Of a stretch of DNA of 64,000 nucleotides, positions 1-64,000 are shown piece by piece (the stretch's first letter is position 1; each line of letters opens with the position of its first letter). The position numbers and the translations under genes are program-made. The stretch covers positions 2,449,501-2,513,500 of the forward strand of contig NZ_CP046176.1 of the NCBI RefSeq assembly GCF_013009555.1, read 5' to 3'. Source of the DNA: Phocaeicola dorei (lineage in GTDB: Bacteria; Bacteroidota; Bacteroidia; Bacteroidales; Bacteroidaceae). The notes beneath the pieces were generated by a model. That model made no database searches and was not told the origin of the DNA. It was given only the letters and a program-made list of their open reading frames with translations.

Positions 1-80
1 GGAGATTTTTTATTTCTAAGTTTTAATCTGTAAGATTTTTACTTTTGCAATTCTATTTTGAGACAGCCTCGTTTGTGTCC

Positions 81-1145
81 TTATCTTCCGGTTATCGTTT
101 CTGCCGTCGGATTCTGCCGGTGCATCCTCCAGTTGGCTGTTGCCGCCTCCTTGCTCGTGTTGGCATAGCAGTATTCACAAAGATGGGGGCAAGTGTTGTA
201 CTCCCCGATATCCTTGGCGGTCATACAGCCGCAGGCGGCACGCTGGCCCGGGTCTTTCCTGTGGCTGCTGATGAAATACCTGTTGCCGGGTAGCAGAACC
301 GCACCGTAAGGCAGGTCATCCATGTCAGCAAATCCCGAAGACGGCATTTCTTGGATACTTGTTCCCAACGCCGCCATCAGGTTCTTGTCCCTCCATGCCA
401 GACGGGTTATCAGGTCGCCGTCTATGCAGCGGTTACGTGATATCCTATATTTCCCGAGGTCCAGATTCTCGCCGCAGGTGGCCAGTTCCAGGTTCCATCC
501 CTTGTTATGGTTCATCCGGGACAGTTTACCGGCGAACTCCTCCATCGCCACCTTGTCCCATTCCCGGTACGGGATGCCGCTGCCGTCCATATTGGCCTTG
601 ACCTTCCTGTAAGAGGATATGTCCGCGAAACTGAAAACCAGTTTCTCCGTGAAGCCGTGTATTTCCGTTCCGATACGTCCGACCTTTTCCAACAGGGTAT
701 CTATGGAGATGCTGTCCGTGAGTACCAGCGGGTCGAACCGCCAGATGACCGCCTCCTTTCCCAATGTTTCGGAAAGGGCCTTGAATGTTTCGATACGTTC
801 CTCCAACGGCGGCACGCCGGTTTCCAGTCCGTCCTCCCCGTAGTCGTTCAGCGTGAACTGGATATAGCATCCGATGCCTCTCTCTTTCAGGACGGGCAGG
901 TAGGGAAGCAGCGGTTTCGGGTTCTTCGACCAGAAGACGATGAATCGTGTGTTCCGGTAGGATACATAGCTCTTTTGCCCGTTGAAGGGGTTGTTCCATA
1001 CGGAATATCCGGTTTCGAGCCGGTGGAAGAACCAGTCCGCATAGAATGCGGGGATGTCGGTGCTCCGGCTTGCGGATATGATTTCCGGTGCCGGGACTTC
1101 CATTGTCCGGCCGTCTATATTGATAGTTGTTTTTTTCCAAGCCAT
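81..1145 (-). CDS. DUF1848 family protein
   Basis: The 354-residue product matches my memory of the DUF1848 family: an N-terminal block SRSTDIPAFY (residues 26-35), a WSKNP block near residue 73 and a cysteine-rich tail. The tail has Cys305, Cys307 and then a CxxxCxxC motif (Cys319, Cys323, Cys326), which suggests an iron-sulfur cluster like that of radical-SAM or photolyase-like repair enzymes. The reaction is unknown. There is no signal peptide, so it should be cytoplasmic. It is the last gene visible of the left-hand accessory block. The ATG at 1145 is followed by the conserved N-terminus. Confidence 0.85.
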   Translation of the reverse strand: MAWKKTTINIDGRTMEVPAPEIISASRSTDIPAFYADWFFHRLETGYSVWNNPFNGQKSYVSYRNTRFIVFWSKNPKPLLPYLPVLKERGIGCYIQFTLNDYGEDGLETGVPPLEERIETFKALSETLGKEAVIWRFDPLVLTDSISIDTLLEKVGRIGTEIHGFTEKLVFSFADISSYRKVKANMDGSGIPYREWDKVAMEEFAGKLSRMNHNKGWNLELATCGENLDLGKYRISRNRCIDGDLITRLAWRDKNLMAALGTSIQEMPSSGFADMDDLPYGAVLLPGNRYFISSHRKDPGQRAACGCMTAKDIGEYNTCPHLCEYCYANTSKEAATANWRMHRQNPTAETITGR

Positions 1146-1258
1146 ACTTATGATTTATATTGTGGGGACAGGCGTCCGCCGGGAACGCCTGCCTGAATTA
1201 TTATTATATGATTCATATCTCTGCAAAAATAGCATGAATATTTCATTCCGCCTCCGGT

Positions 1259-2182
1259 TCAACCCACCGGAACGGCTTCCACGGTCTCCACCTCCTTCGG
1301 CAGGTGGGACAGCAGAAGTTCCGCCATCGCCCCGTTCTGCGGGATAAGGGCCGGAAAGTCCGTCTTCCCGGGCTTGTATATCTCTGTCGCTACATTGTAG
1401 AGGTCCCAGGCGGTAATCCGTTCCTTGGTCATGGCCAACTTCAGCACCTCTTCCGCGAACTGCGATATCTGTCCCTGGTTCAGGGGATAGGTTTCCACGG
1501 AGGATGAGAGGTTCCGGTCCGCACTGTCGTGGGAGACACGCAATGCCGTCAGCAGGCCTATGTACATGTATATTTCCTCCAGGGAGACAATCCTGCGTTT
1601 CAACCTCTGTATCCGTTCGATGTCCTCGTTCATGTTCACCTCGAAATTCGCCATCCAGCCGTCCACGGTGTCGAACACCTCTTCCATCGACACCTTCTTC
1701 TTTCCGTAGTTGCATACGCTCCGCTCGGGGGAAAGGATGCATTGGTTATGGCAGATTTTCACGCAGGGACCTATCGCCGCCTGCACCCCGTCCTGATGGT
1801 AGGCGACGACAAGCGTGGTCGTCAGCTCGTCGGTCTCCCAGTCCTTGATACGGATGGTGGTGAAGATGCGGCGGAGTATATGCGCTTCCACCGCCTTCTC
1901 CCCGTGGGTCTGTTCCACCTGCGGGAGTATGCTTACGCCGGGCTGTGTCTTGTTCCTGTTCTGCGCGGCGAAGATTTCCTCCACCTCGTAGTCGAGATTG
2001 TACTTCCCGCAGATATCCATCATGCGCTGGATGACCTGGTAATGGTAGATGCCCTGGACAGGGTTGTTGTAGATGTCGTTCTCCTTGTAGGTACGCTGAA
2101 GCGTCTCGAAGTCCATCACTTCAATTCCGTTCTTCTGGAAGTCAAACTGCTGTTGCTTTTCCAATACTGCCAAATTTGTCAT
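1259..2182 (-). CDS. DUF3871-like protein
   Basis: This 307-residue soluble protein has no signal peptide or membrane segment. Its N-terminal stretch (about residues 18-45, DFETLQRTYKEN followed by IYHY) and overall layout match the DUF3871 proteins I know from Bacteroides conjugative elements; function unknown. About residues 60-150 are beta-rich, with a CVKICHNQC segment near 140. The C-terminal half is helical. It stands alone in its transcription direction, 113 nt upstream of the DUF1848 gene. The family name is from memory and not checked. Confidence 0.75.
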   Translation of the reverse strand: MTNLAVLEKQQQFDFQKNGIEVMDFETLQRTYKENDIYNNPVQGIYHYQVIQRMMDICGKYNLDYEVEEIFAAQNRNKTQPGVSILPQVEQTHGEKAVEAHILRRIFTTIRIKDWETDELTTTLVVAYHQDGVQAAIGPCVKICHNQCILSPERSVCNYGKKKVSMEEVFDTVDGWMANFEVNMNEDIERIQRLKRRIVSLEEIYMYIGLLTALRVSHDSADRNLSSSVETYPLNQGQISQFAEEVLKLAMTKERITAWDLYNVATEIYKPGKTDFPALIPQNGAMAELLLSHLPKEVETVEAVPVG

Positions 2183-2240
2183 AATCTTGAAATTTATAAA
2201 GTTAATACTATATGATTCCTTGTTGTTACCGTTGTTCCGG

Positions 2241-2531
2241 TCAGGTATGTATCTGCCACCCGTGGAACGGCTGCAATGTTACCGCAAACGACCTGTCCGG
2301 TATTCCGTGATAGAGCAGTCCGCCCACGATGCCGGTTCTTCCGTCGGGATAACGTTGCGTGAAGCCGAACGAGTACGGGGCATGGTCATAGTAGAGTGAT
2401 ATTTCACTGGGACAGTCGGGATTTTCCTCCCAGCTCTTCAACCGGTCCAGACATTTTTGGAGTGAGGTGTCGCCGATGGATTCGGCATAGCGCTTTACAT
2501 TCTCGAGATGTTCTTCATTCAGGATTTTCAT
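2241..2531 (-). CDS. DUF4120-like protein
   Basis: A 96-residue soluble protein that starts with a predicted helix (MKILNEEHLENVKRYAES) followed by a stretch rich in Tyr, Phe and Gly. The pattern matches DUF4120 proteins of Bacteroides mobile elements as I recall them; function unknown. Its ATG lies 80 nt downstream of the first folded intergenic element (2611-2733), so it may be controlled by that element as a 5' leader. No residues suggest an enzyme. Confidence 0.75.
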   Translation of the reverse strand: MKILNEEHLENVKRYAESIGDTSLQKCLDRLKSWEENPDCPSEISLYYDHAPYSFGFTQRYPDGRTGIVGGLLYHGIPDRSFAVTLQPFHGWQIHT

Positions 2532-2610
2532 GACTTTTATATTTTATCTGTTAAACACGCCCGGCTCCGGGAGCCGGTATTTTTTATTTCTCGCCTGCCT
2601 GACTGTCCTG

Positions 2611-2733
2611 TGCCCGTATCCGGCAAGGTTTGGCGAAAGAAAATACCGCAGCCCCGGCGAGGATGATTTTCTTTCGGCCAACCCCGAAGGGGCCTGACCT
2701 TGCAGGGTACACGGGGCATGGGACTACCTTTGC
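2611..2733. repeat. Folded intergenic repeat, copy 1 of 3
   Basis: Read on the minus strand it begins GCAAAGGTAG. An outer stem follows (GCAAGGT pairing with ACCTTGC, extended by TGCCC...GGGCA arms), then a small hairpin CCCCTTCGGGG and an inner stem GAAAGAAAAT/ATTTTCTTTC. The conserved apical sequence ATCATCCTCGCC sits inside the inner stem. Copies at 9372 and 14458 keep the same fold and apical bases while the stem bases differ. On the plus strand, TACCTTTG at 2725-2732 matches the Bacteroides -7 box. It could be a leader RNA of the minus-strand gene or a plus-strand promoter element. Confidence 0.75.
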
Positions 2734-2833
2734 AGGGTGGGAAATAAAATATACACCCATGTCCTTATGAATCATTGGGGGCGGTCTCCGTTTTTATGGC
2801 GGGAACAGTCCCGTGTCAGACCATCCCCTCTGT

Positions 2834-3151
2834 TTACCGGGCAGTATCCCGTATCATTTCCTCCTCGCTTGTCTCTCCTTGCAGGAAGGAGAGCAGGCGC
2901 CGGAAAAACAGTTCCGGGCAATCCGTCCCGGTCTGGAAACCCGCCCCGTCCCTGACCGCACAAACGGCAAACCGTCCCAACCCAAGGCTTTGCGATGGAG
3001 GTACGATATGAAAAGAGAGATTGCCCGTGGCGTTTATATGCAGTCCACGGCGGTAAGAATAGAATGTATTCGGCTCGCCGTTGTCTGTTTCAAGGGTCAC
3101 TCTTTTATAGCCTTTTGTTTTCAACAACTTTATCAATTCTGAATTTTTCAT
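2834..3151 (-). CDS. Hypothetical protein of the mobile block
   Basis: A 105-residue protein starting MKNSELIKLLKTKGYKRV, a helix followed by a beta hairpin (RVTLETDNGEPNTFYSYRRGLHI). This opening resembles small HicA-like or DNA-binding folds, but I cannot assign a family. The C-terminal half may be less constrained. It lies downstream of two other unrecognised genes on the same strand with 14-nt spacing, so it is probably co-transcribed with them. No signal peptide or membrane segment. Confidence 0.55.
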   Translation of the reverse strand: MKNSELIKLLKTKGYKRVTLETDNGEPNTFYSYRRGLHINATGNLSFHIVPPSQSLGLGRFAVCAVRDGAGFQTGTDCPELFFRRLLSFLQGETSEEEMIRDTAR

Positions 3152-3165
3152 ATCGGATTGTATGA

Positions 3166-3711
3166 TTATGTTTCTGATTGTATATGATTCTCTTCTGAAA
3201 GGCAGACGGTCCTGTGTGCCTGTACCGCATTCCGTATTCTCTCCGACAGCATGGTATAATTCTCCTGTCTGGTTTGTAGCTTGATCCGGAATTTCATCAG
3301 CTCTTCATCACTCTCTTCGTCAAAGAAAAGGTTGTTCCGCCTCTGGTATTCGATATACTTCGTTTCCTTCCGCCTCGCGATGCTTATCTGTGCTTTGGCC
3401 GCGGCCAGTTTCATCAGACAGGAGTTGAAGTCTGTCCTCAATCCGGTGCGCTTGTCATAATAGCTGTAATAGGTATTGATTTGCCTTTTGGGGTACAGGC
3501 ACTGCAACCGGGCTTCACGCCAGCGGATTACCCAGCGATGGCGTTCATGCAGATCCCGTGGAAGGTCATACGAATGAAGCCGGACTGGATTGCCGGCTTC
3601 ATCCTTGTATTCGATGGAAATATATACCCAGCGTTCGATCTGTAATTCCCGCTCGGCCCGTGCCAGCTCTTTGGCGTATCCCCACCAGTCATCTATCCGT
3701 TCCTGTGCCAT
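3166..3711 (-). CDS. Hypothetical protein, helical
   Basis: A 181-residue soluble protein, mostly predicted helix and rich in Arg, Glu and Tyr. Residues 1-30 form an amphipathic helix (DDWWGYAKELARAERELQIE). The central part is basic (HERHRWVIRWREARLQ) and a long C-terminal helix contains RKETKYIEYQRR. I recognise no family. It is 11 nt downstream of the next gene on the minus strand (3723-4433) and probably shares its transcript. The high charge could suit nucleic-acid or protein binding, but that is only a guess. Confidence 0.6.
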   Translation of the reverse strand: MAQERIDDWWGYAKELARAERELQIERWVYISIEYKDEAGNPVRLHSYDLPRDLHERHRWVIRWREARLQCLYPKRQINTYYSYYDKRTGLRTDFNSCLMKLAAAKAQISIARRKETKYIEYQRRNNLFFDEESDEELMKFRIKLQTRQENYTMLSERIRNAVQAHRTVCLSEENHIQSET

Positions 3712-3722
3712 ACCGGGATGGA

Positions 3723-4433
3723 TTATGCTTCGGAAAACGGTTCCAGGAACTTCAGGTAAGCGGCAATAGCCTTGTGGCAGCCGGAGAAATCAGGAGTACG
3801 GCAGCCGCGTTGCTTGCTATAACGGATACGTCCGGATTTATACAGTCCTTTCACATGGTGGGCCAACGTGCCTTTGGTCCGGATATGGATTTCAAAGCCG
3901 TCCCGCTTGGTAATCTCAAGAAAAATATCCGCTGTAATCTCATCCCCGTCCAGGAACTTTTGTTTCCCTTCATCAAGGGTCTGTTGCCATTTTGCTTCCT
4001 CCAGCCTGCGCTTCTCGTCCTCTTTCTCCCTCTGTTCCCGCCTCCTTTGTTCCTGCTTTTTCCGGTACGCTTCACGGGCTTGCAGCAAAGGAGCCGTATC
4101 GAGTCCGAGTCCTTCAAAGACACGGATGGACAAAAGGGTGATATAGTTCCCGTTTTCCGCGTCCCGAAGCGTATTCGTAATCCAGTTCCTGCAATAACCG
4201 GCGGCTTCTTCCCTATGGCCTTCTTTGCCAAGGGTTCTCCGTGAATATTGTCCGCAGGAGAAATACACGTTTTCAATCTTGCAGACCACATGGAAGCAGT
4301 CGTCATCTTCGTTCCCGTACTCGTTCTTTGCCGATAGCGAGGTATACACATTTTCAGCATACGCTTCCAGTTCCATATAAGGAGCAATGACGGTGTTCCC
4401 GTCAGATTTGTATTTCAATACTTTTGCTTTCAT
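3723..4433 (-). CDS. Hypothetical protein with central coiled coil
   Basis: A 236-residue cytoplasmic protein. The first 120 residues are mixed alpha/beta with two cysteines (CFHVVCKIENVYFSCG). Residues of roughly 120-160 are a strongly charged helix (YRKKQEQRRREQREKEDEKRR) that should form a coiled coil. The C-terminus is compact and basic and includes an HVKGLYKSGRIRYSKQRGC segment. No family recognised. It is the first gene of a three-gene minus-strand run (4433 down to 2834) with gaps of 11 and 14 nt. Confidence 0.65.
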   Translation of the reverse strand: MKAKVLKYKSDGNTVIAPYMELEAYAENVYTSLSAKNEYGNEDDDCFHVVCKIENVYFSCGQYSRRTLGKEGHREEAAGYCRNWITNTLRDAENGNYITLLSIRVFEGLGLDTAPLLQAREAYRKKQEQRRREQREKEDEKRRLEEAKWQQTLDEGKQKFLDGDEITADIFLEITKRDGFEIHIRTKGTLAHHVKGLYKSGRIRYSKQRGCRTPDFSGCHKAIAAYLKFLEPFSEA

Positions 4434-4477
4434 AAGTCATTCATGTTTTGACAGTTTGTACATATTTCATAAGTTTT

Positions 4478-5497
4478 TTAGTTGGTTTGTACCTGTCCTG
4501 CCTGCCATTGTTTATAGGCGGTGATAAACTCCTGCCGTTCCTGCTCCAGCCTTGCTTCCGTTTCGGGAGTGTACCCCAGAAGTTCTATGCACCCTCCGTT
4601 GTAACCGGTCAGCCTGCACTGCATCCCTGCCTCCGACAGCTTGTCGATCCGCTTTTGTGCGGTCTTGGCACTGGAATATTGTTTCGGCCAGAAGTAATGC
4701 TCGCCTTGCGACCCGTAGGTGTCCTCCCCGAGAACCAGTTTCCCGGAGTGTCTCAGGCTTTCGGAAAAGTCGAACCGTGCCTTGCCCAATGCCTGCCGTA
4801 TGGCTTTGTGGACAGCTCCTTCGGGATGCCTGAATGCTTCCGGCTGTTGTTCTCCGGTTTGCAGTTTAGGCAGTTCCACCTTGTAGGGTTGCCTGTAACT
4901 GCCTATGCCCAATGTCAGGTAGAAATTGGTATGGAAATAATCCGTCATTGCGTCGCTGTCATCGAAATTGTACGACATGACAAAGTCGCAGACATTCATC
5001 ATCACTTCCCTGGCACGGTCCGTAAGGTCGGGATTCCTTTCAATGTTATAGTGGTTGATGTTGTCCTGCACCTTGCCGGACTCTTTGGTGAACGCCTCAA
5101 AGTCCGCGCTCATCAGTTTGATATAGATGGAATGGTAGTTCTCCCGCCTGACGGAGAACTTGTATTTGGGATATGTTTCCTTGAGCCACGCACGGACCAG
5201 CTCCACAATTTCGGGGGCGTGTTGCCCCTTGTAGTTTCGGCCTTTCCAACGGTATTCGTTATACACGTACTCGGTGTATTCCTTGGCTGTGGCCCCGGAA
5301 TAGTCGTATTCATATCCGGTGGAGCTGCCGGACACCCCCGTACAGTCCTTCCACTTCTCAAAAAGTCTTTCAAACTCGATGTTCACCTGCTGCATGACGG
5401 CAGTGTCACCACCCTTGTCCGGGTGGTGCTGCAATGCCAGACGGCGGTACTCCTTCTTCAAGTCCGCCAGGCTGTGTATGTTTTGAAAATAAGCCAT
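4478..5497 (-). CDS. J-domain protein with an LPD29-like region
   Basis: A 339-residue protein. Residues 8-40 form a short J-domain with the diagnostic HPD in QHHPDKGGD (about residues 24-32); HPD normally stimulates the ATPase of DnaK. There is no Gly/Phe linker or zinc-finger region, so it is not a DnaJ orthologue. The rest, with YSIYIKLMSADF-like strands near residue 125 and a repeated small alpha/beta unit at the C-terminus, resembles the large-polyvalent-protein domain LPD29 found on mobile elements. A role in recruiting host Hsp70 to an element protein is inference. The ATG at 5497 directly precedes the J-domain. Confidence 0.75.
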   Translation of the reverse strand: MAYFQNIHSLADLKKEYRRLALQHHPDKGGDTAVMQQVNIEFERLFEKWKDCTGVSGSSTGYEYDYSGATAKEYTEYVYNEYRWKGRNYKGQHAPEIVELVRAWLKETYPKYKFSVRRENYHSIYIKLMSADFEAFTKESGKVQDNINHYNIERNPDLTDRAREVMMNVCDFVMSYNFDDSDAMTDYFHTNFYLTLGIGSYRQPYKVELPKLQTGEQQPEAFRHPEGAVHKAIRQALGKARFDFSESLRHSGKLVLGEDTYGSQGEHYFWPKQYSSAKTAQKRIDKLSEAGMQCRLTGYNGGCIELLGYTPETEARLEQERQEFITAYKQWQAGQVQTN

Positions 5498-5509
5498 AAC
5501 CGTTAGTTT

Positions 5510-5719
5510 TTATGCCCCCGCGAGGCGTTGGATAAAGTATTCCTGATAGTCGGGGTCAAGACCGAGATTGCTGCAAGCAGCCTCTATATCGTTTTCCCTC
5601 AAATCGTCCGCGTCCTGCAATTCGTGCAGGTATTGAAGTTCGGAATTCAGATATTCCTGTGCTTCCACCTTGTTGCAACTGCATGAGTTACAGATTAGAT
5701 TGATAATGTTTCCTTGCAT
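5510..5719 (-). CDS. Small hypothetical protein (69 aa)
   Basis: A short acidic protein with Cys10, Cys13 and Cys15 near the N-terminus (NLICNSCSCNK), then helices. It lies 12 nt upstream of the J-domain gene on the same strand, so co-expression is likely. Family not recognised. The clean ATG and tight spacing support a real gene. Confidence 0.6.
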   Translation of the reverse strand: MQGNIINLICNSCSCNKVEAQEYLNSELQYLHELQDADDLRENDIEAACSNLGLDPDYQEYFIQRLAGA

Positions 5720-5760
5720 AATGTTTGCTTTTCAATGTTCATATTCCTGTTCCTGAAGCG

Positions 5761-5994
5761 TCATTCGTCACATATCAAGACGGCACGTTTCGCCAGTAAC
5801 CTCCGGTTGTCTTCCGAAAGTTCCATGTAAAATCGTTCCGCCGCACCATAGATGGATTTTTCCGCCTGTGCGTTCCATTTGTCCCAGAAGTGCCGGTACA
5901 TATCGCCGAACACGACCTTGCATTCCTCTATGCTCCAGACGTTCCACATATAATGGAAGAAGCTGGAGACCGCATTTTCCGCATGGTATTTCAT
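5761..5994 (-). CDS. Small hypothetical protein (77 aa)
   Basis: A 77-residue protein rich in Trp, Phe and Tyr (FFHYMWNVWSIEEC at the N-terminus) and ending in a helical segment LSEDNRRLLAKRAVL. Its ATG overlaps the stop codon of the upstream gene by 4 nt (5991-5994), so the two are translationally coupled. Family unknown. No signal peptide. Confidence 0.65.
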   Translation of the reverse strand: MKYHAENAVSSFFHYMWNVWSIEECKVVFGDMYRHFWDKWNAQAEKSIYGAAERFYMELSEDNRRLLAKRAVLICDE

Positions 5995-6584
5995 GATTCT
6001 TCAATTTCAGGTTCAACATCATCTTCGCTTTCCAATTGCCACCATACGGCATCATACATCCCGTGAAGCCAGTCGATGTTTCTCGTACCGAGTTCAAACG
6101 GGCTGTAACACTCCACTTTGTCACCGCTTTCCTTCTCCTCGGCAAGAACGGTCAGGCTGTTTTCCGTTACCCGAAGTCCTGTTACCATACATTCATACGG
6201 GTCACCGTTCTTACTGAACCATATCACCCAGACCGGGTCGTATCCATCATCTTCAGAGAACCGTATCTCAGTCATGCAGTGGGCATGGAGTAACTGCCGT
6301 ATCCCATTGATAATATCCTCGCGCAGCTCCTCGATTCTGCCGCTGAAGTCGATAGATGCCGGAGATTCTTTTCCGTTTCTTCGGATCACGGAAAGGAGCT
6401 GCATGTCGGGGTGTATTCCGAAATTCCAGTCCACCTCTTCATCATTGAGTGTAGTGTGGATATTACCACCCAGAACCAGTCCGCAGTCCTCGGACACCAT
6501 TCTTTTTGCTTCATCGCGGTCGTCAGCCGCTACCGTGTAGGTACCCTCGAAGGCATACCTTACTTTTACATCATACTTGTTCAT
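5991..6584 (-). CDS. Hypothetical acidic protein (197 aa)
   Basis: A soluble acidic protein. Residues 1-60 look like a strand-helix-strand unit (YDVKVRYAFEGTYTVAADDRDEAKRMV), typical of a small alpha/beta domain that many Bacteroides mobile-element proteins carry. The middle has a helical stretch (RIEELREDIINGIRQLLHAH) and a second beta-rich unit follows. It is coupled to the 77-residue gene downstream by a 4-nt overlap. No catalytic motif is visible and I do not recognise the family. Confidence 0.65.
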   Translation of the reverse strand: MNKYDVKVRYAFEGTYTVAADDRDEAKRMVSEDCGLVLGGNIHTTLNDEEVDWNFGIHPDMQLLSVIRRNGKESPASIDFSGRIEELREDIINGIRQLLHAHCMTEIRFSEDDGYDPVWVIWFSKNGDPYECMVTGLRVTENSLTVLAEEKESGDKVECYSPFELGTRNIDWLHGMYDAVWWQLESEDDVEPEIEES

Positions 6585-6630
6585 AATTTCATATTTTGAT
6601 TATTGATACTCGATTCATTGCTCCGGTGAA

Positions 6631-7128
6631 TCACCGGACATTCAACATCCTGCCAAAGGCAGGCGGATTGAGCCTGTAAAGTTCCGGCAGATTAAGCGTG
6701 ACCATCGGGTAGCTCACCCAACCGCTCCGGCGTCTGTAACCGGTATCTTCCGCCAGGTGGTTTGACAGGAGGAACTCCATGGCGTCAGGATTGTTGTTGA
6801 TGTCTATGAACGCCCTGTCCGGCAATGCGAATGCATGGTCATTCTCCAGATTGACCGTCAGGACCGTGTATAGCTCGTCTGTCTCCGGTTCTTTCAGGCA
6901 TAATGCCAACCAGCCGTTGTAGTACATTTCCGGCACAACTGACAAATGAAGGTCCTGATACAGGAAAGTCCTGCCGGAAAACGGACGGTTGCATTTCACG
7001 ATTTCAAAATCATCCTCTCCGGCAGTGAATGCCCTCATCGGGCAGGACACGTCGACGAAACATTCCCCATTCTTATGACAGAGATATTCTTTTCCTCCAT
7101 GGAGGATAATGGCAAATTCTGTATTCAT
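6631..7128 (-). CDS. DUF4313-like protein
   Basis: A 165-residue soluble protein. The pattern YYNGWLALCL... LTVNLEN ... FIDINNNP ... FLLSNHLAEDTG ... YPMV matches the beta-rich layout I remember for DUF4313, common on Bacteroides conjugative elements and of unknown function. It stands 46 nt upstream of the 197-residue gene. The family assignment is from memory and moderate. Confidence 0.65.
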   Translation of the reverse strand: MNTEFAIILHGGKEYLCHKNGECFVDVSCPMRAFTAGEDDFEIVKCNRPFSGRTFLYQDLHLSVVPEMYYNGWLALCLKEPETDELYTVLTVNLENDHAFALPDRAFIDINNNPDAMEFLLSNHLAEDTGYRRRSGWVSYPMVTLNLPELYRLNPPAFGRMLNVR

Positions 7129-7154
7129 ATTCTTAAATATTTAGATGTTGTTAA

Positions 7155-8096
7155 TCAAGCGGTTTGATTGGCGACCAAACCGACTGCATTTCCGAAGAAG
7201 GAGTCGTCCACGCCATATACATGCTGTACGGAGCAGTCATACTTGGAGCGTTCATCGTCCAGGCGGAAACGGAAACCGTTGCAGCCTTTGACCTCCAGTT
7301 TCAATCTCACATCCAGTTTCAGTTCCATTTCAAGAAGGCTTCCGCCACCATACATGGAACTGAACAGCCCGCAACAGTTCCCTTTGGGAATAATGACCTC
7401 TTTCAGGGAGAAGTTGGCATCGTACAGCTCTTTCAGGCTTACCCTGCTGATGTAGGTCAGCAGGTTCGCCCCGCAGCAGGAGTTGACAAGTTCCTCGTAG
7501 AATTGTTCGTAGGATACCTGTTCCTTGCCATCCCTGGATTTCCGGTTCGGGAAACGCCCGTAAACCTTGTAGCCGTGTCCCGTCAGCTGTTTCTTCACTT
7601 TCGACGGATTGAGGTTCAGGCTGTCTACCATGTCCCCGAAGTAAGATTCATCGTAACGGTAGCCGCCTTGCGACTCGAACCAGTTGGAATTGATGCAGTC
7701 GTAGTCGGAAAGCACCTCCACACGGATGGGGATGTCGTCCGTGTTCTTTATCAGCTCTTTCAGTACATCCGAGTCATTCCGGCGATAAATCTCGTCCCGG
7801 ATTTCCTCGTCGTGTTCCTCAAAGAAGTCATCTACCTCTTCCTCGTCAAAGCCATAGGATTCGGTACATTCATCCTTCAATTCTATGATTATGTCACGGA
7901 CGGACTCCCATTCCGCGTCACTGTACCATTCATCCGTGTTTTCCCATAGGCACTCGCAATTCCGCTTATCCAGACATTGCCGGATGATGTCAAGGTGGTT
8001 GTCGAGGTTGTCGTTATAATCCGTCCATACCAGCGTGTAGGACTGCTCCATGAGGGATTTAACGAAATCCAATGTAAGCGTTTTCTGTTCTTCCAT
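7155..8096 (-). CDS. Hypothetical acidic protein (313 aa)
   Basis: A 313-residue protein with a very acidic first half; the stretch DEEEVDDFFEEHDEEIRDE lies near residues 85-103. The second half is beta-rich and basic, with a Gly- and Cys-containing segment GNCCGLFSSMYGGG near residue 235. An acidic front could mimic nucleic acid, as in some anti-defence proteins, but there is no homology I can name and the idea is speculative. The ATG at 8096 follows a gap of about 90 nt from the next gene upstream. Confidence 0.6.
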   Translation of the reverse strand: MEEQKTLTLDFVKSLMEQSYTLVWTDYNDNLDNHLDIIRQCLDKRNCECLWENTDEWYSDAEWESVRDIIIELKDECTESYGFDEEEVDDFFEEHDEEIRDEIYRRNDSDVLKELIKNTDDIPIRVEVLSDYDCINSNWFESQGGYRYDESYFGDMVDSLNLNPSKVKKQLTGHGYKVYGRFPNRKSRDGKEQVSYEQFYEELVNSCCGANLLTYISRVSLKELYDANFSLKEVIIPKGNCCGLFSSMYGGGSLLEMELKLDVRLKLEVKGCNGFRFRLDDERSKYDCSVQHVYGVDDSFFGNAVGLVANQTA

Positions 8097-8187
8097 CTGT
8101 CTTTACCTGTGTACGGCAGGGTTCTTTTTCCCGTACATACCGTTATAAGTGACGGAAGCGGCTTTCCGGCCGCCTCCTTGTGATTTC

Positions 8188-8475
8188 CTATCCATACAGC
8201 TCTTTCACTATCCTGTCGTATTTGTCCTTTTCCATCTCCGTCTTCCGGTTGAAATGGAAATGCGCCGTGTACCTGTAGCCCGTCCTCGGTTCTCCACCGC
8301 ACTGCCGTATTGCCGTGTCGATGTCCCAGTCGATTTCACCGATGCCGAGCGATATGCCTGTGTCCCGTAACAGGCACCGGGCAAGCCGTAATGCGGAGTC
8401 CATCTTGTTTTCCCTGCGCAGCCTGTCGAAAGCCATCATGGCGATTTCCTTGTTTTCTATCGTTATTCTATCCAT
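8188..8475 (-). CDS. Small hypothetical protein (95 aa)
   Basis: I choose the ATG at 8475 (MDRITIENKEIAMMAFDRL) because the longer frame upstream runs back into the preceding gene and looks like a shadow there. The product is a soluble helical protein with a conserved-looking GEIDWDIDTAIRQCGG segment. It is 8 nt downstream of the next gene, so the two are probably one transcript. Family unknown. Confidence 0.6.
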   Translation of the reverse strand: MDRITIENKEIAMMAFDRLRRENKMDSALRLARCLLRDTGISLGIGEIDWDIDTAIRQCGGEPRTGYRYTAHFHFNRKTEMEKDKYDRIVKELYG

Positions 8476-8483
8476 ATTCCTCG

Positions 8484-8798
8484 TCAGTTGAATGTTAAAC
8501 TGTCCTTTTCTCTGTCGCGGCTTGCCAGCATACCGAAATGGATGCTGAATATGCGCTGTCTGAAGCAGACGGGCGAATTGTACTCCATGCGCTGCCACAG
8601 CGTGAAATGGTTGTCCGAGTAGGACCAGCGGAAATGTCCCGACAGGGAGCCGAAAGCGGGATTGACGTTCCTTCCGATAAGCCTCCTGTTCACATCCATG
8701 ATGTTGTTCGAGGTCAGGATGATGTTCAGGATCTCCACGAAGGCCATCTGCGTGAAGCAGTCCGTCGGGAATACCGGTCCGAGAAAATTGATGTTCAT
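8484..8798 (-). CDS. Hypothetical protein (104 aa)
   Basis: A 104-residue product beginning MNINFLGPVFPTDCFTQMAF if translation starts at 8798. That ATG lies just after the stop codon of the upstream gene (8812); the earlier in-frame ATGs lie inside that gene. Features are a helix (CFTQMAFVEILNIILTSNN) and a C-terminal Trp/Phe-rich segment (WSYSDNHFTLWQRMEYN). No family recognised. Confidence 0.6.
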   Translation of the reverse strand: MNINFLGPVFPTDCFTQMAFVEILNIILTSNNIMDVNRRLIGRNVNPAFGSLSGHFRWSYSDNHFTLWQRMEYNSPVCFRQRIFSIHFGMLASRDREKDSLTFN

Positions 8799-8811
8799 AA
8801 GCGTGTAATTT

Positions 8812-9309
8812 TTAATCGTAATTGTCATCGAATACCTCGAAACGGGGAATGCCCGTGTCGAAGCGGTTGCCTGATATGCCCGGAAAATAGAGCAGGCTGT
8901 CATCCCCGCTGTCCGGGCAGGGTTCATCGTCTATATAGGCTGTACTCCCGAAAAGTTCCAGGTAGTGCGCTACCAGCAGGTGGGGATCTTCCGTACCGAT
9001 GTCGTGCCCGCAACGGGCGCACCAGTCGAAAAAACAGCCCTTGTCGGGCTCCTCCAGCTGTTCCATCGCCTCCCTTATCTCGAAAAAGTTGGGACAGAGC
9101 CATTTCCGGTTGATAAGCGTATCCGGGATTTCCTCCCATCTCGTGTACCTGTATTCCGGTGCCTCCTCTTCGGGGAAGAGGTCGGAGCAGGTGCAAAGGA
9201 ATTCCCCCATGTCGCCGAAATCGGACATTTGCAGCAGGTTGTCCCTTTCCTGCCGGATGTCCATGAGATGCTGCGTGGTCACTGCCACTTCTGCCTGATT
9301 CAGGTCCAT
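8812..9309 (-). CDS. Hypothetical acidic protein (165 aa)
   Basis: A 165-residue acidic soluble protein. Residues 1-30 are helical (LNQAEVAVTTQHLMDIRQERDNLLQ). The middle has a CxxCG pair (FFDWCARCGHD) that could bind a metal with His residues nearby. Its ATG is 63 nt downstream of the second folded repeat (9372-9492). It heads a three-gene run (9309 to 8188) with short gaps. I recognise no family. Confidence 0.6.
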   Translation of the reverse strand: MDLNQAEVAVTTQHLMDIRQERDNLLQMSDFGDMGEFLCTCSDLFPEEEAPEYRYTRWEEIPDTLINRKWLCPNFFEIREAMEQLEEPDKGCFFDWCARCGHDIGTEDPHLLVAHYLELFGSTAYIDDEPCPDSGDDSLLYFPGISGNRFDTGIPRFEVFDDNYD

Positions 9310-9371
9310 AATCTTTCTGTTATAGTTAATGATGCGGAACCGGGGATTTCATTCCACAGGCTCTCAAAGGT

Positions 9372-9492
9372 CCGCGCCCCGGCTGTGCAGGGTTTTCCGG
9401 GGAAATACCGGAGCCTCCGGCGAGGATGATTTCTCCGGAAACCGCTTGCGGCGTGACCTTGCACTGCCGATAAGGGTGCGGGCTACCTTTGC
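9372..9492. repeat. Folded intergenic repeat, copy 2 of 3
   Basis: Same layout as copies 1 and 3. On the minus strand it reads GGCAAAGGTAGCC, then an outer stem (GTGCAAGGT with ACCCTGCAC), a hairpin CCGCAAGCGG, and an inner stem TTTCCGGAGAAAT/ATTTCCCCGGAAA enclosing CATCCTCGCCGG. The inner stem has different bases from copy 1 yet still pairs, which is compensatory change. On the plus strand TACCTTTG is at 9484-9491. The downstream minus gene starts 63 nt away. Confidence 0.75.
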
Positions 9493-9532
9493 CTGTGGAA
9501 TGGAATCTGCGGTTACTCATGTTTTTTCACTT

Positions 9533-12500
9533 TTAGCTTGTTATACGCTGGCTTCCCCAGCTGATGTGTATCTTGCCCTCCATGTCACGTTCCCTGACCA
9601 GCAGGCTCTCGATGACGGACATAGTGACGTCGAATTCCTCAAAGATTTCCGACTGCTCCTTCACCTCGCCGCTCTTGATGAACTCGTTCAGCCGTTCCTT
9701 GGTAAGTACCAGCGCCATCAGGTTCTGCTCCACGGAATCCTTGTAGGTGACGTAATGCACGTCCTTCAGATCCTTGGAGTCGAGGCGTATGAAACGGAAG
9801 TAGAACTGTTCCATCTTCGGGATGTTCCATTGGAGCGATTCCAGTATCACGTCGTTGCAGGTGGGGATGTTCACCGAACTGCTCAGGCTCTGCTGCGTGC
9901 AGACCAGTATGCCGTTTACGGTGGAGTCGAATTCGGTCACGATGCCCTGCCGTTTCTTGAACGCCACGTCGCCCTTGACCACGAACAGCGGACGTTCCGG
10001 AAAGCGTTCGCGAAGGTGGCTCTCGTACAGGTCGAATGAAGCGATGGAGGTACAGCCCACAGCCACCTTGCCGGGAATCCTCCGTATCAGCCTCTCGATG
10101 TATCTTGTCTTGTTCGGGATACCGTCTCCCCGGTAGCCCTCTATCAGGTGCGGTACGGAGCAGGCCTTTATAAGCAGCTTGATCTGCCGCATGAGTCTTA
10201 GTCCGGCATCCTTCCTCGTGTCTCCCGTACTGTTGTAATACAGTTCGCAGATACGGCAGAACTCCTCGATGATGACACGGTAAACCTCGTGCTCGCCTTC
10301 GGACGGACTGACGGTGTGGGTGCGTATCCTGTACTTCTCTCCGGCAAAGTCCCTGAACTTGCGGGTGATGATGGTCTTGCCGATAAGTTCAGCCAGTTCC
10401 TCCTTGTTGTACACGTCCTGGTTCTGCTTCTCGATGCCGAACACGGTGGATTTTCCGGGACAGTGGCAGGCACGGAAAAGCACATGTCCCCTGAAGGCGG
10501 GGAACGGCTCGCCGTAGTGCGGATTCCGGTCTTCCTCTATCTCCTTGTCCTTGTTCTCGTGATATATCCGGTCACACCAGCAAATCATATTGACGGAGTT
10601 GTTGTAAAGCAACTCGAACTGGCTGTAAAGCTCCGCGATATTGTTACGCGTGGTCGTGCCCGTGTCGAGTATCTTGTATTTGAGACGGCGGAAGAGGCTG
10701 AGTATATGCCTTGTCCGCTGTGAGGACGGGTTGGTAATCTCATCGGATTCGTCGAAAACCAGGCAGATTTTCCCGGACGTGCGTCTGACAAATCCGGCCA
10801 TCCCGCGTTTCAGTTTGGAGAGCATGGAGGTGGAAAGGATGAGAAACACGCCATCCGGTACCGTTTCAAGGTCGGCATTGCTCCGTACTACACGGAACTT
10901 TTCCCAGTTCATGGCCAGGAAGGGTATCCATGTCATGTTGGTGGCGATGGCCGGAGCCAGTATCACCACATTGCGTACCTTACGGAATTTGAGCAGGTAT
11001 TTGGCGCGGTGGTAGACTGCCGCCGTCTTGCCGGAGCCTTGCTGCCAGTTCAGCAGCGCATGGCGTTTCTGTAAGACAAGGTTCAGGTCGTGCTTCTGGA
11101 GCGGGGTGAACTCGCAAGTGTCTCCGTCCTTGTTGATGAAGGTCGTGCGGTCGAGGTATTCGGCCAGGTGCGGGTCGGGCTTCATGTCGGCAAACGGCCG
11201 GTTCTGGATTTCGTATTGCCTGCGCTTCTTGCGTATCAGCTTTTCTGCCGCACGTATCTGCCGCATATTCTCCTCTGTCGGAAATTCCGGCATGGGCAGT
11301 ACGGAACGTTCCAGGACAAGGTCGTTGATGCCTGCCGCCTTGTGCGGTACCTTATCCAACAGCCGTGGGGCGTATTGTTTCAGTTTGAACCCGTAGGAGG
11401 TTTTCACCAGGGCGACCTCCTTGCGCGGTACTACATTCTGCATGGTGATATACCTGCGGATGATACCGAGCACCTTACCCGTGGTCAGCTGCTTCTTCTC
11501 CCATTGCTTTATCTGCTCTTGTGTGGCACTTTCAGGCGGCTTCTGGTTGCGGAATTTCGTGACCAACGCTTCCGCCTTGTCAATGTGCCTGTTCAGCTTG
11601 GTGTGGGCTTTCAACTCGTACATGTACTTGGCGAGCTTGTACTCGAACACTTCCAGTTCCTCCTTGTCGATCCGGTTGGTCTCGCGCATCAGGTCGAGGC
11701 GCAGCCTGTGCTTCATCTGCCTTGCCTCATGGATGCGATCTTTCAACTCAGTCATGGAGATGAACTCCTCCGCGTTGTAGGCCTGCATTTCGATATGCAG
11801 CGACTTGCGCAGGAATACCATGATTTTCGTATGGAAGTTGTGTACCCCGACAGAGGAGAAGGCAGCCGGGTTCAGTCTTGTCTGGCCGATAAAGGAAAAG
11901 TTGTCGTTGACATTCGCGACCCGGGTCTTTTCCCAGAACTCGCTTTGCATGAACGAGCAGGGTACAATGACCATCAGGATGCCTGCCGGGTTAAGCACGT
12001 CGTAGGCTTTGTCCAGATAATATTCCTGTGATAATTTGTAGTCGAACTTGAGATTGAAAGGAGGGTTGCCGATGATGATGTCGAAGCGTTGCTCCGGATC
12101 GTATTGGCGGATGTCGCATTTCTCGATATGGGCGTCCGGATAGAGATACTTTGCGACGGCCACCGCCTTGCCGTCGATGTCAAAGCCGTAGACGTTGTGC
12201 CGGTTCGGCAGGTGGTTGAAGAAATTGCCCATGCCGCAGCACATGTCGAGTATCATCTCGGAAGAGGTCGGGGACAACATATCCGCCATATCCCTGCACA
12301 CTTCATGCGGGGTGAAGAACTGTCCCATCTCGAACTCCTTCTTCGCCTCCGCATACTCGTTGTAGTTGGCAAAGTCGGACTGCCGCAGGTTGTGCAACCC
12401 GCCGATGCCGGTATAACAGTTGTAGATGCTTTCCGCCGGTATAAGGTCCTTGCCGGAGTCTATGGAGAAAAGTATCTTTTCGTTGACCTCGGCCCGCCTG

Positions 12501-12535
12501 TCATGCGGTATCTGTTGGGGTATGATGGCATACAT
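9533..12535 (-). CDS. N6-adenine methyltransferase fused to a DEAD/SNF2-type helicase
   Basis: The 1000-residue protein has an N-terminal class I methyltransferase: GQFFTP at 71-76, SAM-binding DMCCGMGNFF at 97-106 and catalytic NPPF at 157-160 (N6-adenine type). A helical linker of about 200 residues follows. The C-terminal helicase has Walker A QGSGKT at 499-504 and Walker B DESDEI at 595-600, then helicase motifs. No nuclease motif is seen, so it is not an obvious restriction enzyme. Similar proteins are recurrent cargo of Bacteroides conjugative elements. A role in protecting or replicating element DNA is inference. A terminator lies between its start and the upstream gene, so it has its own promoter. 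Confidence 0.85.
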   Translation of the reverse strand: MYAIIPQQIPHDRRAEVNEKILFSIDSGKDLIPAESIYNCYTGIGGLHNLRQSDFANYNEYAEAKKEFEMGQFFTPHEVCRDMADMLSPTSSEMILDMCCGMGNFFNHLPNRHNVYGFDIDGKAVAVAKYLYPDAHIEKCDIRQYDPEQRFDIIIGNPPFNLKFDYKLSQEYYLDKAYDVLNPAGILMVIVPCSFMQSEFWEKTRVANVNDNFSFIGQTRLNPAAFSSVGVHNFHTKIMVFLRKSLHIEMQAYNAEEFISMTELKDRIHEARQMKHRLRLDLMRETNRIDKEELEVFEYKLAKYMYELKAHTKLNRHIDKAEALVTKFRNQKPPESATQEQIKQWEKKQLTTGKVLGIIRRYITMQNVVPRKEVALVKTSYGFKLKQYAPRLLDKVPHKAAGINDLVLERSVLPMPEFPTEENMRQIRAAEKLIRKKRRQYEIQNRPFADMKPDPHLAEYLDRTTFINKDGDTCEFTPLQKHDLNLVLQKRHALLNWQQGSGKTAAVYHRAKYLLKFRKVRNVVILAPAIATNMTWIPFLAMNWEKFRVVRSNADLETVPDGVFLILSTSMLSKLKRGMAGFVRRTSGKICLVFDESDEITNPSSQRTRHILSLFRRLKYKILDTGTTTRNNIAELYSQFELLYNNSVNMICWCDRIYHENKDKEIEEDRNPHYGEPFPAFRGHVLFRACHCPGKSTVFGIEKQNQDVYNKEELAELIGKTIITRKFRDFAGEKYRIRTHTVSPSEGEHEVYRVIIEEFCRICELYYNSTGDTRKDAGLRLMRQIKLLIKACSVPHLIEGYRGDGIPNKTRYIERLIRRIPGKVAVGCTSIASFDLYESHLRERFPERPLFVVKGDVAFKKRQGIVTEFDSTVNGILVCTQQSLSSSVNIPTCNDVILESLQWNIPKMEQFYFRFIRLDSKDLKDVHYVTYKDSVEQNLMALVLTKERLNEFIKSGEVKEQSEIFEEFDVTMSVIESLLVRERDMEGKIHISWGSQRITS

Positions 12536-12567
12536 GGTTTTATCTGTTGTTTACGGTTGGAAATGAA

Positions 12568-12599
12568 AACACCCCGCAAGGATGCCTTACGGGGTGTTG
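12568..12599 (-). terminator. Intrinsic terminator
   Basis: On the minus strand ACACCCCGTAAGG pairs with CCTTGCGGGGTGT (one mismatch), followed by TTTT. It lies between the stop of the 312-residue gene and the start of the methyltransferase-helicase gene. Confidence 0.75.
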
Positions 12600-12616
12600 T
12601 GAAATTCTTCTCATGG

Positions 12617-13555
12617 TCAGTTCTCTTGTAACGTGATTTCATTCAGGCGGAGACGTTTGAAACAGCTCTCGGCTGCCGTACTGTCCTTGAACTTGACATC
12701 TATACGCCCGTTCTTGTAGAACCTGACCTGTTCGGCGTTGGTGGTCGTGAGGTCGTACCAGTCATTGACGGATACATCGTTGCCATCGAAATGGATAATC
12801 ATTTTAGAATTGCCGCACAGTACATCATCTGCTCCGTAGGCGATACCCGCGCATAGGGTTTCCAGTTCTCCACCGTAGTTGTAATTGATTTTGCACCGTT
12901 GGTGGTATTGCATATAATAATCGTCGAAGCGGATGATTTCTGGAAAGACAATCTTGTCCTTCTTCAATTCCGGCTTGACCTTGCTCCAGCAGGAAGGCCT
13001 GACTGCTTTGGAAACTCTGGCAAGCAGCTCTTCCACCGCCGTTTCCCGGAAACTCTTGCCGCCCAAATGTTCGATAACCGCGTCCACGTATGTTTCATAG
13101 ACCGGACGGAAGCCCATGCGGAGCGTCCTTTCGTCTATCCTTTGTTCCGGTACCGATACGTTGTATGTCCTGTTGAAGTAGGCGATGATGCGGTTGGCAA
13201 AATTCGCGTTGGCGTTGCGGTTCTTGTCCACCAGGTCATTGAGGATATCGAACGGCTTGAACTCGTTGTGCGAGTAATCGTCCTTTCCGTTATTAAAGGA
13301 ATAGAAGTCACGCATGGAAACCTTGCCGTTGTCATTATAAGAAAAGTGCCGTTCCACCCGGTACTGTTCCGCCTCTTCCTTGAAGATGGCGTACCAGCGG
13401 TCTATCTGGTCAAGTGTCTTGTAAAGCATGTCCTGCTGGTTTTGGCAAAACTGGCGGTCTTGTTCCGTAATCTTATCCTCATTTCTCACTTCCACGCTCA
13501 GGATACCGGAAAGCAGGTCGGGAGCGCCACCGGTCTTGAATGTTGTTGTCTGCAT
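12617..13555 (-). CDS. Hypothetical protein (312 aa)
   Basis: A 312-residue soluble protein without signal peptide. The N-terminal half is helical and charged (QFCQNQQDMLYKTLDQIDRWYAIF split by charged turns), with RRHFSYNDNGKVSMRDFYSF-like beta segments near residue 75. The C-terminal third reads like an alpha/beta domain ending SCFKRLRLNEITLQ. Such proteins often sit next to the large methyltransferase-helicase on Bacteroides elements, but I cannot name the family. It is 19 nt downstream of the DUF4121-like gene and probably in its operon. Confidence 0.65.
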   Translation of the reverse strand: MQTTTFKTGGAPDLLSGILSVEVRNEDKITEQDRQFCQNQQDMLYKTLDQIDRWYAIFKEEAEQYRVERHFSYNDNGKVSMRDFYSFNNGKDDYSHNEFKPFDILNDLVDKNRNANANFANRIIAYFNRTYNVSVPEQRIDERTLRMGFRPVYETYVDAVIEHLGGKSFRETAVEELLARVSKAVRPSCWSKVKPELKKDKIVFPEIIRFDDYYMQYHQRCKINYNYGGELETLCAGIAYGADDVLCGNSKMIIHFDGNDVSVNDWYDLTTTNAEQVRFYKNGRIDVKFKDSTAAESCFKRLRLNEITLQEN

Positions 13556-13574
13556 ATCTGTTGGATTTTAAGTG

Positions 13575-14393
13575 TTAGGAATTTTGCGGTTTGATTCGGT
13601 GGAAATAGGTGATGTGCCGTTCCATGTCCTTGACAATCTTCACCCGTTCGGGATGGAAATCGAGTCTTCGCTCCACCGCCGGGGCATCAATCTTTTCCCA
13701 TTCCGATAGTGGCAGGAACACATATTCACGGTGGAAGCACCATACCACGATTTGTCGCTCCCAATTGCCTTGGAACACCGTTCCTTCGTAATCTTCCAAG
13801 AACTGTTGGAACCCGGCTTCATCCTGGAAGGCGGCATCATAACCCTGATAGAGGTTGCCTTCTTCCGATTCCTTTCTTTTGTGCAGGTAAAAACGGCGGT
13901 AGGTTTCTGTCGTGAAATCTCCATACAGCGGTTCGGGTTCATGATAGGACCACAAGGGGACGTTCGCTGTGAATGACACCGAACCGTTACCACATGCTCC
14001 ACAATGTCCCCAATCCTTGAATGAGCCTTCCGTCCACTTTACAAACTTCAGCTCTTTAGGGTCTATGGAATGGAAAGCACCTCCGCTGACACTCAGACGG
14101 ATACTTCCCGCTGTCGGCCACACGAAAGGTACATACGGCTGCTCGCATACGGAAAGCGAACCATTCCTTTCATCGTCTATAAGGGCATAGGGGTAATGAT
14201 CACCATGGCGGCTCACATAAACCAGCCTGTCACCGACCTGGGGTGTCATTTCCGAACGTGTCCGCTCGATGAGTTCCACATAACGGTTGGCCATATCCAC
14301 GTCTTCCTGTGTCAGCCTGTGTTCATGGTCGTATGAAACGTTCCGTTCCTTGAGCGTTTCGATACTGTACTTGTTCTTTGCCTTCTGTAACAT
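13575..14393 (-). CDS. DUF4121-like protein
   Basis: A 272-residue soluble protein that I associate with DUF4121, known from Bacteroides conjugative elements; function unknown. The N-terminus is basic and helical (KNKYSIETLKERNVSYDHEHR), followed by a beta-rich domain with VGDRLVYVSRHGDHYPYAL near residue 52 and a CGACGNGS cysteine pair near residue 132. The ATG at 14393 lies 65 nt downstream of the third folded repeat. It is the first gene of the minus-strand block. Confidence 0.7.
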   Translation of the reverse strand: MLQKAKNKYSIETLKERNVSYDHEHRLTQEDVDMANRYVELIERTRSEMTPQVGDRLVYVSRHGDHYPYALIDDERNGSLSVCEQPYVPFVWPTAGSIRLSVSGGAFHSIDPKELKFVKWTEGSFKDWGHCGACGNGSVSFTANVPLWSYHEPEPLYGDFTTETYRRFYLHKRKESEEGNLYQGYDAAFQDEAGFQQFLEDYEGTVFQGNWERQIVVWCFHREYVFLPLSEWEKIDAPAVERRLDFHPERVKIVKDMERHITYFHRIKPQNS

Positions 14394-14457
14394 AACATTT
14401 GATTTTTGTCAGTCCGGCTTTCGGGGCCGGAGTTCCCGTAACTACAGGCTTTAAAAG

Positions 14458-14581
14458 CTCGTGTTCCGTACATGCAAGGTTGGCGGGAAAAATACCGAAG
14501 CCCTCCGGGGCGAGGATGATTTTTCCACGGCACCCGAAGGGCTTGACCTTGCTTGTACGAAAGAACACGAGTTACCTTTGC
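14458..14581. repeat. Folded intergenic repeat, copy 3 of 3
   Basis: The copy with the longest outer stem: on the minus strand CTCGTGTTC, TCGTAC and GCAAGGT pair with ACCTTGC, GTACG and GAACACGAG across the element. The hairpin is CCCTTCGGG and the inner arms are GTGGAAAAAT and ATTTTTCCCGC, around CATCCTCGCC. On the plus strand TTG-N21-TACCTTTG (-7 box 14573-14580) points toward the Ntn-hydrolase gene. The downstream minus gene starts 65 nt away. Confidence 0.75.
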
Positions 14582-14651
14582 CTGTGAGTTACGGGGACTC
14601 GGCTACGGTATGGCGGTTATGCCCGATATGGATTATTTTTGAAATTACCGT

Positions 14652-14702
14652 GAAATTATACCCAGAAAATTCCAGTAATCACAGGAAAATGTTATTTTTG
14701 CA
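14652..14702 (+). promoter_or_regulatory. Promoter region of the Ntn-hydrolase gene (repeat A)
   Basis: It contains TATTTTTG at 14693-14700, a match to TAnnTTTG, 69 nt before the ATG at 14769. The 50 nt upstream is repeated imperfectly at 15776-15827, past the end of the gene, including TCAC.GGAAAA and the -7 box. Confidence 0.6.
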
Positions 14703-14768
14703 TTACGGTAAATTATATTCTATGAATCGATTAGCTTGCTATATTAGATAAAATTTGGATACACAAAA

Positions 14769-15578
14769 ATGACGTTAATTGCTGCATGGATAGGTGTTGA
14801 TTGCAAAAAAAGTGGAGGTCAAATATCTTCTATATATTTTGCTGCCGATAGTCGTTTCTCATGGGGAAATACAAAATCATCTCCAAGATACGATGAAGGA
14901 ATGAAAGTCTTTTGTTCCCTCCAACATCCTTATATTTTTGCTTATTGTGGAGATGTGTTATTTCCCCTTCATACTCTTGAGCGAATAATATATAAAATAG
15001 ATTGTGGTTTATTTTTCGAGCAAACAGATTACAATTTCTTGAAAAAATTATCATCTGTTAGAACCGAAATTGAATCGTCACTCATGAATTATCCTAATCC
15101 TAAACCATCCTTTTCGATTTTATTTGCTTCAAGAGAATCGTATTATAATTTTCATTTAGGTGAAATCAAAAGCGATAAAGGTAATATTAGTTGTGAAGAA
15201 ATAAGACTACCAAACAAATCTCAGATAGTGTATACTGGAGGAAGTGGCAAAAGCAATTTTAAAGATGTCGAAGAACAATTAATGAGGGAACGTAATCCGA
15301 ATGAAGGTACAAGTCGTTTTTGTTTTCATTGTGTAGCAAAAACCATAAAAGACTATGAAAGTCCAACAGTAGGAGGTGCTCCACAATTGGTTGGTCTTTA
15401 TCGGAAAGGGAATGGGATTATCTTTGGTATTGAATATGAAGGAGAAAGATATATTTTAGGCAAGCGTACCAATTTTATGCCTAAATATTTGCATATTGAA
15501 TGGAGAAATAGTAATTTTGAACGGATAAATCCTAAAACATTGAAATTGCAAGAAGGTGCACAAGCACAGCCCTTTTAA
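14769..15578 (+). CDS. Predicted proteasome-like Ntn hydrolase
   Basis: A 269-residue protein starting MTLIAAWIG. Removal of Met would expose Thr2 as an N-terminal nucleophile. The order then fits the proteasome-beta fold: strand FAADSR with Asp27 and Arg29 (like Asp17/Arg19), Lys46 in GMKVF (like Lys33), a YIFAYCGD strand (Gly61-Asp62), two helices, FSILFAS strands, IVYTGGSGKS, and a final VGGAPQLVGLY block. This suggests a threonine hydrolase or protease acting in the cytoplasm; substrate unknown. It is a single gene, AT-rich unlike the block to its left, with its own promoter and terminator. The fold call comes from motif order only; no HslU- or ATPase-type partner is adjacent. Confidence 0.65.
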   Translation: MTLIAAWIGVDCKKSGGQISSIYFAADSRFSWGNTKSSPRYDEGMKVFCSLQHPYIFAYCGDVLFPLHTLERIIYKIDCGLFFEQTDYNFLKKLSSVRTEIESSLMNYPNPKPSFSILFASRESYYNFHLGEIKSDKGNISCEEIRLPNKSQIVYTGGSGKSNFKDVEEQLMRERNPNEGTSRFCFHCVAKTIKDYESPTVGGAPQLVGLYRKGNGIIFGIEYEGERYILGKRTNFMPKYLHIEWRNSNFERINPKTLKLQEGAQAQPF

Positions 15579-15664
15579 AGAAGCAACTCCCTGACTCTCC
15601 ACAATTTTCTTTTATATATGGGGAGGTCGAGGTGTCTGGCGACCAAAAGTTGCCATCAGGGTAT

Positions 15665-15690
15665 GAGGACAGCTTTTAGCTGTCCTCTTA
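15665..15690 (+). terminator. Intrinsic terminator after the Ntn-hydrolase gene
   Basis: GAGGACAGCT/AGCTGTCCTC with a short TTTT-containing loop, then TTATTTTAT. It lies 87 nt past the stop codon. Confidence 0.7.
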
Positions 15691-15775
15691 TTTTATAATT
15701 ATTTGCCCGAAACGTTGGTTAGTCAATGATGTCCTGCCATTCTGAACCGCTTAGTTTGTTATGGCATTGCAAGGC

Positions 15776-15827
15776 GATATTATGCCCGAAAAATTTAGGT
15801 ATTCACGGGAAAAGTATTATTTTTGCA
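15776..15827 (+). promoter_or_regulatory. Orphan promoter region (repeat B)
   Basis: This is an imperfect copy of 14652-14702 (roughly three quarters of positions match by eye) with TATTTTTG at 15818-15825. Downstream only a 30-codon frame (15853-15945) is found before the convergent HD gene, so the promoter drives no recognisable protein. The rest of the 15579-15951 gap holds the terminator above and nothing else I can name. Confidence 0.5.
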
Positions 15828-15951
15828 GACAGATAAAGAGTTATTTGAAAGCATGAGGAATATGGTGGTTCTAAACAGTTTGCCTTTTTCTTATCCGTTG
15901 CCCGTTCTCATGCGAGTTTCATATAAATTACTGATAGTCATATAAAATACT

Positions 15952-16635
15952 TCAGACTATCACAAATATATGGATATTTTCTAAATTCTGTATCGTTTCT
16001 GTTTCCTGTGAATAGATCTTTTCAAATACTTTATGAAGTTCTTCCTCATCGGCTATCAGTTGTCGTAATTCTTGCAGATGTACAGCATTGGCTGATTGAG
16101 GTATCCATAATCTTAAATAACCACCTTCAGCATACTTTTCTTTCAGATGTGCCAGAAAACGTATGTATTGTTTTTCTTTGTCTAGCTCGGGATAGTTGGA
16201 AAGACCATATTGTACCGTCCGTCTCAAGGTAATGTCCGGATCAATAATACGGTCGGCCTCCGCTACAATTTTGCCATAAATGCTACGAGGGACATGCTTG
16301 TTGGATGCACGGTGATCTTCTACTGCCTCTTTCATAATCAAAATATGCTCTTCAGGGAACCATTTCCTTAATTTCTTGTCCGCCCATAGTATTTTCCCTG
16401 AAATGAGATGATGGAACTCTCGTCCCTCACAGAGTCCCAGATCATGGTAGGAGGCAATAACATACACCATCATGCGGTTTACGTCATAATATTGAGACAA
16501 TTTGAGGCTTTCTGCTATAACTTTCAATACATGATCTACACGATGTGCTTTGTCAAAATCAGCGTATTGTGGGATAATTTTACTTGCGATATAGTTGCGG
16601 AACTCCATTGGAAAATCATTGATGTACGACAACAT
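15952..16635 (-). CDS. HD-domain phosphohydrolase-like protein
   Basis: A 227-residue cytoplasmic protein with an HD metal-binding core: His31 and His35 in HRVDH, the His64-Asp65 pair in SYHDLG, and His/Asp residues near EDHRASNKH (about 106-113) and AEADRIID (about 127-134). HD proteins are metal-dependent phosphohydrolases, often on nucleotides; the substrate here is unknown. Length suits a single-domain HD protein. It is divergent from the GNAT-LipB gene with a 65-nt gap. Confidence 0.8.
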   Translation of the reverse strand: MLSYINDFPMEFRNYIASKIIPQYADFDKAHRVDHVLKVIAESLKLSQYYDVNRMMVYVIASYHDLGLCEGREFHHLISGKILWADKKLRKWFPEEHILIMKEAVEDHRASNKHVPRSIYGKIVAEADRIIDPDITLRRTVQYGLSNYPELDKEKQYIRFLAHLKEKYAEGGYLRLWIPQSANAVHLQELRQLIADEEELHKVFEKIYSQETETIQNLENIHIFVIV

Positions 16636-16700
16636 ATTCTTTCTTTTGATTGGGGTTGCAAATATACAATAATTATCCCACCTTTGCAGAAAAAAGTAAT

Positions 16701-17789
16701 ATGTATCAAATTATTCAACCTACACCCGATGACTTTGATGAATTGACCTGTTTATGGGAAGCTTCGGTGCGTGCTACTCATCATTTCATACCTGAAGCAT
16801 ATATTCAGAAGTTAAAACCACTGGTATGGAGTGTTTATCTTCATAGTATGCCGCTTTACATGATTCGTGACAATGCTGGTATAGAAGGATTCATGGGCAT
16901 TAATGGAACTATGCTTGAAATGCTCTTTGTTCACCCGCGTGCCATAGGTACGGGAATAGGAAAACAATTGATGCGTTATGCTTTGGAACATTGCCATGTA
17001 CGTTATGTCGATGTAAACGAACAGAATAAGAAAGCGTCCGGCTTTTATAGCCATTTTGGATTTCGGGTTATTGGCAGGGATGCAAAAGACGCATCGGGCG
17101 AACCCTATCCTATTTTACATTTAAAACTGGGAGGTATCATGAAAATTGAAAATTGGGGATTAGTTCCCTACTCTGAGGCTTGGGAGCGGCAGACGGAATT
17201 ATTTAATGCCGTGGTGGAAGCTAAACAAGTGGGAAAAACGTATGAAAATAGAATTATCTTTGTAGAACATTCGCATGTCTATACATTAGGCAAGAGTGGA
17301 AAGGAGACGAATATGTTGTTGGGGGAGGCGCAATTGAAAATGATTGGTGCCACCCTTTATCATATTGATCGAGGAGGGGATATTACTTATCATGGTCCCG
17401 GACAATTGGTTTGTTATCCTATCTTGAATTTGGAGGATTATCATTTGGGGTTGAAGGAATATATTCATGTGTTGGAAGAAGCGGTGATCAGGGTCTGCGC
17501 ATCTTATGGCATCGAGGCTGGGCGAGTGAAGGGAGCAACCGGAGTATGGCTGGCAACGGGAACTCCGCAGGAACGGAAAATCTGTGCAATAGGAGTGAGA
17601 AGCAGTCATTTTGTGACAATGCATGGATTGGCGCTGAATGTAAATACGGATTTGCGTTATTTCAGTTATATCCATCCTTGTGGATTCATGGATAAAGGGG
17701 TTACTTCATTACAGAAAGAATTGGGGTGTGAAGTGCCTATGGAAGAAGTGGCAGGACGTGTGCAGAACGAATTATCTGAACTTTTGTAA
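16701..17789 (+). CDS. lipB: GNAT acetyltransferase fused to octanoyltransferase LipB
   Basis: A 362-residue fusion. Residues 1-146 are a GNAT acetyltransferase (FVHPRAIGTGIGKQLM, acetyl-CoA loop, about 77-91). Residues 147-362 are complete LipB, which moves octanoyl from acyl-carrier protein to lipoyl domains in lipoate synthesis: RGGDITYHGPGQL at 224-236, catalytic Lys293 (KICAIGVR) and Cys327 (HPCGF). I start at ATG 16701; a longer frame would begin inside the promoter, where ACCTTTGC occurs at 16681-16688. An internal ATG at 17139, preceded by GGGAGG, could also give free LipB. There is no stop between the domains. Confidence 0.9.
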   Translation: MYQIIQPTPDDFDELTCLWEASVRATHHFIPEAYIQKLKPLVWSVYLHSMPLYMIRDNAGIEGFMGINGTMLEMLFVHPRAIGTGIGKQLMRYALEHCHVRYVDVNEQNKKASGFYSHFGFRVIGRDAKDASGEPYPILHLKLGGIMKIENWGLVPYSEAWERQTELFNAVVEAKQVGKTYENRIIFVEHSHVYTLGKSGKETNMLLGEAQLKMIGATLYHIDRGGDITYHGPGQLVCYPILNLEDYHLGLKEYIHVLEEAVIRVCASYGIEAGRVKGATGVWLATGTPQERKICAIGVRSSHFVTMHGLALNVNTDLRYFSYIHPCGFMDKGVTSLQKELGCEVPMEEVAGRVQNELSELL

Positions 17790-17871
17790 ATAGGATATGT
17801 AAATAATACCGTATGTGTACCCTTATACATACGGGGTGTGAGTGTATCAAAAGTCCGATCGTGCTATCATG

Positions 17872-17910
17872 TCGTCAGCTGTAGGGGCAGGGTTTGTCTG
17901 CCCAAATGCA
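17872..17910. repeat. Small palindromic element (GGGCAG...CTGCCC)
   Basis: GTAGGGGCAGGGTTTGTCTG followed by CCCAAA forms a hairpin with GGGCAG/CTGCCC arms. Similar GGGCAG-TTTGT-CTGCCC palindromes are dispersed in many bacterial genomes as I recall. It lies in the 198-nt gap between convergent lipB and acyl-CoA ligase genes; an imperfect CCGTATGT...ACATACGG hairpin at about 17811-17836 precedes it. Confidence 0.4.
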
Positions 17911-17987
17911 TAAGCAAACCATTTTAGGGTGAACCTAGCTCCTACTAGCAAAATGATACGCCATTTTACTTTTGATACATCCTTGAT

Positions 17988-19652
17988 TTATTCTTTTATA
18001 TCTTGGTACAAGAAGCGCTTGATACTTTTCTTGGCTGTTTTTTCAAATTCCTCAGGATATAGCTTGAAGCGGGCTATTTGGGAAAATGCCGGTAATTGTT
18101 TGTTCAGTTCAAGGCGATTTTCTTCCATTACTCGTACAAGGTCTGATTGGTTCAAGCCGTGAGCAAAAGCATCATCGGAATCCGGATAGATTAGGCCCAC
18201 CAGTTTATCTTGTTGCAGAATAATCAGTGACTCTGATACGTATGGCATATTGTTTAGCTTGGACTCTATTTCTTCCGGATAAATGTTTTGTCCGGAAGAA
18301 GTGAGTAACAGGTTTTTGCAACGTCCTTTGATGAAAACATTTCCGTCTTCATCTATTGTCGCCATATCACCTGTATGCAACCATCCTTCAGTGTCAATGA
18401 CTTGCCGTGTCGCTTCCTCGTTCTTATAATAGCCCAACATCAGGTTGGCTCCACGGCATACCAGTTCACCCGCAATGGCTGATGGGTTGGGAGACAGTAC
18501 TTTGGCTTCCATACGTGCGGCAACTTTTCCGCAAGATGCCAATTTCAGTTCTGTCCAATGACTATGGCAGATGATGGGACCACATTCAGTCATTCCGTAT
18601 GCAATGGTGTATGGGAAATCTATCATTTTTAGAAAGGCTTCTACTTCGGCATTGAAAGGAGCACCTCCGATGATGATTTCGATGAAATTTCCGCCGAAAA
18701 CCTCCATCGCCTTCTGCTTGATAAGTTCTTTTATCTTATCACTGATGATGGGAACATGTAATAGCAGTTTACCTAATTTGTTGTCTACTTTGGGAAGAAT
18801 ATTTTTCTTGAATATTTTTTCCACAATCAGTGGTACGCAGGCTATAACGCGCGGGCGGATTTCCGCAAATGATTCGGCTATGATTTTGGGTGATGGCATA
18901 CGGGTAAGAAACCATAGATGGGCGCCTGCTGTGAAACCGTAAAGAAAATCGAAAGTCATGCCGAATACGTGCCCCAAAGGTAACATGGATACGACGCTGT
19001 CACCTGCTTTCAGACCTATTTTTTCTTTACAGTAGAGTACGTTGGAGAGTATGCTGCGATAGGGCAGCATCACGCCTTTGGAATATCCGGTAGTACCTGA
19101 AGTGTAATTAATGATGGCTAGGTCTTCTGATTTTTCTTTTTCATAAGAAATATCATCAGGACGGAATCGGCAGGGGAATTTGTGTCCGAATATCTCATTC
19201 AGATGGTCGCGGGCATAAGCTAGTTTTTCCGAACGGGATACGGGTACGCCAAAATCTTTCAATTCTATGATACCTTCCAAATGAGGCATAGCTGCTTCAT
19301 TCAAGTTCTCCCATATCTGATCGCCTACGAACAACAGGCGGGATTCAGAGTGGTTTACAATATTGTGTACCTGGTCGGCTTTGAATTCATGTAGAATAGG
19401 TACAACTACGGCACCATAGGTGATGACGGCAAGGTAAGTTACTGTCCAATGAGCGCTATTACGCCCGCAAATGGCTATTTTATCTCCCTTTTCAATGCCG
19501 GCATTTTCCAGCAAGATATGTATTTTCTCTATTTTACGGGCCACATCTCTGTATTGCAATGTGATGCCTTTATAGTCTGTAAGAGCGTTTAAATACCAAT
19601 TTGTTTTTATACTTTGCTCGATAAGAGCAATAAAACTCTGTTCTAGTTCCAT
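17988..19652 (-). CDS. Long-chain acyl-CoA synthetase (AMP-forming)
   Basis: The 554-residue protein belongs to the ANL adenylating family. The phosphate loop YTSGTTGYSKG is at 183-193, the A5-type YGMTECGP near 358, the YYKNEEATRQVID and HTGDMATIDEDG blocks near 415-440, and the hinge KGRCKNLLLTSSGQNIYPEEIE after that. It should activate fatty acids with ATP and CoA at the inner membrane face. The length is slightly short of FadD15-type enzymes (about 600). It is a single-gene unit with a TACTTTTG -7 box on the minus strand at 19687-19694, 35 nt from the ATG. Confidence 0.9.
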   Translation of the reverse strand: MELEQSFIALIEQSIKTNWYLNALTDYKGITLQYRDVARKIEKIHILLENAGIEKGDKIAICGRNSAHWTVTYLAVITYGAVVVPILHEFKADQVHNIVNHSESRLLFVGDQIWENLNEAAMPHLEGIIELKDFGVPVSRSEKLAYARDHLNEIFGHKFPCRFRPDDISYEKEKSEDLAIINYTSGTTGYSKGVMLPYRSILSNVLYCKEKIGLKAGDSVVSMLPLGHVFGMTFDFLYGFTAGAHLWFLTRMPSPKIIAESFAEIRPRVIACVPLIVEKIFKKNILPKVDNKLGKLLLHVPIISDKIKELIKQKAMEVFGGNFIEIIIGGAPFNAEVEAFLKMIDFPYTIAYGMTECGPIICHSHWTELKLASCGKVAARMEAKVLSPNPSAIAGELVCRGANLMLGYYKNEEATRQVIDTEGWLHTGDMATIDEDGNVFIKGRCKNLLLTSSGQNIYPEEIESKLNNMPYVSESLIILQQDKLVGLIYPDSDDAFAHGLNQSDLVRVMEENRLELNKQLPAFSQIARFKLYPEEFEKTAKKSIKRFLYQDIKE

Positions 19653-19686
19653 GATAACTTTTGCACATTTATAGGCTGAGTGTGCG

Positions 19687-19694
19687 CAAAAGTA
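19687..19694 (-). promoter_or_regulatory. -7 promoter box of the acyl-CoA ligase gene
   Basis: The minus strand reads TACTTTTG, a full match to the Bacteroides TAnnTTTG box, 35 nt upstream of the ATG at 19652. Confidence 0.55.
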
Positions 19695-19870
19695 GTAAAA
19701 TGAGGTAAGGGGGATGGGAAATGAAACAGTTTTTTACATTAATTTAACGTCCTGAAAATGTAGATCCTTTCATCCCTTTACTTTAAAATGCTAGTTTATA
19801 ATCGTTTGCCAATTGTTGACGTGTCCTATGAAGGAGTATAGTTGCTATAATTGCCAGAATAAGAGTTTAC

Positions 19871-19919
19871 CTTGCCCGATACCATGATATACTCTTTGTT
19901 TCAATGATAGTCGGGCAAG
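19871..19919. repeat. Inverted repeat downstream of ndh
   Basis: CTTGCCCGA at 19871-19879 pairs with TCGGGCAAG at 19911-19919 around a 31-nt spacer. It lies in the 313-nt gap between the ndh stop and the acyl-CoA ligase start. With no T-run it is a poor terminator and could be a processing hairpin. Besides the promoter box, nothing else is seen in the gap. Confidence 0.4.
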
Positions 19920-19965
19920 TTCGAAAATTGTTTCTATAATTATGGGATTTCTCGATAAAGAAGCT

Positions 19966-21285
19966 TTATTTATCGTTGCTTTTATTTTCTGTCTCTTCTT
20001 TAGAAGGCTGTGGTTTGATGATAAGTCGCAGGGATGGGTCGTAGGTGAAATAACTCCACATCCAATCTATAAAAATAAATAAACGGTTTTTTACCCCCAC
20101 TATGCTCATCAAGTGTATAAATAGCCATACTGCCCATGCGGGAAATCCACTGAAACGTATCTTTTGCAATTCTACCACTGCATTATTTCTCCCGATGGTT
20201 GCCATAGACCCTTTATTATAATATTTAAAAGGGATGAGCGGCTGGCCCTTTTCGATATTTCTCAGATTCTTTATTAAGTTCATGGCTTGCTGTATGGCAG
20301 GCTGTACAACTTGCGGATGTCCTTTAGGATACTCTTCTGAAATCATTAGTGCGGTGTCACCTATAGCAAATATATTTTTAAAGTCTTGTATCTGATTGTG
20401 TTCATTCACTCTCAAACGGTTGCCTGGACCATAGCATTCGGCAGGAAGGCCTGCTAGACTGTTTGCTTTTACGCCTGCTACCCAGTAAACGTTGGCTGAT
20501 TCTATAAAATTCCCGTCATCCAGTACTAACATATTATTCTCGTAATTTTTTACTTGTTGGTTCAATAATATTTCTACTCCCAAATGAGTGAGGTATTTTT
20601 TTACTTCTTCGGAAGATTGGGGGGAGAAGGCGGAAAGCAAGCGTGGACCACCATCTATTAATATGATTCTCATCGTACTGGTGTCTAGATCGGGATAATC
20701 GTGCGGAAGGATGAATTTACGCATTTCGGCTAGTGCCCCTGCCAGTTCAATACCAGTTGCTCCTGCGCCGACTATAATGAAGGTCATCAGTTGCTCCCGC
20801 TTTTTGGAGTCATTAGTGTTCAATGCTTTTTCAAAGCTTTCAAGTACTTGGTTACGATTATGCAAGGCTTCTGCTGTGGTCTTGAGGGACATGGTGCGTT
20901 TAGCTATTTCGTTGTTGCCGAAATAATTGGTATAGCATCCGGTAGATATAATCAGATAGTCGTAGCTTAGACTGCCGATGGAAGTGGTGACTTGTTGTTC
21001 TTCAGGATGTACTTGTTGTACTTCACATATGCGGATATGAAAGTCTTTGTATCCTTTGAATATCTTGCGGAATGGGAATGAAATAGCACTGGGTTCGATG
21101 CCTGATGTGGCTACTTGGTAAAGTAACGGCTGGAAAAGATGGTAGTTGTTTTTATCCAATAACACAACTTGGTAGTGTTGTCTTTTCAGTTTGCGTGCAA
21201 TCTTTAACCCGCCAAATCCTCCTCCGACAATGACTATTCTTTTTTTATTTCCTTTGTCGGGAATGTTGGTTATCTGTTCAGTCAT
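19966..21285 (-). CDS. ndh: Type II NADH dehydrogenase (NDH-2)
   Basis: A 439-residue flavoprotein that passes electrons from NADH to quinone without pumping protons. The FAD Rossmann motif IVIVGGGFGG is at 17-26. A second dinucleotide motif, IIVGAGATGIELAGALAE, lies near 168-186, and the FAD-binding FAIGDTALM near 300. A hydrophobic tail (about 375-410, WAVWLFIHLMSIVGV and nearby) would anchor it to the inner membrane. It is a single-gene unit. A perfect inverted repeat, TATTTGTTATT/AATAACAAATA, sits just upstream of the ATG and may act on its expression. Confidence 0.9.
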   Translation of the reverse strand: MTEQITNIPDKGNKKRIVIVGGGFGGLKIARKLKRQHYQVVLLDKNNYHLFQPLLYQVATSGIEPSAISFPFRKIFKGYKDFHIRICEVQQVHPEEQQVTTSIGSLSYDYLIISTGCYTNYFGNNEIAKRTMSLKTTAEALHNRNQVLESFEKALNTNDSKKREQLMTFIIVGAGATGIELAGALAEMRKFILPHDYPDLDTSTMRIILIDGGPRLLSAFSPQSSEEVKKYLTHLGVEILLNQQVKNYENNMLVLDDGNFIESANVYWVAGVKANSLAGLPAECYGPGNRLRVNEHNQIQDFKNIFAIGDTALMISEEYPKGHPQVVQPAIQQAMNLIKNLRNIEKGQPLIPFKYYNKGSMATIGRNNAVVELQKIRFSGFPAWAVWLFIHLMSIVGVKNRLFIFIDWMWSYFTYDPSLRLIIKPQPSKEETENKSNDK

Positions 21286-21290
21286 AATGG

Positions 21291-21322
21291 TATTTGTTAT
21301 TTTATGTATATAATAACAAATA
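21291..21322. promoter_or_regulatory. Palindrome abutting the ndh start codon
   Basis: TATTTGTTATT (21291-21301) and AATAACAAATA (21312-21322) are perfect inverted arms of 11 bp with a 10-bp spacer, ending 5 nt before the ndh ATG. It could be an operator, or an mRNA hairpin covering the initiation site. Confidence 0.5.
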
Positions 21323-21352
21323 ACCGGGGTGAAATGTTTAGTGTCATAGCTA

Positions 21353-21835
21353 TTAGAAATTAAAAATTCCGGGGGATAATGTAGGATTGATATAACTTAC
21401 GTCTCGTGTTTGCACTAGCCTGCCATTCAGAGTGTAGAATAATTGTTTGGTGGCCGACGAATTGTTTAGGTTAACAGTAATTACGTACAGAGTGGTTCGT
21501 TTAGGAAATTCTATGAGATTTACATTGGTGGCAGTCCACATGGCGTATGGACTCAATGTAAAATCATTATATACATTAGGTGCCAGTTGATCTGTAGTTT
21601 GTAAATTGGTATTAGTCATCACCCATTGGGCATTACCGTTCATCCATACTTTTTTTTCAAAACCATTTTGAGTAAAAGAGGCTACATAATAATTCCCTTG
21701 TTGGCTCCAACTTACGTTCATGGCATGCGGATATATCTTTTTCAGTGCTATATGAAATGTAGTGGGAGAGGTAGCAGACAAGGTGGTGATCAGTACCCAT
21801 AATATCACACATATAGAATAGTATCTTTTCTTCAT
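21353..21835 (-). CDS. Exported PepSY-like small protein
   Basis: About 160 residues. The signal peptide MKKRYYSICVILWVLITTLS is followed by ATSPTTFHIALKKIYPHAMNVSWSQQGNYYVASF, the pattern of PepSY-like (DUF2874-type) periplasmic proteins in Bacteroides: a helix with a conserved Trp, then strands. The C-terminus is beta-rich and ends ...LSPGIFNF. I choose the ATG at 21835; one at 21841 would add two residues. Role unknown, probably periplasmic binding or inhibition. Confidence 0.6.
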   Translation of the reverse strand: MKKRYYSICVILWVLITTLSATSPTTFHIALKKIYPHAMNVSWSQQGNYYVASFTQNGFEKKVWMNGNAQWVMTNTNLQTTDQLAPNVYNDFTLSPYAMWTATNVNLIEFPKRTTLYVITVNLNNSSATKQLFYTLNGRLVQTRDVSYINPTLSPGIFNF

Positions 21836-22083
21836 GGTCATTTAAATGTTTTGATGAGGTTGATAAAACAGCTTGGTTATACTTTTTGTTCGCTGGTATA
21901 AAATCTGATTTTGTGGACTTTTTCCACACTTTTGTAGTGTTGTCAACAGGTATCTACACTTCTAAAAATGGATATGTAAATATGTATATGCTTGATTTTT
22001 AATGAAGTATTGAGAAACGCAGATTTATGGCACGTTTCTTGTTTTATTGCTATCGGTAAAAATGAATAAAAAACAAAGTAATT

Positions 22084-22398
22084 ATGAAAAAGGTATTAGT
22101 AACATTGGTATTAGTAATGACTTTAGGCGTGTCTGTTTCTTTTGCTCAAGCGGCTCCGGTAGAGGTTCCGGTAGTGGAAAAGCCTCAACAATCTAAGAAA
22201 TTGGTTTTTTCAGAAATCTATATGAATGATTTGCCGGAAGCTGTGATGGACAGGCTTGCACTGGAAGGTGCTATGATAAAGCAGGCTTTTATGACCTATG
22301 GCATTGATGGAAGCCGTATTTATAAAATTAATGTGTTAACAAGTGATGCTCATGAACAGACATTGTTCTTAGGTGAAGATGGTAAAATTTTGAAATAG
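22084..22398 (+). CDS. Small exported protein (104 aa)
   Basis: It has a clear signal peptide (MKKVLVTLVLVMTLGVSVSFAQA, cleavage near Ala22-Gln or Ala24), then a short linker of Pro, Val and Glu and an alpha/beta domain of about 65 residues. That domain resembles the small PepSY-like exported proteins of Bacteroides (LPEAVMDRLALEGAMIKQAF, then a beta hairpin). It should be periplasmic. Function unknown. A strong terminator follows at 22433. Confidence 0.65.
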   Translation: MKKVLVTLVLVMTLGVSVSFAQAAPVEVPVVEKPQQSKKLVFSEIYMNDLPEAVMDRLALEGAMIKQAFMTYGIDGSRIYKINVLTSDAHEQTLFLGEDGKILK

Positions 22399-22432
22399 TT
22401 AGTATATTTATAATAGTGCTTTTACATGAATT

Positions 22433-22462
22433 CCCGGCTTGTGATAAGTCGGGATTTTTTTT
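22433..22462 (+). terminator. Intrinsic terminator with GTGAT loop
   Basis: CCCGGCTT-GTGAT-AAGTCGGG followed by ATTTTTTTT. The same core recurs at 23395, 26114 and 27327. Confidence 0.85.
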
Positions 22463-22509
22463 AGTTAAATTGTTTCTTGACGATATTCGAAAAATAATTA
22501 AGAAATCTC

Positions 22510-22540
22510 TTGTACATAATAATTGTAGATTTTATCTTTG
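22510..22540 (+). promoter_or_regulatory. Bacteroides-type promoter
   Basis: TTG at 22510-22512, a 20-nt spacer and TATCTTTG at 22533-22540. It fixes the start of the next gene at ATG 22568, because the earlier in-frame start at 22538 lies inside the -7 box. Confidence 0.7.
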
Positions 22541-22567
22541 CCACTCGAATTTAAAAAAGATGATACC

Positions 22568-22777
22568 ATGGAAACTTATGATATATATTTTAAAGAAGGT
22601 ACTGATTTTGCTAATAAAGGATTTTCATTGAAGGATAAGGCTAAGGCTATTAGAATGGCTGAAGATATGTTGGCTGAACGCAAAGGATATGTGAAGGATT
22701 TTGTTGGAGGAACTATTTCCGTAATGTGTAAAGAAACGAAAGAGGAAGTTTGGTCCAAGCCGATAGAGGAGGTTTAA
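22568..22777 (+). CDS. Small cytoplasmic protein (69 aa)
   Basis: A 69-residue protein, METYDIYFKEGTDFANKGFS and onward, with a long amphipathic helix (DKAKAIRMAEDMLAERKGYV) and a C-terminal beta hairpin (GGTISVMCKETKEEVWS). It has no signal peptide. The start is placed at 22568 from the promoter position. No family recognised; short conserved proteins of this shape are common in Bacteroides. Confidence 0.65.
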   Translation: METYDIYFKEGTDFANKGFSLKDKAKAIRMAEDMLAERKGYVKDFVGGTISVMCKETKEEVWSKPIEEV

Positions 22778-23595
22778 GACAACTTTTACACCTCTTTTTG
22801 CCTAGTCAATCACAGAGTTGTCAAATACAACCCTTGATTATATTTATGGTGAGTTCGTTATTGGCGGACATAAATATTTCTTTCTCTTCTAGGAATTTCC
22901 GGTATATTTCTCCCTTCATGCTTTTTGCCGGGCTGATATGGATAATGTCAGGTTTCATCCGATTGAGCGATGATTCTTTTTTATAAGATGCTTCAGTATA
23001 ATTTTTCTTTCCATTCTGTACATTTTTGACATATAGTTGTTATTCATTAGCTGAATACATCGTAAACTCACCAATGAAGTCTTCTGTATAAACAGAGGTT
23101 AGTTACATAAATTTATAGTGATTTTTTGTCTATAATATATTTGCCATTGAAGTCTTGTTAGATTCCTTTGGTTCTTCTCTGTTTCCGGTGATTGAGTAGC
23201 AGATCCATTGAATGTTTTTCCCTTTGTCCTTTGTGTAATATGGAAAACATAAAAGGAAAAAGAATTTATGTTGTTTGAACAATTAAGTTAGAACGTGTGT
23301 TTATGTAACTATTGTGATTATTGTTGTGCCGATGGTGTACAGGCATTGATACAACAATGATTTTTCATAAAAACTTTAAATTTATAAATTTAGGTAGCCC
23401 TGACTTGTGATAAGTCGGGGCTATTTGCTTATTATGTGCTATTAAACTTGGTCAACTATTGGTTAACAATTTTACGCAACAGTAACTCTTTGATGCAAAA
23501 GTGATAAATAAAATTTTTTGTTCACATGAAAAAAACTTTCTCAAAAGCTTTGTAGTATTGATTTTCTATGTATCTTTGCATTGTTATTATTTCGC
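22778..23595. other. Intergenic region without a recognisable gene
   Basis: This stretch is AT-rich. I find no coding frame with a credible start and composition. A hairpin TAGCCCTGACTT-GTGAT-AAGTCGGGGCTA (23395-23423) near the right end belongs to the GTGAT-loop terminator family. It has no long T-run, and no gene ends just before it, so it may close a short untranslated transcript. Confidence 0.5.
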
Positions 23596-23669
23596 GGGGT
23601 ATTAGCTCATCTGGCTAGAGCGTTAGACTGGCAGTCTAAAGGTGGCGAGTTCGAGTCTCGCATGCTCCA
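23596..23669 (+). tRNA. tRNA-Ala (anticodon GGC)
   Basis: Cloverleaf: acceptor GGGGTAT/ATGCTCC with G-U pairs, D-arm AGCTCATCTGGCTAGAGC, anticodon stem TTAGA/TCTAA with loop CTGGCAG (anticodon GGC), T-arm GCGAG-TTCGAGT-CTCGC and discriminator A. The 3' CCA is not encoded. The segment from the anticodon stem to the 3' end is repeated at 39980-40023, showing that an element has integrated here. A hairpin with AAACC.CTCTG/CAGAG.GGTTT arms follows as a terminator (23675-23699). Confidence 0.93.
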
Positions 23670-23670
23670 C
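23627..23670 (+). repeat. attL: 44-bp direct repeat in tRNA-Ala
   Basis: ACTGGCAGTCTAAAGGTGGC and onward to GCTCCAC is identical to 39980-40023. It spans the anticodon loop to the 3' end of the tRNA, a typical attachment core for tyrosine integrases. Confidence 0.9.
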
Positions 23671-23802
23671 ATTACAAACCTCTCTGTTTCAGAGGGGTTT
23701 GTGTTTTCTTAAGCTTCTCCAGCTTTCGTTTTTGGATAAAAAAAAGACAGTTTGTGCCACTTTTGGCAAAAAGAACTTGTCTAAAACGAATCCAGAACAA
23801 TT

Positions 23803-24969
23803 ATGACAACTCTTAAAGCCGCCGTTGTTCCGGCCAAGGTGCTGAAAAACGGCAAACACAGAATTCGTATCGCAATTGGTCATAAACAGGAAACAAGATA
23901 CATCGTTACCCGATTTGAAATAGATAATACTGCTAATTTTAAAGGAGGGCAGGTGGTAGGTGTTCCTGATGCCGCACATGTCAATGCTAAATTACGTGGA
24001 ATACTTAATTCATATCAGGATGCCCTGGATAAGATAAATACATCATCCTATACTTGTACCCAACTTGTCGAATACTTGTCCTCGGTAAAGCAGGGAGCCA
24101 TCTCTTATAGTGTCGCTTCGGCTGACTATATGCAGAATTTGATTAAAGAGGGGAGAAGGACCTTATATCAAAGGGCGAGTGATTACTTCATTGAGTTTGT
24201 CAAATATGATATAATGCTTGATGGAATTACTCCCCGGACCATAAAGGACTTTGATATTTATCTAAAGAATGTCCGAAGGCTGGCTCCTGTTACTTGTGGT
24301 ATGCACATGGCACATTTGAAGGCAATAATCAATCAAGCAATAAGGGATAAGAAGGTATCATATGACACGCATCCTTTTGAATATTATGAAAGACCAGCAG
24401 GAATGCCCAAAGAGCGTGATATCTCGGTAGCTGACGTAAAGAAGATAAGGGATGCGGAGATAAAAAAGAAGTCTCAGCGTGTTGCCAGGGATGTGTTCAT
24501 GCTTTCGTATTATCTAGGAGGTATCAATCTGATGGACTTGATGCAATACAATTTCAAAGATGCGAAAATTATGGAATATGTACGTGAAAAATCCAAAAAC
24601 ACAAAGAAAGGTGATATGAAGATCAGCTTCACTATTCCTGAGGAAGCAAAACCGATTATCAAAAGATGGATGGGGCGTAATGGAAAGCTTGATTTTGGTT
24701 ATAAATACTCTTATCCTAATTTTCGTAACTATGTAACAAAAGAAATTATAAGGTTAGGGGAGAGGCTGGAGGTAGAATCGCATGTCGTATATTATTCAGC
24801 CCGGAAATCCTTTGTCCAACATGGTTTTGAACTGGGCATACCATTGGAAACGTTGGAGTATTGTATAGGCCAAAGCATGAAATCCAATAGACCGATCTTT
24901 AATTATGTCAGAATTATGAGAAAACATGCTGATGAAGCCATAAGAAAGATTTTAGATAATCTAAAGTGA
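23803..24969 (+). CDS. int: Tyrosine recombinase (integrase) of the tRNA-Ala island
   Basis: A 388-residue site-specific recombinase. The N-terminal 90 residues resemble an arm-DNA-binding domain. Residues 100-190 are a SAM-like core-binding domain (RASDYFIEFVKYDIMLDGITPRTIKDF, broken by turns). The catalytic domain follows, with LSYYLGGINLMDL where R-I usually has Arg (here Gly-Ile), Lys in KKGDMKI, YSARKSF where HxxR is expected, and IGQSMKSN... before the final Tyr in IFNYVRI. This is the divergent Bacteroides integrase type. It lies 133 nt from the tRNA, pointing into the island. Confidence 0.85.
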   Translation: MTTLKAAVVPAKVLKNGKHRIRIAIGHKQETRYIVTRFEIDNTANFKGGQVVGVPDAAHVNAKLRGILNSYQDALDKINTSSYTCTQLVEYLSSVKQGAISYSVASADYMQNLIKEGRRTLYQRASDYFIEFVKYDIMLDGITPRTIKDFDIYLKNVRRLAPVTCGMHMAHLKAIINQAIRDKKVSYDTHPFEYYERPAGMPKERDISVADVKKIRDAEIKKKSQRVARDVFMLSYYLGGINLMDLMQYNFKDAKIMEYVREKSKNTKKGDMKISFTIPEEAKPIIKRWMGRNGKLDFGYKYSYPNFRNYVTKEIIRLGERLEVESHVVYYSARKSFVQHGFELGIPLETLEYCIGQSMKSNRPIFNYVRIMRKHADEAIRKILDNLK

Positions 24970-25170
24970 GGATTCAAGAACTAGAGCGATTGCTTCGGCA
25001 GTCGCTTCCTCTTTTTCTTTGTCTATCTCTGAGTTTAGCCGTTCTATCAAGTCCATATTTCTTGTGACAATCGTTTTTGTGCCCTCAGAGGAAGAAATTG
25101 TAAGTTCATAGTGTCCATAGCCTATAAACTTTTTAGATAGTTGATGAGCAGTTGGGGCTAATTTTGACAT
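24961..25170 (-). CDS. Small hypothetical protein with folded RNA leader (69 aa)
   Basis: Starts MSKLAPTAHQLSKKFIGYGH at ATG 25170. The N-terminal segment AHQLSKKFIGYGHYELTI looks like one I recall in short proteins of Bacteroides islands; function unknown. The C-terminus is an acidic helix. The 3' end overlaps the last codons of the convergent integrase gene by 9 nt. A strongly folded region (25219-25369) lies 49 nt upstream on the same strand, so translation or transcription may be regulated by an RNA structure. Confidence 0.6.
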   Translation of the reverse strand: MSKLAPTAHQLSKKFIGYGHYELTISSSEGTKTIVTRNMDLIERLNSEIDKEKEEATAEAIALVLESSL

Positions 25171-25218
25171 ATGCAATTGCGTTAGTCTGCGGAAAAAGAA
25201 AACGGTTCCGCTTTCCCG

Positions 25219-25369
25219 TTGCGTTACATATCTTTAATGTCGGGATACAGTGTAGCCATTAAGCATACAACACCGGGGGTCGGAACCGTATATGAAGAAG
25301 CTACGGGCATGTATGTTGTCCGTAGCTTAACGGTCGGAATCTCGACACTAAACAAAATATGTAACGCAA
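25219..25369 (-). ncRNA. Folded RNA leader or small RNA with possible pseudoknot
   Basis: Closing stem TTGCGTTACATAT (25219-25231)/ATATGTAACGCAA (25357-25369), 13 perfect pairs. Next stem TGTCGGGAT (25238-25246)/ATCTCGACA (25339-25347) with one G-T pair. Hairpin AAGCTACGG (25298-25306)/CCGTAGCTT (25320-25328), with ACCGT (25285)/ACGGT (25330) extending it. ACAACA (25267-25272) can pair with TGTTGT in the hairpin loop (25314-25319) as a pseudoknot. On the minus strand CATCTTTGC, close to a -7 box, sits at 25371-25379, so a transcript would begin about at the closing stem and run into the 69-residue gene. The strand is inferred. Confidence 0.6.
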
Positions 25370-25473
25370 TGCAAAGATGGGTATTTTATATGACTTTACA
25401 AAAAACAAAATAGGAAAATTTCAATAAAGCATAGGGGTGAGAGATTATATAATGATGATGAAAAGATAGGAAA

Positions 25474-25496
25474 AAGGCAGCTTATTCAGCTGCCTT
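25474..25496 (-). terminator. Intrinsic terminator
   Basis: AAGGCAGCT-GAATA-AGCTGCCTT, followed on the minus strand by TTT. It ends the transcript of the 27-residue membrane protein. Confidence 0.75.
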
Positions 25497-25529
25497 CATT
25501 CATAAATTATTCGACAGATACTTTGTGCT

Positions 25530-25613
25530 TTAATCAAATGAAACAAACATAAGAGTAAAGAGACCAATTAAAACCATAATAAATACAATCACAATATAAA
25601 AGACTTTTTTCAT
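25530..25613 (-). CDS. Tiny membrane protein (27 aa)
   Basis: ATG at 25613, stop at 25530-25532. The product starts MKKVFYIVIVFIMVLIG and is almost wholly hydrophobic, a single transmembrane helix with a basic N-terminus and an acidic last residue. A terminator follows 34 nt after the stop. Such peptides can be toxins, holin-like or regulators of membrane complexes; nothing here chooses among these. Confidence 0.5.
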   Translation of the reverse strand: MKKVFYIVIVFIMVLIGLFTLMFVSFD

Positions 25614-25678
25614 AAACAAACGATTTGGTTTAATATATATTTATTTAAATATTTAACAATTCTCTTTTGTCTTAACAA

Positions 25679-25707
25679 AACCTCAATCTCACATAAAGAC
25701 TGAGGTT
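25679..25707 (-). terminator. Hairpin, probable terminator
   Basis: AACCTCA/TGAGGTT arms with TTTT following on the minus strand. It lies upstream of the 27-residue gene. Confidence 0.55.
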
Positions 25708-25968
25708 CAGTGTATGCTCCTTGCTAAATTGACACACAATATTAGAGCATTTTGCAAAATCCGATATAAAATAATGCCCTAAAAAATAATTAAAAAGAAC
25801 ATATACATATATTCGGATTCTTTATTATAAGACAGGCATGTCCCAAAATCTCCCTATAGGTTTTATTGAAAAATAATAGATAAGCTGCATAATTATTGAA
25901 ATTTGGTTGGATACAATTGGGCAATAGTTAGGTAAGGGAATGTATGCTTTGGTTGTAAAAAGTGAAAT

Positions 25969-26033
25969 AAAAAATCCCCGGAAGAACCGGGGATAAACTT
26001 TTGTTATGAGATTTGGCTTCTACTCCAAAATCA
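25969..26033 (-). ncRNA. Candidate small RNA A (promoter-terminator unit)
   Basis: The minus strand has TATCTTTG (plus coordinates 26039-26046) and, about 45 nt beyond the expected start, the hairpin TCCCCGG-TTCTT-CCGGGGA followed by TTTTTT (25969-25993). No open frame lies between. The body shares GTAGAAG.C and a pre-terminator AAAGTTT with unit B next to it. Confidence 0.45.
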
Positions 26034-26102
26034 CAGAACAAAGATACGCAAAATTCTATTCTTTATCAGTTGATTGTATAATCCAATTGGAAAATTGTAT
26101 TA

Positions 26103-26166
26103 AAAAAAATAATCCCGGCTCGTGATGAATCGGGGCAAACCTTATATAACAAGGTTGGACTTCTAC
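26103..26166 (-). ncRNA. Candidate small RNA B, related to A
   Basis: The minus strand has GATCTTTGC (plus 26171-26179), a weaker -7 box, then GTAGAAGTCCAA, a hairpin AACCTT-GTTATAT-AAGGTT, and the GTGAT-family hairpin (26114-26135) with a T-rich tail. It could also simply be the terminator region of the antirepressor pseudogene that ends at 26235. Confidence 0.4.
26114..26135 (-). terminator. GTGAT-family hairpin terminator
   Basis: Plus strand CCCGGCTCGTGATGAATCGG then GG. On the minus strand it is followed by ATTATTTTTTTT. It is the inverse of the hairpin at 27327-27349. Confidence 0.65.
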
Positions 26167-26234
26167 GATGGCAAAGATCGTGAAAATAAAACATACGGCA
26201 CGTTATTGGATGGTATAATGTGCCGTTTCATTTA

Positions 26235-27007
26235 TTAAGCCGATTTCTTTTTAGATTCCAAAAGTTTAGGAAGGTAATCTAAGGCAAGTGGATCTCTTTC
26301 TTTGAAATACTTTTCTGCGTTTTCATAAAGCCAACGCTCATTGACATATCTTATAAACATCGGAAGTGCATCTATAGGATACATAAGCACATCAACAACC
26401 CTTCCGTCAGGGAAATGGTGTTTGTATGTTTTGTGCTGGTTCCACAGTTCGGAGTTATTCTCTCTCATGAAGCGAGCGAACAATTTACCAACAGAACCGT
26501 CAGGCATCATAGTTTTACCATGCGCCCCTTTATCTGGTATAGCATAGCCGACTTTTTCAAGTTCTGCATAAAGCCTCACATATAATTCTGAAATAACAAA
26601 GAAATAGTTAGATGGAATCATGTGGATATTGTCTTTGTACCTTTTGATAAATTCAGGAAGAGTGCCTCTATCAGTTATACCGTAATAACCTTTTTCCCTG
26701 ATAGAAGGGACAACTTCATCGAATAGCCATGACTCAAATTTTTCTGCATTTGGCAATTGAGAACGGGATATAAGCCGATATACATTACCCTCATTGATGT
26801 ATTTCATTTTTTGAATGCCACTAGTTGTAGGGGGGCGCGAATCACGACTCCCATTGATTTACAATATCTTATAATTGCATCTCTGGGATTTACATAACCT
26901 AATACTCTTGCAACATCAGTGGCACAAAACCACAATTTACCATCTTCTTCGATGGTTCTAATCTGATTAAAGGCATTTTCTTCATCAGATTGATAATTAA
27001 ATAACAA
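26235..27007 (-). pseudogene. BRO-N phage antirepressor, frameshifted
   Basis: The first part (27007 down to about 26830) encodes FNYQ...EENAFNQIRTIEEDGKLWF and DVARVLGYVNPRDAI, the BRO-N DNA-binding domain. The second part (from 26807) encodes MKYINEGNVYRLISRSQLPN and a 190-residue C-terminal region. The frames join at a run of six G (26830-26835, C on the coding strand); one more C would restore GVVIRAP-PTTSGIQKMKYINEG. The first part has only a TTG start. In intact phages such proteins antagonise the repressor. A one-base loss in a homopolymer could also be a sequencing error. Confidence 0.8.
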
Positions 27008-27375
27008 TAAATTGATGTTGTAAACTTTTTAAAAATAAAATACTTATTATCCCATCCAAATGGGTATGGCAAATATACATTTTGTTGTCTACAAAAACAA
27101 GAAAATGCAATAATAAAAAAGGACAATAACCTTCACAGGCAATCGTCCTCATAGGGATAATATTTATTTTTAAAAGTTTCAGACAATATTGATATGTATG
27201 GAAATATTATCTTTCCAGTTGCACACTGCAAAGTGTAATATTTTATTTTGAATAAATGTATGTTTACAGGCAAAAATAAAAGTGATTTTGCAAAAAATAG
27301 ATGCAACCAAGTTTCTTAATAAAACGCCCCGATTCATCACGAGCCGGGGAAATTCAAATTTATAAATTTAAAGTC
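27008..27375. other. AT-rich intergenic region with two terminators
   Basis: No credible gene. On the minus strand a hairpin GGACGAT/ATTGTCC with inner CCT/AGG and a T-run (27113-27148) and the GTGAT-family hairpin (27327-27349) are present, with a TATTTTTG box on the minus strand near 27279-27286 between them. A short untranslated transcript from that box to the 27113 terminator is possible. Confidence 0.4.
27327..27349 (-). terminator. GTGAT-family hairpin terminator
   Basis: Minus strand CCCCGGCTCGTGATGAATCG then GGG, followed by CGTTTTATT. It ends the lysis-gene transcript 27 nt after its last stop. Confidence 0.7.
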
Positions 27376-27920
27376 TTATGATGAAGATTGTCTGTTGCGC
27401 CAAAAATATTGGCGCAACAACATGACAACAAGCAAAACAGTTACACAAATACAAGCAAAGCCTATTTGCTTAAGTAATGTGGATTCTTTTTTCTTCTTTA
27501 CCTCTTCAGTCTTAGTTTTTTCATGTTTGATGGAAGTGGCTTCCTTATCAGCTTTGACATTTGTAGTATCGGCTACCACCGTCTGTTTATCCTCCTTCTT
27601 GTTGAAATTACCTTCTACATGACCGTCAGCCAGTAACGGAGGTTTCCCGGTAAGACTGTCGGGCGGCTTTCTTGTATCATAAATCCGAAATTAATCACGT
27701 AGCTGCCATTAGTGGTAATGAGTTCGCTCAAAGAGGTGGTTGATTCGTGTACGATGTTGACAGTTTCACTGGCGCTATCCTTGCTGATTACTTCTGTGTC
27801 GGATTTGATAGCCTTATGCGAGCTACCGCATGACAACAGAAGAAACAGGCACATAAAGAGAGCCAGTAATATGTGCCGGCTTACCCAGTTCATAACCTTA
27901 GCCAACATAAGAGATATCAT
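27376..27920 (-). pseudogene. Phage lipoprotein with C-terminal membrane helix, frameshifted
   Basis: The N-terminal part has a lipoprotein signal (LALFMCLFLLLSC, Cys near residue 31) and a Ser/Thr-rich stretch ending NGSYVINF. The frame then breaks near 27688. The other frame continues RIYDTRKPPDSLTGKPPLLA and runs into a charged, Lys/Glu-rich linker and a transmembrane helix (IGFACICVTVLLVVMLL). One extra T in the coding-strand TTT run would rejoin them. Position after the endolysin suggests a spanin-like role at lysis; that is inference from order. Confidence 0.65.
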
Positions 27921-28419
27921 TTATACGGTGGTTCATCCAGCCCCGTTTGAACTTGTTATTTGCAGGGCGTTCCCGGCATATATCCTCGATGAAATCAAAC
28001 CCTGCAATCTTGATCTGATCAAACAGTTCACGTGGATTACGGGAATTTACTGCAGCGAGTGTCTTAGGCCCGACAATGCCATCAGGAATCACGCCAACCA
28101 AATCATGCGGTATTTTGATACCGTGCATTTCGCTTGCCCAGATCCAATCGACAAGGATATCAGCTATGGATTGGGATTTAATTTCGTCAGCTTTCCACCT
28201 GTCCCAATACATGGTTTTCAAAATCTCCGTTTATTCCTCTTTCGTGATGTTTTTCAATCTTTCAACCGTAGGCTTGGGATAGCCTTTCTTTCGGCAATAC
28301 GCTTCATAAGTTCCAATGGTCACACCCATATTGGTAGCCCCTCCTAAATCGTCCGGGTCATTTACAAAACCGCCTTCCCACTTCAGGATAAACGGTGCAA
28401 GTTTTTTCACATCAGCCAT
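27898..28419 (-). pseudogene. GH108 endolysin (N-acetylmuramidase) with internal stop
   Basis: One continuous frame with a TAA at 28231-28233. Before it, [20 protein letters not shown] has the catalytic Glu and the Asp-Pro-x-D-x-GG pattern of family 108 muramidases. After it, MYWDRWKADEI... and GPKTLAAVNS match the rest of GH108 and its C-terminal peptidoglycan-binding domain. The TAA replaces one codon between LKNITKEE and TEILKTMYWD. The enzyme would cut host peptidoglycan at lysis; here it should be dead unless the stop is read through. It overlaps the holin-like gene by 8 nt. Confidence 0.85.
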
Positions 28420-28804
28420 TTTTCTTTTCCTCCTTATCTTTAATTAATGTAGTCCTGCGTGGTGGAATACGACGACCGCATTCGCTGTCAGGCCTGTCAC
28501 AACGGTTATGCTCGGCATCTTTCAATTGCAGTTCCAGCTCGTGGCACTTATGAATCCATGCCAGCTTATCAGACTGTTCATTACGAAGCTCAACGTATAA
28601 CGCATCAATCTTGGCGTCACGCTGGGCGATGCGTTCTTCCAGCCAGTCAACCTGCTTACGCTTGTTCTCATCCTCCATCGAATCGGCGGACGCATCCTCC
28701 TTCCGTGCGTTCGTCTTGTGGTTCACCCAGAACGTGACACCCCAGCGGACAGCCTCCAATCCCCCGAAAGCTCCGATTATAGCCAACCAGTCGTTTAATT
28801 CCAT
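28412..28804 (-). CDS. Holin-like or lysis-associated membrane protein
   Basis: A 130-residue protein. Residues 3-28 are a hydrophobic helix ([19 protein letters not shown]), 45-95 a charged coiled coil ([16 protein letters not shown]), and the tail is basic. It sits first in the phage lysis cassette, directly before the endolysin, as a holin or a membrane partner of the endolysin would. The frame is intact, unlike its two neighbours. The assignment rests on topology and position. Confidence 0.6.
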
Positions 28805-28907
28805 TTCGTCTATTGTTTATCTGATTATAATACAACTTCAAAGATATGTCTATTTACTTGCGTCATTGTTGCAGAATTACTTAAATCCATTGCCACGATA
28901 TGACAAT

Positions 28908-28968
28908 AAAAAAAGAGCCTGATGACAATATTTATTGCCATCAAGCTCCTGGTTACTCTGCAAAGATA
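28908..28968 (-). promoter_or_regulatory. Promoter followed at once by a terminator (attenuator-like)
   Basis: On the minus strand TATCTTTG (plus 28961-28968) is followed within about 10 nt by the hairpin GAGC.TGATG.CAATA/TATTG.CATCA.GCTC and TTTTTTT (28908-28948). The lysis cassette begins about 100 nt further on. It may end the recombinase transcript, make a very short RNA, or attenuate lysis-gene expression. Confidence 0.55.
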
Positions 28969-29084
28969 GTGAAAACTATTCCATATTCAATCCATATTGA
29001 AAAAATAATCAGGAATAATATTCTGATCATCCGAAAAACTTAAAGAATCACAATTTAATAGAAAATAAATAGGATTCATGAAAT

Positions 29085-30305
29085 CTACCGGTTATCTATA
29101 AAATCAGATGTTCTCAAACTTTTATCGGGAAATATCTTTACTTTTCTCCTTTTCCTTTGAGCGTTTTTCAAGTCACGTACTATGGTGCTGGAAAGTATCT
29201 CTGAATAAATCTGTGTGGTCTTGACGGAAGTATGTCCGAGTAGCTTCTGGACTGTTGTAATCGCAACTCCCTGATGGATCAGCAGGGTAGCACAGGTATG
29301 ACGGCTCACATGATAGGTTATCCGCTTTTTGATACCACACAATCCGGCCAGCTTTCGAAGCTGCCTGTTCACCTCCGAGTTGCAAGGCAGGGCTGCAAGA
29401 CTGCCGCTATCCGGATAGCGGTCAAGAATGCCCAATGCCCTGCTTTCAAAAAGCAAATGCAACGGCAGACGGATTTCCACCCCTGTCTTGACGGATTTGA
29501 AGTACAGCCACCTCTTGCCGTTTATCCTGATAAAATTCTCAGGTGTGAGCTGGCAGAAATCAGAATAACGCAAGCCGGTATAACAGCAGAATAGGAAAGC
29601 ATCGAGCACGTGGCGCATGGATTCCTCTTCCACCTCAACCGTTTCCAACTTCTTCAACTCGTCCGGGATAAGAAACTCATGTCTGCCCTTCTCCTGCTTG
29701 ATTTTGTATTTCCGAAAGGGATAAGCGTTCGCGTGCATGTATCCTTGGTTGATTGCCTCATTGACCAAGGTACGGAGCTGTCTCATGTGCTTGGCTATCG
29801 TATTGACCGCATTGCCCTTTTCTTTCAGGTATTGTTCAAAATCACGAAGGAATGTATAGGTAAGATCCTTGAAGTCCAGCCCGGAGCGGAAATCATGCAG
29901 GACCGCCAGTGTCGTATGCAGGTTATCCTTGGTGGACTGCTTCTTGTCCGAATTGTCAATGGCTGATTTGGCGAAAATGGAAAAGCTGATATTCACGGCA
30001 CTTTTCTTTTTGACGGCATCTTTCAGCAAAGAGAGTGTGGCAGGTATTCCACGCTTCCAATATCCTAACTCTATACCTTGCAGATACAGGATGTATTCAT
30101 AGAGCATTGCGTTCAACTCATTTGACTGGGGATGGTTAATGACTTGTGCCCCTTCACGGCTCCAGCACTCCGGTTTGAGGTACACATTTGTCTTCAGATA
30201 GATTTTCCTCTGGTTCAAATAGGCTTCAATTTGTACAAAGGCTGTGCCCTGTTTATTCAGTTTCTTTTGGCGGTTATATACAAGACGGTATCTGATTTTA
30301 TCCAT
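29085..30305 (-). CDS. Tyrosine recombinase upstream of the fimbrial operon
   Basis: A 406-residue recombinase. It has an arm-binding N-terminus (residues 1-85), a SAM-like core-binding domain (about 105-200) and a catalytic domain with TGLRYSDF (Arg), HVSRHTCATLL (HxxR), LLGHTSVKTTQIY (second His and nucleophile Tyr). I start at ATG 30305; a longer frame uses a start within the promoter area, where CATCTTTGC lies. Such recombinases often flank Mfa/Fim loci in Bacteroides. It could move the fimbrial cargo or invert DNA; no invertible promoter with clear inverted repeats is visible. Confidence 0.92.
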   Translation of the reverse strand: MDKIRYRLVYNRQKKLNKQGTAFVQIEAYLNQRKIYLKTNVYLKPECWSREGAQVINHPQSNELNAMLYEYILYLQGIELGYWKRGIPATLSLLKDAVKKKSAVNISFSIFAKSAIDNSDKKQSTKDNLHTTLAVLHDFRSGLDFKDLTYTFLRDFEQYLKEKGNAVNTIAKHMRQLRTLVNEAINQGYMHANAYPFRKYKIKQEKGRHEFLIPDELKKLETVEVEEESMRHVLDAFLFCCYTGLRYSDFCQLTPENFIRINGKRWLYFKSVKTGVEIRLPLHLLFESRALGILDRYPDSGSLAALPCNSEVNRQLRKLAGLCGIKKRITYHVSRHTCATLLIHQGVAITTVQKLLGHTSVKTTQIYSEILSSTIVRDLKNAQRKRRKVKIFPDKSLRTSDFIDNR

Positions 30306-31026
30306 TTTTCTGCAAAGATGTATTCTCTGTCTCAAACGGCAAAATTTTTAGTCTACAAAAATGCACCCTCACTTTCACAAGGTGTATGATGACGGATACC
30401 TTTATATAATAAATATGGATGAACTTGATACCGATTCATTGAGTAGGATATATAAGAGGATTGTTCCCTGATAACTCTCGCCTTTTCATACCGGTTATCC
30501 GCATACTCCCCGTTTCCGACATGATGGTATTCTAAAACGGCATTTTATTACAAAAAAAATACATTTGTGAATAATTAGTACCATTCTGAAGGCTGTATCC
30601 ATACCGGACGATGATATAAGGGTGTAAAATATCAATTTGCTGATAACTAACCGTATAATACCCGTTTGATTTCCTGTTTTTCATGTTCTTACAGCAATAT
30701 TATATTATAATAAAGGATTTAATAATTAAAAATAATTTAAATGTTATAAATAGGCCATTTTTTACATTTACCCATTTCTTCTGTTTCTTCTCCCATGAGA
30801 GCCCGTACGTATAGTAAAAAATGATTTTATTCCGGTTTTTCCGTTCTTTTAAAAGTATTTCCAGATAAAAGGGAGAATATTGTGGAAATTCCGGTTTGAT
30901 TTTAACATAAAAGATATTGTAATTACTTTTTTGAATAACTTCTTTTGTAAAAGAAAGAATAAAAAATGTACTTGGTAACACTCGGGATTTAACAATGTTA
31001 AAACCTGATCTAACATCTTGGGAAGA
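30306..31026. other. Long region between recombinase and fimbrial operon
   Basis: 721 nt, AT-rich. TACATTTG at 30560-30567 is a plus-strand -7 box; if used, the fimbrial mRNA has a leader of about 450 nt. Near the first ATG, ATGTTA/TAACAT can pair. I searched by eye for inverted repeats that would make this an invertible promoter and found none convincing. A minus-strand frame in this region and into the next gene looks like a shadow. Confidence 0.5.
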
Positions 31027-31593
31027 ATGAATAATGGAATTGTGAACAGGCTGTTTCTTGCGGCCCTGCTGTTCGTCTGCACTGACTTGTGCGGTCAGAA
31101 CGTTCAGATAAAGACGAATCTTCTTTATGACGCCACCGCCACTATAAATATCGGTTCGGAGTGCCGTTTGGGCCGTCGTTGGAGTCTTGACCTTTCGGGC
31201 AGTTACAACGGTTGGAAGCTGGGCGGTGACAGGAAGTGGAAACACTGGCTTGTGCAGCCGGAAGGCCGCTACTGGTTCGGCTCCGCCTTCAAGGGGCATT
31301 ATGTCGGTGTGCACCTCCACGGCGGCCAGATGAACCTGGGCCATGTGGGCTTTGGGGATCATGCGCTCAGGGAGCATTACAGGCAGGGGTGGTTCTACGG
31401 GTGCGGTGTCGGCTACGGATACCAGTGGTTTCTAAGCCGCAATTGGCGCATGGAGGCCGGTCTTGGGCTCGGATACACCCGTTTTGACTATGACGAGTAC
31501 GGATGTTCCATATGCGGGGGCAGGCTTGGTGAAGGCTCCAAAAACTACTGGGGTGTCACCAGAATATCATTGTCGGTTATCTACAGTTTATGA
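31027..31593 (+). CDS. DUF3575 outer-membrane-like protein
   Basis: A 188-residue exported protein: signal peptide (NRLFLAALLFVCTDLCGQN), then alternating strands with many aromatic residues (IKTNLLYDATATINIGSE, WSLDLSGSYNGWK, GWFYGCGVGYGYQWFLSR), ending in ISLSVIYSL as a beta-barrel would. DUF3575 proteins regularly open Mfa/Fim fimbrial operons in Bacteroides; their role in fimbria secretion or assembly is not known. I start at ATG 31027, preceded by GGAAG, rather than the TTG at 31018. It is 48 nt upstream of the fimbrillin gene. Confidence 0.85.
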   Translation: MNNGIVNRLFLAALLFVCTDLCGQNVQIKTNLLYDATATINIGSECRLGRRWSLDLSGSYNGWKLGGDRKWKHWLVQPEGRYWFGSAFKGHYVGVHLHGGQMNLGHVGFGDHALREHYRQGWFYGCGVGYGYQWFLSRNWRMEAGLGLGYTRFDYDEYGCSICGGRLGEGSKNYWGVTRISLSVIYSL

Positions 31594-31641
31594 CATAACA
31601 AAAATCAGACAACTTATTTATTAATCTAAAATTGTTACATT

Positions 31642-32943
31642 ATGAATCTAAAACAGTTAAGTTTGGCTGCGCTGGCATCCATGGCTTTGTTTGCCTGCAG
31701 CAATGATGAGTCTCTTGGCGGTAGTGACGAGAATGGCACTCCGAAAGCCGTGTATATGAAACTGGAGGGTATTTCCGCCTCCGCTGTGAACGGACGCTCT
31801 ACGGATGCTCCGACTGAAGGCGGCAATCATACAGTTACCGTAAGTGATGTCGCTGTAATATTCTATCAGGATGGAGGAAATATCACGGATATAGAAGAAA
31901 TAACAAGTGCTGACGACAAGAAATGGAAGGCACTTGTTGACCCTGAATCTGGTGATGGATATAGATTTGTTGTCGGCCATAAAGCCGACAAGGTCATGGT
32001 GATAGGCAACTACCAAAATTTAAAAGAGAAAACAGACATTGAGGGAAAGGTGGTGGAAAACCAGCCTATTTCAGGGGTGACAGATTTTCAGATTCCTTTG
32101 AGCAGCCAGAATGTGGCAGGAACAGGCACTGATGAAACAACCAAAGCCTGTGTGACCTTGCATGGTGACGCTCCGATGACCAAGGTAGGTGAAAAAGCTC
32201 CGGAAGACAATGATTATGATGTATATGAGGCACATGTTGACATAACTCCCATCATCTCACGTGTTGAGATAAAATCATTAGGATGTGTATTCAACAAGCA
32301 AGATGAAGGTACAGCAGGCACTCCGACAGAGCATCTGTACACCTCAGTGACCGTCAAGGGTATCGGCATGGTGGATTATTATAACATGGGTACTTTAGGA
32401 AAAGATTATACTACTCAGATGATGACCAATACTACATCAAATCCAGACGGTTTGATTTACGATCCTGAACATGCTTCTGTTCCAGAGGGAGGTTACAAAT
32501 TCTGTGGCGGTGAGAATGCATCATGGGGCTGGTCTTATGACATGATAGGCGCCTCCAATGGGATAACATTAACTTCTGGCGATGTATCATCGGGTTCTGT
32601 CACAAAATATGTGGGTGCAACTGCTGAAACACAAACTCAGAATGAATCTCGAACTTTTGCCTATAACTTCTTCCCCAAGGGTGAGATAGCCAATGTCAGG
32701 GTATGGGTTGAAGCACAAAAGGAAAGTGATAGTGCAAAGAAATCTTTTGTTGTCACCGCGAACTTTAAAGATAAAGAAGATGGGGGTACAGTTGTGGAAC
32801 CTCAGGCCGGCAAAATCTACCAGTTTGACTACCTGTTCAATGAGACTGTTCCGGGTGTATGGGACAAGGACCAGAAGGTGGTGTATGTGAAAGTGACAGT
32901 CAGGAAATGGACTATTACAACTGTTTATCCTGATTTCCACTAA
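31642..32943 (+). CDS. Major fimbrial subunit (Mfa1/FimA-like lipoprotein)
   Basis: A 433-residue lipoprotein. The signal ends at the lipobox LFAC (Cys19), followed by acidic residues SNDESLGG that favour surface export. Like P. gingivalis FimA/Mfa1, it has an N-terminal region likely to be removed by a protease (Arg52 in VNGRSTD lies where arginine cleavage occurs in gingipain-matured pilins), freeing a groove for the next subunit's strand. The C-terminus (VYVKVTVRKWTITTVYPDF) is the typical final strand pair. By eye it is less GC-rich than the flanking fimbrial genes, as expected for a variable antigen. Confidence 0.85.
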   Translation: MNLKQLSLAALASMALFACSNDESLGGSDENGTPKAVYMKLEGISASAVNGRSTDAPTEGGNHTVTVSDVAVIFYQDGGNITDIEEITSADDKKWKALVDPESGDGYRFVVGHKADKVMVIGNYQNLKEKTDIEGKVVENQPISGVTDFQIPLSSQNVAGTGTDETTKACVTLHGDAPMTKVGEKAPEDNDYDVYEAHVDITPIISRVEIKSLGCVFNKQDEGTAGTPTEHLYTSVTVKGIGMVDYYNMGTLGKDYTTQMMTNTTSNPDGLIYDPEHASVPEGGYKFCGGENASWGWSYDMIGASNGITLTSGDVSSGSVTKYVGATAETQTQNESRTFAYNFFPKGEIANVRVWVEAQKESDSAKKSFVVTANFKDKEDGGTVVEPQAGKIYQFDYLFNETVPGVWDKDQKVVYVKVTVRKWTITTVYPDFH

Positions 32944-33022
32944 TCCGATATCCTACGATTTATAATCCGCGGTTGCCGGCTGTCATGCCGGTCGCCGCTT
33001 TAACCTGAAACGAAGAAGAAAG

Positions 33023-33979
33023 ATGCTGAAAAAGAAACTGTTCACCGGTATTTGTCTGCTGTCACTCCTTTCAGGCTGTGTGCTGGACGACCTTCATGAC
33101 TGCCCGGGCCATCCTGACAAGCCGGTTCCTCCCAACCCTCCGGAGGAAACTACGCAGTTCCTGTATTTCCGGTATACGGGAGACGGTGACACCGACCTGC
33201 TGACAGAGAGGATCTCATGTGTCGACATGTACGTCTTTGACAGCGGGGAACGTCTTGTGAGCACGCTGGAGATTGACGCGGAAGCCCTGAGGGCGAGGCA
33301 TGGCGTTTCCATTGACCTGCCTGCGGGCAATTATACGGTGGTCTGCCTTGGGAATGCGGGCGAGCGTACACAGGTGAGTGATCTGACCACCTGTGACTTT
33401 CATATGATGTTCTTCGCCCATCCCGGCTACTTCATGAATGACGAGAGCATGCTCACCGGCAATGACCCGCTGTATCATGGCGACTTGCGGTTCAGGGTGG
33501 AGGACGGGAAGTCTCTGAAGGACACCGTTGATTTTAACTCCTCCCATTTGAAGGTCTATGTCGAGGTGAAAGGGTACGGAACGACGGAGTATGGAAAAGA
33601 CGGCGGTGAACCGGATATCCGCCTGCACAACATGCCGTGCCGTGTGTTCTTCGACAACCGGATCTGCCCCCAGAGACGCACCTACCATCCTGAAGTCGGG
33701 AGGGAGGGCGCACAGGACATGTATGTGGGAAAACTCTGTACCTTCCGGTTGGACGGGAACCATCCGGCTGAGATAGCGCTTTACAGCGGGGCGGGTACGG
33801 AGCCTTTCTATACGGTCGATGTCGCGGATTTCCTAAAGAGGCACCCAGAGGTGGACATAACCAAGCAGGAGGCCGAGCTTTCCATGCGGATAGAATTCAG
33901 GGAGAGGAATGCGAATGTGACAATCACCGTTCCCCAATGGGGGGTGGAGGATGTCTATCCTGATGTTGGTTTCGAATAA
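33023..33979 (+). CDS. FimB/Mfa2-type fimbrial anchor
   Basis: A 318-residue lipoprotein (lipobox LLSGC, Cys19). After it comes DDLHDCPGH and then two beta-rich domains (FLYFRYTGDGDTDLLTERIS; VDMYVFDSGERLVSTLEID), the layout of FimB/Mfa2 proteins that hold the fimbria in the outer membrane and limit its length. It sits right after the major subunit, the canonical order. The C-terminus (VTITVPQWGVEDVYPDVGF) shares the final-strand pattern of the other subunits. Confidence 0.85.
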   Translation: MLKKKLFTGICLLSLLSGCVLDDLHDCPGHPDKPVPPNPPEETTQFLYFRYTGDGDTDLLTERISCVDMYVFDSGERLVSTLEIDAEALRARHGVSIDLPAGNYTVVCLGNAGERTQVSDLTTCDFHMMFFAHPGYFMNDESMLTGNDPLYHGDLRFRVEDGKSLKDTVDFNSSHLKVYVEVKGYGTTEYGKDGGEPDIRLHNMPCRVFFDNRICPQRRTYHPEVGREGAQDMYVGKLCTFRLDGNHPAEIALYSGAGTEPFYTVDVADFLKRHPEVDITKQEAELSMRIEFRERNANVTITVPQWGVEDVYPDVGFE

Positions 33980-33985
33980 GCGGAT

Positions 33986-35272
33986 ATGAGTATGAACGGA
34001 CTTAAATATATATGCCTTGCCTGCATTATTCCTTTCTTGCCGTCCTGCATACAGGAGGAGCATACGGGGGATGCGGGCGATGACGGCCGTGTGACGGTCA
34101 GTCTGACCTTTACCACCCGTACGGAAGAGGGTGCGGATGAAGGCATGGAAAGCGACGAAGGGAACAATGAGAACCTGATCAGAACGGTCAGGGTCTATGT
34201 CTTTGACGGGAGTGATGGCAGCCTGACAGGTTATCACCATGCGGATCTTTCTGATAAGAATGTGACGGAGAAGTCTTTTAATATAAGATTGGGGTTCTCC
34301 AGACACACGATTCCCGCCGACGGCCATACGTGTTTGTTTTACGCCATAGCCAATGAGGGGAGTGCAGAAGGGCTGAAATCCCTGCCGGCCGCTGTTTATG
34401 ATTCTGAAACCGGGAGATATGTCTGGACGGACGACAAGGAGATAACACAGCGGGAACTGTTGGAGTTGACATTCAGTGGGCTTCCTGAGAGCAAGCTGAC
34501 CGAAGGGGATCCGGCCGCGAAAGACGAGACCGGGAAGAAGTACTCAAGTTCCATTCTTCCCATGGCTGTGAAACAGGAGGTTGTCATAACGAAGGAGACG
34601 GAAAACCTGACACTTCCCCTGCGGCGTTCCGTGGGCAAGATGGAACTTTATTTCGCCAAAGGCGGCATCGGTGAAGGTGACCTGTATATCGGGCGCGGAG
34701 TATATCTGTACAACATCCCGACGAAAGGATATCTGTTTCCCCAAGATGCTCCGGCGTTGGAAAGTAGTGAGATAGCCCATAGGGAAAGTGATAAAGGCGA
34801 CACTTCCGACTCCCCATATCAGAAGAACGGTCTGCCGATCCTACGTTGCGGCTTTGAGGATACACCATCCAACCCGGATGAAATCGCACAACTTCACATC
34901 AACAAGATAACCAGAAGATGGAACAACAAGGCTCCGGACGATAATACGGATGGAAAGAAAGAGTACCAGTGGCTTCCCGGAAAGGCGGTCTACCTGTTTG
35001 CAAATCCTTACAAATCGGATAAGAATGTCGCCAGTGGGGTGGAAGGTGACGGGTATTATATGAAGATTCTGCACCACAGCCATGAAAACAGTGATACGGG
35101 GGCGGACAAGGAGGAGTCCCATATGGATTATGTCACACTTCCAGCGGTCAAACCCAACATGTTTGTCAAGGTGTTCCTTGTCATCCCCTTGGATGGGTAT
35201 ACGGCCACTAGAACATGGTGGAAAGTCGGAGACTGGACGGAGGTCGAGAATCCTGGCATTAGTTTTGATTAA
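33986..35272 (+). CDS. Accessory fimbrial subunit (Mfa-like lipoprotein)
   Basis: A 428-residue lipoprotein (lipobox LPSC, Cys21, then IQEEHTGDAGDD). The core starts RVTVSLTFTTRTEEG and IRTVRVYVFDGSDGSL, the fimbrillin-family strand pattern, and ends VFLVIPLDGYTATRTWWKVGDW. In P. gingivalis the comparable genes (fimC, mfa3) encode minor subunits that join the anchor-distal end. It starts 6 nt after the anchor gene, so translation is probably coupled. Confidence 0.8.
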   Translation: MSMNGLKYICLACIIPFLPSCIQEEHTGDAGDDGRVTVSLTFTTRTEEGADEGMESDEGNNENLIRTVRVYVFDGSDGSLTGYHHADLSDKNVTEKSFNIRLGFSRHTIPADGHTCLFYAIANEGSAEGLKSLPAAVYDSETGRYVWTDDKEITQRELLELTFSGLPESKLTEGDPAAKDETGKKYSSSILPMAVKQEVVITKETENLTLPLRRSVGKMELYFAKGGIGEGDLYIGRGVYLYNIPTKGYLFPQDAPALESSEIAHRESDKGDTSDSPYQKNGLPILRCGFEDTPSNPDEIAQLHINKITRRWNNKAPDDNTDGKKEYQWLPGKAVYLFANPYKSDKNVASGVEGDGYYMKILHHSHENSDTGADKEESHMDYVTLPAVKPNMFVKVFLVIPLDGYTATRTWWKVGDWTEVENPGISFD

Positions 35273-35287
35273 CAAGAACATTTATAT

Positions 35288-38200
35288 ATGGCAATTTTTA
35301 TGAAAGGTATATCAAGATACATATTGACGATGTTGGTGCCGTTCCTTTGCCTCTCCTGCACGGACGAGATACCGATGCCGGCTGGCTGCGGTGCTGCCGG
35401 TGGCGTGGACCGCGGCAAGACTGTGAGGGTGAGCCTTCCGTTCAGTGTCAGCGGCGGCATCAGATCGGATATTGTCACCCGTGCGGCTGGCACCGAGGAC
35501 TCCCGTCTGGGCAGGATCATGCTGTTCATGTATGAGAATAAGGGTAAGGACCAGAGCCAGAACAAGCTACTGGGATACAGGATATTCCTGAACTCCAATG
35601 AAGGGACGGTCAATAATGAGGAAGACGGCTTTTGGACAGGAGAAGGAAATGAGGGAAGACTGAACTTCTATGCCTATCCGGGTGATGTGTATATCTATCT
35701 GTTGGGAAATGTGACAGGCTCCTTCCTCAAGTATTTTCCCAGCATGCAATCGGAGGAGGAGCTTAAAGGACTTACCGATCAGGAAAAATTCTTTCAGGCG
35801 GTCCGTCCCACATGGACGGGCAACTTCAACATGACGGACGGTTACCTGCCGCTGGCAGGCTCCGTGAATAACAGTACTGCGGCATGCAGGATTGGCGAGG
35901 ATGGTACTGTCACTTATATGGATGATGCTACAGGCACAGAAACAAGAATAGACTCAATAAATAATCCTTTCCTTCTGAAACGCCTGATGGCCAAGATCAG
36001 TTTCACTTTCAAGTCCAAGGAGGGAGTGACCTTCACCCCCCGTAGCTATCAGTTCCGTCATGTGGCCGAGTGGGTATCCCCCAAATTCAGCCAAGACAGG
36101 ACAGATAAAATAGGTGTGACTGACGGGGAGCAGACTCCTTTTAACCCCCAGACTCCCAACTCTTTTCTGGTCTATGTTCCGGAGAATATGGCAAGAACAC
36201 AGGCAACCGGTATAACTTCTTTCCATGACCGTGAGAAAATAAAAAAGGGTTCCAGCGGAATAAATCTTAAAGAAACCCAGGAGGGCCATGAATCACATTA
36301 TCAGTTCGAAAATGCTCCGGAGAACACCACCTATGTGGAGGTGACAGGACATTTCAAGGGAAAAGATAATAAAGGGATGGAAGTGGAGGCGGACGTGAAA
36401 TACACCATCCATCTGGGGGATTTCTCTGATGGCAATTTTAATAACTTTGATGTTGAACGTGACCATTATTACAAATATACCGTGACGGTCAATGGTGTGG
36501 ACGAGATTATAGCCGAGGTTGAGACAAACCGGGAGAATCAGCCGGGTGCCGAGGGCGTGGTGTTTCGTAAAGGCTCCAAGGTCCGTGTGGACGCGCACTA
36601 TGAGGCGGTGGAGATGAATATAAGAAGGAGCGTGCTTGAGCAGGGTATCTATATATATTGCAAAACTCCCTTCGGAACGGTTGGCGAGATGTACTATCCC
36701 CAAAAGGGAGCTGATGATGCAAATTTAAGAGCAAAAGAGATCCTTATGCCCTATCTCGGATGGGTCAAATTCCAAAAACAGGATACAAAAGGGGAACTGG
36801 CCATATATGATCCGAAGGAAACACAGAATGTATTTGAAGTCCTGCAGGAAGTCTGGAATGAAAATGGAGAGGGTGCATATTACACCTGTTTTGTAGACGA
36901 GTATTATTACGAAGAAAATCCAGTCAATAAGGGAAATGTCAGGCTGAACGAGTTTGTCAATGCCGATGACCGCGTGTTTACCCTGGCAACCTCCTTGCAG
37001 TATAGTAAGGATCAGCAGAGTATCCTTGCCGACGCTGTATATTCCGTCAGCCAGCGTTCCATCGCCTGCTTCTATGACCTTGACAACTTTGAGGGTAATG
37101 TGTACGGGATGGAGAGTGTTGACGAGACGGGCGGGTTGTATTGCAGTGAACGGTTCGACCAGGATTTATCATTATCAGAGAATCCTGACAAGGACGGCCG
37201 TGGAAATACGTTGGCACAGTGTGGCGCAAACGGATATGGTTATGTAAACTGGAAAAAGAACGGGTATCTGTTGCAGAATGACGGCAGTTATAAAAAGGAA
37301 GGCGGGTATACCACATTGTCTTATGATGGGCAGTATTCTTATAAGGCGTGGGCCGGCCGTAACCGTGACCTGGACGGTAGTGGCACGTTGGAAGAGAATG
37401 AGATACGATGGTACGTATGTGCGAGGGACCAGATTATCGGCATGTGGATAGCGGAACCTGCACTTCCTACGGAGGCGGTCCTGTGTCCGGAAGACATTGA
37501 AACACTGCTGGCGGGTAAGACGTCTGAGAATCCGGTTGCCCGGATACACACGAATTCGGGCCGGAGCAGCCGTCTTGTCTGGAGCGAGCAGGGATGCAGT
37601 TTCGGTGGCGAACACAAACGGGAACGGGGGAATATCCGATGTGCCCGCAATCTTGGCATTACCCAGGCTGCGAAACGGAATACAAGCCATACCATTTTCC
37701 CTGATAGATATTATGAATATGACAATACGACAAAGACCATTACAATGAACCTTTCGTCTATCGCATTGAGGGGGTTCACGTCAAGGGAACTGGCGCCCCA
37801 CAATGAGCGCAGCGTCATAAACAGGGTTCCAAAGGTTCTGCAGGTATCAAGTGATTTCTTGTATGGAAAAGTCAGACAGGATTATTGTGGTGGACATGGC
37901 TTGATTGTGAAGGAAAGTTCTTCTAAAAAATATTATCCGTTTATAACCTCTACAGCAAAGGATGCCAAGGATGCCTGGATAACAGAAGCTGCCAGTTATG
38001 TGGAACAAGACAGTAAGGTAAGTTCCGTTCAGACCAGTGCGTCATGGCGTCTGCCTAACCAGCGCGAGCTGGCATTGATCGTGGTGGCCGCTCCTGAACT
38101 CTTGAGAAAGACAGGCGCACAAGTGGGTGAAAATACCTATGATTACAATGACACGTTTATTTATAAGAAAGAATGTGAGGGAAACATGTTTGGTCATGAT

Positions 38201-38440
38201 TGGAAGAATCGTTATCGGGCCTCCATTCATTGCCGCACCAGATTTTCTATAAATTCAGGACTTGACGGAAATGGAAGTTATACAGTGTATGGGTATTGCT
38301 GTTATTATAACGAGAATGGTTCAGGACAGGCAACTGATACAGGATTTCTGGGATTGATGAGTATTGGTTATAACAATGAGTGGTTGGGTTATGGTGATGC
38401 GGGCTATGCTGGTTACCGTTGCGTCAGGGATATAGAATAA
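35288..38440 (+). CDS. Large fimbrial tip-like protein (DUF4906-like)
   Basis: A 1050-residue lipoprotein (LCLSC, Cys24). The N-terminal 330 residues have the fimbrillin-like pattern (VRVSLPFSVSGG..., RLGRIMLFMYENKG). A long central region follows. The last 130 residues (SWRLPNQRELALIVVA ... RTRFSINSG ... YAGYRCVRD) look like a C-type-lectin or FISUMP-like fold, which often binds ligands. This suggests a tip adhesin. It is the last gene of the fimbrial operon, 15 nt after the accessory gene. The family name is from memory. Confidence 0.8.
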   Translation: MAIFMKGISRYILTMLVPFLCLSCTDEIPMPAGCGAAGGVDRGKTVRVSLPFSVSGGIRSDIVTRAAGTEDSRLGRIMLFMYENKGKDQSQNKLLGYRIFLNSNEGTVNNEEDGFWTGEGNEGRLNFYAYPGDVYIYLLGNVTGSFLKYFPSMQSEEELKGLTDQEKFFQAVRPTWTGNFNMTDGYLPLAGSVNNSTAACRIGEDGTVTYMDDATGTETRIDSINNPFLLKRLMAKISFTFKSKEGVTFTPRSYQFRHVAEWVSPKFSQDRTDKIGVTDGEQTPFNPQTPNSFLVYVPENMARTQATGITSFHDREKIKKGSSGINLKETQEGHESHYQFENAPENTTYVEVTGHFKGKDNKGMEVEADVKYTIHLGDFSDGNFNNFDVERDHYYKYTVTVNGVDEIIAEVETNRENQPGAEGVVFRKGSKVRVDAHYEAVEMNIRRSVLEQGIYIYCKTPFGTVGEMYYPQKGADDANLRAKEILMPYLGWVKFQKQDTKGELAIYDPKETQNVFEVLQEVWNENGEGAYYTCFVDEYYYEENPVNKGNVRLNEFVNADDRVFTLATSLQYSKDQQSILADAVYSVSQRSIACFYDLDNFEGNVYGMESVDETGGLYCSERFDQDLSLSENPDKDGRGNTLAQCGANGYGYVNWKKNGYLLQNDGSYKKEGGYTTLSYDGQYSYKAWAGRNRDLDGSGTLEENEIRWYVCARDQIIGMWIAEPALPTEAVLCPEDIETLLAGKTSENPVARIHTNSGRSSRLVWSEQGCSFGGEHKRERGNIRCARNLGITQAAKRNTSHTIFPDRYYEYDNTTKTITMNLSSIALRGFTSRELAPHNERSVINRVPKVLQVSSDFLYGKVRQDYCGGHGLIVKESSSKKYYPFITSTAKDAKDAWITEAASYVEQDSKVSSVQTSASWRLPNQRELALIVVAAPELLRKTGAQVGENTYDYNDTFIYKKECEGNMFGHDWKNRYRASIHCRTRFSINSGLDGNGSYTVYGYCCYYNENGSGQATDTGFLGLMSIGYNNEWLGYGDAGYAGYRCVRDIE

Positions 38441-38488
38441 TGCTAGAATTATTAACAGTGATCATAAACAGTTCGCTCATACAGGTAG

Positions 38489-38785
38489 GAATTTAAACAA
38501 GAATTTCTGCCTGTTGGCGATCTGGGGGGACTGATAGGAATAAATGATACATGGTTAAGATTCAGAGATGCTAGAAATATAGATTCCCAAGACGAATTAG
38601 GCTCTATGCAATATAGTGGAATGTACTTACTAAGAGAAGATTCAGAATTAGAATATGTCCGTAATTGTATATTAGTTGTAATCGGTAATCCTAATATCTG
38701 TTGTGTTCAGAAATTATATAATTATAACGGAAGTATCTATAAATATAGAGTGAAATGGTATAGTAATTATTGGGATAATTGGTGA
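38489..38785 (+). pseudogene. 3' gene fragment without a start codon
   Basis: An open frame of 98 codons begins right after a stop at 38486 with no ATG near its start. It reads EFLPVGDLGGLIGINDTWLR, ...RNIDSQDELGSMQYSGMYLL and ends KYRVKWYSNYWDNW. The composition is protein-like (many charged and aromatic residues). It looks like the C-terminal end of a lost gene, or of a fused tail to the fimbrial locus. No homologue named. Confidence 0.35.
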
Positions 38786-38906
38786 ACCGTATCTTGGGTA
38801 TAAAAAAACGGATGGTCCGGTACAAGCCGGTTCCACCCGATCCTGATATGCACAACGCCATGTGCAGTGCAAAGGTAATAAATATCTGAATAAACCGCTA
38901 TATTTT

Positions 38907-39293
38907 TCAAGATATAGAGATTTCTTCCAAATCTGATATACTGATTTGATCTGTCACGTCTGTGAAATAAAATTTACTATGATTATCAGAGAACACTTCA
39001 ATATTAGTTCGTGACCATGTACTTTTATAAATGTAAACATAAAAACTTGTTTCATCTTTAAAAAGTCTGATATTACTCCCTCCCTTTGCCAACAACATGT
39101 CTGTAAAGATGTTTATATCTGAAAGAATCACACGAATAAAGCAGCATGTAGATAATGTGTTATTAGGTGCACTATAGATATATAATCGATGGACAATATT
39201 TTGGCCATAATCAGGCCAATTTGCCGAAGGGTGAAGTGTGTTAAATAAATGGTTTATGTTATTGTTTATTGTTTGATTTTCGTATATTTGCAA
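38907..39293 (-). CDS. Uncertain AT-rich frame
   Basis: 128 codons with a TTG start at 39293 whose upstream region coincides with the plus-strand promoter TATATTTG of the next gene. The C-terminal half (SFYVYIYKSTWSRTNIEVFS...) reads like a protein, but no ATG exists until residue 45 or so. It may be a decayed gene of the island. I keep it with low confidence. Confidence 0.3.
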   Translation of the reverse strand: MQIYENQTINNNINHLFNTLHPSANWPDYGQNIVHRLYIYSAPNNTLSTCCFIRVILSDINIFTDMLLAKGGSNIRLFKDETSFYVYIYKSTWSRTNIEVFSDNHSKFYFTDVTDQISISDLEEISIS

Positions 39294-39308
39294 TAAATCT
39301 TAATTTGA

Positions 39309-39530
39309 ATGGGAAGTTGGAGTGAACAACAGGAAGTAAAGAAGGAAGTTAAAGAAAAAGAGAAAACAAGTCGGGAAACGCTTGGTAAGTTCTTTTATGA
39401 TTTAGCAAAAATATCTTTTACTGCATTAGTGGTAGGAAGTGTTGTTTCTGTTGCGACACAACAAGAAAAAGTAGAAAATTGGGTACTTATACTTATAGGT
39501 ATTTTTGTTACCTATATATTTCATACATAG
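39309..39530 (+). CDS. Small membrane protein (73 aa)
   Basis: A charged N-terminus (EQQEVKKEVKEKEKTSRE) is followed by two hydrophobic helices (FTALVVGSVVSVATQ and WVLILIGIFVTYIF). TATATTTG at 39283-39290 is a good -7 box 19 nt upstream. A 34-codon gene follows after 27 nt. Such paired small membrane proteins on islands may act in exclusion or toxicity; there is no evidence for either here. Confidence 0.6.
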   Translation: MGSWSEQQEVKKEVKEKEKTSRETLGKFFYDLAKISFTALVVGSVVSVATQQEKVENWVLILIGIFVTYIFHT

Positions 39531-39557
39531 GTTATAAAATAATAAAACAGTAATTAT

Positions 39558-39662
39558 ATGGAAGCATTAATATCTTTATTTGCGGTAATGGCTGTGATAG
39601 GTTCTATTATAGCTGTTTGGCTTAATACCAAGTCTGGCAAGAAATGGCTCGCAAATCTATAG
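39558..39662 (+). CDS. Small membrane protein (34 aa)
   Basis: MEALISLFAVMAVIGSIIAV followed by WLNTKSGKKWLANL: one transmembrane helix and a basic tail. It is just downstream of the 73-residue membrane protein and probably in the same transcript. Confidence 0.5.
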   Translation: MEALISLFAVMAVIGSIIAVWLNTKSGKKWLANL

Positions 39663-39979
39663 TGTACTTTTCATTGGAAATTGAGGGTATTATGGACGCA
39701 TTAGGTTTTAGTCTGGCAACAAAAAGTGGTTGGCTGGTCTGTGCTCTCTGATGCCTTACAATTTTGGTTAATGTATGAAAAGGAAATCCCTTGAATGTTT
39801 ATGGTCGTTCAATTATAGTAGTGAGTTGAGCGGCTTTTTAGTATTTGGACGTTAGAACAGGGAAAATAATGAATAAAATAGAAAATCAAGATGATTTTTA
39901 CTAAAACGAATCTTGGAGGATTTTGAATGGGTAGATAACCTTCTGCTTGTCAGTATAGTAAGCGCAGATCAGAATTCAT
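39663..39979. other. Right end of the island without clear genes
   Basis: Short frames only. ATG AATAAAATAG at 39869 opens an 11-codon frame, and another frame (KRILEDFEWVDNLLL) follows in a different phase, suggesting a decayed gene that once ran toward the attachment site. Confidence 0.4.
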
Positions 39980-40023
39980 ACTGGCAGTCTAAAGGTGGCG
40001 AGTTCGAGTCTCGCATGCTCCAC
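39980..40023 (+). repeat. attR: tRNA-Ala 3' fragment
   Basis: 44 bp identical to 23627-23670. The bases before it differ from the tRNA, so only the 3' part of the tRNA gene is present. A short hairpin and T-run (about 40042-40065) follow, presumably the original terminator of the tRNA gene. Confidence 0.9.
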
Positions 40024-40083
40024 TTTTTAATGAGAAAATGAAGGTCTGCGGAGCAGGTCTTTTTTAACTTAAAGACTATAAAT

Positions 40084-40389
40084 ATGTTAATTTATAATAC
40101 AACTTATCAAACAGGTATTGACGATGCGCGTAATTTTGTCATTTGGCTTAGTGAAAGCTACATTCCCGAAGTGGAAAAAACGGGAATATTGCAAAATCCC
40201 CGTCTTACGCACATCCTTAGTCATAAAGAGCAGGATTCAGAATGTTTTTCATTGCAATGGGAGGTGGAAGATACAGCGGCCTTACACCGCTGGCATACTC
40301 AGCAGGGGATGCATCTGAATGAGGAAATGATGAAGATATTTAAAGATAAGGTGGTTGGCTTTCCCACTTTGATGGAGGTAATTAAGTGA
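40084..40389 (+). CDS. DUF4286 family protein
   Basis: A 101-residue cytoplasmic protein, a ferredoxin-like alpha/beta fold by pattern ([20 protein letters not shown], then [20 protein letters not shown]). DUF4286 proteins typically precede ruvC in Bacteroidetes; function unknown. The stop overlaps the GTG start of ruvC, so the two are coupled. Confidence 0.85.
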
Positions 40390-40955
40390 TTCAGCCGGTA
40401 AAAGAGAAAATCATTCTGGGTATAGATCCTGGAACAACCATAATGGGGTATGGTCTGCTGAAAGTAGTAGGTACTAAACCGCAGGTAATGACTATGGGGG
40501 TCATTGATCTTCGTAAATATGGTGATCATTATTTAAAACTGCGCCGTATTTTTGAACGGGTGGTTGGTATAATAGAAGCCTATTTACCTGATGAATTAGC
40601 AATTGAGGCACCTTTTTTTGGGAAAAATGTGCAGTCGATGTTAAAATTAGGGCGGGCACAGGGGGTGGCTATGGCTGCTGCTTTGAGCCGTGATATTCCT
40701 ATAACAGAATATGCGCCGTTGAAGATAAAGATGGCGATAACCGGTAATGGGCAAGCCAGCAAGGAACAGGTCGCTGATATGTTGAAGAGGATGTTACATA
40801 TACCAGAGAGTGATATGCTGCCTTTTATGGATGCAACAGATGGGTTGGCGGCTGCTTATTGTCATTATTTGCAAATGGGCAGACCGACATTGACTAAAGA
40901 ATATTCCGGCTGGAAAGATTTTATAAATAAGAATCCTGATAAAATAAAAAGATAA
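40386..40955 (+). CDS. ruvC: Holliday junction endonuclease RuvC
   Basis: A 189-residue resolvase that cuts four-way junctions with RuvAB during recombinational repair. Catalytic acidic residues sit in [14 protein letters not shown] (first Asp), [11 protein letters not shown] (Glu), and [12 protein letters not shown] (paired Asp). The length is normal for RuvC. It uses a GTG start at 40386, overlapping the DUF4286 stop codon. Confidence 0.95.
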
Positions 40956-40959
40956 GATT

Positions 40960-42954
40960 ATGAATGTGAGACATGTTATTTGGGCATCAATTGTTTCTAC
41001 TACTATTAGTTGTCAGTCTGTGAAAAAAGAATATAATTCGTTTGATGAATATCCTGTCCGTGAAGATGCGCTGACTGAAATGGAGTACTCACCTGCCGAA
41101 ACAAAGTTTTCACTTTGGGCTCCTACAGCGGAAGAGGTGCGTGTCCTTTTATTTGAATCGGGTAATGAAGGTTCAGCTTCTAATACTTTTCCGATGGAGA
41201 TGGGAGAGAATGGTACCTGGACTATTTCAATAAAAGAGGACCTGAAGGGTAAATTCTATACCTTTAATGTGAAGGTGAACGGGAAATGGTTAGGAGACAC
41301 TCCGGGAATTATGGCAAAAGCCGTAGGGGTAAATGGTAAACGGGCAGCTGTGCTTGATCTTCGTTCTACAGATCCGGAAGGATGGGAGAACGATGTGCGT
41401 CCTCCTTTGAAGAATTATGCTGATATTATGGTTTATGAAATGCATCATCGCGATTTCTCTTTGGATTCTGTTTCTGGAATTCAAAATAAAGGCAAGTTCC
41501 TGGCTTTGACAGAGCAGGGTACTATCAGTTCTTCAGGCGAGAAGACAGGTATTGACCATCTGAAAGAACTGGGAATTACCCACGTACATTTATTGCCGTC
41601 GTATGATTATGCCTCGGTGGATGAAACAAAACTGGACAAGGCCCAATATAATTGGGGGTATGATCCGCAAAATTACAATGTGCCTGACGGCTCTTATTCT
41701 ACAGATCCTTATAAACCCGATGTTCGTATCAGGGAATTCAAACAAATGGTACAAGCTTTACATAAGGCGGGAATCAGGGTGGTGCTTGATGTGGTGTATA
41801 ATCACACTTTCAATACAGACGAAAGCAATTTCGAACGTACGGTTCCCGGTTATTTCTATCGCCAGACGAAGGACGGACAATGGGCAAATGGTTCGGGATG
41901 TGGAAATGAAACGGCAAGCGACCGCGCCATGATGCGTAAATATATGATAGAGTCTATTCTATATTGGATTAATGAATATCACATAGACGGCTTTCGTTTT
42001 GACTTGATGGGGATACATGATATTGAAACCATGAATGAGATACGTGCGGCTATTGATAAAATAGATCCGTCTATTTTCATGTATGGTGAAGGATGGGCTG
42101 CCAGTTCTCCTCAATTAGAAGCAGACAAACTGGCAATGAAAGCCAATGTGGAAAAGATGCCTCGTATCGCCGCTTTCTCAGATGAAATGCGTGATGGTTT
42201 GCGAGGTAGTTGGGATGATGATACCAAAGGAGCTTTTCTAGTAGGGGAGCCGGGACACGAAATGAGTATCAAATTTGGAGTTGTGGGAGCAATCGAACAT
42301 CCGCAGGTTATAAGTGATTCTGTGAATTATAGTAAGAAACCTTGGGCGTTACAACCTACCCAGATGATAAGTTATGTAAGTTGTCACGATGACATGTGTC
42401 TTGCCGATCGTCTGAAAGCTACCATGCCAGATGCTTCGGTAGAGGAACTGGCAGCTTTGCAGAAGTTAGCGGAAACATTTGTCTTTACTTCACAAGGAGT
42501 ACCGTTTATATTTGCAGGGGATGAGATGATGCGTGACAAGAAGGGAGTTCATAATTCTTATAATAGTCCCGACAGTATTAATACGATAGATTGGAAAAAT
42601 AAGACCGTGCATAAAGATGTGTTCGAATATGTGAAAGGTTTAATAGCCATGCGTAAAGCACATCCCGCTTTCCGTATGGGGGATGCTGATATGGTACGTA
42701 GGCAATTGGAGTTTTTACCTGTAAAAAATACGAATGTGGTTGCCTTTATCTTGAAAGACAATGCAAATGGTGACTCATGGAAAAATATCATCGTAGCTTT
42801 GAACAGCCGTGCAGAGCCTGTCAAGTTGGACATTCCGTCGGGTAAATACACTGTAATCTGTAAGGATGGCAAAATAAACATGAAAGGCCTGGGACAGGTT
42901 TCAGGTGCTGAACTTATGGTACCGGCACGCTCTGCAATGATTATACATCAATAG
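40960..42954 (+). CDS. pulA: Type I pullulanase (lipoprotein)
   Basis: A 664-residue GH13 enzyme that cleaves alpha-1,6 branches of pullulan, glycogen or starch. A lipoprotein-type signal ends TTISC (Cys18), so it is likely attached in the periplasm or at the surface. It has a CBM48-like domain (KFSLWAPTAEEVRVLLF near 48), the pullulanase signature YNWGYDPQNYNVP near 231, the nucleophile in GFRFDLMG near 346, and the acid/base Glu in YGEGW near 377. It starts 4 nt after ruvC. Confidence 0.93.
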   Translation: MNVRHVIWASIVSTTISCQSVKKEYNSFDEYPVREDALTEMEYSPAETKFSLWAPTAEEVRVLLFESGNEGSASNTFPMEMGENGTWTISIKEDLKGKFYTFNVKVNGKWLGDTPGIMAKAVGVNGKRAAVLDLRSTDPEGWENDVRPPLKNYADIMVYEMHHRDFSLDSVSGIQNKGKFLALTEQGTISSSGEKTGIDHLKELGITHVHLLPSYDYASVDETKLDKAQYNWGYDPQNYNVPDGSYSTDPYKPDVRIREFKQMVQALHKAGIRVVLDVVYNHTFNTDESNFERTVPGYFYRQTKDGQWANGSGCGNETASDRAMMRKYMIESILYWINEYHIDGFRFDLMGIHDIETMNEIRAAIDKIDPSIFMYGEGWAASSPQLEADKLAMKANVEKMPRIAAFSDEMRDGLRGSWDDDTKGAFLVGEPGHEMSIKFGVVGAIEHPQVISDSVNYSKKPWALQPTQMISYVSCHDDMCLADRLKATMPDASVEELAALQKLAETFVFTSQGVPFIFAGDEMMRDKKGVHNSYNSPDSINTIDWKNKTVHKDVFEYVKGLIAMRKAHPAFRMGDADMVRRQLEFLPVKNTNVVAFILKDNANGDSWKNIIVALNSRAEPVKLDIPSGKYTVICKDGKINMKGLGQVSGAELMVPARSAMIIHQ

Positions 42955-43014
42955 AAAAAGGCTCAAAGAAGATTAATAAAGACTTTGTCGTACAGACTAA
43001 AACACATAATACGA

Positions 43015-44193
43015 ATGGAAAAGACATGGAGATGGTTTGGGAGGAAAGATAAGATAACGCTTCCCATGCTTAGACAAATCGGGGTGGAAGGAATTGTGAC
43101 CGCCCTTCATGATGTACCTAATGGTGAAATATGGACTTTGGAAGCTATTAAGAGTTTAAAAGATTACATTGAATCTCACCAATTGCGCTGGTCGGTGGTA
43201 GAAAGCCTGCCGGTAAGTGAAGCTATCAAATATGCCGGTCCTGAACGGGGTCAATTGATAGAAAACTACAAAGTAAGTCTGGCCAACTTAGGTAAAGCGG
43301 GTATCAAGACCGTATGCTATAATTTCATGCCCGTCATTGATTGGATACGTACCGATTTGGAACATCCTTGGGAGGACGGGACCAGTTCTTTGTACTTTGA
43401 CAAGATCCGGTTCGCTTATTTTGATTGTATGATTCTTCAGCGTGAAGGGGCGGAGAAAGACTATACCGATTCGGAATTACAACAGGTGCGTGAATTGGAT
43501 AAGACTATAACCGAAACCGAGAAAAACGAATTGGTCGATACCATTATAGTCAAGACGCAGGGATTTGTAAATGGTAATATAAAGGAGGGAGACCGGCATC
43601 CGGTAGCCATATTCCGCCGTCTTTTGTCTTTGTATGATGGGATAGACCGTGATGCCCTGCGTGAAAACTTACGTTATTTCTTGCAGGCTGTCATGCCGGT
43701 GTGTGATGAATATGGCATAAATATGTGCATTCATCCGGACGATCCCCCTTTCCAGGTATTGGGCTTGCCGCGTATTGTGACCAGTGAGGAAGATATCACC
43801 TGGCTCCTCCATGCGGTTGATAACTCGCATAACGGGCTGACATTCTGCGCCGGTTCGCTCAGTGCCGGATTGCATAACAACGTACCTTCGTTGGCACGTA
43901 TGTTTGCGCACCGTACTCATTTTGTACATTTGCGCAGTACCAATGCATTTCCCAACGGGAATTTTATAGAAGCATCTCATTTGGGAGGGCGTGCTCATGT
44001 GATAGAGTTGATCCGTATTTTTGAGAAAGAGCGTCCGGGTGTCCCGATGCGTGTGGATCATGGGCGCATGATGCTGGATGATGCCGGCAAAGGATACAAC
44101 CCGGGCTATTCGTTTCATGGCCGTATGATGGCTTTGGCTCAGATAGAAGGTATGATGGCGGTTATCAACGAGGAATCAAAACTTAAATCCTAG
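43015..44193 (+). CDS. uxuA: Mannonate dehydratase
   Basis: A 392-residue enzyme that removes water from D-mannonate to give 2-keto-3-deoxygluconate in hexuronate breakdown. MEKTWRWFGRKDKITLPMLR is the family N-terminus, so I start at ATG 43015 (a TTG at 42985 would add ten unlike residues). Metal-binding residues are in CIHPDDPP and near HLRSTN and RVDHGRM. Length as in E. coli UxuA (394). It overlaps the convergent patatin gene by 18 bp at the 3' ends. Confidence 0.94.
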   Translation: MEKTWRWFGRKDKITLPMLRQIGVEGIVTALHDVPNGEIWTLEAIKSLKDYIESHQLRWSVVESLPVSEAIKYAGPERGQLIENYKVSLANLGKAGIKTVCYNFMPVIDWIRTDLEHPWEDGTSSLYFDKIRFAYFDCMILQREGAEKDYTDSELQQVRELDKTITETEKNELVDTIIVKTQGFVNGNIKEGDRHPVAIFRRLLSLYDGIDRDALRENLRYFLQAVMPVCDEYGINMCIHPDDPPFQVLGLPRIVTSEEDITWLLHAVDNSHNGLTFCAGSLSAGLHNNVPSLARMFAHRTHFVHLRSTNAFPNGNFIEASHLGGRAHVIELIRIFEKERPGVPMRVDHGRMMLDDAGKGYNPGYSFHGRMMALAQIEGMMAVINEESKLKS

Positions 44194-46395
44194 ATTGACG
44201 TACATACTCACTTTATTGGCTCGGTTTGCATAGTTCAGTGATGCCTCTAAGGGCCCGAACATACTATCCAAACCGTAGCCGATACCGCAGCCGAACATGG
44301 TATCCTGTTCCAACAGATACCTCAGCTTGCTTGCACTCAGCGCATAATTTCCCGTTAGCGTCAGATAATGTACACTTCCCATCCGTTGGCGGAATTTCAT
44401 GCTTCCTATCAGTAGCGTATTTCTCATTAATTCCACATTGTTTATTCCCACAAACGGTAGTTGTTGTTGCAGGAAGCGTCCTTGCACATCTCCACCCATT
44501 GCATTAAGTTTGGAATATGGAATATCTTTTCCTATCAGGAATCGGCCGTAAATGGCAGGCAGTATGGAGAATCTGCGTGTAACAGGGATCACTCCCTGGC
44601 AATAACCTTTTATGGCTGAAAAAGGGGCATGGCCGTCATATCCGGTAAAGTTGTCGGTATAAAGCGAATAAGAGGCTCTTGCCGATATGCCTTTGGTTGG
44701 GAAGTACGCCTTGTCGAAAGTCTCGTAATGCATTTGTGCGAAATAACTGAAGAAGTGTTCTGTTCCTACGTCAAAACCCTGATTGCCTTCCTGGTATAAA
44801 AATTTGTCATAGTCATACAATTCATACCTTAATCCGATAGCAAAACGCACATTCTTGTACCATACATCCGAGAATGACAGTTCCCCCAAATGGTAGCGGA
44901 AAGTGGAGTTATGTGACTTATCTCCATAACGATAGAAATTAATATCATTGTATTGAAACATATATGCCAGCCCGATATTCTTCAAAGGAGCCGGTTCAAA
45001 TCCATAATCTATGCGCGCGGCATAACGTTTTCCCAGTCGTCCTGTCAAAGACAGCGTAGTGGGTACTTTTCCCCGGAAATTGCTGGTGACATTAATCAGC
45101 AGACTGGCTGTTTCTTCCGAATCAAAACGAATCCCTACGTTTAGTTTATTCTCATATTTCTTGCTTAGAAGGAAATGTAAATTATAGCCTCCGCCGGGGG
45201 CTTCGGGCAGATTATAAGTGGCGCTGGAATATTCCAGGTTAGAACACAATATGGCCGTTGCTTCTTCTATGCGGCGGATGCTTATTTCAGAATCCTCCTT
45301 TAAATCACAGCGTTTCAACAGCCATCGCTTGTCTTTCTCGTCCAGCCCGTCGAAAGTGATTTCTTTTATATACACTTTGCGGCTGGGGGAGTACGGATAG
45401 CTGGGAAGAGGTTTCGGCATATAGGTGCTGTCCAGACCCAGTTCCTGCTTCAGCTTCATTAAAGCACCTTCTTGTGCCAGTGCCGCTTCTTCTCCCCGGC
45501 GGATCAGTGTATCCACTGCATTAGGTGTGAAGCTGGCAGCTGAATATCCTTCCACATTCACCTTGATATAAGCATTGGTCTCTTCCAGGTTCTTTTTATA
45601 AAGCTGTAATCCCATCAAGTTGATGAGCTGCCCCAAAATACTGCCGGCGCTATTCAGTTCGTTGGCAGGCTTCAAGTCACTTTGTACGTCTACTCCTATA
45701 ATAATATCCGCCCCCATGGCACGCGCAACATTTACAGGGTAGTTATTTACCACACCTCCATCCACTAGAACCATACTGTCCAGCCGGACTGGAGTGAATA
45801 CTCCCGGTATGGCCATACTAGCCCTCATGGCCGTAGCCAGTACACCCTTATGAAAATTTACCTCGTTGCCATTTACAATATTCTCGGAAACACAGGCGAA
45901 GGGAATAGGCAACTTGTTGAAATCGATGGAATCATGATATCCTACGGTCAGCTCGCTGAACAGGTTTGCCAAGTTTTGTCCCTTTATCAATCCTCCTATG
46001 GCTTGTGTTTTGGCATCTTTTCCGAATGGAAGAGAGAATACATACTTTTCAGCGGCCTCCCGTTCCGCCATATTTTGTTCACTGCGTGGTATTTTGTCAC
46101 TCAGCAGAAAAGTCCAGTCTTGCCGGCGAACCATGCTGTCTAATTGTTCGGGAGTATAACCGATGGAGTAAAGTCCGCCTATGATTGATCCCATGCTGGT
46201 TCCTACTACATAATCTATGGGAATGCCGGCTTTTTCTATGACCTTTAAAGCACCTATATGTGCCATTCCTTTGGCTCCTCCGCCACTGAGAACTATACCC
46301 ACCTTCTTTCGGGAGTGTGGTTGGGCTGTTATGTGAACGGAGATACAAAGTAACCCTGCTGCTATTAACAAGGTAGAGAATTTCATCTTTTTCAT
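44176..46395 (-). CDS. Patatin-like phospholipase with beta-barrel (type Vd-like)
   Basis: A 739-residue exported protein. A signal peptide (residues 1-24) is followed by the patatin domain: oxyanion SGGGAKG (37-43), nucleophile Ser67 in GTSMGS, and DGG near 212, which completes the Ser-Asp dyad. A POTRA-like linker (about 335-400) and a 16-strand-type barrel (about 400-739, ending MYVNLGFKF) follow. It resembles PlpD-like autotransporters, which expose or anchor a phospholipase A at the outer membrane. It stands alone as a transcription unit. Confidence 0.9.
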   Translation of the reverse strand: MKKMKFSTLLIAAGLLCISVHITAQPHSRKKVGIVLSGGGAKGMAHIGALKVIEKAGIPIDYVVGTSMGSIIGGLYSIGYTPEQLDSMVRRQDWTFLLSDKIPRSEQNMAEREAAEKYVFSLPFGKDAKTQAIGGLIKGQNLANLFSELTVGYHDSIDFNKLPIPFACVSENIVNGNEVNFHKGVLATAMRASMAIPGVFTPVRLDSMVLVDGGVVNNYPVNVARAMGADIIIGVDVQSDLKPANELNSAGSILGQLINLMGLQLYKKNLEETNAYIKVNVEGYSAASFTPNAVDTLIRRGEEAALAQEGALMKLKQELGLDSTYMPKPLPSYPYSPSRKVYIKEITFDGLDEKDKRWLLKRCDLKEDSEISIRRIEEATAILCSNLEYSSATYNLPEAPGGGYNLHFLLSKKYENKLNVGIRFDSEETASLLINVTSNFRGKVPTTLSLTGRLGKRYAARIDYGFEPAPLKNIGLAYMFQYNDINFYRYGDKSHNSTFRYHLGELSFSDVWYKNVRFAIGLRYELYDYDKFLYQEGNQGFDVGTEHFFSYFAQMHYETFDKAYFPTKGISARASYSLYTDNFTGYDGHAPFSAIKGYCQGVIPVTRRFSILPAIYGRFLIGKDIPYSKLNAMGGDVQGRFLQQQLPFVGINNVELMRNTLLIGSMKFRQRMGSVHYLTLTGNYALSASKLRYLLEQDTMFGCGIGYGLDSMFGPLEASLNYANRANKVSMYVNLGFKF

Positions 46396-46566
46396 CTTAC
46401 TATAAATCTAGTCTAAGTTAAAAAACAAAAACAGTGCAAAGATGGTTTAATCTTTCAGCTTTTACAAGTGCTGATTGTCACAGATATTGGTCTATTTTGC
46501 TGCTGAGGTTTCAAAGATAAGAAATTGTACCGGAAAAAAGAATTTTGTATATCGCTTTTTTGTCGT

Positions 46567-46574
46567 ACCTTTGT
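46567..46574 (+). promoter_or_regulatory. -7 promoter box of the exonuclease gene
   Basis: TACCTTTG matches the TAnnTTTG box, 19 nt before the ATG at 46593. It rules out the earlier in-frame start at 46545. Confidence 0.6.
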
Positions 46575-46592
46575 CTGTGTAACGAAAAAAGT

Positions 46593-47081
46593 ATGGATAA
46601 TTTTGCAGCAATAGACTTCGAGACGGCAAATAATGAACGTACCAGCATATGTAGTGTGGGTGTGGTTATTGTGAGAAATGGTGAGATAGCCGATCGGTTC
46701 TACAGCCTCGTCCATCCTGAACCGGATTACTATTTGTATTGGAACACCCGTATTCATGGATTGACACAGGAAGATACTGCCCATGCTCCTGTTTTTTCAG
46801 AAGTATGGAAACAGGTTGCCCCTAAAATAGAGGGGCTTCCGCTAGTTGCGCATAACAAAGCCTTTGATGAGAGATGTTTGAAAACTGTGTTCCGTACTTA
46901 TTGTATGGATTATCCTGATTATGACTTTTATTGTACCTATCAGGCTTCCCGGAAGCTGAAAGGGTTGAGAAACCACCAGTTACATACAGTGGCCGGTTTT
47001 TTTGGTTTTGAATTGGAGAATCACCATCATGCGCTGGCTGATGCTGAGGCGTGTGCATGGATTGCCAGACAGATTCTGTGA
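46593..47081 (+). CDS. DEDDh 3'-5' exonuclease (DNA polymerase III epsilon-like)
   Basis: A 162-residue exonuclease. The first acidic pair is Asp8-Glu10 in AAIDFETAN. The second Asp is in HNKAFDERCL and the final His-Asp in HHALADAEA, completing DEDDh. It degrades DNA or RNA 3' ends; the single-domain form is common in Bacteroidetes and may be a proofreading or RNase T-like enzyme. It probably shares a transcript with the yigZ-like gene 33 nt downstream. Confidence 0.9.
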   Translation: MDNFAAIDFETANNERTSICSVGVVIVRNGEIADRFYSLVHPEPDYYLYWNTRIHGLTQEDTAHAPVFSEVWKQVAPKIEGLPLVAHNKAFDERCLKTVFRTYCMDYPDYDFYCTYQASRKLKGLRNHQLHTVAGFFGFELENHHHALADAEACAWIARQIL

Positions 47082-47114
47082 GTTATAATTAAAGATTTAT
47101 GATTTCTGAAACCC

Positions 47115-47717
47115 ATGATACAAGAAGATACTTATAAAACCATTACAGACATTGCCGAAGGCATATATACGGAGAAACGGAGTAAATTTATAGCTATTGC
47201 CATTCCGGTACGTACCATAGAGGAAATAAAGCAGCATCTTGACGCGTATCAGAAGAAATATTACGATGCCCGTCATGTGTGTTACGCTTATATGCTGGGG
47301 CATGAAAGGAAGGATTTCAGAGCAAATGATAACGGAGAGCCTTCGGGTACCGCAGGAAAGCCTATTTTGGGGCAAATAAATTCCAATGAGTTGACGGATA
47401 TCCTTGTTATAGTAGTCCGTTACTTTGGAGGTATAAAATTGGGAACCAGCGGACTGATTGTCGCTTACAAGGCCGCCGCTGCCGAAGCAATAGCTGCTGC
47501 TGATATAGTGGAAAGAACAGTGGATGAAGAAATCACCGTATCCTTTGAATATCCTTTTATGAATGATATCATGCGCATTGTGAAAGAGGACGAGCCTGCC
47601 ATCTTGGAGCAATCGTATGATATGGATTGCCTGATGAGGCTCCGGATACGTAAATCCATGATGGGAAAACTCCGTGCACGTCTGGAGAAGGTGGAAACTG
47701 CCCGTATTATTGAATAA
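47115..47717 (+). CDS. YigZ/IMPACT family protein
   Basis: A 200-residue cytoplasmic protein. The N-terminal UPF0029 domain has RSKFIAIAIPVRTIEEIKQH, DARHVCYAYMLG, the conserved DNGEPSGTAGKPIL (about 75-88) and RYFGGIKLGTSGLIVAY (about 100-118). The C-terminal domain is the small DUF1949 part. Family members are linked to translation or proline metabolism; the function is not settled. The length is typical. Confidence 0.92.
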   Translation: MIQEDTYKTITDIAEGIYTEKRSKFIAIAIPVRTIEEIKQHLDAYQKKYYDARHVCYAYMLGHERKDFRANDNGEPSGTAGKPILGQINSNELTDILVIVVRYFGGIKLGTSGLIVAYKAAAAEAIAAADIVERTVDEEITVSFEYPFMNDIMRIVKEDEPAILEQSYDMDCLMRLRIRKSMMGKLRARLEKVETARIIE

Positions 47718-47868
47718 CTCTGTCGGTACGTCGATATATTCTTTTGGTCATATTCACTGCGTTCACAGCAGATGAGAAGCATACGGAATGTGGCTGTAAA
47801 ATGTATTCCCCATATCAAATGAAACATATTTGTAATATGAATGAAATGTTACAGATATACCGAACCTA

Positions 47869-47876
47869 TATCTTTG
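47869..47876 (+). promoter_or_regulatory. -7 promoter box of the porin gene
   Basis: TATCTTTG, 33 nt before the ATG at 47910. Confidence 0.55.
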
Positions 47877-47909
47877 CAGCCGTAAACAAAGAAAGTCACA
47901 TTAATAAAA

Positions 47910-48923
47910 ATGAGAAATACACTTGTAGCGTCTGCTTTTACAATGCTGAGTATTGCAACTGCTTCCGCACAGCTGACTATTCCTAAAGAATATTTGCCGG
48001 AAGTACATGGAACGATCCGCGGTAAATATGAACTTCAAACCACTAACGGAATGCAACGGTTCCAAGTACGTAACGCCCGTGTCAGTCTGGACGGGAAGGT
48101 TCTTCCGGTAATCGCTTATAAAGCTGAAATAGACTTGTCCGATGAGGGAAGTATCAAGATGCTGGATGCATATGCCCGCTTTGTCCCCAATGATACATGG
48201 AATGTCACACTAGGACAGATGCGTGTGCCTTTCACCATAGACGCTCATCGATCTCCCCACCAACAATATTTTGCCAACCGTTCGTTCATAGCCAAACAGG
48301 TGGGGAATGTGCGTGATGTGGGGGCTACCGGAGCTTTCTCTTTAAAGGAGGGACTGCCGTTGAAACTGGAGGGCGGACTGTTCAACGGCTCCGGACTCAC
48401 CAATCAGAAAGAGTGGCACAACACGTTGAATTATTCTGTTAAGCTTCAATTGATGCCGTGGAAAAATTATAACTTGACTTTGAGTACCCAGAAAATACAT
48501 CCCGATAAAATCAGCATCTATATGTATGATATCGGTACTTACTACGAGTTTGATAATTGGCATATAGAAGCCGAATACCTTTATAAAACTTATGCGAAAA
48601 ACTCATTTGATGATGTACATGCTTTCAACGCCTTTGTCAATTACGACTTGTTTATCAAGAAAGGTCTGTTTCAGAAAATTTCATTTTTAGGACGTTATGA
48701 CAGTATGGGAGATCATAGTAACGGTAATGCGGATGAGGATGGTAAACTTTACATTACCGATTATTCCCGCCAGCGTGTGACTGGAGGTGTGACGTTAAGC
48801 TTTGGAAAGGCTTTTCAAGCGGATTTGCGTCTTAATTATGAAAAATATTTTTATGATAAACTTTCTTTGGCAAAGGAGTCTGAACAAGACAAGTTTGTTA
48901 TGGAATTAATGGTACGGTTCTGA
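47910..48923 (+). CDS. Porin (phosphate-selective O/P-like)
   Basis: A 337-residue outer-membrane barrel: a signal peptide ending in ASAQ (about residue 21), followed by alternating strands (FQVRNARVSLDGKVL, AYKAEIDLSDEG, VTLGQMRVPFTID) and a final strand ending in Phe (VMELMVRF). The N-terminal motif order is that of OprP/OprO-like porins, though the protein is shorter than the Pseudomonas proteins. The substrate is unknown. Confidence 0.8.
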   Translation: MRNTLVASAFTMLSIATASAQLTIPKEYLPEVHGTIRGKYELQTTNGMQRFQVRNARVSLDGKVLPVIAYKAEIDLSDEGSIKMLDAYARFVPNDTWNVTLGQMRVPFTIDAHRSPHQQYFANRSFIAKQVGNVRDVGATGAFSLKEGLPLKLEGGLFNGSGLTNQKEWHNTLNYSVKLQLMPWKNYNLTLSTQKIHPDKISIYMYDIGTYYEFDNWHIEAEYLYKTYAKNSFDDVHAFNAFVNYDLFIKKGLFQKISFLGRYDSMGDHSNGNADEDGKLYITDYSRQRVTGGVTLSFGKAFQADLRLNYEKYFYDKLSLAKESEQDKFVMELMVRF

Positions 48924-49001
48924 AAAAAGTAGGGTAAGTAGGGGACCCTACTTTTCCCGGAACTCACCGATATATCCGTGCTATCTTATCGGGAGACAAG
49001 C

Positions 49002-51035
49002 CTACCCCCATCTCTCTTTCATCATATCTTCCAGTTTCAGCAATTCATCCCTATACTGTGCAGCTTCTATAAATTCCAGCTTCTTGGCAGCTTCCTGCAT
49101 CAGTTTCCGGGTACGTTCTATCGTTTTCTCCATCTGTGGCTTGGTCATATACTGAACAATCGGGTCGGCAGCCATTGTATTGGAAGATGGCTCAATATAT
49201 GCCTTGGAGCCTTGAGTGGTTCCCGCCGCTTCGTTGCTGTTGTTGCCCAACAAGGCAGCATTACGCGCACGCTGTATTTGTTTGGGGGTGATTCCATGCT
49301 CTTCGTTATATGCCAGCTGTTTTTCGCGACGACGGTTGGTTTCGTCTATCGTTTTTTTCATGCTGTCCGTCATGCGGTCTGCATACATGATTACTTTTCC
49401 ATTGATATTGCGGGCGGCGCGTCCTGCTGTCTGGGTCAGCGAACGGTGGGAACGGAGGAACCCTTCTTTGTCTGCATCCAGAATGGCGACCAAAGACACT
49501 TCGGGCAAGTCCAGACCTTCACGAAGCAAGTTCACACCCACCAGTACATCATAAACGCCCTGACGTAATTCATCCATAATCTTAACGCGTTCCAAAGTGT
49601 CCACATCGCTGTGGATGTAGTTGCAGCGGATGTCATTGCGCAGCAGATATTCGGTCAATTCTTCTGCCATGCGTTTGGTGAGCGTGGTCACCAGTACACG
49701 TTCTTCTTTCTCGATGCGTTGCTGTATCTCTTCCATCAGGTCATCAATCTGATTCAGACTGGGGCGTACTTCAATTACCGGGTCCAGCAGTCCGGTAGGA
49801 CGGATAACCTGTTCAACGATAATGCCTTCACTTTCCACCAATTCATAATCGGCAGGTGTAGCACTGACATAAATCACTTGCTTGGCCAGTTCCTTGAACT
49901 CTTCAAATTTTAGAGGGCGGTTGTCAAAAGCCGACTCCATCCGGAAACCATATTCCACCAAATTGGTTTTTCTGGCCCGGTCACCACCATACATGGCACG
50001 TATTTGCGGTACGCTGACATGGCTTTCGTCTATTACAATCAGGAAATCATCCGGAAAAAAGTCCAGCAGACAGTAAGGACGGGTACCTGCATTACGCCCG
50101 TCAAAGTAGCGGGAATAATTTTCTATGCCCGAACAGTGTCCCAGTTCGCGAATCATCTCCATATCGTATGTCACGCGCTCATAGAGTCGTTTCGCCTCAT
50201 ACATTTTTCCTTCCTCCTCGAATTTGGCCACCTCTTTCGTCAAGTCGTCCTCAATCTGATGAATAGCTCTCAACTGGCTCTCTTTGGTGGTCATAAAAAG
50301 ATTGGCCGGATAAATTTTGTATTCATCAAAAGTAGCCAGACGGATTCCCGAAACAGGGTCGATCTCTTCAATGGCATCAATTTCGTCGTCCCAAAACATA
50401 ACCCGGAGGAGATTGTCGCTATATGCCAGGTAAATGTCTACCGTGTCACCTTTTACGCGGAAATTCCCGCGATTCAGCTCTATATCGTTACGCACATACA
50501 GGCTGTCCACCAAACGGCGTAAAAATACATTTCTGTCCAGCAGTTTGCCTTTTTTTATCTCAATTACATTATTATAGAAATCCGACGGGTTCCCCATACC
50601 GTAGATGCAGGACACGGAAGACACCACCACCACGTCCTTCCGTCCCGACAGCAGGGCAGAGGTGGCAGCCAGCCGCAATTTGTCAATCTCTTCATTAATG
50701 GCCAGATCCTTTTCTATATAGGTGTCGCTGGACGGCAGGTATGCTTCCGGCTGGTAATAGTCATAATAAGATACATAGTATTCCACTGCATTGTTGGGAA
50801 AAAAACTCTTGAACTCTCCGTATAACTGGGCCGCCAATGTTTTGTTATGGCTTAATATCAAGGTGGGTTTATTGATGTTTTTAATTACATTTGCAATCGT
50901 GAAAGTCTTGCCGGACCCGGTAACCCCCAATAAAGTTTGTGCGGGGACTCTTTCCAGCACTCCCTCGGTTAGCTGGGCGATAGCTTCCGGTTGGTCGCCG
51001 GTGGGTTGGTATTCGGAAATCAATTCAAAATTCAT
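49002..51035 (-). CDS. uvrB: Excinuclease ABC subunit UvrB
   Basis: A 677-residue DNA-damage recognition helicase of nucleotide excision repair. Walker A GVTGSGKT is at 37-44, the beta-hairpin segment YYDYYQPEAYLPSSDTYIEK at about 91-110, DESH near 340, helicase motifs GVNLLREGLDLPEVSL and QTAGRAARN near 505-545, and a C-terminal UVR domain that contacts UvrC. All domains are present. It is encoded apart from uvrA (55845). Confidence 0.96.
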   Translation of the reverse strand: MNFELISEYQPTGDQPEAIAQLTEGVLERVPAQTLLGVTGSGKTFTIANVIKNINKPTLILSHNKTLAAQLYGEFKSFFPNNAVEYYVSYYDYYQPEAYLPSSDTYIEKDLAINEEIDKLRLAATSALLSGRKDVVVVSSVSCIYGMGNPSDFYNNVIEIKKGKLLDRNVFLRRLVDSLYVRNDIELNRGNFRVKGDTVDIYLAYSDNLLRVMFWDDEIDAIEEIDPVSGIRLATFDEYKIYPANLFMTTKESQLRAIHQIEDDLTKEVAKFEEEGKMYEAKRLYERVTYDMEMIRELGHCSGIENYSRYFDGRNAGTRPYCLLDFFPDDFLIVIDESHVSVPQIRAMYGGDRARKTNLVEYGFRMESAFDNRPLKFEEFKELAKQVIYVSATPADYELVESEGIIVEQVIRPTGLLDPVIEVRPSLNQIDDLMEEIQQRIEKEERVLVTTLTKRMAEELTEYLLRNDIRCNYIHSDVDTLERVKIMDELRQGVYDVLVGVNLLREGLDLPEVSLVAILDADKEGFLRSHRSLTQTAGRAARNINGKVIMYADRMTDSMKKTIDETNRRREKQLAYNEEHGITPKQIQRARNAALLGNNSNEAAGTTQGSKAYIEPSSNTMAADPIVQYMTKPQMEKTIERTRKLMQEAAKKLEFIEAAQYRDELLKLEDMMKERWG

Positions 51036-51175
51036 AAATAGTATGTTTAGTTTAATGAGATGTAAAAATACAGTTATTTCCTTAAATATTATCTATTCAT
51101 CTCTAAAAAATAGACTCTTGTCGACTTTTTAGCATTTAAAAACATGGAAATATTGCATTATTCGGTGGAAAGGCG

Positions 51176-51183
51176 TAAATTTG
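51176..51183 (+). promoter_or_regulatory. -7 promoter box of bamD
   Basis: TAAATTTG matches TAnnTTTG and overlaps an upstream in-frame TTG at 51181, so translation must begin later, at ATG 51202. Confidence 0.65.
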
Positions 51184-51201
51184 CGCAATTATTTGAATAA
51201 G

Positions 51202-52038
51202 ATGAAAAAATATATCATTATAGCTCTTGTCTCCGGTACGGTTCTAACGTCTTGTGGAGAGTATAACAAAGTTTTAAAAAGCACGGACTACGAATACAAG
51301 TACGAAGCGGCCAAAAGTTACTTTGGCAAAGGGCAGAATACTAAGGCGGCCACCATTCTGGAGGAATTGATTACCATCATGAAGGGAACGGATAAGGCTG
51401 AGGAATCACTTTATATGTTGGGTATGACCTACTATAATCAGGGTGACTTCATCACAGCTTCGCATTATTTCACCACTTATTATAATACTTATCCGCGTGG
51501 GGTCTATACGGAACAGGCCAGATATTTTTCAGGAAAAGCATTGTTCTTGGATACTCCGGAACCTCGTTTGGACCAGTCGAGCACCTATAAAGCTATTCAG
51601 GAGTTGCAGATGTTTATGGAATATTTCCCAACCAGTAGCCGTCGGCAGGATGCACAGCAAATGATTTTTGATTTGCAGGACAAGCTGGTGATGAAAGACT
51701 ATCTGGCTGCGAAATTGTATTATGATTTGGGTTCTTATACAGGAAACAGTACTTATAGTACTACCGGTAACAATTATTTGTCTTGTATCGTTACGGCTCA
51801 GAATGCTTTGAAAGACTATCCTTATACCAAGATGCGCGAAGATCTTTCTATCTTGGTCTTGCGTGCTAAATATGATATGGCGAAAGCGAGTGTGGAGGAA
51901 AAGAAAGAAGAGCGTATGCGTGAGACGATAGATGAATATTATTCTTTCAAGAACGAATTTCCTGACAGCAAGTATACTAAAGAAGTGGAGAGCATCTACA
52001 AGGATGCCAATAAGTATGTAAAAGAATTTAATGAATAA
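51202..52038 (+). CDS. bamD: Outer membrane assembly lipoprotein BamD
   Basis: A 278-residue lipoprotein (signal MKKYIIIALVSGTVLTSC, Cys18). It has tetratricopeptide-like helical repeats (KSYFGKGQNTKAATILEELI, YYNQGDFITASHYFTTYYNT, then FPTSSRRQDAQQMIFDL), as in BamD, which works with BamA to insert outer-membrane proteins. I start at ATG 51202 because the earlier start lies in the promoter. It is first in the bamD-rpoZ-DUF4293 group usual in Bacteroidetes. Confidence 0.92.
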   Translation: MKKYIIIALVSGTVLTSCGEYNKVLKSTDYEYKYEAAKSYFGKGQNTKAATILEELITIMKGTDKAEESLYMLGMTYYNQGDFITASHYFTTYYNTYPRGVYTEQARYFSGKALFLDTPEPRLDQSSTYKAIQELQMFMEYFPTSSRRQDAQQMIFDLQDKLVMKDYLAAKLYYDLGSYTGNSTYSTTGNNYLSCIVTAQNALKDYPYTKMREDLSILVLRAKYDMAKASVEEKKEERMRETIDEYYSFKNEFPDSKYTKEVESIYKDANKYVKEFNE

Positions 52039-52054
52039 AACTAAATAAGAAATT

Positions 52055-52390
52055 ATGGATTACAAAAAGACAAACGCTCCAAGTAATACTGTTACCCGTG
52101 ACATGATGGATTTATGTGCAGACACAGGTAACATTTATGAAACTGTTGCTATCATTGGCAAACGCGCCAACCAGATTAGTGTTGAGATGAAGAATGATCT
52201 TTCAAAGAAATTGCAGGAGTTTGCCTCATACAACGATAACCTGGAAGAAGTCTTTGAAAATAGAGAGCAGATCGAGATCTCACGTTATTACGAAAAGCTT
52301 CCGAAACCGACATTGATCGCTGCTCAGGAATATGAAGAAGGCAAGGTTTATTTCCGTAATCCTGCTAAAGAAAAAGAGAAACTACAGTGA
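52055..52390 (+). CDS. rpoZ: RNA polymerase omega-like subunit
   Basis: A 111-residue protein. The helical core TGNIYETVAIIGKRANQISV matches omega (RpoZ) with the conserved NxYE and ARR-like positions (here GKRANQI). It helps assemble the beta' subunit. A short C-terminal extension (GKVYFRNPAKEKEKLQ) is typical of Bacteroidetes. It lies 16 nt after bamD. Confidence 0.85.
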   Translation: MDYKKTNAPSNTVTRDMMDLCADTGNIYETVAIIGKRANQISVEMKNDLSKKLQEFASYNDNLEEVFENREQIEISRYYEKLPKPTLIAAQEYEEGKVYFRNPAKEKEKLQ

Positions 52391-52420
52391 TTTTTCATTG
52401 GGGGTTGTGCAAAAGGTCTT

Positions 52421-52602
52421 TACCACAGATTACACAGATCGTTCTATTTTGATACATGAGTCATTTCGTGTGGAAACTGTATCAATCTGAGTAATCTGTG
52501 GTACATTTTGATGCACCTCACATTATATTAGCCCTGTTATGCTGAACGCAGTGAAGAATCTGATAACCATTCACTTTGTGTTTTCAGGTTTTTCACTGCG
52601 TT
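52421..52602. repeat. Palindromic intergenic element(s)
   Basis: Outer arms TACCACAGATTACACAGAT (52421-52439) and ATCTGAGTAATCTGTGGTA (52485-52503) pair over 19 nt with one mismatch. Inner arms TTGATAC/GTATCAA (52449, 52479) pair too. A second inverted pair, AACGCAGTGAA (52545)/TTCACTGCGTT (52592), follows. ACCACAGATTACACAGAT-type palindromes are dispersed in several bacterial groups as I recall. It fills the gap between rpoZ and the DUF4293 gene. Confidence 0.6.
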
Positions 52603-52639
52603 TAGAATGATAGGTTGTATGATTAAAATTAAAGAGACT

Positions 52640-53092
52640 ATGATACAACGCATTCAATCTGTTTATTTACTTGTTGTTACCATCTTGATTATTATTTGCC
52701 TGTGTAGTCCCGTAGGTTCATACATAGGAAGTGATTATAGTGTTTCCGCTTTAACAAATCTGTGTCTTACTATGGCGGATGGTACTAAAGATTATGCTCC
52801 ATGGGCCTTGTTTGTGATTTTGCTGGTTGTTGCGGTTCTTGCTTTCGGCACTATCTTCTTGTTTAAAAAACGCATGTTGCAAATTCGTCTGACTATTTTC
52901 AGCACCATTTTGTTGATCGGGTATTATGCCACATTGGTCACTTTTATTTTTATGTTGAAAGAAGAGTCAATGACATTTTCTCTTTCATGGACTGTATGTC
53001 TGCCGTTGGTTGCCATCATTTTGAATTGGCTTGCCATCCGCGCCATTGGTAAGGATGAGGTATTGGTTAAAGCATACGACCGTTTGAGGTAA
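52640..53092 (+). CDS. DUF4293 membrane protein
   Basis: A 150-residue inner-membrane protein with four predicted helices (about 5-25, 50-70, 80-100 and 118-138) and few polar residues between. MIQRIQSVYLLVV is the usual start of DUF4293 proteins, so I place the start at ATG 52640. It follows bamD-rpoZ, a common context in Bacteroidetes. Function unknown. Confidence 0.85.
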   Translation: MIQRIQSVYLLVVTILIIICLCSPVGSYIGSDYSVSALTNLCLTMADGTKDYAPWALFVILLVVAVLAFGTIFLFKKRMLQIRLTIFSTILLIGYYATLVTFIFMLKEESMTFSLSWTVCLPLVAIILNWLAIRAIGKDEVLVKAYDRLR

Positions 53093-53114
53093 GCTGAGGG
53101 AATATTATGATATA

Positions 53115-53146
53115 AAAAGCCTGCAAGATCCATCTTGCAGGCTTTT
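53115..53146. terminator. Bidirectional terminator
   Basis: AAAAGCCTGCAAGA-TCCA-TCTTGCAGGCTTTT between convergent genes; A- and T-runs on both sides. Confidence 0.9.
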
Positions 53147-53198
53147 GTTGTTATGAGAGAGAGTGGAACGCGGACTATTTGCAGAATAAAATCTTTTT

Positions 53199-53882
53199 TT
53201 ATTTAGTAATATCTATCAGATAACTCAGCCGTATGCCTATGAATGAATGGGCTGATCTTTCGAAAAAATCTCTTTTCGAATTCTTGTAAAAGTCGCTCAA
53301 TCCCATGTAGTAACGTCCTTCCAGCAGGAAATGTCCGATACCGGTACTTACTTCCAGACCGGCGCCGGCTGTGATACCATAATCGAATTTATTCTCTACC
53401 TCTTTACCGTGTTCCGGTCTTGTTGTAGAAGTAGTCCAGTTTATCTTTTCGTTGTCACCCAGGAAAAAGCCGATTTGTGGTCCTGCATTGAAAAAGACCT
53501 TCACTCCCCGGTTCAATGCATCCTTGCCGAATGCCAGATGTGCCATGAAAGGGATTTCCAGATAATTCATGGTACGGCTGTAAGAATTGCCGGAATCGTC
53601 TTCTATCTTTTCGTCCCATCCGCGTTGTGAATAGTTTATTTCCATTTGTACGCCACACATCATCTTGAAATATTTCTCGGACATATATCTCATGGTAACC
53701 CCCATAGACATGGTGTTCAAGGTGTTCAGTTTGATTTTCGGGTTGAAACTGACGGAACTCATGTTCAGACCACCATTGATGCCGACGGCAAAATTATGAC
53801 GTTCTTCACCCAACTGTGCAGCTGCCGGCAATGCAAAGAGCAATGTCAGTACAAGCAGCCCGAATTTCTTATACTTTTCCAT
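53199..53882 (-). CDS. PorT-like outer-membrane barrel protein
   Basis: A 227-residue exported protein. A signal peptide (residues 1-22, ending AAAQ) is followed by alternating strands (NFAVGINGGLNMSSVSF, MKFYMSE-like, MNYLEIPFMAHLAFG, GVKVFFNAGPQIGFFLG) and a C-terminal strand. It matches the PorT/outer-membrane beta-barrel family of Bacteroidetes. Its start codon overlaps the stop of the LysM gene upstream (TAATG), so the two are translationally coupled and may act together at the envelope. Confidence 0.85.
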   Translation of the reverse strand: MEKYKKFGLLVLTLLFALPAAAQLGEERHNFAVGINGGLNMSSVSFNPKIKLNTLNTMSMGVTMRYMSEKYFKMMCGVQMEINYSQRGWDEKIEDDSGNSYSRTMNYLEIPFMAHLAFGKDALNRGVKVFFNAGPQIGFFLGDNEKINWTTSTTRPEHGKEVENKFDYGITAGAGLEVSTGIGHFLLEGRYYMGLSDFYKNSKRDFFERSAHSFIGIRLSYLIDITK

Positions 53883-55690
53883 TATTCAAAATCAAGTTTA
53901 ATCAGTTCAAAGTCCTTGGTAAAATGAACGAAGAACACTTTGCGATTGATAAATCCACCCCAGTTGTTTACGCGTTCAAATTTAAATCCGGTCTGGATAG
54001 GGGTGACAGCCACCTTGTCCAGTTTGTCTTCCAGTTTGTTGCCGTATTGGGACAGGCCCTTCAGGAAGAAATATCCTGTATCGAATCCCAGCATACCATA
54101 TTTAGGGAATGAGTTGAGCATATCCTTGCTGTACCATTTGCGGTAAGCCGATGAGAACTGAACGGCTTCCGGAAATAAATTGTTTGTGTAAAACGAAGAA
54201 TAGAAATAGGTGTCCAGTTCATAGAAACTGGCCAGATGGTCGTTGGTATAGGTCTGCCATTCCGGATAGCCGAATAACTGCATACGGTAGTCGGGATTGT
54301 CACGGGAGGTCACAATCAGTTGTGGTAACAGTTTTATCAATGCCACGTTGGTGCCGGAAGTCGGGATGAATACATTATCCATACTATGGTTCATCGCGGC
54401 TTTCAATGATTCCGGAGTAATATTTTCCCCTTTTAATTCGGTAAAAGGAATGCGTTTGTTTTTTAACTCCTCTTTCAGCCCTTTTATAAAATCCACTTTG
54501 TCTTTATCACCATCTTCTGCATCCAGGAAGATAACATTGGCGGTTGTAAACTTGCGGGTAAAATGCTCATAAACTTCCGAATATAAATAAGATTGGGGAG
54601 TATTTATCTGATAGATGGCGGGATTGTTGAAAACTTCATTCCCTTTGGAGGTAAAAGGTACTACCAGCCGGATATTGTTTTTCTTGGCAAATTCTGCAAC
54701 CGGTTTCACCTGGTCGGGATAAGCTGGGCCGAAGATAATATCCATGCTCTTCAATTCACTTCTATCCAGAATGTTCTTGATGGAAGAAGTATTGTTATGG
54801 GTGTCGTATGAGTACAGGTCGATGGATACTCCTTTTTCCTTCAAGCTGTCTACTGCCATCAGGAAGCCTTCATAGTATTCCACCATACGTGTCTGTTCGT
54901 CACGGTTGCCCTTACCGTCTGTCATGAATGGCAGCATTACGGCAGCTTTGATGGTAGATATTTTGCGTGCCTCCTTCTTGCTTTCATTAAACAGCTGGTC
55001 ATCCGTGGGAATTACGGCAGGCGTATTATTCACAGGTGTTTCGGTCTTTGTATCCTTAGGATATGGAATACAAAGGAACTTTCCTTTTTTCAGTTTTTCG
55101 GTACGCAGTTCAGGATTGGCGGCAATCAGTTCGGCTTCTGTGATGCCATACAGGCGGCTGATGCTGAATATGGTTTCCTTGCGTTCCACTTTATGCATGT
55201 CCCTGCAATTGGGTTTCAGTGGGGTGGAAGTGGTGACCGGCTTGGTAGTCTGTGCAGCTTTCACCTCGTTCATAATTATCTCCTCGCTGTCCGTTACTTT
55301 GGCGGGAATTACGATAACCTGTCCGATACGGAAATTCTCCGCGCTCAGCCCGGGATTTGCCTGGCAGATGCGTTGTGCGGTTACTCCATAGCGTTGTGTC
55401 AGCTTGTACAAGGTTTCACCCGACTGGATGGTATGGAACATCTGCTGTTCCGTTCCGCTGTTCTTTTGTGGAATCTTCAATGTTTCACCGGTTTTAATTT
55501 TCTGGTCACTGCCGGGGTTCATTTTAACGATGTCACCGGTAGTGACATTATACATGCTGGCTATGGAATAAAGACTTTGCCCTTTGGTGATGGTGTGCAG
55601 GAAATAGCCGGAAGACTGTATTTGAGCCATCATTCCGGTGCTGCTGGCAGACAAGGCTGCGATAAGATATAATGCTCGAATAAATTTCAT
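53882..55690 (-). CDS. LysM protein with periplasmic-binding-like domain
   Basis: A 602-residue exported protein. Signal peptide (residues 1-22), three LysM domains (about 30-74, 85-129, 166-209; for example HTITKGQSLYSIASMYNVT) that bind peptidoglycan, a linker, and a C-terminal domain (about 255-600) like the amino-acid binding proteins of ABC transporters (Peripla_BP_6). I start at ATG 55690; a longer frame would use GTG at 55747. The combination suggests a wall-bound sensor or a structural protein. It is coupled to the PorT-like gene. Confidence 0.85.
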   Translation of the reverse strand: MKFIRALYLIAALSASSTGMMAQIQSSGYFLHTITKGQSLYSIASMYNVTTGDIVKMNPGSDQKIKTGETLKIPQKNSGTEQQMFHTIQSGETLYKLTQRYGVTAQRICQANPGLSAENFRIGQVIVIPAKVTDSEEIIMNEVKAAQTTKPVTTSTPLKPNCRDMHKVERKETIFSISRLYGITEAELIAANPELRTEKLKKGKFLCIPYPKDTKTETPVNNTPAVIPTDDQLFNESKKEARKISTIKAAVMLPFMTDGKGNRDEQTRMVEYYEGFLMAVDSLKEKGVSIDLYSYDTHNNTSSIKNILDRSELKSMDIIFGPAYPDQVKPVAEFAKKNNIRLVVPFTSKGNEVFNNPAIYQINTPQSYLYSEVYEHFTRKFTTANVIFLDAEDGDKDKVDFIKGLKEELKNKRIPFTELKGENITPESLKAAMNHSMDNVFIPTSGTNVALIKLLPQLIVTSRDNPDYRMQLFGYPEWQTYTNDHLASFYELDTYFYSSFYTNNLFPEAVQFSSAYRKWYSKDMLNSFPKYGMLGFDTGYFFLKGLSQYGNKLEDKLDKVAVTPIQTGFKFERVNNWGGFINRKVFFVHFTKDFELIKLDFE

Positions 55691-55810
55691 TTGCAGTGTG
55701 TTGATTAAACTGAGTGGCAAAAGTACAAAAAAAACTGTTTTATTCACATTATATAGAAAGAATAGAAAATATTATTAGGCTTTTTAATTAAATATTTCGT
55801 CGGGAAGCAT

Positions 55811-55818
55811 TAATTTTG
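55811..55818 (+). promoter_or_regulatory. -7 promoter box of uvrA
   Basis: TAATTTTG matches TAnnTTTG, 27 nt before the ATG at 55845. Confidence 0.6.
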
Positions 55819-55844
55819 CAAAGATTACGCAGAGTAAGAAGACT

Positions 55845-58673
55845 ATGAGTGAAGAAAAAGAACTGATTAATGTATACGGTGCCCGTGTACATAACTTGAA
55901 AGATATAGATGTTGAAATTCCACGGAACAGCCTGACGGTGATAACCGGATTGAGCGGAAGCGGTAAATCGTCCTTGGCATTCGATACCATCTTCGCCGAA
56001 GGGCAGCGGAGATACATTGAGACCTTTTCCGCATACGCCCGTAATTTCCTGGGAGGGTTGGAGCGGCCGGATGTGGATAAGATTACAGGACTCAGTCCGG
56101 TAATTTCCATCGAACAGAAAACGACAAACAAGAATCCCCGCTCTACCGTGGGGACTACGACAGAGATATACGATTATCTCCGTTTGCTCTATGCCCGTGC
56201 AGGAGTTGCTTATTCTTATCTTTCGGGAGAGAAAATGGTGAAATATACCGAGGAACAGATCATCGGCCTGATTCACCGGGATTATCAGGGTAAGAAGATA
56301 TTTATGCTTGCCCCGTTGGTACGTACCCGTAAGGGACATTACAAAGAACTTTTCGAGCAAGTGCGCAAGAAAGGTTATCTGTATGTCCGCGTGGACGGCG
56401 AGGTGCGCGAGATTGTACACGGCATGAAGCTGGACCGTTATAAAAATCATGATATAGAAGTTGTGATAGATAAGTTGGTCGTATCGGAAAAGGATGACAA
56501 ACGGCTGAAACAGAGCGTTGCCACTGCCATGCAGCAGGGTGAGGGGCTGATTATGATTTATGACGCCGATACCCGGGAGGTGCGCCATTACAGCAAGCGG
56601 TTGATGTGTCCTGTTACCGGACTGTCTTATAAAGAACCTGCTCCTCATAATTTTTCGTTTAACTCTCCGCAGGGAGCTTGCCCCCGTTGTAAGGGGCTGG
56701 GGTATGTGAATCTGATTGATGTGGACAAAGTGATTCCCGACAGGAATCTTTCCATTTACGAAGGAGCCATCGTGCCTTTGGGCAAATATAAAAATGCCAT
56801 GATTTTCTGGCAGATAGAGGCGTTGCTTGAAAAATATGATTTTACGATCAAGACGCCGGTCAAGGATATGCCGGATGATGCGATAGACGAAATACTCTAT
56901 GGCTCGGATGAGCGTATCAAGATAAAGAGCACCTTAATTCATACCTCTTCCGATTACTTTGTAACTTATGAAGGGATTGTGAAGTACATCCAGATGATGC
57001 AGGAGAAAGATGCGTCGGCCACTGCTCAGAAGTGGGCGGAACAGTTTGCCAAGACCGATGTTTGTCCCGAATGCAAGGGCGCGCGTCTGAACAAGGAGGC
57101 GTTGCATTTCCGTATCCATGACAAGAACATTTATGAACTGGCAAGCATGGATATTAACGAACTGTATGACTGGTTGCAACAGGTCGATTCTTTTTTGGAA
57201 GACAAGCAGCGCATGATTGCCGCCGAGATTTTGAAGGAGATCCGTACCCGTCTTAAGTTTCTGTTGGATGTGGGACTGGATTATCTTTCACTGAACCGCA
57301 CCTCGGTATCCCTTTCGGGAGGCGAGAGCCAGCGCATCCGTCTGGCAACTCAAATCGGCTCCCAGCTGGTGAACGTGCTTTATATTCTGGATGAACCGAG
57401 TATCGGATTACACCAACGGGACAACCTCCGCCTTATCAACTCTTTGAAGAAGTTGCGTGACACAGGTAACTCTGTCATCGTGGTGGAGCATGACAAGGAT
57501 ATGATGCTGGCGGCAGACTATGTGGTTGATATGGGACCGAAGGCGGGCCGCCTGGGAGGCGAGGTAGTGTTTCAGGGGACTCCGAAACAAATGCTTCAGA
57601 CAGGAACGCTTACCTCTAAGTATTTAAACGGACAGATGAAGATAGAGATACCGGCCGAACGCCGCCCCGGTAACGGGAAATCCTTATGGCTGAGAGGGGC
57701 GAAGGGGAACAACCTGAAGAATGTGGATGTGGAATTTCCTTTGGGAAAACTCATTTGTGTCACAGGGGTGTCCGGCAGTGGTAAATCCACGCTGATAAAC
57801 GATACCTTGCAGCCCATCCTGTCACAGCATTTCTACCGTTCTTTGCAGGAACCTCTGCCCTATGACAGTGTGGAGGGACTGGACTATATAGATAAGGTGG
57901 TGAATGTGGACCAGTCACCGCTGGGTAGGACACCGCGTTCCAATCCGGCCACCTATACAGGGGTATTCTCGGATATCCGGAATCTGTTTGTCGGTCTGCC
58001 CGAAGCGAAGATCCGTGGCTATAAGCCGGGGCGTTTCTCGTTCAATGTAACCGGAGGACGCTGCGAGGCTTGCGGTGGTAACGGATACAAGACCATCGAA
58101 ATGAATTTCCTGCCCGATGTGCTAGTGCCTTGCGAGGTTTGTCACGGCAAACGATACAACCGCGAGACGCTGGAAGTGCGCTATAAGGGTAAATCCATAG
58201 CCGATGTACTGGACATGACCATCAATCGTGCTGTAGAGTTCTTTGAGAATGTGCCTCAGATTCTGAATAAAATCAAAGTGCTGCAAGAGGTGGGGTTGGG
58301 ATATATTAAACTGGGACAGCCTTCCACCACCTTGTCGGGCGGAGAGAGCCAGCGTGTGAAACTGGCTACGGAACTGTCCAAGCGTGATACCGGAAAAACG
58401 ATGTATATTCTGGATGAGCCTACTACCGGGCTTCATTTCGAAGATATCCGTGTGCTGATGAATGTACTGAACAAACTGGTGGAAAAAGGCAATACCGTTC
58501 TGGTTATCGAACATAACCTGGACGTTATCAAACTGGCGGATTACATCATCGATATGGGTCCCGAAGGCGGACGGGGCGGAGGACAGGTACTTGCGGCCGG
58601 AACTCCCGAGGAAGTGGCCGAAAGCAAAAAAGGATATACCCCGAAGTTTATAAAAGAAGAATTGGAAAATTAA
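55845..58673 (+). CDS. uvrA: Excinuclease ABC subunit UvrA
   Basis: A 942-residue ATPase of nucleotide excision repair. First Walker A GLSGSGKS at 35-42, zinc-binding CPRCKGLG/CPECKGAR, ABC signatures LSGGESQR (near 490 and 830), second Walker A GVSGSGKS near 643, and the second zinc module CEACGGNG...CEVCHGKR near 745. It finds damage and loads UvrB. The length is normal. It is followed by ybaK after 14 nt. Confidence 0.97.
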   Translation: MSEEKELINVYGARVHNLKDIDVEIPRNSLTVITGLSGSGKSSLAFDTIFAEGQRRYIETFSAYARNFLGGLERPDVDKITGLSPVISIEQKTTNKNPRSTVGTTTEIYDYLRLLYARAGVAYSYLSGEKMVKYTEEQIIGLIHRDYQGKKIFMLAPLVRTRKGHYKELFEQVRKKGYLYVRVDGEVREIVHGMKLDRYKNHDIEVVIDKLVVSEKDDKRLKQSVATAMQQGEGLIMIYDADTREVRHYSKRLMCPVTGLSYKEPAPHNFSFNSPQGACPRCKGLGYVNLIDVDKVIPDRNLSIYEGAIVPLGKYKNAMIFWQIEALLEKYDFTIKTPVKDMPDDAIDEILYGSDERIKIKSTLIHTSSDYFVTYEGIVKYIQMMQEKDASATAQKWAEQFAKTDVCPECKGARLNKEALHFRIHDKNIYELASMDINELYDWLQQVDSFLEDKQRMIAAEILKEIRTRLKFLLDVGLDYLSLNRTSVSLSGGESQRIRLATQIGSQLVNVLYILDEPSIGLHQRDNLRLINSLKKLRDTGNSVIVVEHDKDMMLAADYVVDMGPKAGRLGGEVVFQGTPKQMLQTGTLTSKYLNGQMKIEIPAERRPGNGKSLWLRGAKGNNLKNVDVEFPLGKLICVTGVSGSGKSTLINDTLQPILSQHFYRSLQEPLPYDSVEGLDYIDKVVNVDQSPLGRTPRSNPATYTGVFSDIRNLFVGLPEAKIRGYKPGRFSFNVTGGRCEACGGNGYKTIEMNFLPDVLVPCEVCHGKRYNRETLEVRYKGKSIADVLDMTINRAVEFFENVPQILNKIKVLQEVGLGYIKLGQPSTTLSGGESQRVKLATELSKRDTGKTMYILDEPTTGLHFEDIRVLMNVLNKLVEKGNTVLVIEHNLDVIKLADYIIDMGPEGGRGGGQVLAAGTPEEVAESKKGYTPKFIKEELEN

Positions 58674-58687
58674 CCGGCATACCAGCA

Positions 58688-59173
58688 ATGAAAGAGAAGA
58701 TAGCTAAAACCAACGTAGCCCGTCTGCTTGATAAAGCCAAGATAGCATACGAGCTTATTCCATACGAAGTAGACGAGAATGACCTCAGCGCCGTTCACGT
58801 TGCCGCCAGTTTGGGCGAGAACATAGAACAAGTCTTCAAGACTTTGGTGCTTCATGGGGATAAATCAGGATATTTTGTCTGTGTCATACCCGGCGAGCAC
58901 GAGGTAGATTTAAAAATGGTGGCAAAAGTCTCAGGTAACAAGAAATGCGACCTGATCCCCATGAAAGAGTTGCTTCCCCTAACAGGATATATCCGGGGAG
59001 GATGTTCTCCCATCGGCATGAAAAAACATTTCCCCACCTATATACACGAGACTTGCATCACATTTCCATTTATTTATATCAGTGCCGGTATCCGCGGATT
59101 ACAGATAAAAATAGCTCCCGATGACTTGATAAAAGAAACGAAAGCAGAGATATGTTCCCTTTTCACCGAATAA
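58688..59173 (+). CDS. ybaK: YbaK/EbsC-type Cys-tRNA(Pro) deacylase
   Basis: A 161-residue editing protein that hydrolyses cysteine from mischarged tRNA-Pro. The conserved Lys is in QVFKTLVL (about residue 46). GGCSPIGMKK near 101 and a HETC segment near 119 match the family. It follows uvrA closely and ends at a strong terminator. Confidence 0.92.
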   Translation: MKEKIAKTNVARLLDKAKIAYELIPYEVDENDLSAVHVAASLGENIEQVFKTLVLHGDKSGYFVCVIPGEHEVDLKMVAKVSGNKKCDLIPMKELLPLTGYIRGGCSPIGMKKHFPTYIHETCITFPFIYISAGIRGLQIKIAPDDLIKETKAEICSLFTE

Positions 59174-59180
59174 ATATGCC

Positions 59181-59212
59181 AAAAAGAGTCACATTTGTGG
59201 CTCTTTTTTTTT
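59181..59212 (+). terminator. Intrinsic terminator
   Basis: AAAAAGAG.CAC/GTG.CTCTTTTTTTTT just after the ybaK stop. Confidence 0.85.
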
Positions 59213-59230
59213 CAGATAGACTAAAAGTTA

Positions 59231-59238
59231 TATCTTTG
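59231..59238 (+). promoter_or_regulatory. -7 promoter box of the POT transporter gene
   Basis: TATCTTTG, 40 nt before the ATG at 59279. Confidence 0.6.
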
Positions 59239-59278
59239 CAAAAAAGAATACTAACTATTAATTAAATCTTTATCAACT

Positions 59279-60940
59279 ATGTTTGAAGGACAGCCTAAAG
59301 GCTTATACGCATTAGCTCTCGCCAATACCGGCGAACGCTTTGGTTATTACACCATGCTTGCTATTTTCACTCTCTTCTTGCAAGCGAAATTCGGCTTTAC
59401 AGCCGCCACGACGTCAACAATCTTTGCCAGTTTCCTGGCAGGAGTGTATTTCATGCCGCTGATCGGAGGTATTCTGGCTGATAAATTCGGTTATGGCAAG
59501 ATGGTTACTACCGGTATCGTTATCATGTTTGCCGGTTATGTCTTGCTGGCTATCCCGATGGCAACTAATATCGGATTGTATTCCATGTTCGGCGCTCTTG
59601 CCCTGATTGCTTTGGGAACCGGACTTTTCAAGGGAAATCTGCAAGTAATGGTAGGTAATCTGTATGATGCTCCCGAGTATAGTGCGAAACGTGATACCGC
59701 TTTCAGTTTGTTCTATATGGCAATCAACATCGGCGCCCTGTTCGCTCCGACTGCCGCTACTGCCATGACCAACTATGTGTTGGGCAAAGCAGGTTTCAGC
59801 TATGTACCCCAGATACCTTCTTTGGCACACCAGTTCCTTGATGGTACGATAACGGCTGAAGGTGAGGCCACACTGACTGCCATGCAGAGCGCACAGAATT
59901 TCACAGGAAGTATGGCCGATTTCTGTACTACCTATATTGATAAATTGTCTGAAGCTTATAACTATGGTTTCGGTGTAGCTTGTATTTCACTGGTTGCCTC
60001 TATGGCTATTTATGTTATTTTCCGTTCTACATTCAAACATGCCGATTACAACTCCAAGCAGGCTAAACCGGCCAATGTACACGAAGAAGAGCTGACTCCC
60101 GCACAGACTAAAGAACGTATCGTTGCTTTGCTGCTGGTATTCGCGGTGGTAATTTTCTTCTGGATGGCATTCCATCAGAACGGTCTTACCATGACTTTCT
60201 TCGCCCGTGACTATACGGCACATGAGGTAACCGGTCTGGACCGCCTTGGCTTCAGTGTATGGAATCTGGCTCTTCTCATTGTAACCGTTTATGCAGGTTT
60301 CTCATTGTTCCAGTCCAAGACAGGCAAGGGCAAATTGATTTCAGGCGTTATTGCTACCCTGGCTCTTGTCATTTTAGGAGTCAATTATGGTACTATGGAC
60401 CCTACATTGCCTATTCTTCCTCAGATTTTCCAACAGTTTAATCCCTTCTTCGTAGTAGCTCTGACTCCGGTATCACTGGCTGTATTCGGTTCGTTGGCAA
60501 AGAAAGGAAAAGAACCATCAGCTCCGCGTAAAATCGGTATCGGTATGGTGATTGCCGCAGTAGGTTTCATGTTGCTGGCATTCGGCTCATTCGGTCTGCC
60601 TACTCCTGCAGAAGTAGAAGCGAACGGTATTGCCGAAAGTGCATTGGTTTCACCCAACTGGCTGATTTCAACTTATCTGGTATTGACTTTTGCTGAATTG
60701 TTCCTGTCACCGATGGGTATCTCGTTTGTTTCCAAAGTAGCTCCTCCTAAGTATAAAGGTGCTATGATGGGACTTTGGTTCGTAGCTACTGCTATCGGTA
60801 ACTATCTGGTGGCTATCATCGGTTATTTGTGGGGTGATATGCAGTTGTGGATGGTATGGAGTGTATTGATCGTATGCTGTTTGCTTTCTGCATTGTTTAT
60901 CTTCTCTATCATGAAGAAATTGGAAAAGGTTGCGAAATAA
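59279..60940 (+). CDS. POT/PTR peptide transporter
   Basis: A 553-residue major-facilitator protein with 12-14 hydrophobic helices. The N-terminal helix carries ANTGERFGYYTM (residues 15-26): Glu19 and Arg20 of the ExxERFxYY proton-coupling motif are present, but the first Glu is Asn16. FKGNLQVMVGNLY near 118 is another family block. It should import di/tripeptides with protons through the inner membrane. It is a single gene with its own promoter and terminator. Confidence 0.88.
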   Translation: MFEGQPKGLYALALANTGERFGYYTMLAIFTLFLQAKFGFTAATTSTIFASFLAGVYFMPLIGGILADKFGYGKMVTTGIVIMFAGYVLLAIPMATNIGLYSMFGALALIALGTGLFKGNLQVMVGNLYDAPEYSAKRDTAFSLFYMAINIGALFAPTAATAMTNYVLGKAGFSYVPQIPSLAHQFLDGTITAEGEATLTAMQSAQNFTGSMADFCTTYIDKLSEAYNYGFGVACISLVASMAIYVIFRSTFKHADYNSKQAKPANVHEEELTPAQTKERIVALLLVFAVVIFFWMAFHQNGLTMTFFARDYTAHEVTGLDRLGFSVWNLALLIVTVYAGFSLFQSKTGKGKLISGVIATLALVILGVNYGTMDPTLPILPQIFQQFNPFFVVALTPVSLAVFGSLAKKGKEPSAPRKIGIGMVIAAVGFMLLAFGSFGLPTPAEVEANGIAESALVSPNWLISTYLVLTFAELFLSPMGISFVSKVAPPKYKGAMMGLWFVATAIGNYLVAIIGYLWGDMQLWMVWSVLIVCCLLSALFIFSIMKKLEKVAK

Positions 60941-60960
60941 CTCCTGCCTTATATAGATTA

Positions 60961-61001
60961 AAAAAGGAAGCCCGCTTGATTTGCAAGCGGGCTTCCTTTT
61001 T
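60961..61001. terminator. Bidirectional terminator
   Basis: AAAAAGGAAGCCCGCTTG pairs with CAAGCGGGCTTCCTTTTT between convergent POT and LysO-type genes. Confidence 0.9.
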
Positions 61002-61026
61002 TGTAATTTAGCGCGAATCCTCAGGC

Positions 61027-61650
61027 TTACGTTAAATTACAGAAAAAAGATACGAAAACAGGAACGCTCATGTCAATCAGTATTCCGTGGAATATGGCTA
61101 AGGGAATCATGTCTTTTCCCGAATAGCGTGTGATGGATGGCAGCAATACATCCATCGAGTTCACTCCGGCAGCCGAGATAGGGGCCAGCTGTCCAAAGTA
61201 TTTCCGTATGAGCGGAGCGCCGAGTAAGGCCATCATTTCCCGGAAAATATTGGCCAGTAATGCAATGGTTCCCAATTCGGTGGCCAGTTGTAACCCGATA
61301 GACGGTTCCTTGAACTGTGTGATCAGGATGGAGGAAAGCGAATAATAGGCAAAGCCGCTACCCACCGCCATACAGTCGAATACACTCCATTGGCTTAATA
61401 GCAGACTGGCAAGTGCCGAGAAAAGCAAGGTTCCCGCAATGGTAGCCATCGGTACCAGGAGCATTTTCAGCCGTAAGCTTTTAATCAGTTCTTTCAATTT
61501 CTTATTGCTGCCTATGCTGATTCCTACTTGGAGCATCAGTGCATAAAGCACATACATGGAAACAGAGTGCATGTCATACTGGAAATTATTGACAGCTCCA
61601 ATCATACATCCTGCACAAAAAAATGCGACAACAACCAAACTGCCTTTCAT
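61027..61650 (-). CDS. lysO: LysO-type lysine exporter, C-terminal half
   Basis: A 207-residue membrane protein with about six hydrophobic helices (VVVAFFCAGCMIGAV, YVLYALMLQVGISIGS and so on). DUF340/LysO exporters of enterobacteria are one chain of about 300 residues; here the protein is split into two genes. The upstream half overlaps its ATG by 4 nt (61647-61650), so they are co-translated. It may export lysine or a related compound; the substrate is from family knowledge. Confidence 0.85.
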   Translation of the reverse strand: MKGSLVVVAFFCAGCMIGAVNNFQYDMHSVSMYVLYALMLQVGISIGSNKKLKELIKSLRLKMLLVPMATIAGTLLFSALASLLLSQWSVFDCMAVGSGFAYYSLSSILITQFKEPSIGLQLATELGTIALLANIFREMMALLGAPLIRKYFGQLAPISAAGVNSMDVLLPSITRYSGKDMIPLAIFHGILIDMSVPVFVSFFCNLT

Positions 61651-61925
61651 TGTTTGCCTCCTTTCTTAAAAAACAGATGAAATACCAGGAAGGAAGCTAG
61701 CATACTGCCCAAAATACTTAATGTAGCCAATATAGCCGCCTGCCATCCGAATCTGCCTAAATTGTTAATGATTAAGCTGTTGGAACCGATAGAGATTCCC
61801 AAAACAAACAGCAGCAGGAAGATAGTGAGTGAGGTACTCTTTTCTATCTTTTGTAAAAACTGTAAGTTGCGCAATACATATCCTATACCGATACCAACAA
61901 ACATGATAGATATAATAGTAAACAT
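61647..61925 (-). CDS. LysO-type exporter, N-terminal half
   Basis: About 92 residues if it starts MFTIISIMFVGIGIGYVL at 61925 (ATG 61934 is also possible; an in-frame ATG at 62003 lies further up the leader). Two or three helices with the LFVLGISIGSN block typical of the DUF340 N-terminal unit. The stop overlaps the start of the second half. Together the two proteins have the length of one LysO. Confidence 0.8.
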   Translation of the reverse strand: MFTIISIMFVGIGIGYVLRNLQFLQKIEKSTSLTIFLLLFVLGISIGSNSLIINNLGRFGWQAAILATLSILGSMLASFLVFHLFFKKGGKQ

Positions 61926-62060
61926 AGCAATCATTTTTTTAGTAAAACATATACAACTCGATGCTCTCACCGAATGAGAACCATCATGCAATATATCTTT
62001 CATCGGGCACGTGTGTGGGTAGGATGAAAGTTTGGTAATAAATTACGTGTGAGTGGAAAT

Positions 62061-62168
62061 CTAAACAAATCCGCTGAACCAATGTACATGCACAATGAAG
62101 TGATTACACAGGGGGGTATTTCCCGATGTAAGGTGATGTATGCTGTATGTAGTTTGTAATTGGTTCAT
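62061..62168 (-). promoter_or_regulatory. Leader region of the LysO-type operon with a short open frame
   Basis: Between the promoter at 62190 and the lysO start lies an untranslated leader of about 250 nt. It contains a 35-codon frame starting at ATG 62168 (MNQLQTTYSIHHLTSGNT...). The frame has four His and no Lys, so a lysine-sensing leader peptide is not supported. I do not recognise a lysine riboswitch either. Confidence 0.3.
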
Positions 62169-62189
62169 ATCATTGATTCATTTGCGGTG

Positions 62190-62219
62190 CAAAGATAATT
62201 CTTTTATGTATATTTTCAA
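62190..62219 (-). promoter_or_regulatory. Strong Bacteroides promoter of the LysO-type operon
   Basis: On the minus strand TTTTG, 19 nt spacer, TATCTTTG (plus 62190-62197): a near-perfect -33/-7 pair. Confidence 0.7.
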
Positions 62220-62542
62220 AATAAATATTCATAAATCTTCTTCTGTTACCTTTGGACGGATATAGCGTGTCTTTTAATATAGGATCATTTATTGGGAATT
62301 TATCTCCGAATTCTGGCGATAAAAAATATTCATTAATTGCAGGGGAGAAGAACTTTATCTTTTCTTGAGAATTATACTTTTTTATTGAATTGAATATGCT
62401 GTGTAAGTGTTTGTATACTAGTCGTTTATATTTGTTTGAGATAAAAATGAAGATAATGTCATAATTGGTGGCAATTATCTATACACCCTATTGATATTTT
62501 TTGTTTCTTTGTAATCTATTTATATACTAACACACCAAAGGA
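62220..62542. other. Intergenic region without recognisable features
   Basis: 323 nt, AT-rich, between the divergent LysO promoter and the DUF4373-type gene. I see no coding frame, hairpin or repeat of note. Confidence 0.5.
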
Positions 62543-63394
62543 ATGGATTACACCGAACAGTTTATCCGGCTGAATTGCAGCTTGATGTCAGATTACAAAA
62601 TGATGAAGCTGAATGCCGAAATGAAATGCATGGGAATAGGATTATATATTCAAATGATATTGTTCCTGCGAAGGCAACAGGAATACAAACACGATTTTAA
62701 CGAGTTGGATTTGTTGGCTGAACAATGGGGGGCTACAGTGGAAAATTTGCAGCATCTCATTAAAGACTTTAACTTGTTCGTCATAACGGAGGACGGATAT
62801 TTCCGATGCCTGTATCTAGATGAGGTGATGGGTTATCAGAATAAGCTTTCGGAGCAACGTGCAGCCGCCGGTAGCAAAGGCGGAAGAAGCAGCAAGAAAA
62901 AGACTGCGCAAATAGCTGAAAAAGTAATCACTTCTACTGTGCTGGTGGCAGCAGATAAAGAAGCGGATGACGAAGCAAACAATAAGGAAAACGGTGCAAA
63001 ATGCATGAAAAATACGATTGAAAAAAGTGATGATGAAAATATAGCCGAAAATACGATTCAATATATTGATAATGAATGTGTTAATGAGTGTTCACAAGCA
63101 AGCGTTAAGCAAAACTTTATAAGAGAAGAAAAGAATAGAGAAGAGAAGAAAAAGAAAGATGATGTAAACATCATACAAAGAAACATCGACGTCGACGGAA
63201 AAATTGCTGTTGTTGCTGAACTTTTCAGAAACATAGAATTTACACCTCGGTGGAAACGCTATATCAATGAGGCTTTCCCCGTCCGGACTCAGGCGGCTAC
63301 AGCGCGTATGATGTCGGTTCTGGAAGAAAGGGGAATTGGACCACCCAAGAAAAACTACGCGTCACATGGATTGCTGAGAGTTATTGACCACTAA
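62543..63394 (+). CDS. DUF4373 / Lin1244-like DNA-binding protein
   Basis: A 283-residue protein. The first 100 residues (FIRLNCSLMSDYKMMKLNAE, GLYIQMILFLRRQQ and so on) match the DUF4373/Lin1244 domain found in phage-like replication proteins and many Bacteroides chromosomal genes. A basic GSKGGRSSKKK linker follows, then a low-complexity charged stretch (KNREEKKKKDDV) and a C-terminal helical part. It stands alone in the genome here, next to tandem palindromes downstream. The exact role is unknown. Confidence 0.75.
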   Translation: MDYTEQFIRLNCSLMSDYKMMKLNAEMKCMGIGLYIQMILFLRRQQEYKHDFNELDLLAEQWGATVENLQHLIKDFNLFVITEDGYFRCLYLDEVMGYQNKLSEQRAAAGSKGGRSSKKKTAQIAEKVITSTVLVAADKEADDEANNKENGAKCMKNTIEKSDDENIAENTIQYIDNECVNECSQASVKQNFIREEKNREEKKKKDDVNIIQRNIDVDGKIAVVAELFRNIEFTPRWKRYINEAFPVRTQAATARMMSVLEERGIGPPKKNYASHGLLRVIDH

Positions 63395-63427
63395 GTATCC
63401 GCCGTTAACTACGGAGAACAGATATAG

Positions 63428-63468
63428 ATCTTACACGTGCAAGATGCTATATCTTACAGCTGTAAGAT
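63428..63468. repeat. Tandem palindromes
   Basis: ATCTTACACGTGCAAGAT (63428-63445, one mismatch) and ATCTTACAGCTGTAAGAT (63451-63468, perfect) have centres 23 bp apart. They lie between the stops of convergent genes. They may be tandem hairpins in RNA or a paired protein-binding site. Confidence 0.6.
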
Positions 63469-63555
63469 TATATATCTTTCGCCTTCATCGTCTGGATGTT
63501 GCAGATGGATTCAGCCGGGCTGTCGGTGGCGGAATATAACCGCCTGCCCTTGTTT

Positions 63556-64000
63556 TCACGAGTATCGTTTGGGATATCTCAAAAAAATGCTCAGCAGAGC
63601 AAATACTCCGATAGCTACCGGATAATACAAGTATTCGATGATGCTCAGAGGAGAAAGGGAAGCCAGCTTGGCGGCAATCAGCATTTGCGCTCCGTAAGGG
63701 ATGATACCCTGGATGACACACGAGAAAGTATCCAGGATACTTGCACTCTTGCGTTTGTCCACCCTGTAACGGGTAGCGATGTCGTTGGCCAATGGTCCCA
63801 CTGTGATGATGGCTATCGTATTGTTGGCTGTACAGAAATTGGCGATGCTCACCAAAGCTGCGATGCAAAGTTCGGCTCCGCGTTTGCTGTTGACATGTTT
63901 GGTCAGTTTTTGGATAATATAGTCCACTCCGCCGTTAAAGCGGATCAGTTCCAGCATGCCGCCTGCCATCAGGGTGATGATGATGAGTTCGCCCATTCCG
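63556..64000 (-). CDS. NhaC-type Na+/H+ antiporter, 3' part
   Basis: The frame is open to the window edge, so the 5' end lies outside. The visible C-terminal 148 residues have several hydrophobic helices and the conserved SIANFCTANNTIAIITVGPL and YRVDKRKSASILDTFSCVIQ blocks of the NhaC family. It exchanges Na+ for H+ at the inner membrane. The C-terminus ends LLSIFLRYPKRYS. Confidence 0.85.
   Translation of the reverse strand, partial: GMGELIIITLMAGGMLELIRFNGGVDYIIQKLTKHVNSKRGAELCIAALVSIANFCTANNTIAIITVGPLANDIATRYRVDKRKSASILDTFSCVIQGIIPYGAQMLIAAKLASLSPLSIIEYLYYPVAIGVFALLSIFLRYPKRYS

Follow-up and report, generated by a model that had tools for sequence, protein, structure and literature searches.

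In the window, that is, the whole 64,000-nucleotide stretch of Phocaeicola dorei DNA analyzed here, three long hairpins lie on the plus strand of an integrative conjugative element (ICE), at positions 2582–2749 (copy 1), 9338–9514 (copy 2), and 14425–14604 (copy 3, separated by approximately 90 nt from where the ICE probably ends on the right). The genes of this host ICE are collinear with those of a second ICE in the same genome, and its relaxase belongs to PF03432. CTnDOT-family elements are characterized by mobABC, the gene order traA–O, RteA/RteB, and a tyrosine integrase; the host ICE, among whose ORFs are putative tra, mob, Rte, and integrase genes, is a possible member of this family. 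Each hairpin is followed on its left by minus-strand genes. Copy 1 precedes a DUF4120 gene (2241–2531, Pfam PF13496), a gene with a weak DUF932 likeness under the Pfam cut-off (1259–2182), and a DUF1848 gene (81–1145, Pfam). Copy 2 precedes a gene for 165 residues without an NCBIfam match (8812–9309), next to which lie more minus-strand genes. Copy 3 precedes a DUF4121 gene (13575–14393, Pfam PF13497), a gene with no Pfam match (12617–13555), and a gene for 1000 residues with N6-adenine methyltransferase and helicase domains (9533–12535, Pfam). Of these first genes, two were classified by Pfam and 8812–9309 was searched with NCBIfam only, a search that gave nothing useful.

The original prediction of three structured copies holds, as all are present and share a conserved sequence, CGAGGATGATTT, exact on the plus strand at 2658, 9421, and 14511; it is the reverse complement of the apical motif first described. 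With one mismatch allowed, CGAGGATGATTT has five matches in the window, compared with a mean of 0.55 in shuffles. In the DNA folds, the conserved apical CGAGGATGAT occupies 2658–2667, 9421–9430, and 14511–14520, and the copies have apical AATACC and GAGGATGAT in common. Copies 1, 2, and 3 score 137.1, 136.9, and 148.6 bits against the covariance model, with DNA folding z-scores of −4.0, −7.4, and −7.4 for the plus strand and −3.4, −5.7, and −9.0 for the minus strand. The fold of copy 1 consists of a base stem (2582–2598 with 2732–2749), a spacer stem (2605–2621 with 2705–2724), a −33 stem (2623–2629 with 2697–2703), a GC hairpin (2682–2692), and an inner stem (2635–2644 with 2666–2675). The ends first proposed were drawn too tightly, as each copy has an additional base stem. 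Pairing of the inner arms, also predicted, is found in copy 1 and in copy 2 (9394–9406 with 9429–9441); in copy 3, the best single fold favors a different inner pairing, although the common inner stem is part of the consensus. The distance to the minus-strand ATG (2531, 9309, and 14393) is indeed similar, at 80, 63, and 65 nt from the left edges first proposed.

Further copies were found in genome searches, among the matches listed, in line with the suggestion that the element is widespread on mobile elements; two copy surveys with stricter filters sampled 121 and 296 genomes. In a phage collection, copy 1 is present in two unannotated "Bacteriophage sp." records. The copy set comes from 42 of 46 loci (L018, L066, L112, and L260 were left out) and has 59 rows, including one reverse-strand reading (L072 15710). 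In 45 of 52 non-redundant copies, an ORF of 50 or more residues begins on the opposite strand no more than 260 nt from the 5′ edge, compared with 60% of random places (354/590); on the 3′ side, a same-strand ORF of this size is present in 35/52. Pfam was also run on 40 first genes from beyond the window (30 belonging to a set of 44, of which 11 were left out, and 10 next to other copies); it returned SSB four times, ArdA three times, and ArdC once, and no family for 22. The 30 non-redundant genes account for four of these eight SSB, ArdA, or ArdC genes and include 19 without a family; the other four come from the extra 10, which were chosen after their starts had been seen.

The elements follow a strand rule. 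In the 28 genomes of the search for an oriT-like motif, to whose 93 elements the test was confined, 42 elements lie within 120 kb of the motif and all 42 are on its strand (24 sites), although the pattern is loose, with 48 matches compared with 23 for a reversed control, so that individual oriT-like sites may be chance. One hit (G036:C103:70709, minus strand) was left out of the motif and relaxase counts because it reads the hairpin at 70701 in reverse. The leading side of the motif holds 31 of the 42 elements and the lagging side 11; elements on the lagging side are not something that an early-expression promoter requires, and they count against that function. All copies share one strand in 21 of 21 multi-copy loci. 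When each element was paired with the closest PF03432 relaxase gene up to 40 kb away, the two were on opposite strands in 50 of 54 pairs; two of the four exceptions carry an oriT-like motif on the element strand. The relaxase rule, a conserved motif 3′ of an inverted repeat, and the MOBP rule for T-strand identity together point to the plus strand as the putative T-strand. Relaxases typically lie in the lagging region, according to the part of PMC11541004 consulted, and the passages of PMC8136818 consulted contain no nic sequence for comparison.

The same strand rule (42/42) would be expected of a single-strand initiation site, at which RNA polymerase or primase primes the second strand on the folded T-strand and gene expression is secondary. 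Copies on the lagging side (11/42) also fit such a site, and Frpo, going by the title of Masai and Arai (1997), is reportedly both a promoter and a primer site. However, a pure priming site requires no adjoining gene, whereas here opposite-strand ORFs are enriched past the 5′ edge and some first genes are ssb, ardA, or ardC. Priming as the main function is therefore considered unlikely.

Changes on both sides occur in 27 of 34 stem pairs, 92.0% of cells are paired, and the covariation score is 0.566, compared with 0.167 for shuffles, none of which (0/500) attains 0.566, and at most 0.106 when the alignment is slid. This supports the initial description of the element as conserved, structured, and located in cis, and shows that its compensatory changes are real. 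On the element strand, mismatches in the stems are G·T in 147 cases and A·C in 43 (p = 1.7e-14, 52 non-redundant copies), and a pattern-selected subset obtained with no covariance model gives 128 and 36 (p = 2.7e-13, 41 copies). This excess of G·T over A·C identifies the element strand as the folding strand. An RNA on the gene strand would show the opposite bias, and the initial reading as an RNA is not supported for that strand. The bias also has the wrong sign for a structured leader (regulator or attenuator) at the 5′ end of the minus-strand mRNA, despite the covariation and although the three copies of the window lie at similar distances from the ATG. The Bacteroidota promoter consensus has −7 TAnnTTTG and −33 TTTG, as given in the section of PMC7366714 consulted. 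On the gene strand, TAnnTTTG occurs between the box end and the ATG in only 3/45 cases, which also argues against a leader. On the plus strand before the 5′ arm, it occurs in 6/49 cases against a background of approximately 10%, and this lack of enrichment leaves no evident start site for a hairpin-containing RNA. Comparison with Rfam, proposed at the outset, found no curated covariance model for the elements, either in the whole window at the gathering score, where only a tRNA was matched, or for copy 3 at E values up to 1. A gene-strand leader RNA or riboswitch was rejected as very improbable, and membership in a known RNA family was rejected on these Rfam searches.

The 3′ arms of all three window copies contain TACCTTTGC, a feature absent from the original prediction. 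On the element strand, opposite to the coding strand of the gene, CCTTGC (with a −33-like TTG) is followed, mostly 20–23 nt later, by TAnnTTTG at −7, and from their sequence these boxes constitute a putative promoter for the primary sigma factor of Bacteroidota. In copy 1, CCTTGC (2698–2703) precedes a TACCTTTG box that is within an internal loop (2725–2732); in copy 2 (9457–9462 and 9484–9491), the TACCTTTG box is mostly paired and adjoins a bulge; and in copy 3 (14547–14552 and 14573–14580), it is partly paired and adjoins a bulge. Among the 52 non-redundant copies, TAnnTTTG is found 13–27 nt past the TTG motif exactly in 30 and with one mismatch in 10, while two copies reach it with two mismatches only and 10 lack it within two mismatches. 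By comparison, 1.8% of shuffled 3′ arms have a one-mismatch box, with no exact box in the table of shuffles, and the other strand of the 5′ arm has the box exactly in 0/52 and with one mismatch in 8/52. In the 40 boxed copies, box positions 1–7 have mean unpaired probabilities of 0.41–0.60, and the best fold pairs at least five of the eight box bases in 22; past the box, 38 copies have a base stem that is 6 bp or longer. The stretch 11–14 nt upstream is as unpaired as the box (0.42–0.65); thus, the loop is not peculiar to the box.

The spacing between −33 and −7 is regular in the linear form, with a mode of 22 nt, as it would be in an ordinary double-stranded promoter that fires rightward along the plus strand with the hairpin as its operator. 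A same-strand ORF of at least 50 residues lies within 260 nt rightward in 58 of 83 copies, but the corresponding rates in the non-redundant set, 35/52 and, for at least 100 residues, 14/52, are near the background of 354 and 209 of 590 random places. In the window, moreover, copies 1 and 2 are bordered on the right by minus-strand genes, with the 3′ ends facing the element, and copy 3 by the ICE end, and such a promoter leaves the folding-strand bias unexplained. Rightward firing as the sole function is rejected as highly improbable on the near-background ORF rate, but it may coexist as the double-stranded state of a switch. Copy 3 near the probable ICE end and the similarity of the box to the CTnDOT att core GTAnnTTTGC might suggest that the elements mark where a transposable element ends or integrates. 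This is rejected as having hardly any likelihood, since copies 1, 2, and others (such as those at 2348182 and 2367435) are internal to the ICE, TA is preceded by C in copies 1 and 2 and by T in copy 3 rather than by G, and the arms covary instead of holding one sequence.

Each element is instead likely to be a single-stranded DNA promoter on the conjugatively transferred strand of the ICE. For this candidate function, the structure, covariation, folding strand, box, strand shared with the oriT-like motif, and gene neighborhood are computed, whereas the identity of the T-strand, the binding of RNA polymerase, the site of initiation, and transient expression are inferred. The plus strand, as the presumed T-strand, would enter the recipient single-stranded and fold, such that the 3′ arm acts as the non-template and the 5′ arm as the template strand of a promoter for the primary sigma factor of Bacteroidota. 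The −33 TTG would sit in the conserved CCTTGC/GCAAGG stem, with the −7 TAnnTTTG in or adjoining a loop. Transcription would begin at the hairpin base, with RNA polymerase leaving the hairpin on the 5′ side along the same strand, and its leftward passage through the minus-strand genes would precede second-strand synthesis. Once the ICE is integrated and double-stranded, there would be no hairpin and the identical boxes would face away from the gene, so that expression would be brief and confined to entry. The conserved apical AATACC/GAGGATGAT junction is accounted for by no sigma box. A more tentative extension, which we hold to be possible but on balance doubtful, is a strand-state switch in which the boxes fire leftward into establishment genes as folded single-stranded DNA and rightward as double-stranded DNA, with the apical junction as the landing site of a factor dedicated to opening the hairpin out of SSB.

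The proposed single-stranded promoters resemble known Frpo and ssi sites in having a stable hairpin on the strand inferred to be transferred, host boxes in the arms that face the gene only when folded (exact or with one mismatch in 30 and 10 of 52 copies), and a location upstream of leading-region establishment genes (SSB, ArdA, or ArdC in 8/40; leading side in 31/42). Single-strand origins of the ssoA type in rolling-circle plasmids, where RNA polymerase recognizes folded single-stranded DNA, offer a further parallel to the site proposed here, but they serve priming and occur once per replicon, whereas several elements are present per ICE. ssi sites of ColIb-P9 are dispersed before ardA and ssb. 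In a blastn search at E 1e-5, copy 3 matched none of 72,556 plasmid records, F included, so that no sequence homology to known Frpo or ssi sites was seen; the sigma consensus of the ColIb-P9 sites also differs. Like the proposed promoters, Frpo1 and Frpo2 of F are hairpins on the incoming strand in which folding restores the promoter boxes, and they precede leading genes that include ssb, psiB, and others (per the part of PMC9849209 consulted); the F record has an antirestriction gene and a DUF932 gene in its leading region. In contrast, F is a plasmid with a MOBF relaxase and sigma-70 boxes, whereas here an ICE with a PF03432 relaxase carries TAnnTTTG/TTG and the common apical AATACC and GAGGATGAT. 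Frpo-like sequences are reported in the ColIb-P9 leading region (same part of PMC9849209), and in the ColIb-P9 record the relaxase gene shares a strand with the leading genes psiB and ardA, a layout as in these ICEs. When folded, F and ColIb-P9 control regions gave stable T-strand hairpins, but a regular expression found no −35/−10 pair in them, so this yardstick is not reproduced at the level of the boxes. The Frpo-like search of Samuel et al. 2024 looked for −35 TTGACA and −10 TATAAT and took five known sequences as BLAST queries, as described in the part of PMC11541004 consulted, and the term "Bacteroid" is absent from its main text. These are E. coli boxes, and a search with them would be likely to miss the present elements.

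Single-stranded DNA promoters are known from E. coli plasmids, and the elements described here would be a separate family in another phylum, the Bacteroidota. Much of the gene transfer that matters among gut Bacteroidota is carried by ICEs, and to our knowledge little has been described of their establishment upon entry. The covariance model provides a signature by which leading regions, and the polarity of transfer, may be recognized in genomes. If the proposed function is true, the elements would point to early ICE genes, most of which are of unknown function, and would suggest that transcription from incoming single-stranded DNA arose more than once or diverged past recognition.

The three copies of the element described in the original prediction are all present in the window, each with the core CGAGGATGATTT on the + strand (at 2658, 9421 and 14511). 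Their positions were placed correctly, but the full hairpins are longer than first thought, and these predicted DNA folds span 2582-2749 (copy 1), 9338-9514 (copy 2) and 14425-14604 (copy 3) on the + strand. Measured from the shorter edges, each copy does lie 63-80 nt ahead of a minus-strand ATG. The inner stem said to be common to the copies is found in the shared structure, whereas the best single fold of copy 3 swaps in another pairing. The + strand of copies 1, 2 and 3 outfolds shuffles (z of −4.0, −7.4 and −7.4), as does the minus strand (−3.4, −5.7 and −9.0), and thus single folds cannot identify the folding strand. Every 3′ arm carries TACCTTTGC on the + strand (2725, 9484 and 14573), which occurs four times in the window versus 0.56 expected. 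Conservation in the element is among the highest at the apical AATACC and GAGGATGAT (for example, at 14491-14520), which no promoter part accounts for; GAGGATGAT is replaced by GGAGAT in distant copies.

A covariance model was built on 10 copies from the genome of the window. Both sides have changed in 19 of the 34 predicted pairs in these copies alone. In an alignment of 59 matches, in agreement with the compensatory changes claimed previously, both sides have changed in 27 of 34 pairs. In this alignment, which was fitted to the model's own structure and leans toward it, 92.0% of cells pair and the covariation score is 0.566, versus 0.167 in shuffles and 0.063-0.106 with partners slid. To determine the folding strand, each 5′ arm was aligned to its own 3′ arm with every mismatch type scored equally. 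On the element strand, which is opposite to the coding strand of the adjoining genes, 147 G·T versus 43 A·C mismatches are observed in 52 non-redundant copies (p = 1.7e-14), with a G·T excess in 37 copies and an A·C excess in 8. The 41 copies found by sequence pattern only show 128 versus 36 (p = 2.7e-13; excesses in 27 and 7 copies). A·G versus C·T has the same lean in the 52 copies (116 to 64) and is not significant in the 41 pattern-found copies (74 to 56, p = 0.14). Because G·T on one strand is A·C on the other, it is the folding of the element strand that is under selection. This asymmetry argues against the RNA on the gene strand that had been proposed, as it favors the element strand rather than that of the mRNA. 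The selected fold is that of the strand that also carries the box, TAnnTTTG.

In the account given in PMC7366714, the primary sigma consensus of Bacteroidota is TAnnTTTG near −7 and TTTG near −33. The box was sought in 233 copies (83 model and 150 pattern matches), reduced to 52 at <80% identity. In the 3′ arms, TAnnTTTG is found 13-27 nt past a TTG motif, exactly in 30 of 52 copies, with one mismatch in 10 and with two in 2; 10 arms have none within two mismatches. Shuffled 3′ arms contain a one-mismatch box in 1.8% and a two-mismatch box in 8.7% of cases. The other strand of the 5′ arm has no exact box in the 52 copies, 8 with one mismatch, which are probably copies whose box is paired, and 14 with two. 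A narrower test gave exact boxes in 24/43 copies, versus 0/43 on the other strand and 0.9% in shuffles. The spacing between TTG and the box is 20-23 nt in 34 of 40 copies, with a mode of 22. Box positions 3 and 4 vary and A2, T5 and G8 are invariant, matching the prediction from the sigma consensus, a pattern that is supportive rather than independent since these copies were picked by pattern. Across the 40 boxed copies, the mean unpaired probability is 0.55 for T1, 0.60 for A2, 0.41-0.51 for positions 3-7 and 0.10 for the final G, falling in the range of 0.05-0.18 for the four bases after the box. The bulged part of the 3′ arm 11-14 nt upstream of the box is equally open (0.42-0.65). The best fold pairs at least five of the eight box bases in 22/40 copies, and in 38/40 the box is succeeded by a base stem of ≥6 bp. 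These models place the box within or next to a loop flanked by two stems, and the box may be a preformed bubble. The gene strand carries TAnnTTTG in the interval from the box end to the ATG in just 3 of 45 cases, and thus the adjoining genes lack an evident conventional primary-sigma promoter in that interval.

For 45 of 52 copies, an ORF of ≥50 aa on the opposite strand begins no more than 260 nt from the 5′ edge; the corresponding counts are 354/590 at random places of the same loci and 35/52 to the right on the element's own strand. For ORFs of at least 100 aa, these counts are 30/52, 209/590 and 14/52, so the left side alone shows an enrichment of genes. In the window, the first genes encode DUF4120 (copy 1), an unnamed 165 aa protein (copy 2) and DUF4121 (copy 3), the last in a gene group that also holds a 1000 aa N6-methyltransferase-helicase. 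Pfam was run on 40 first genes outside the window (30 from non-redundant copies and 10 further proteins); 18 have a family and 22 do not. These families include SSB at L107, L108, L111 and L116 (four loci, all from one other family of the class), ArdA at three (L081, L085 and L090), ArdC at one (L099), PcfK, DUF4121, DUF4326 and DUF6943 at two each, a YspA-type SLOG protein and a phosphoribosyltransferase. Four SSB, ArdA or ArdC genes are among the 30 non-redundant first genes; the other four come from the ten proteins, which were chosen after some starts were known. SSB and antirestriction genes are described as leading-region genes of plasmids F and ColIb-P9 (PMC9849209), and the records of both plasmids show genes of these types there. 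Window 1259-2182 has a weak DUF932 likeness, under the Pfam cut-off, and the F leading region likewise holds a DUF932 gene.

The window lies within a single 5.63 Mb contig (2449501-2513500), and its first ~14.7 kb are the right end of an ICE, based on gene collinearity with another ICE in this genome. The latter runs from mobA, mobB, mobC and traA onward to traJ, traM, traN and traO plus the same leading genes, and the six protein pairs of the segment share 58-83% identity. The tra and mob names are our reading of ORF lists, except for the relaxase (PF03432). The series of the window ICE is broken from the end of traJ (2374268) to the final third of traM (2445418), and therefore the relaxase that belongs with the window genes is at 2352917-2354170, minus strand. 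A large nested insertion (2374268-2445418) apparently splits this ICE, so that traM retains just its C-terminal third; the insertion presumably contains a second T4SS-like gene set and fimbriae-like ORFs. A 10-mer common to the vicinities of 2298024 and 2464190 weakly hints at possible ICE ends. Three ICEs of this genome carry, next to mobC-like genes, an ORF (2349521-2351326, 5414829-5416634 and 4803223-4805028) that we take to resemble a group II intron reverse transcriptase. Of these ORFs, the first two are 100% identical across 601 aa, and the third shares their first 45 residues.

Upstream of mobA in all three ICEs examined in this genome, an inverted repeat is followed by TATGTTCGCTTGAACA or a close variant, a layout like that of a MOBP oriT. 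MOBP relaxases nick 3′ of the inverted repeat on the transferred strand. With up to two mismatches, the oriT-like motif has 48 matches in 28 genomes, part of which are chance, as a reversed control pattern gives 23. A match is present within 120 kb on the contig for 42 of 93 elements, and in 42/42, across 24 sites, both are on the same strand; these sites are related by descent, so the counts are not independent trials. The leading side of the motif holds 31 of these elements (17 of them 17-24 kb away, one 0.4 kb and two 2.4 kb), and the lagging side holds the remaining 11. At locus L109 (G122:C1:107140-107602, a sampled genome and contig), two oriT-like motifs are 63 bp apart and an element follows on the same strand after ~0.2-0.4 kb, the shortest such distance found. 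The element is opposite in strand to the nearest PF03432 relaxase gene in 50/54 pairs within 40 kb and 57/61 within 80 kb. Two exceptions adjoin relaxases of 303-310 aa and have an oriT-like motif on the element strand 2.4 kb off; two others are weak element matches (47 and 36.8 bits). Relaxase genes are described as typically lying in the lagging region (PMC11541004). In the record of ColIb-P9, which has a MOBP relaxase, the relaxase, ardA and psiB genes are on one strand, the same layout as in the element ICEs. From the motif strand, relaxase orientation, the relaxase rule and this layout, we infer that the transferred strand is the element strand.

The model gives 18 matches in the genome of the window at E 1e-3, the last few weak, and matches in 36/121 sampled family genomes covering 16/30 genera. 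At E 1e-6, 10/296 sampled phylum genomes match, and these matches extend to two further families of the class. Scanning named genomes for the exact pattern yields at least 120 element stretches; together with IMG/VR stretches, there are at least 160 elements in at least 137 loci. Among the matches listed (80 rows), names are of Bacteroidales type (Bacteroides, Phocaeicola, Parabacteroides, Prevotella, Paraprevotella, Alistipes, Odoribacter, Barnesiella, Mediterranea and others), except for two MAGs labeled Clostridium/Clostridiales, perhaps by mislabeling. All copies share a single strand in each of the 21 multi-element loci among the matches listed. Tandem pairs ~0.56-0.66 kb apart are frequent, as at 2338975 and 2339568 in this genome and at 10258 and 10835 in locus L071, with intervening ORFs of 78 and 96 aa, respectively. 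The element is also present in "Bacteriophage sp." records MT836551.1 and MT836639.1 and in 17 IMG/VR stretches; some of these viral-labeled contigs may be ICE pieces.

The observed structure, box, strand and neighborhood of the element suggest that it is probably a single-stranded DNA promoter, and how, where and when polymerase would use it. The incoming strand would fold, and in the loop-to-base direction its 3′ arm would offer TTG and then TAnnTTTG. Polymerase would start just past the box, inside the base stem (for copy 3, near 14443, ~50 nt ahead of the ATG as estimated from the fold), and would then continue along the unfolded 5′ side of that strand, which is the template for the minus-strand genes. 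Upon second-strand synthesis, the hairpin would be lost and the boxes would point the other way. In the titles and opening abstract lines of open-license papers, a set outside which most subscription papers and all preprints fall, no single-stranded DNA promoter is described in Bacteroidota, and copy 3 has no match in the plasmid collection. Promoters of this kind are already known; as far as seen, a family with Bacteroidota boxes and its own fold, of which copy 3 is without a plasmid match, is new.
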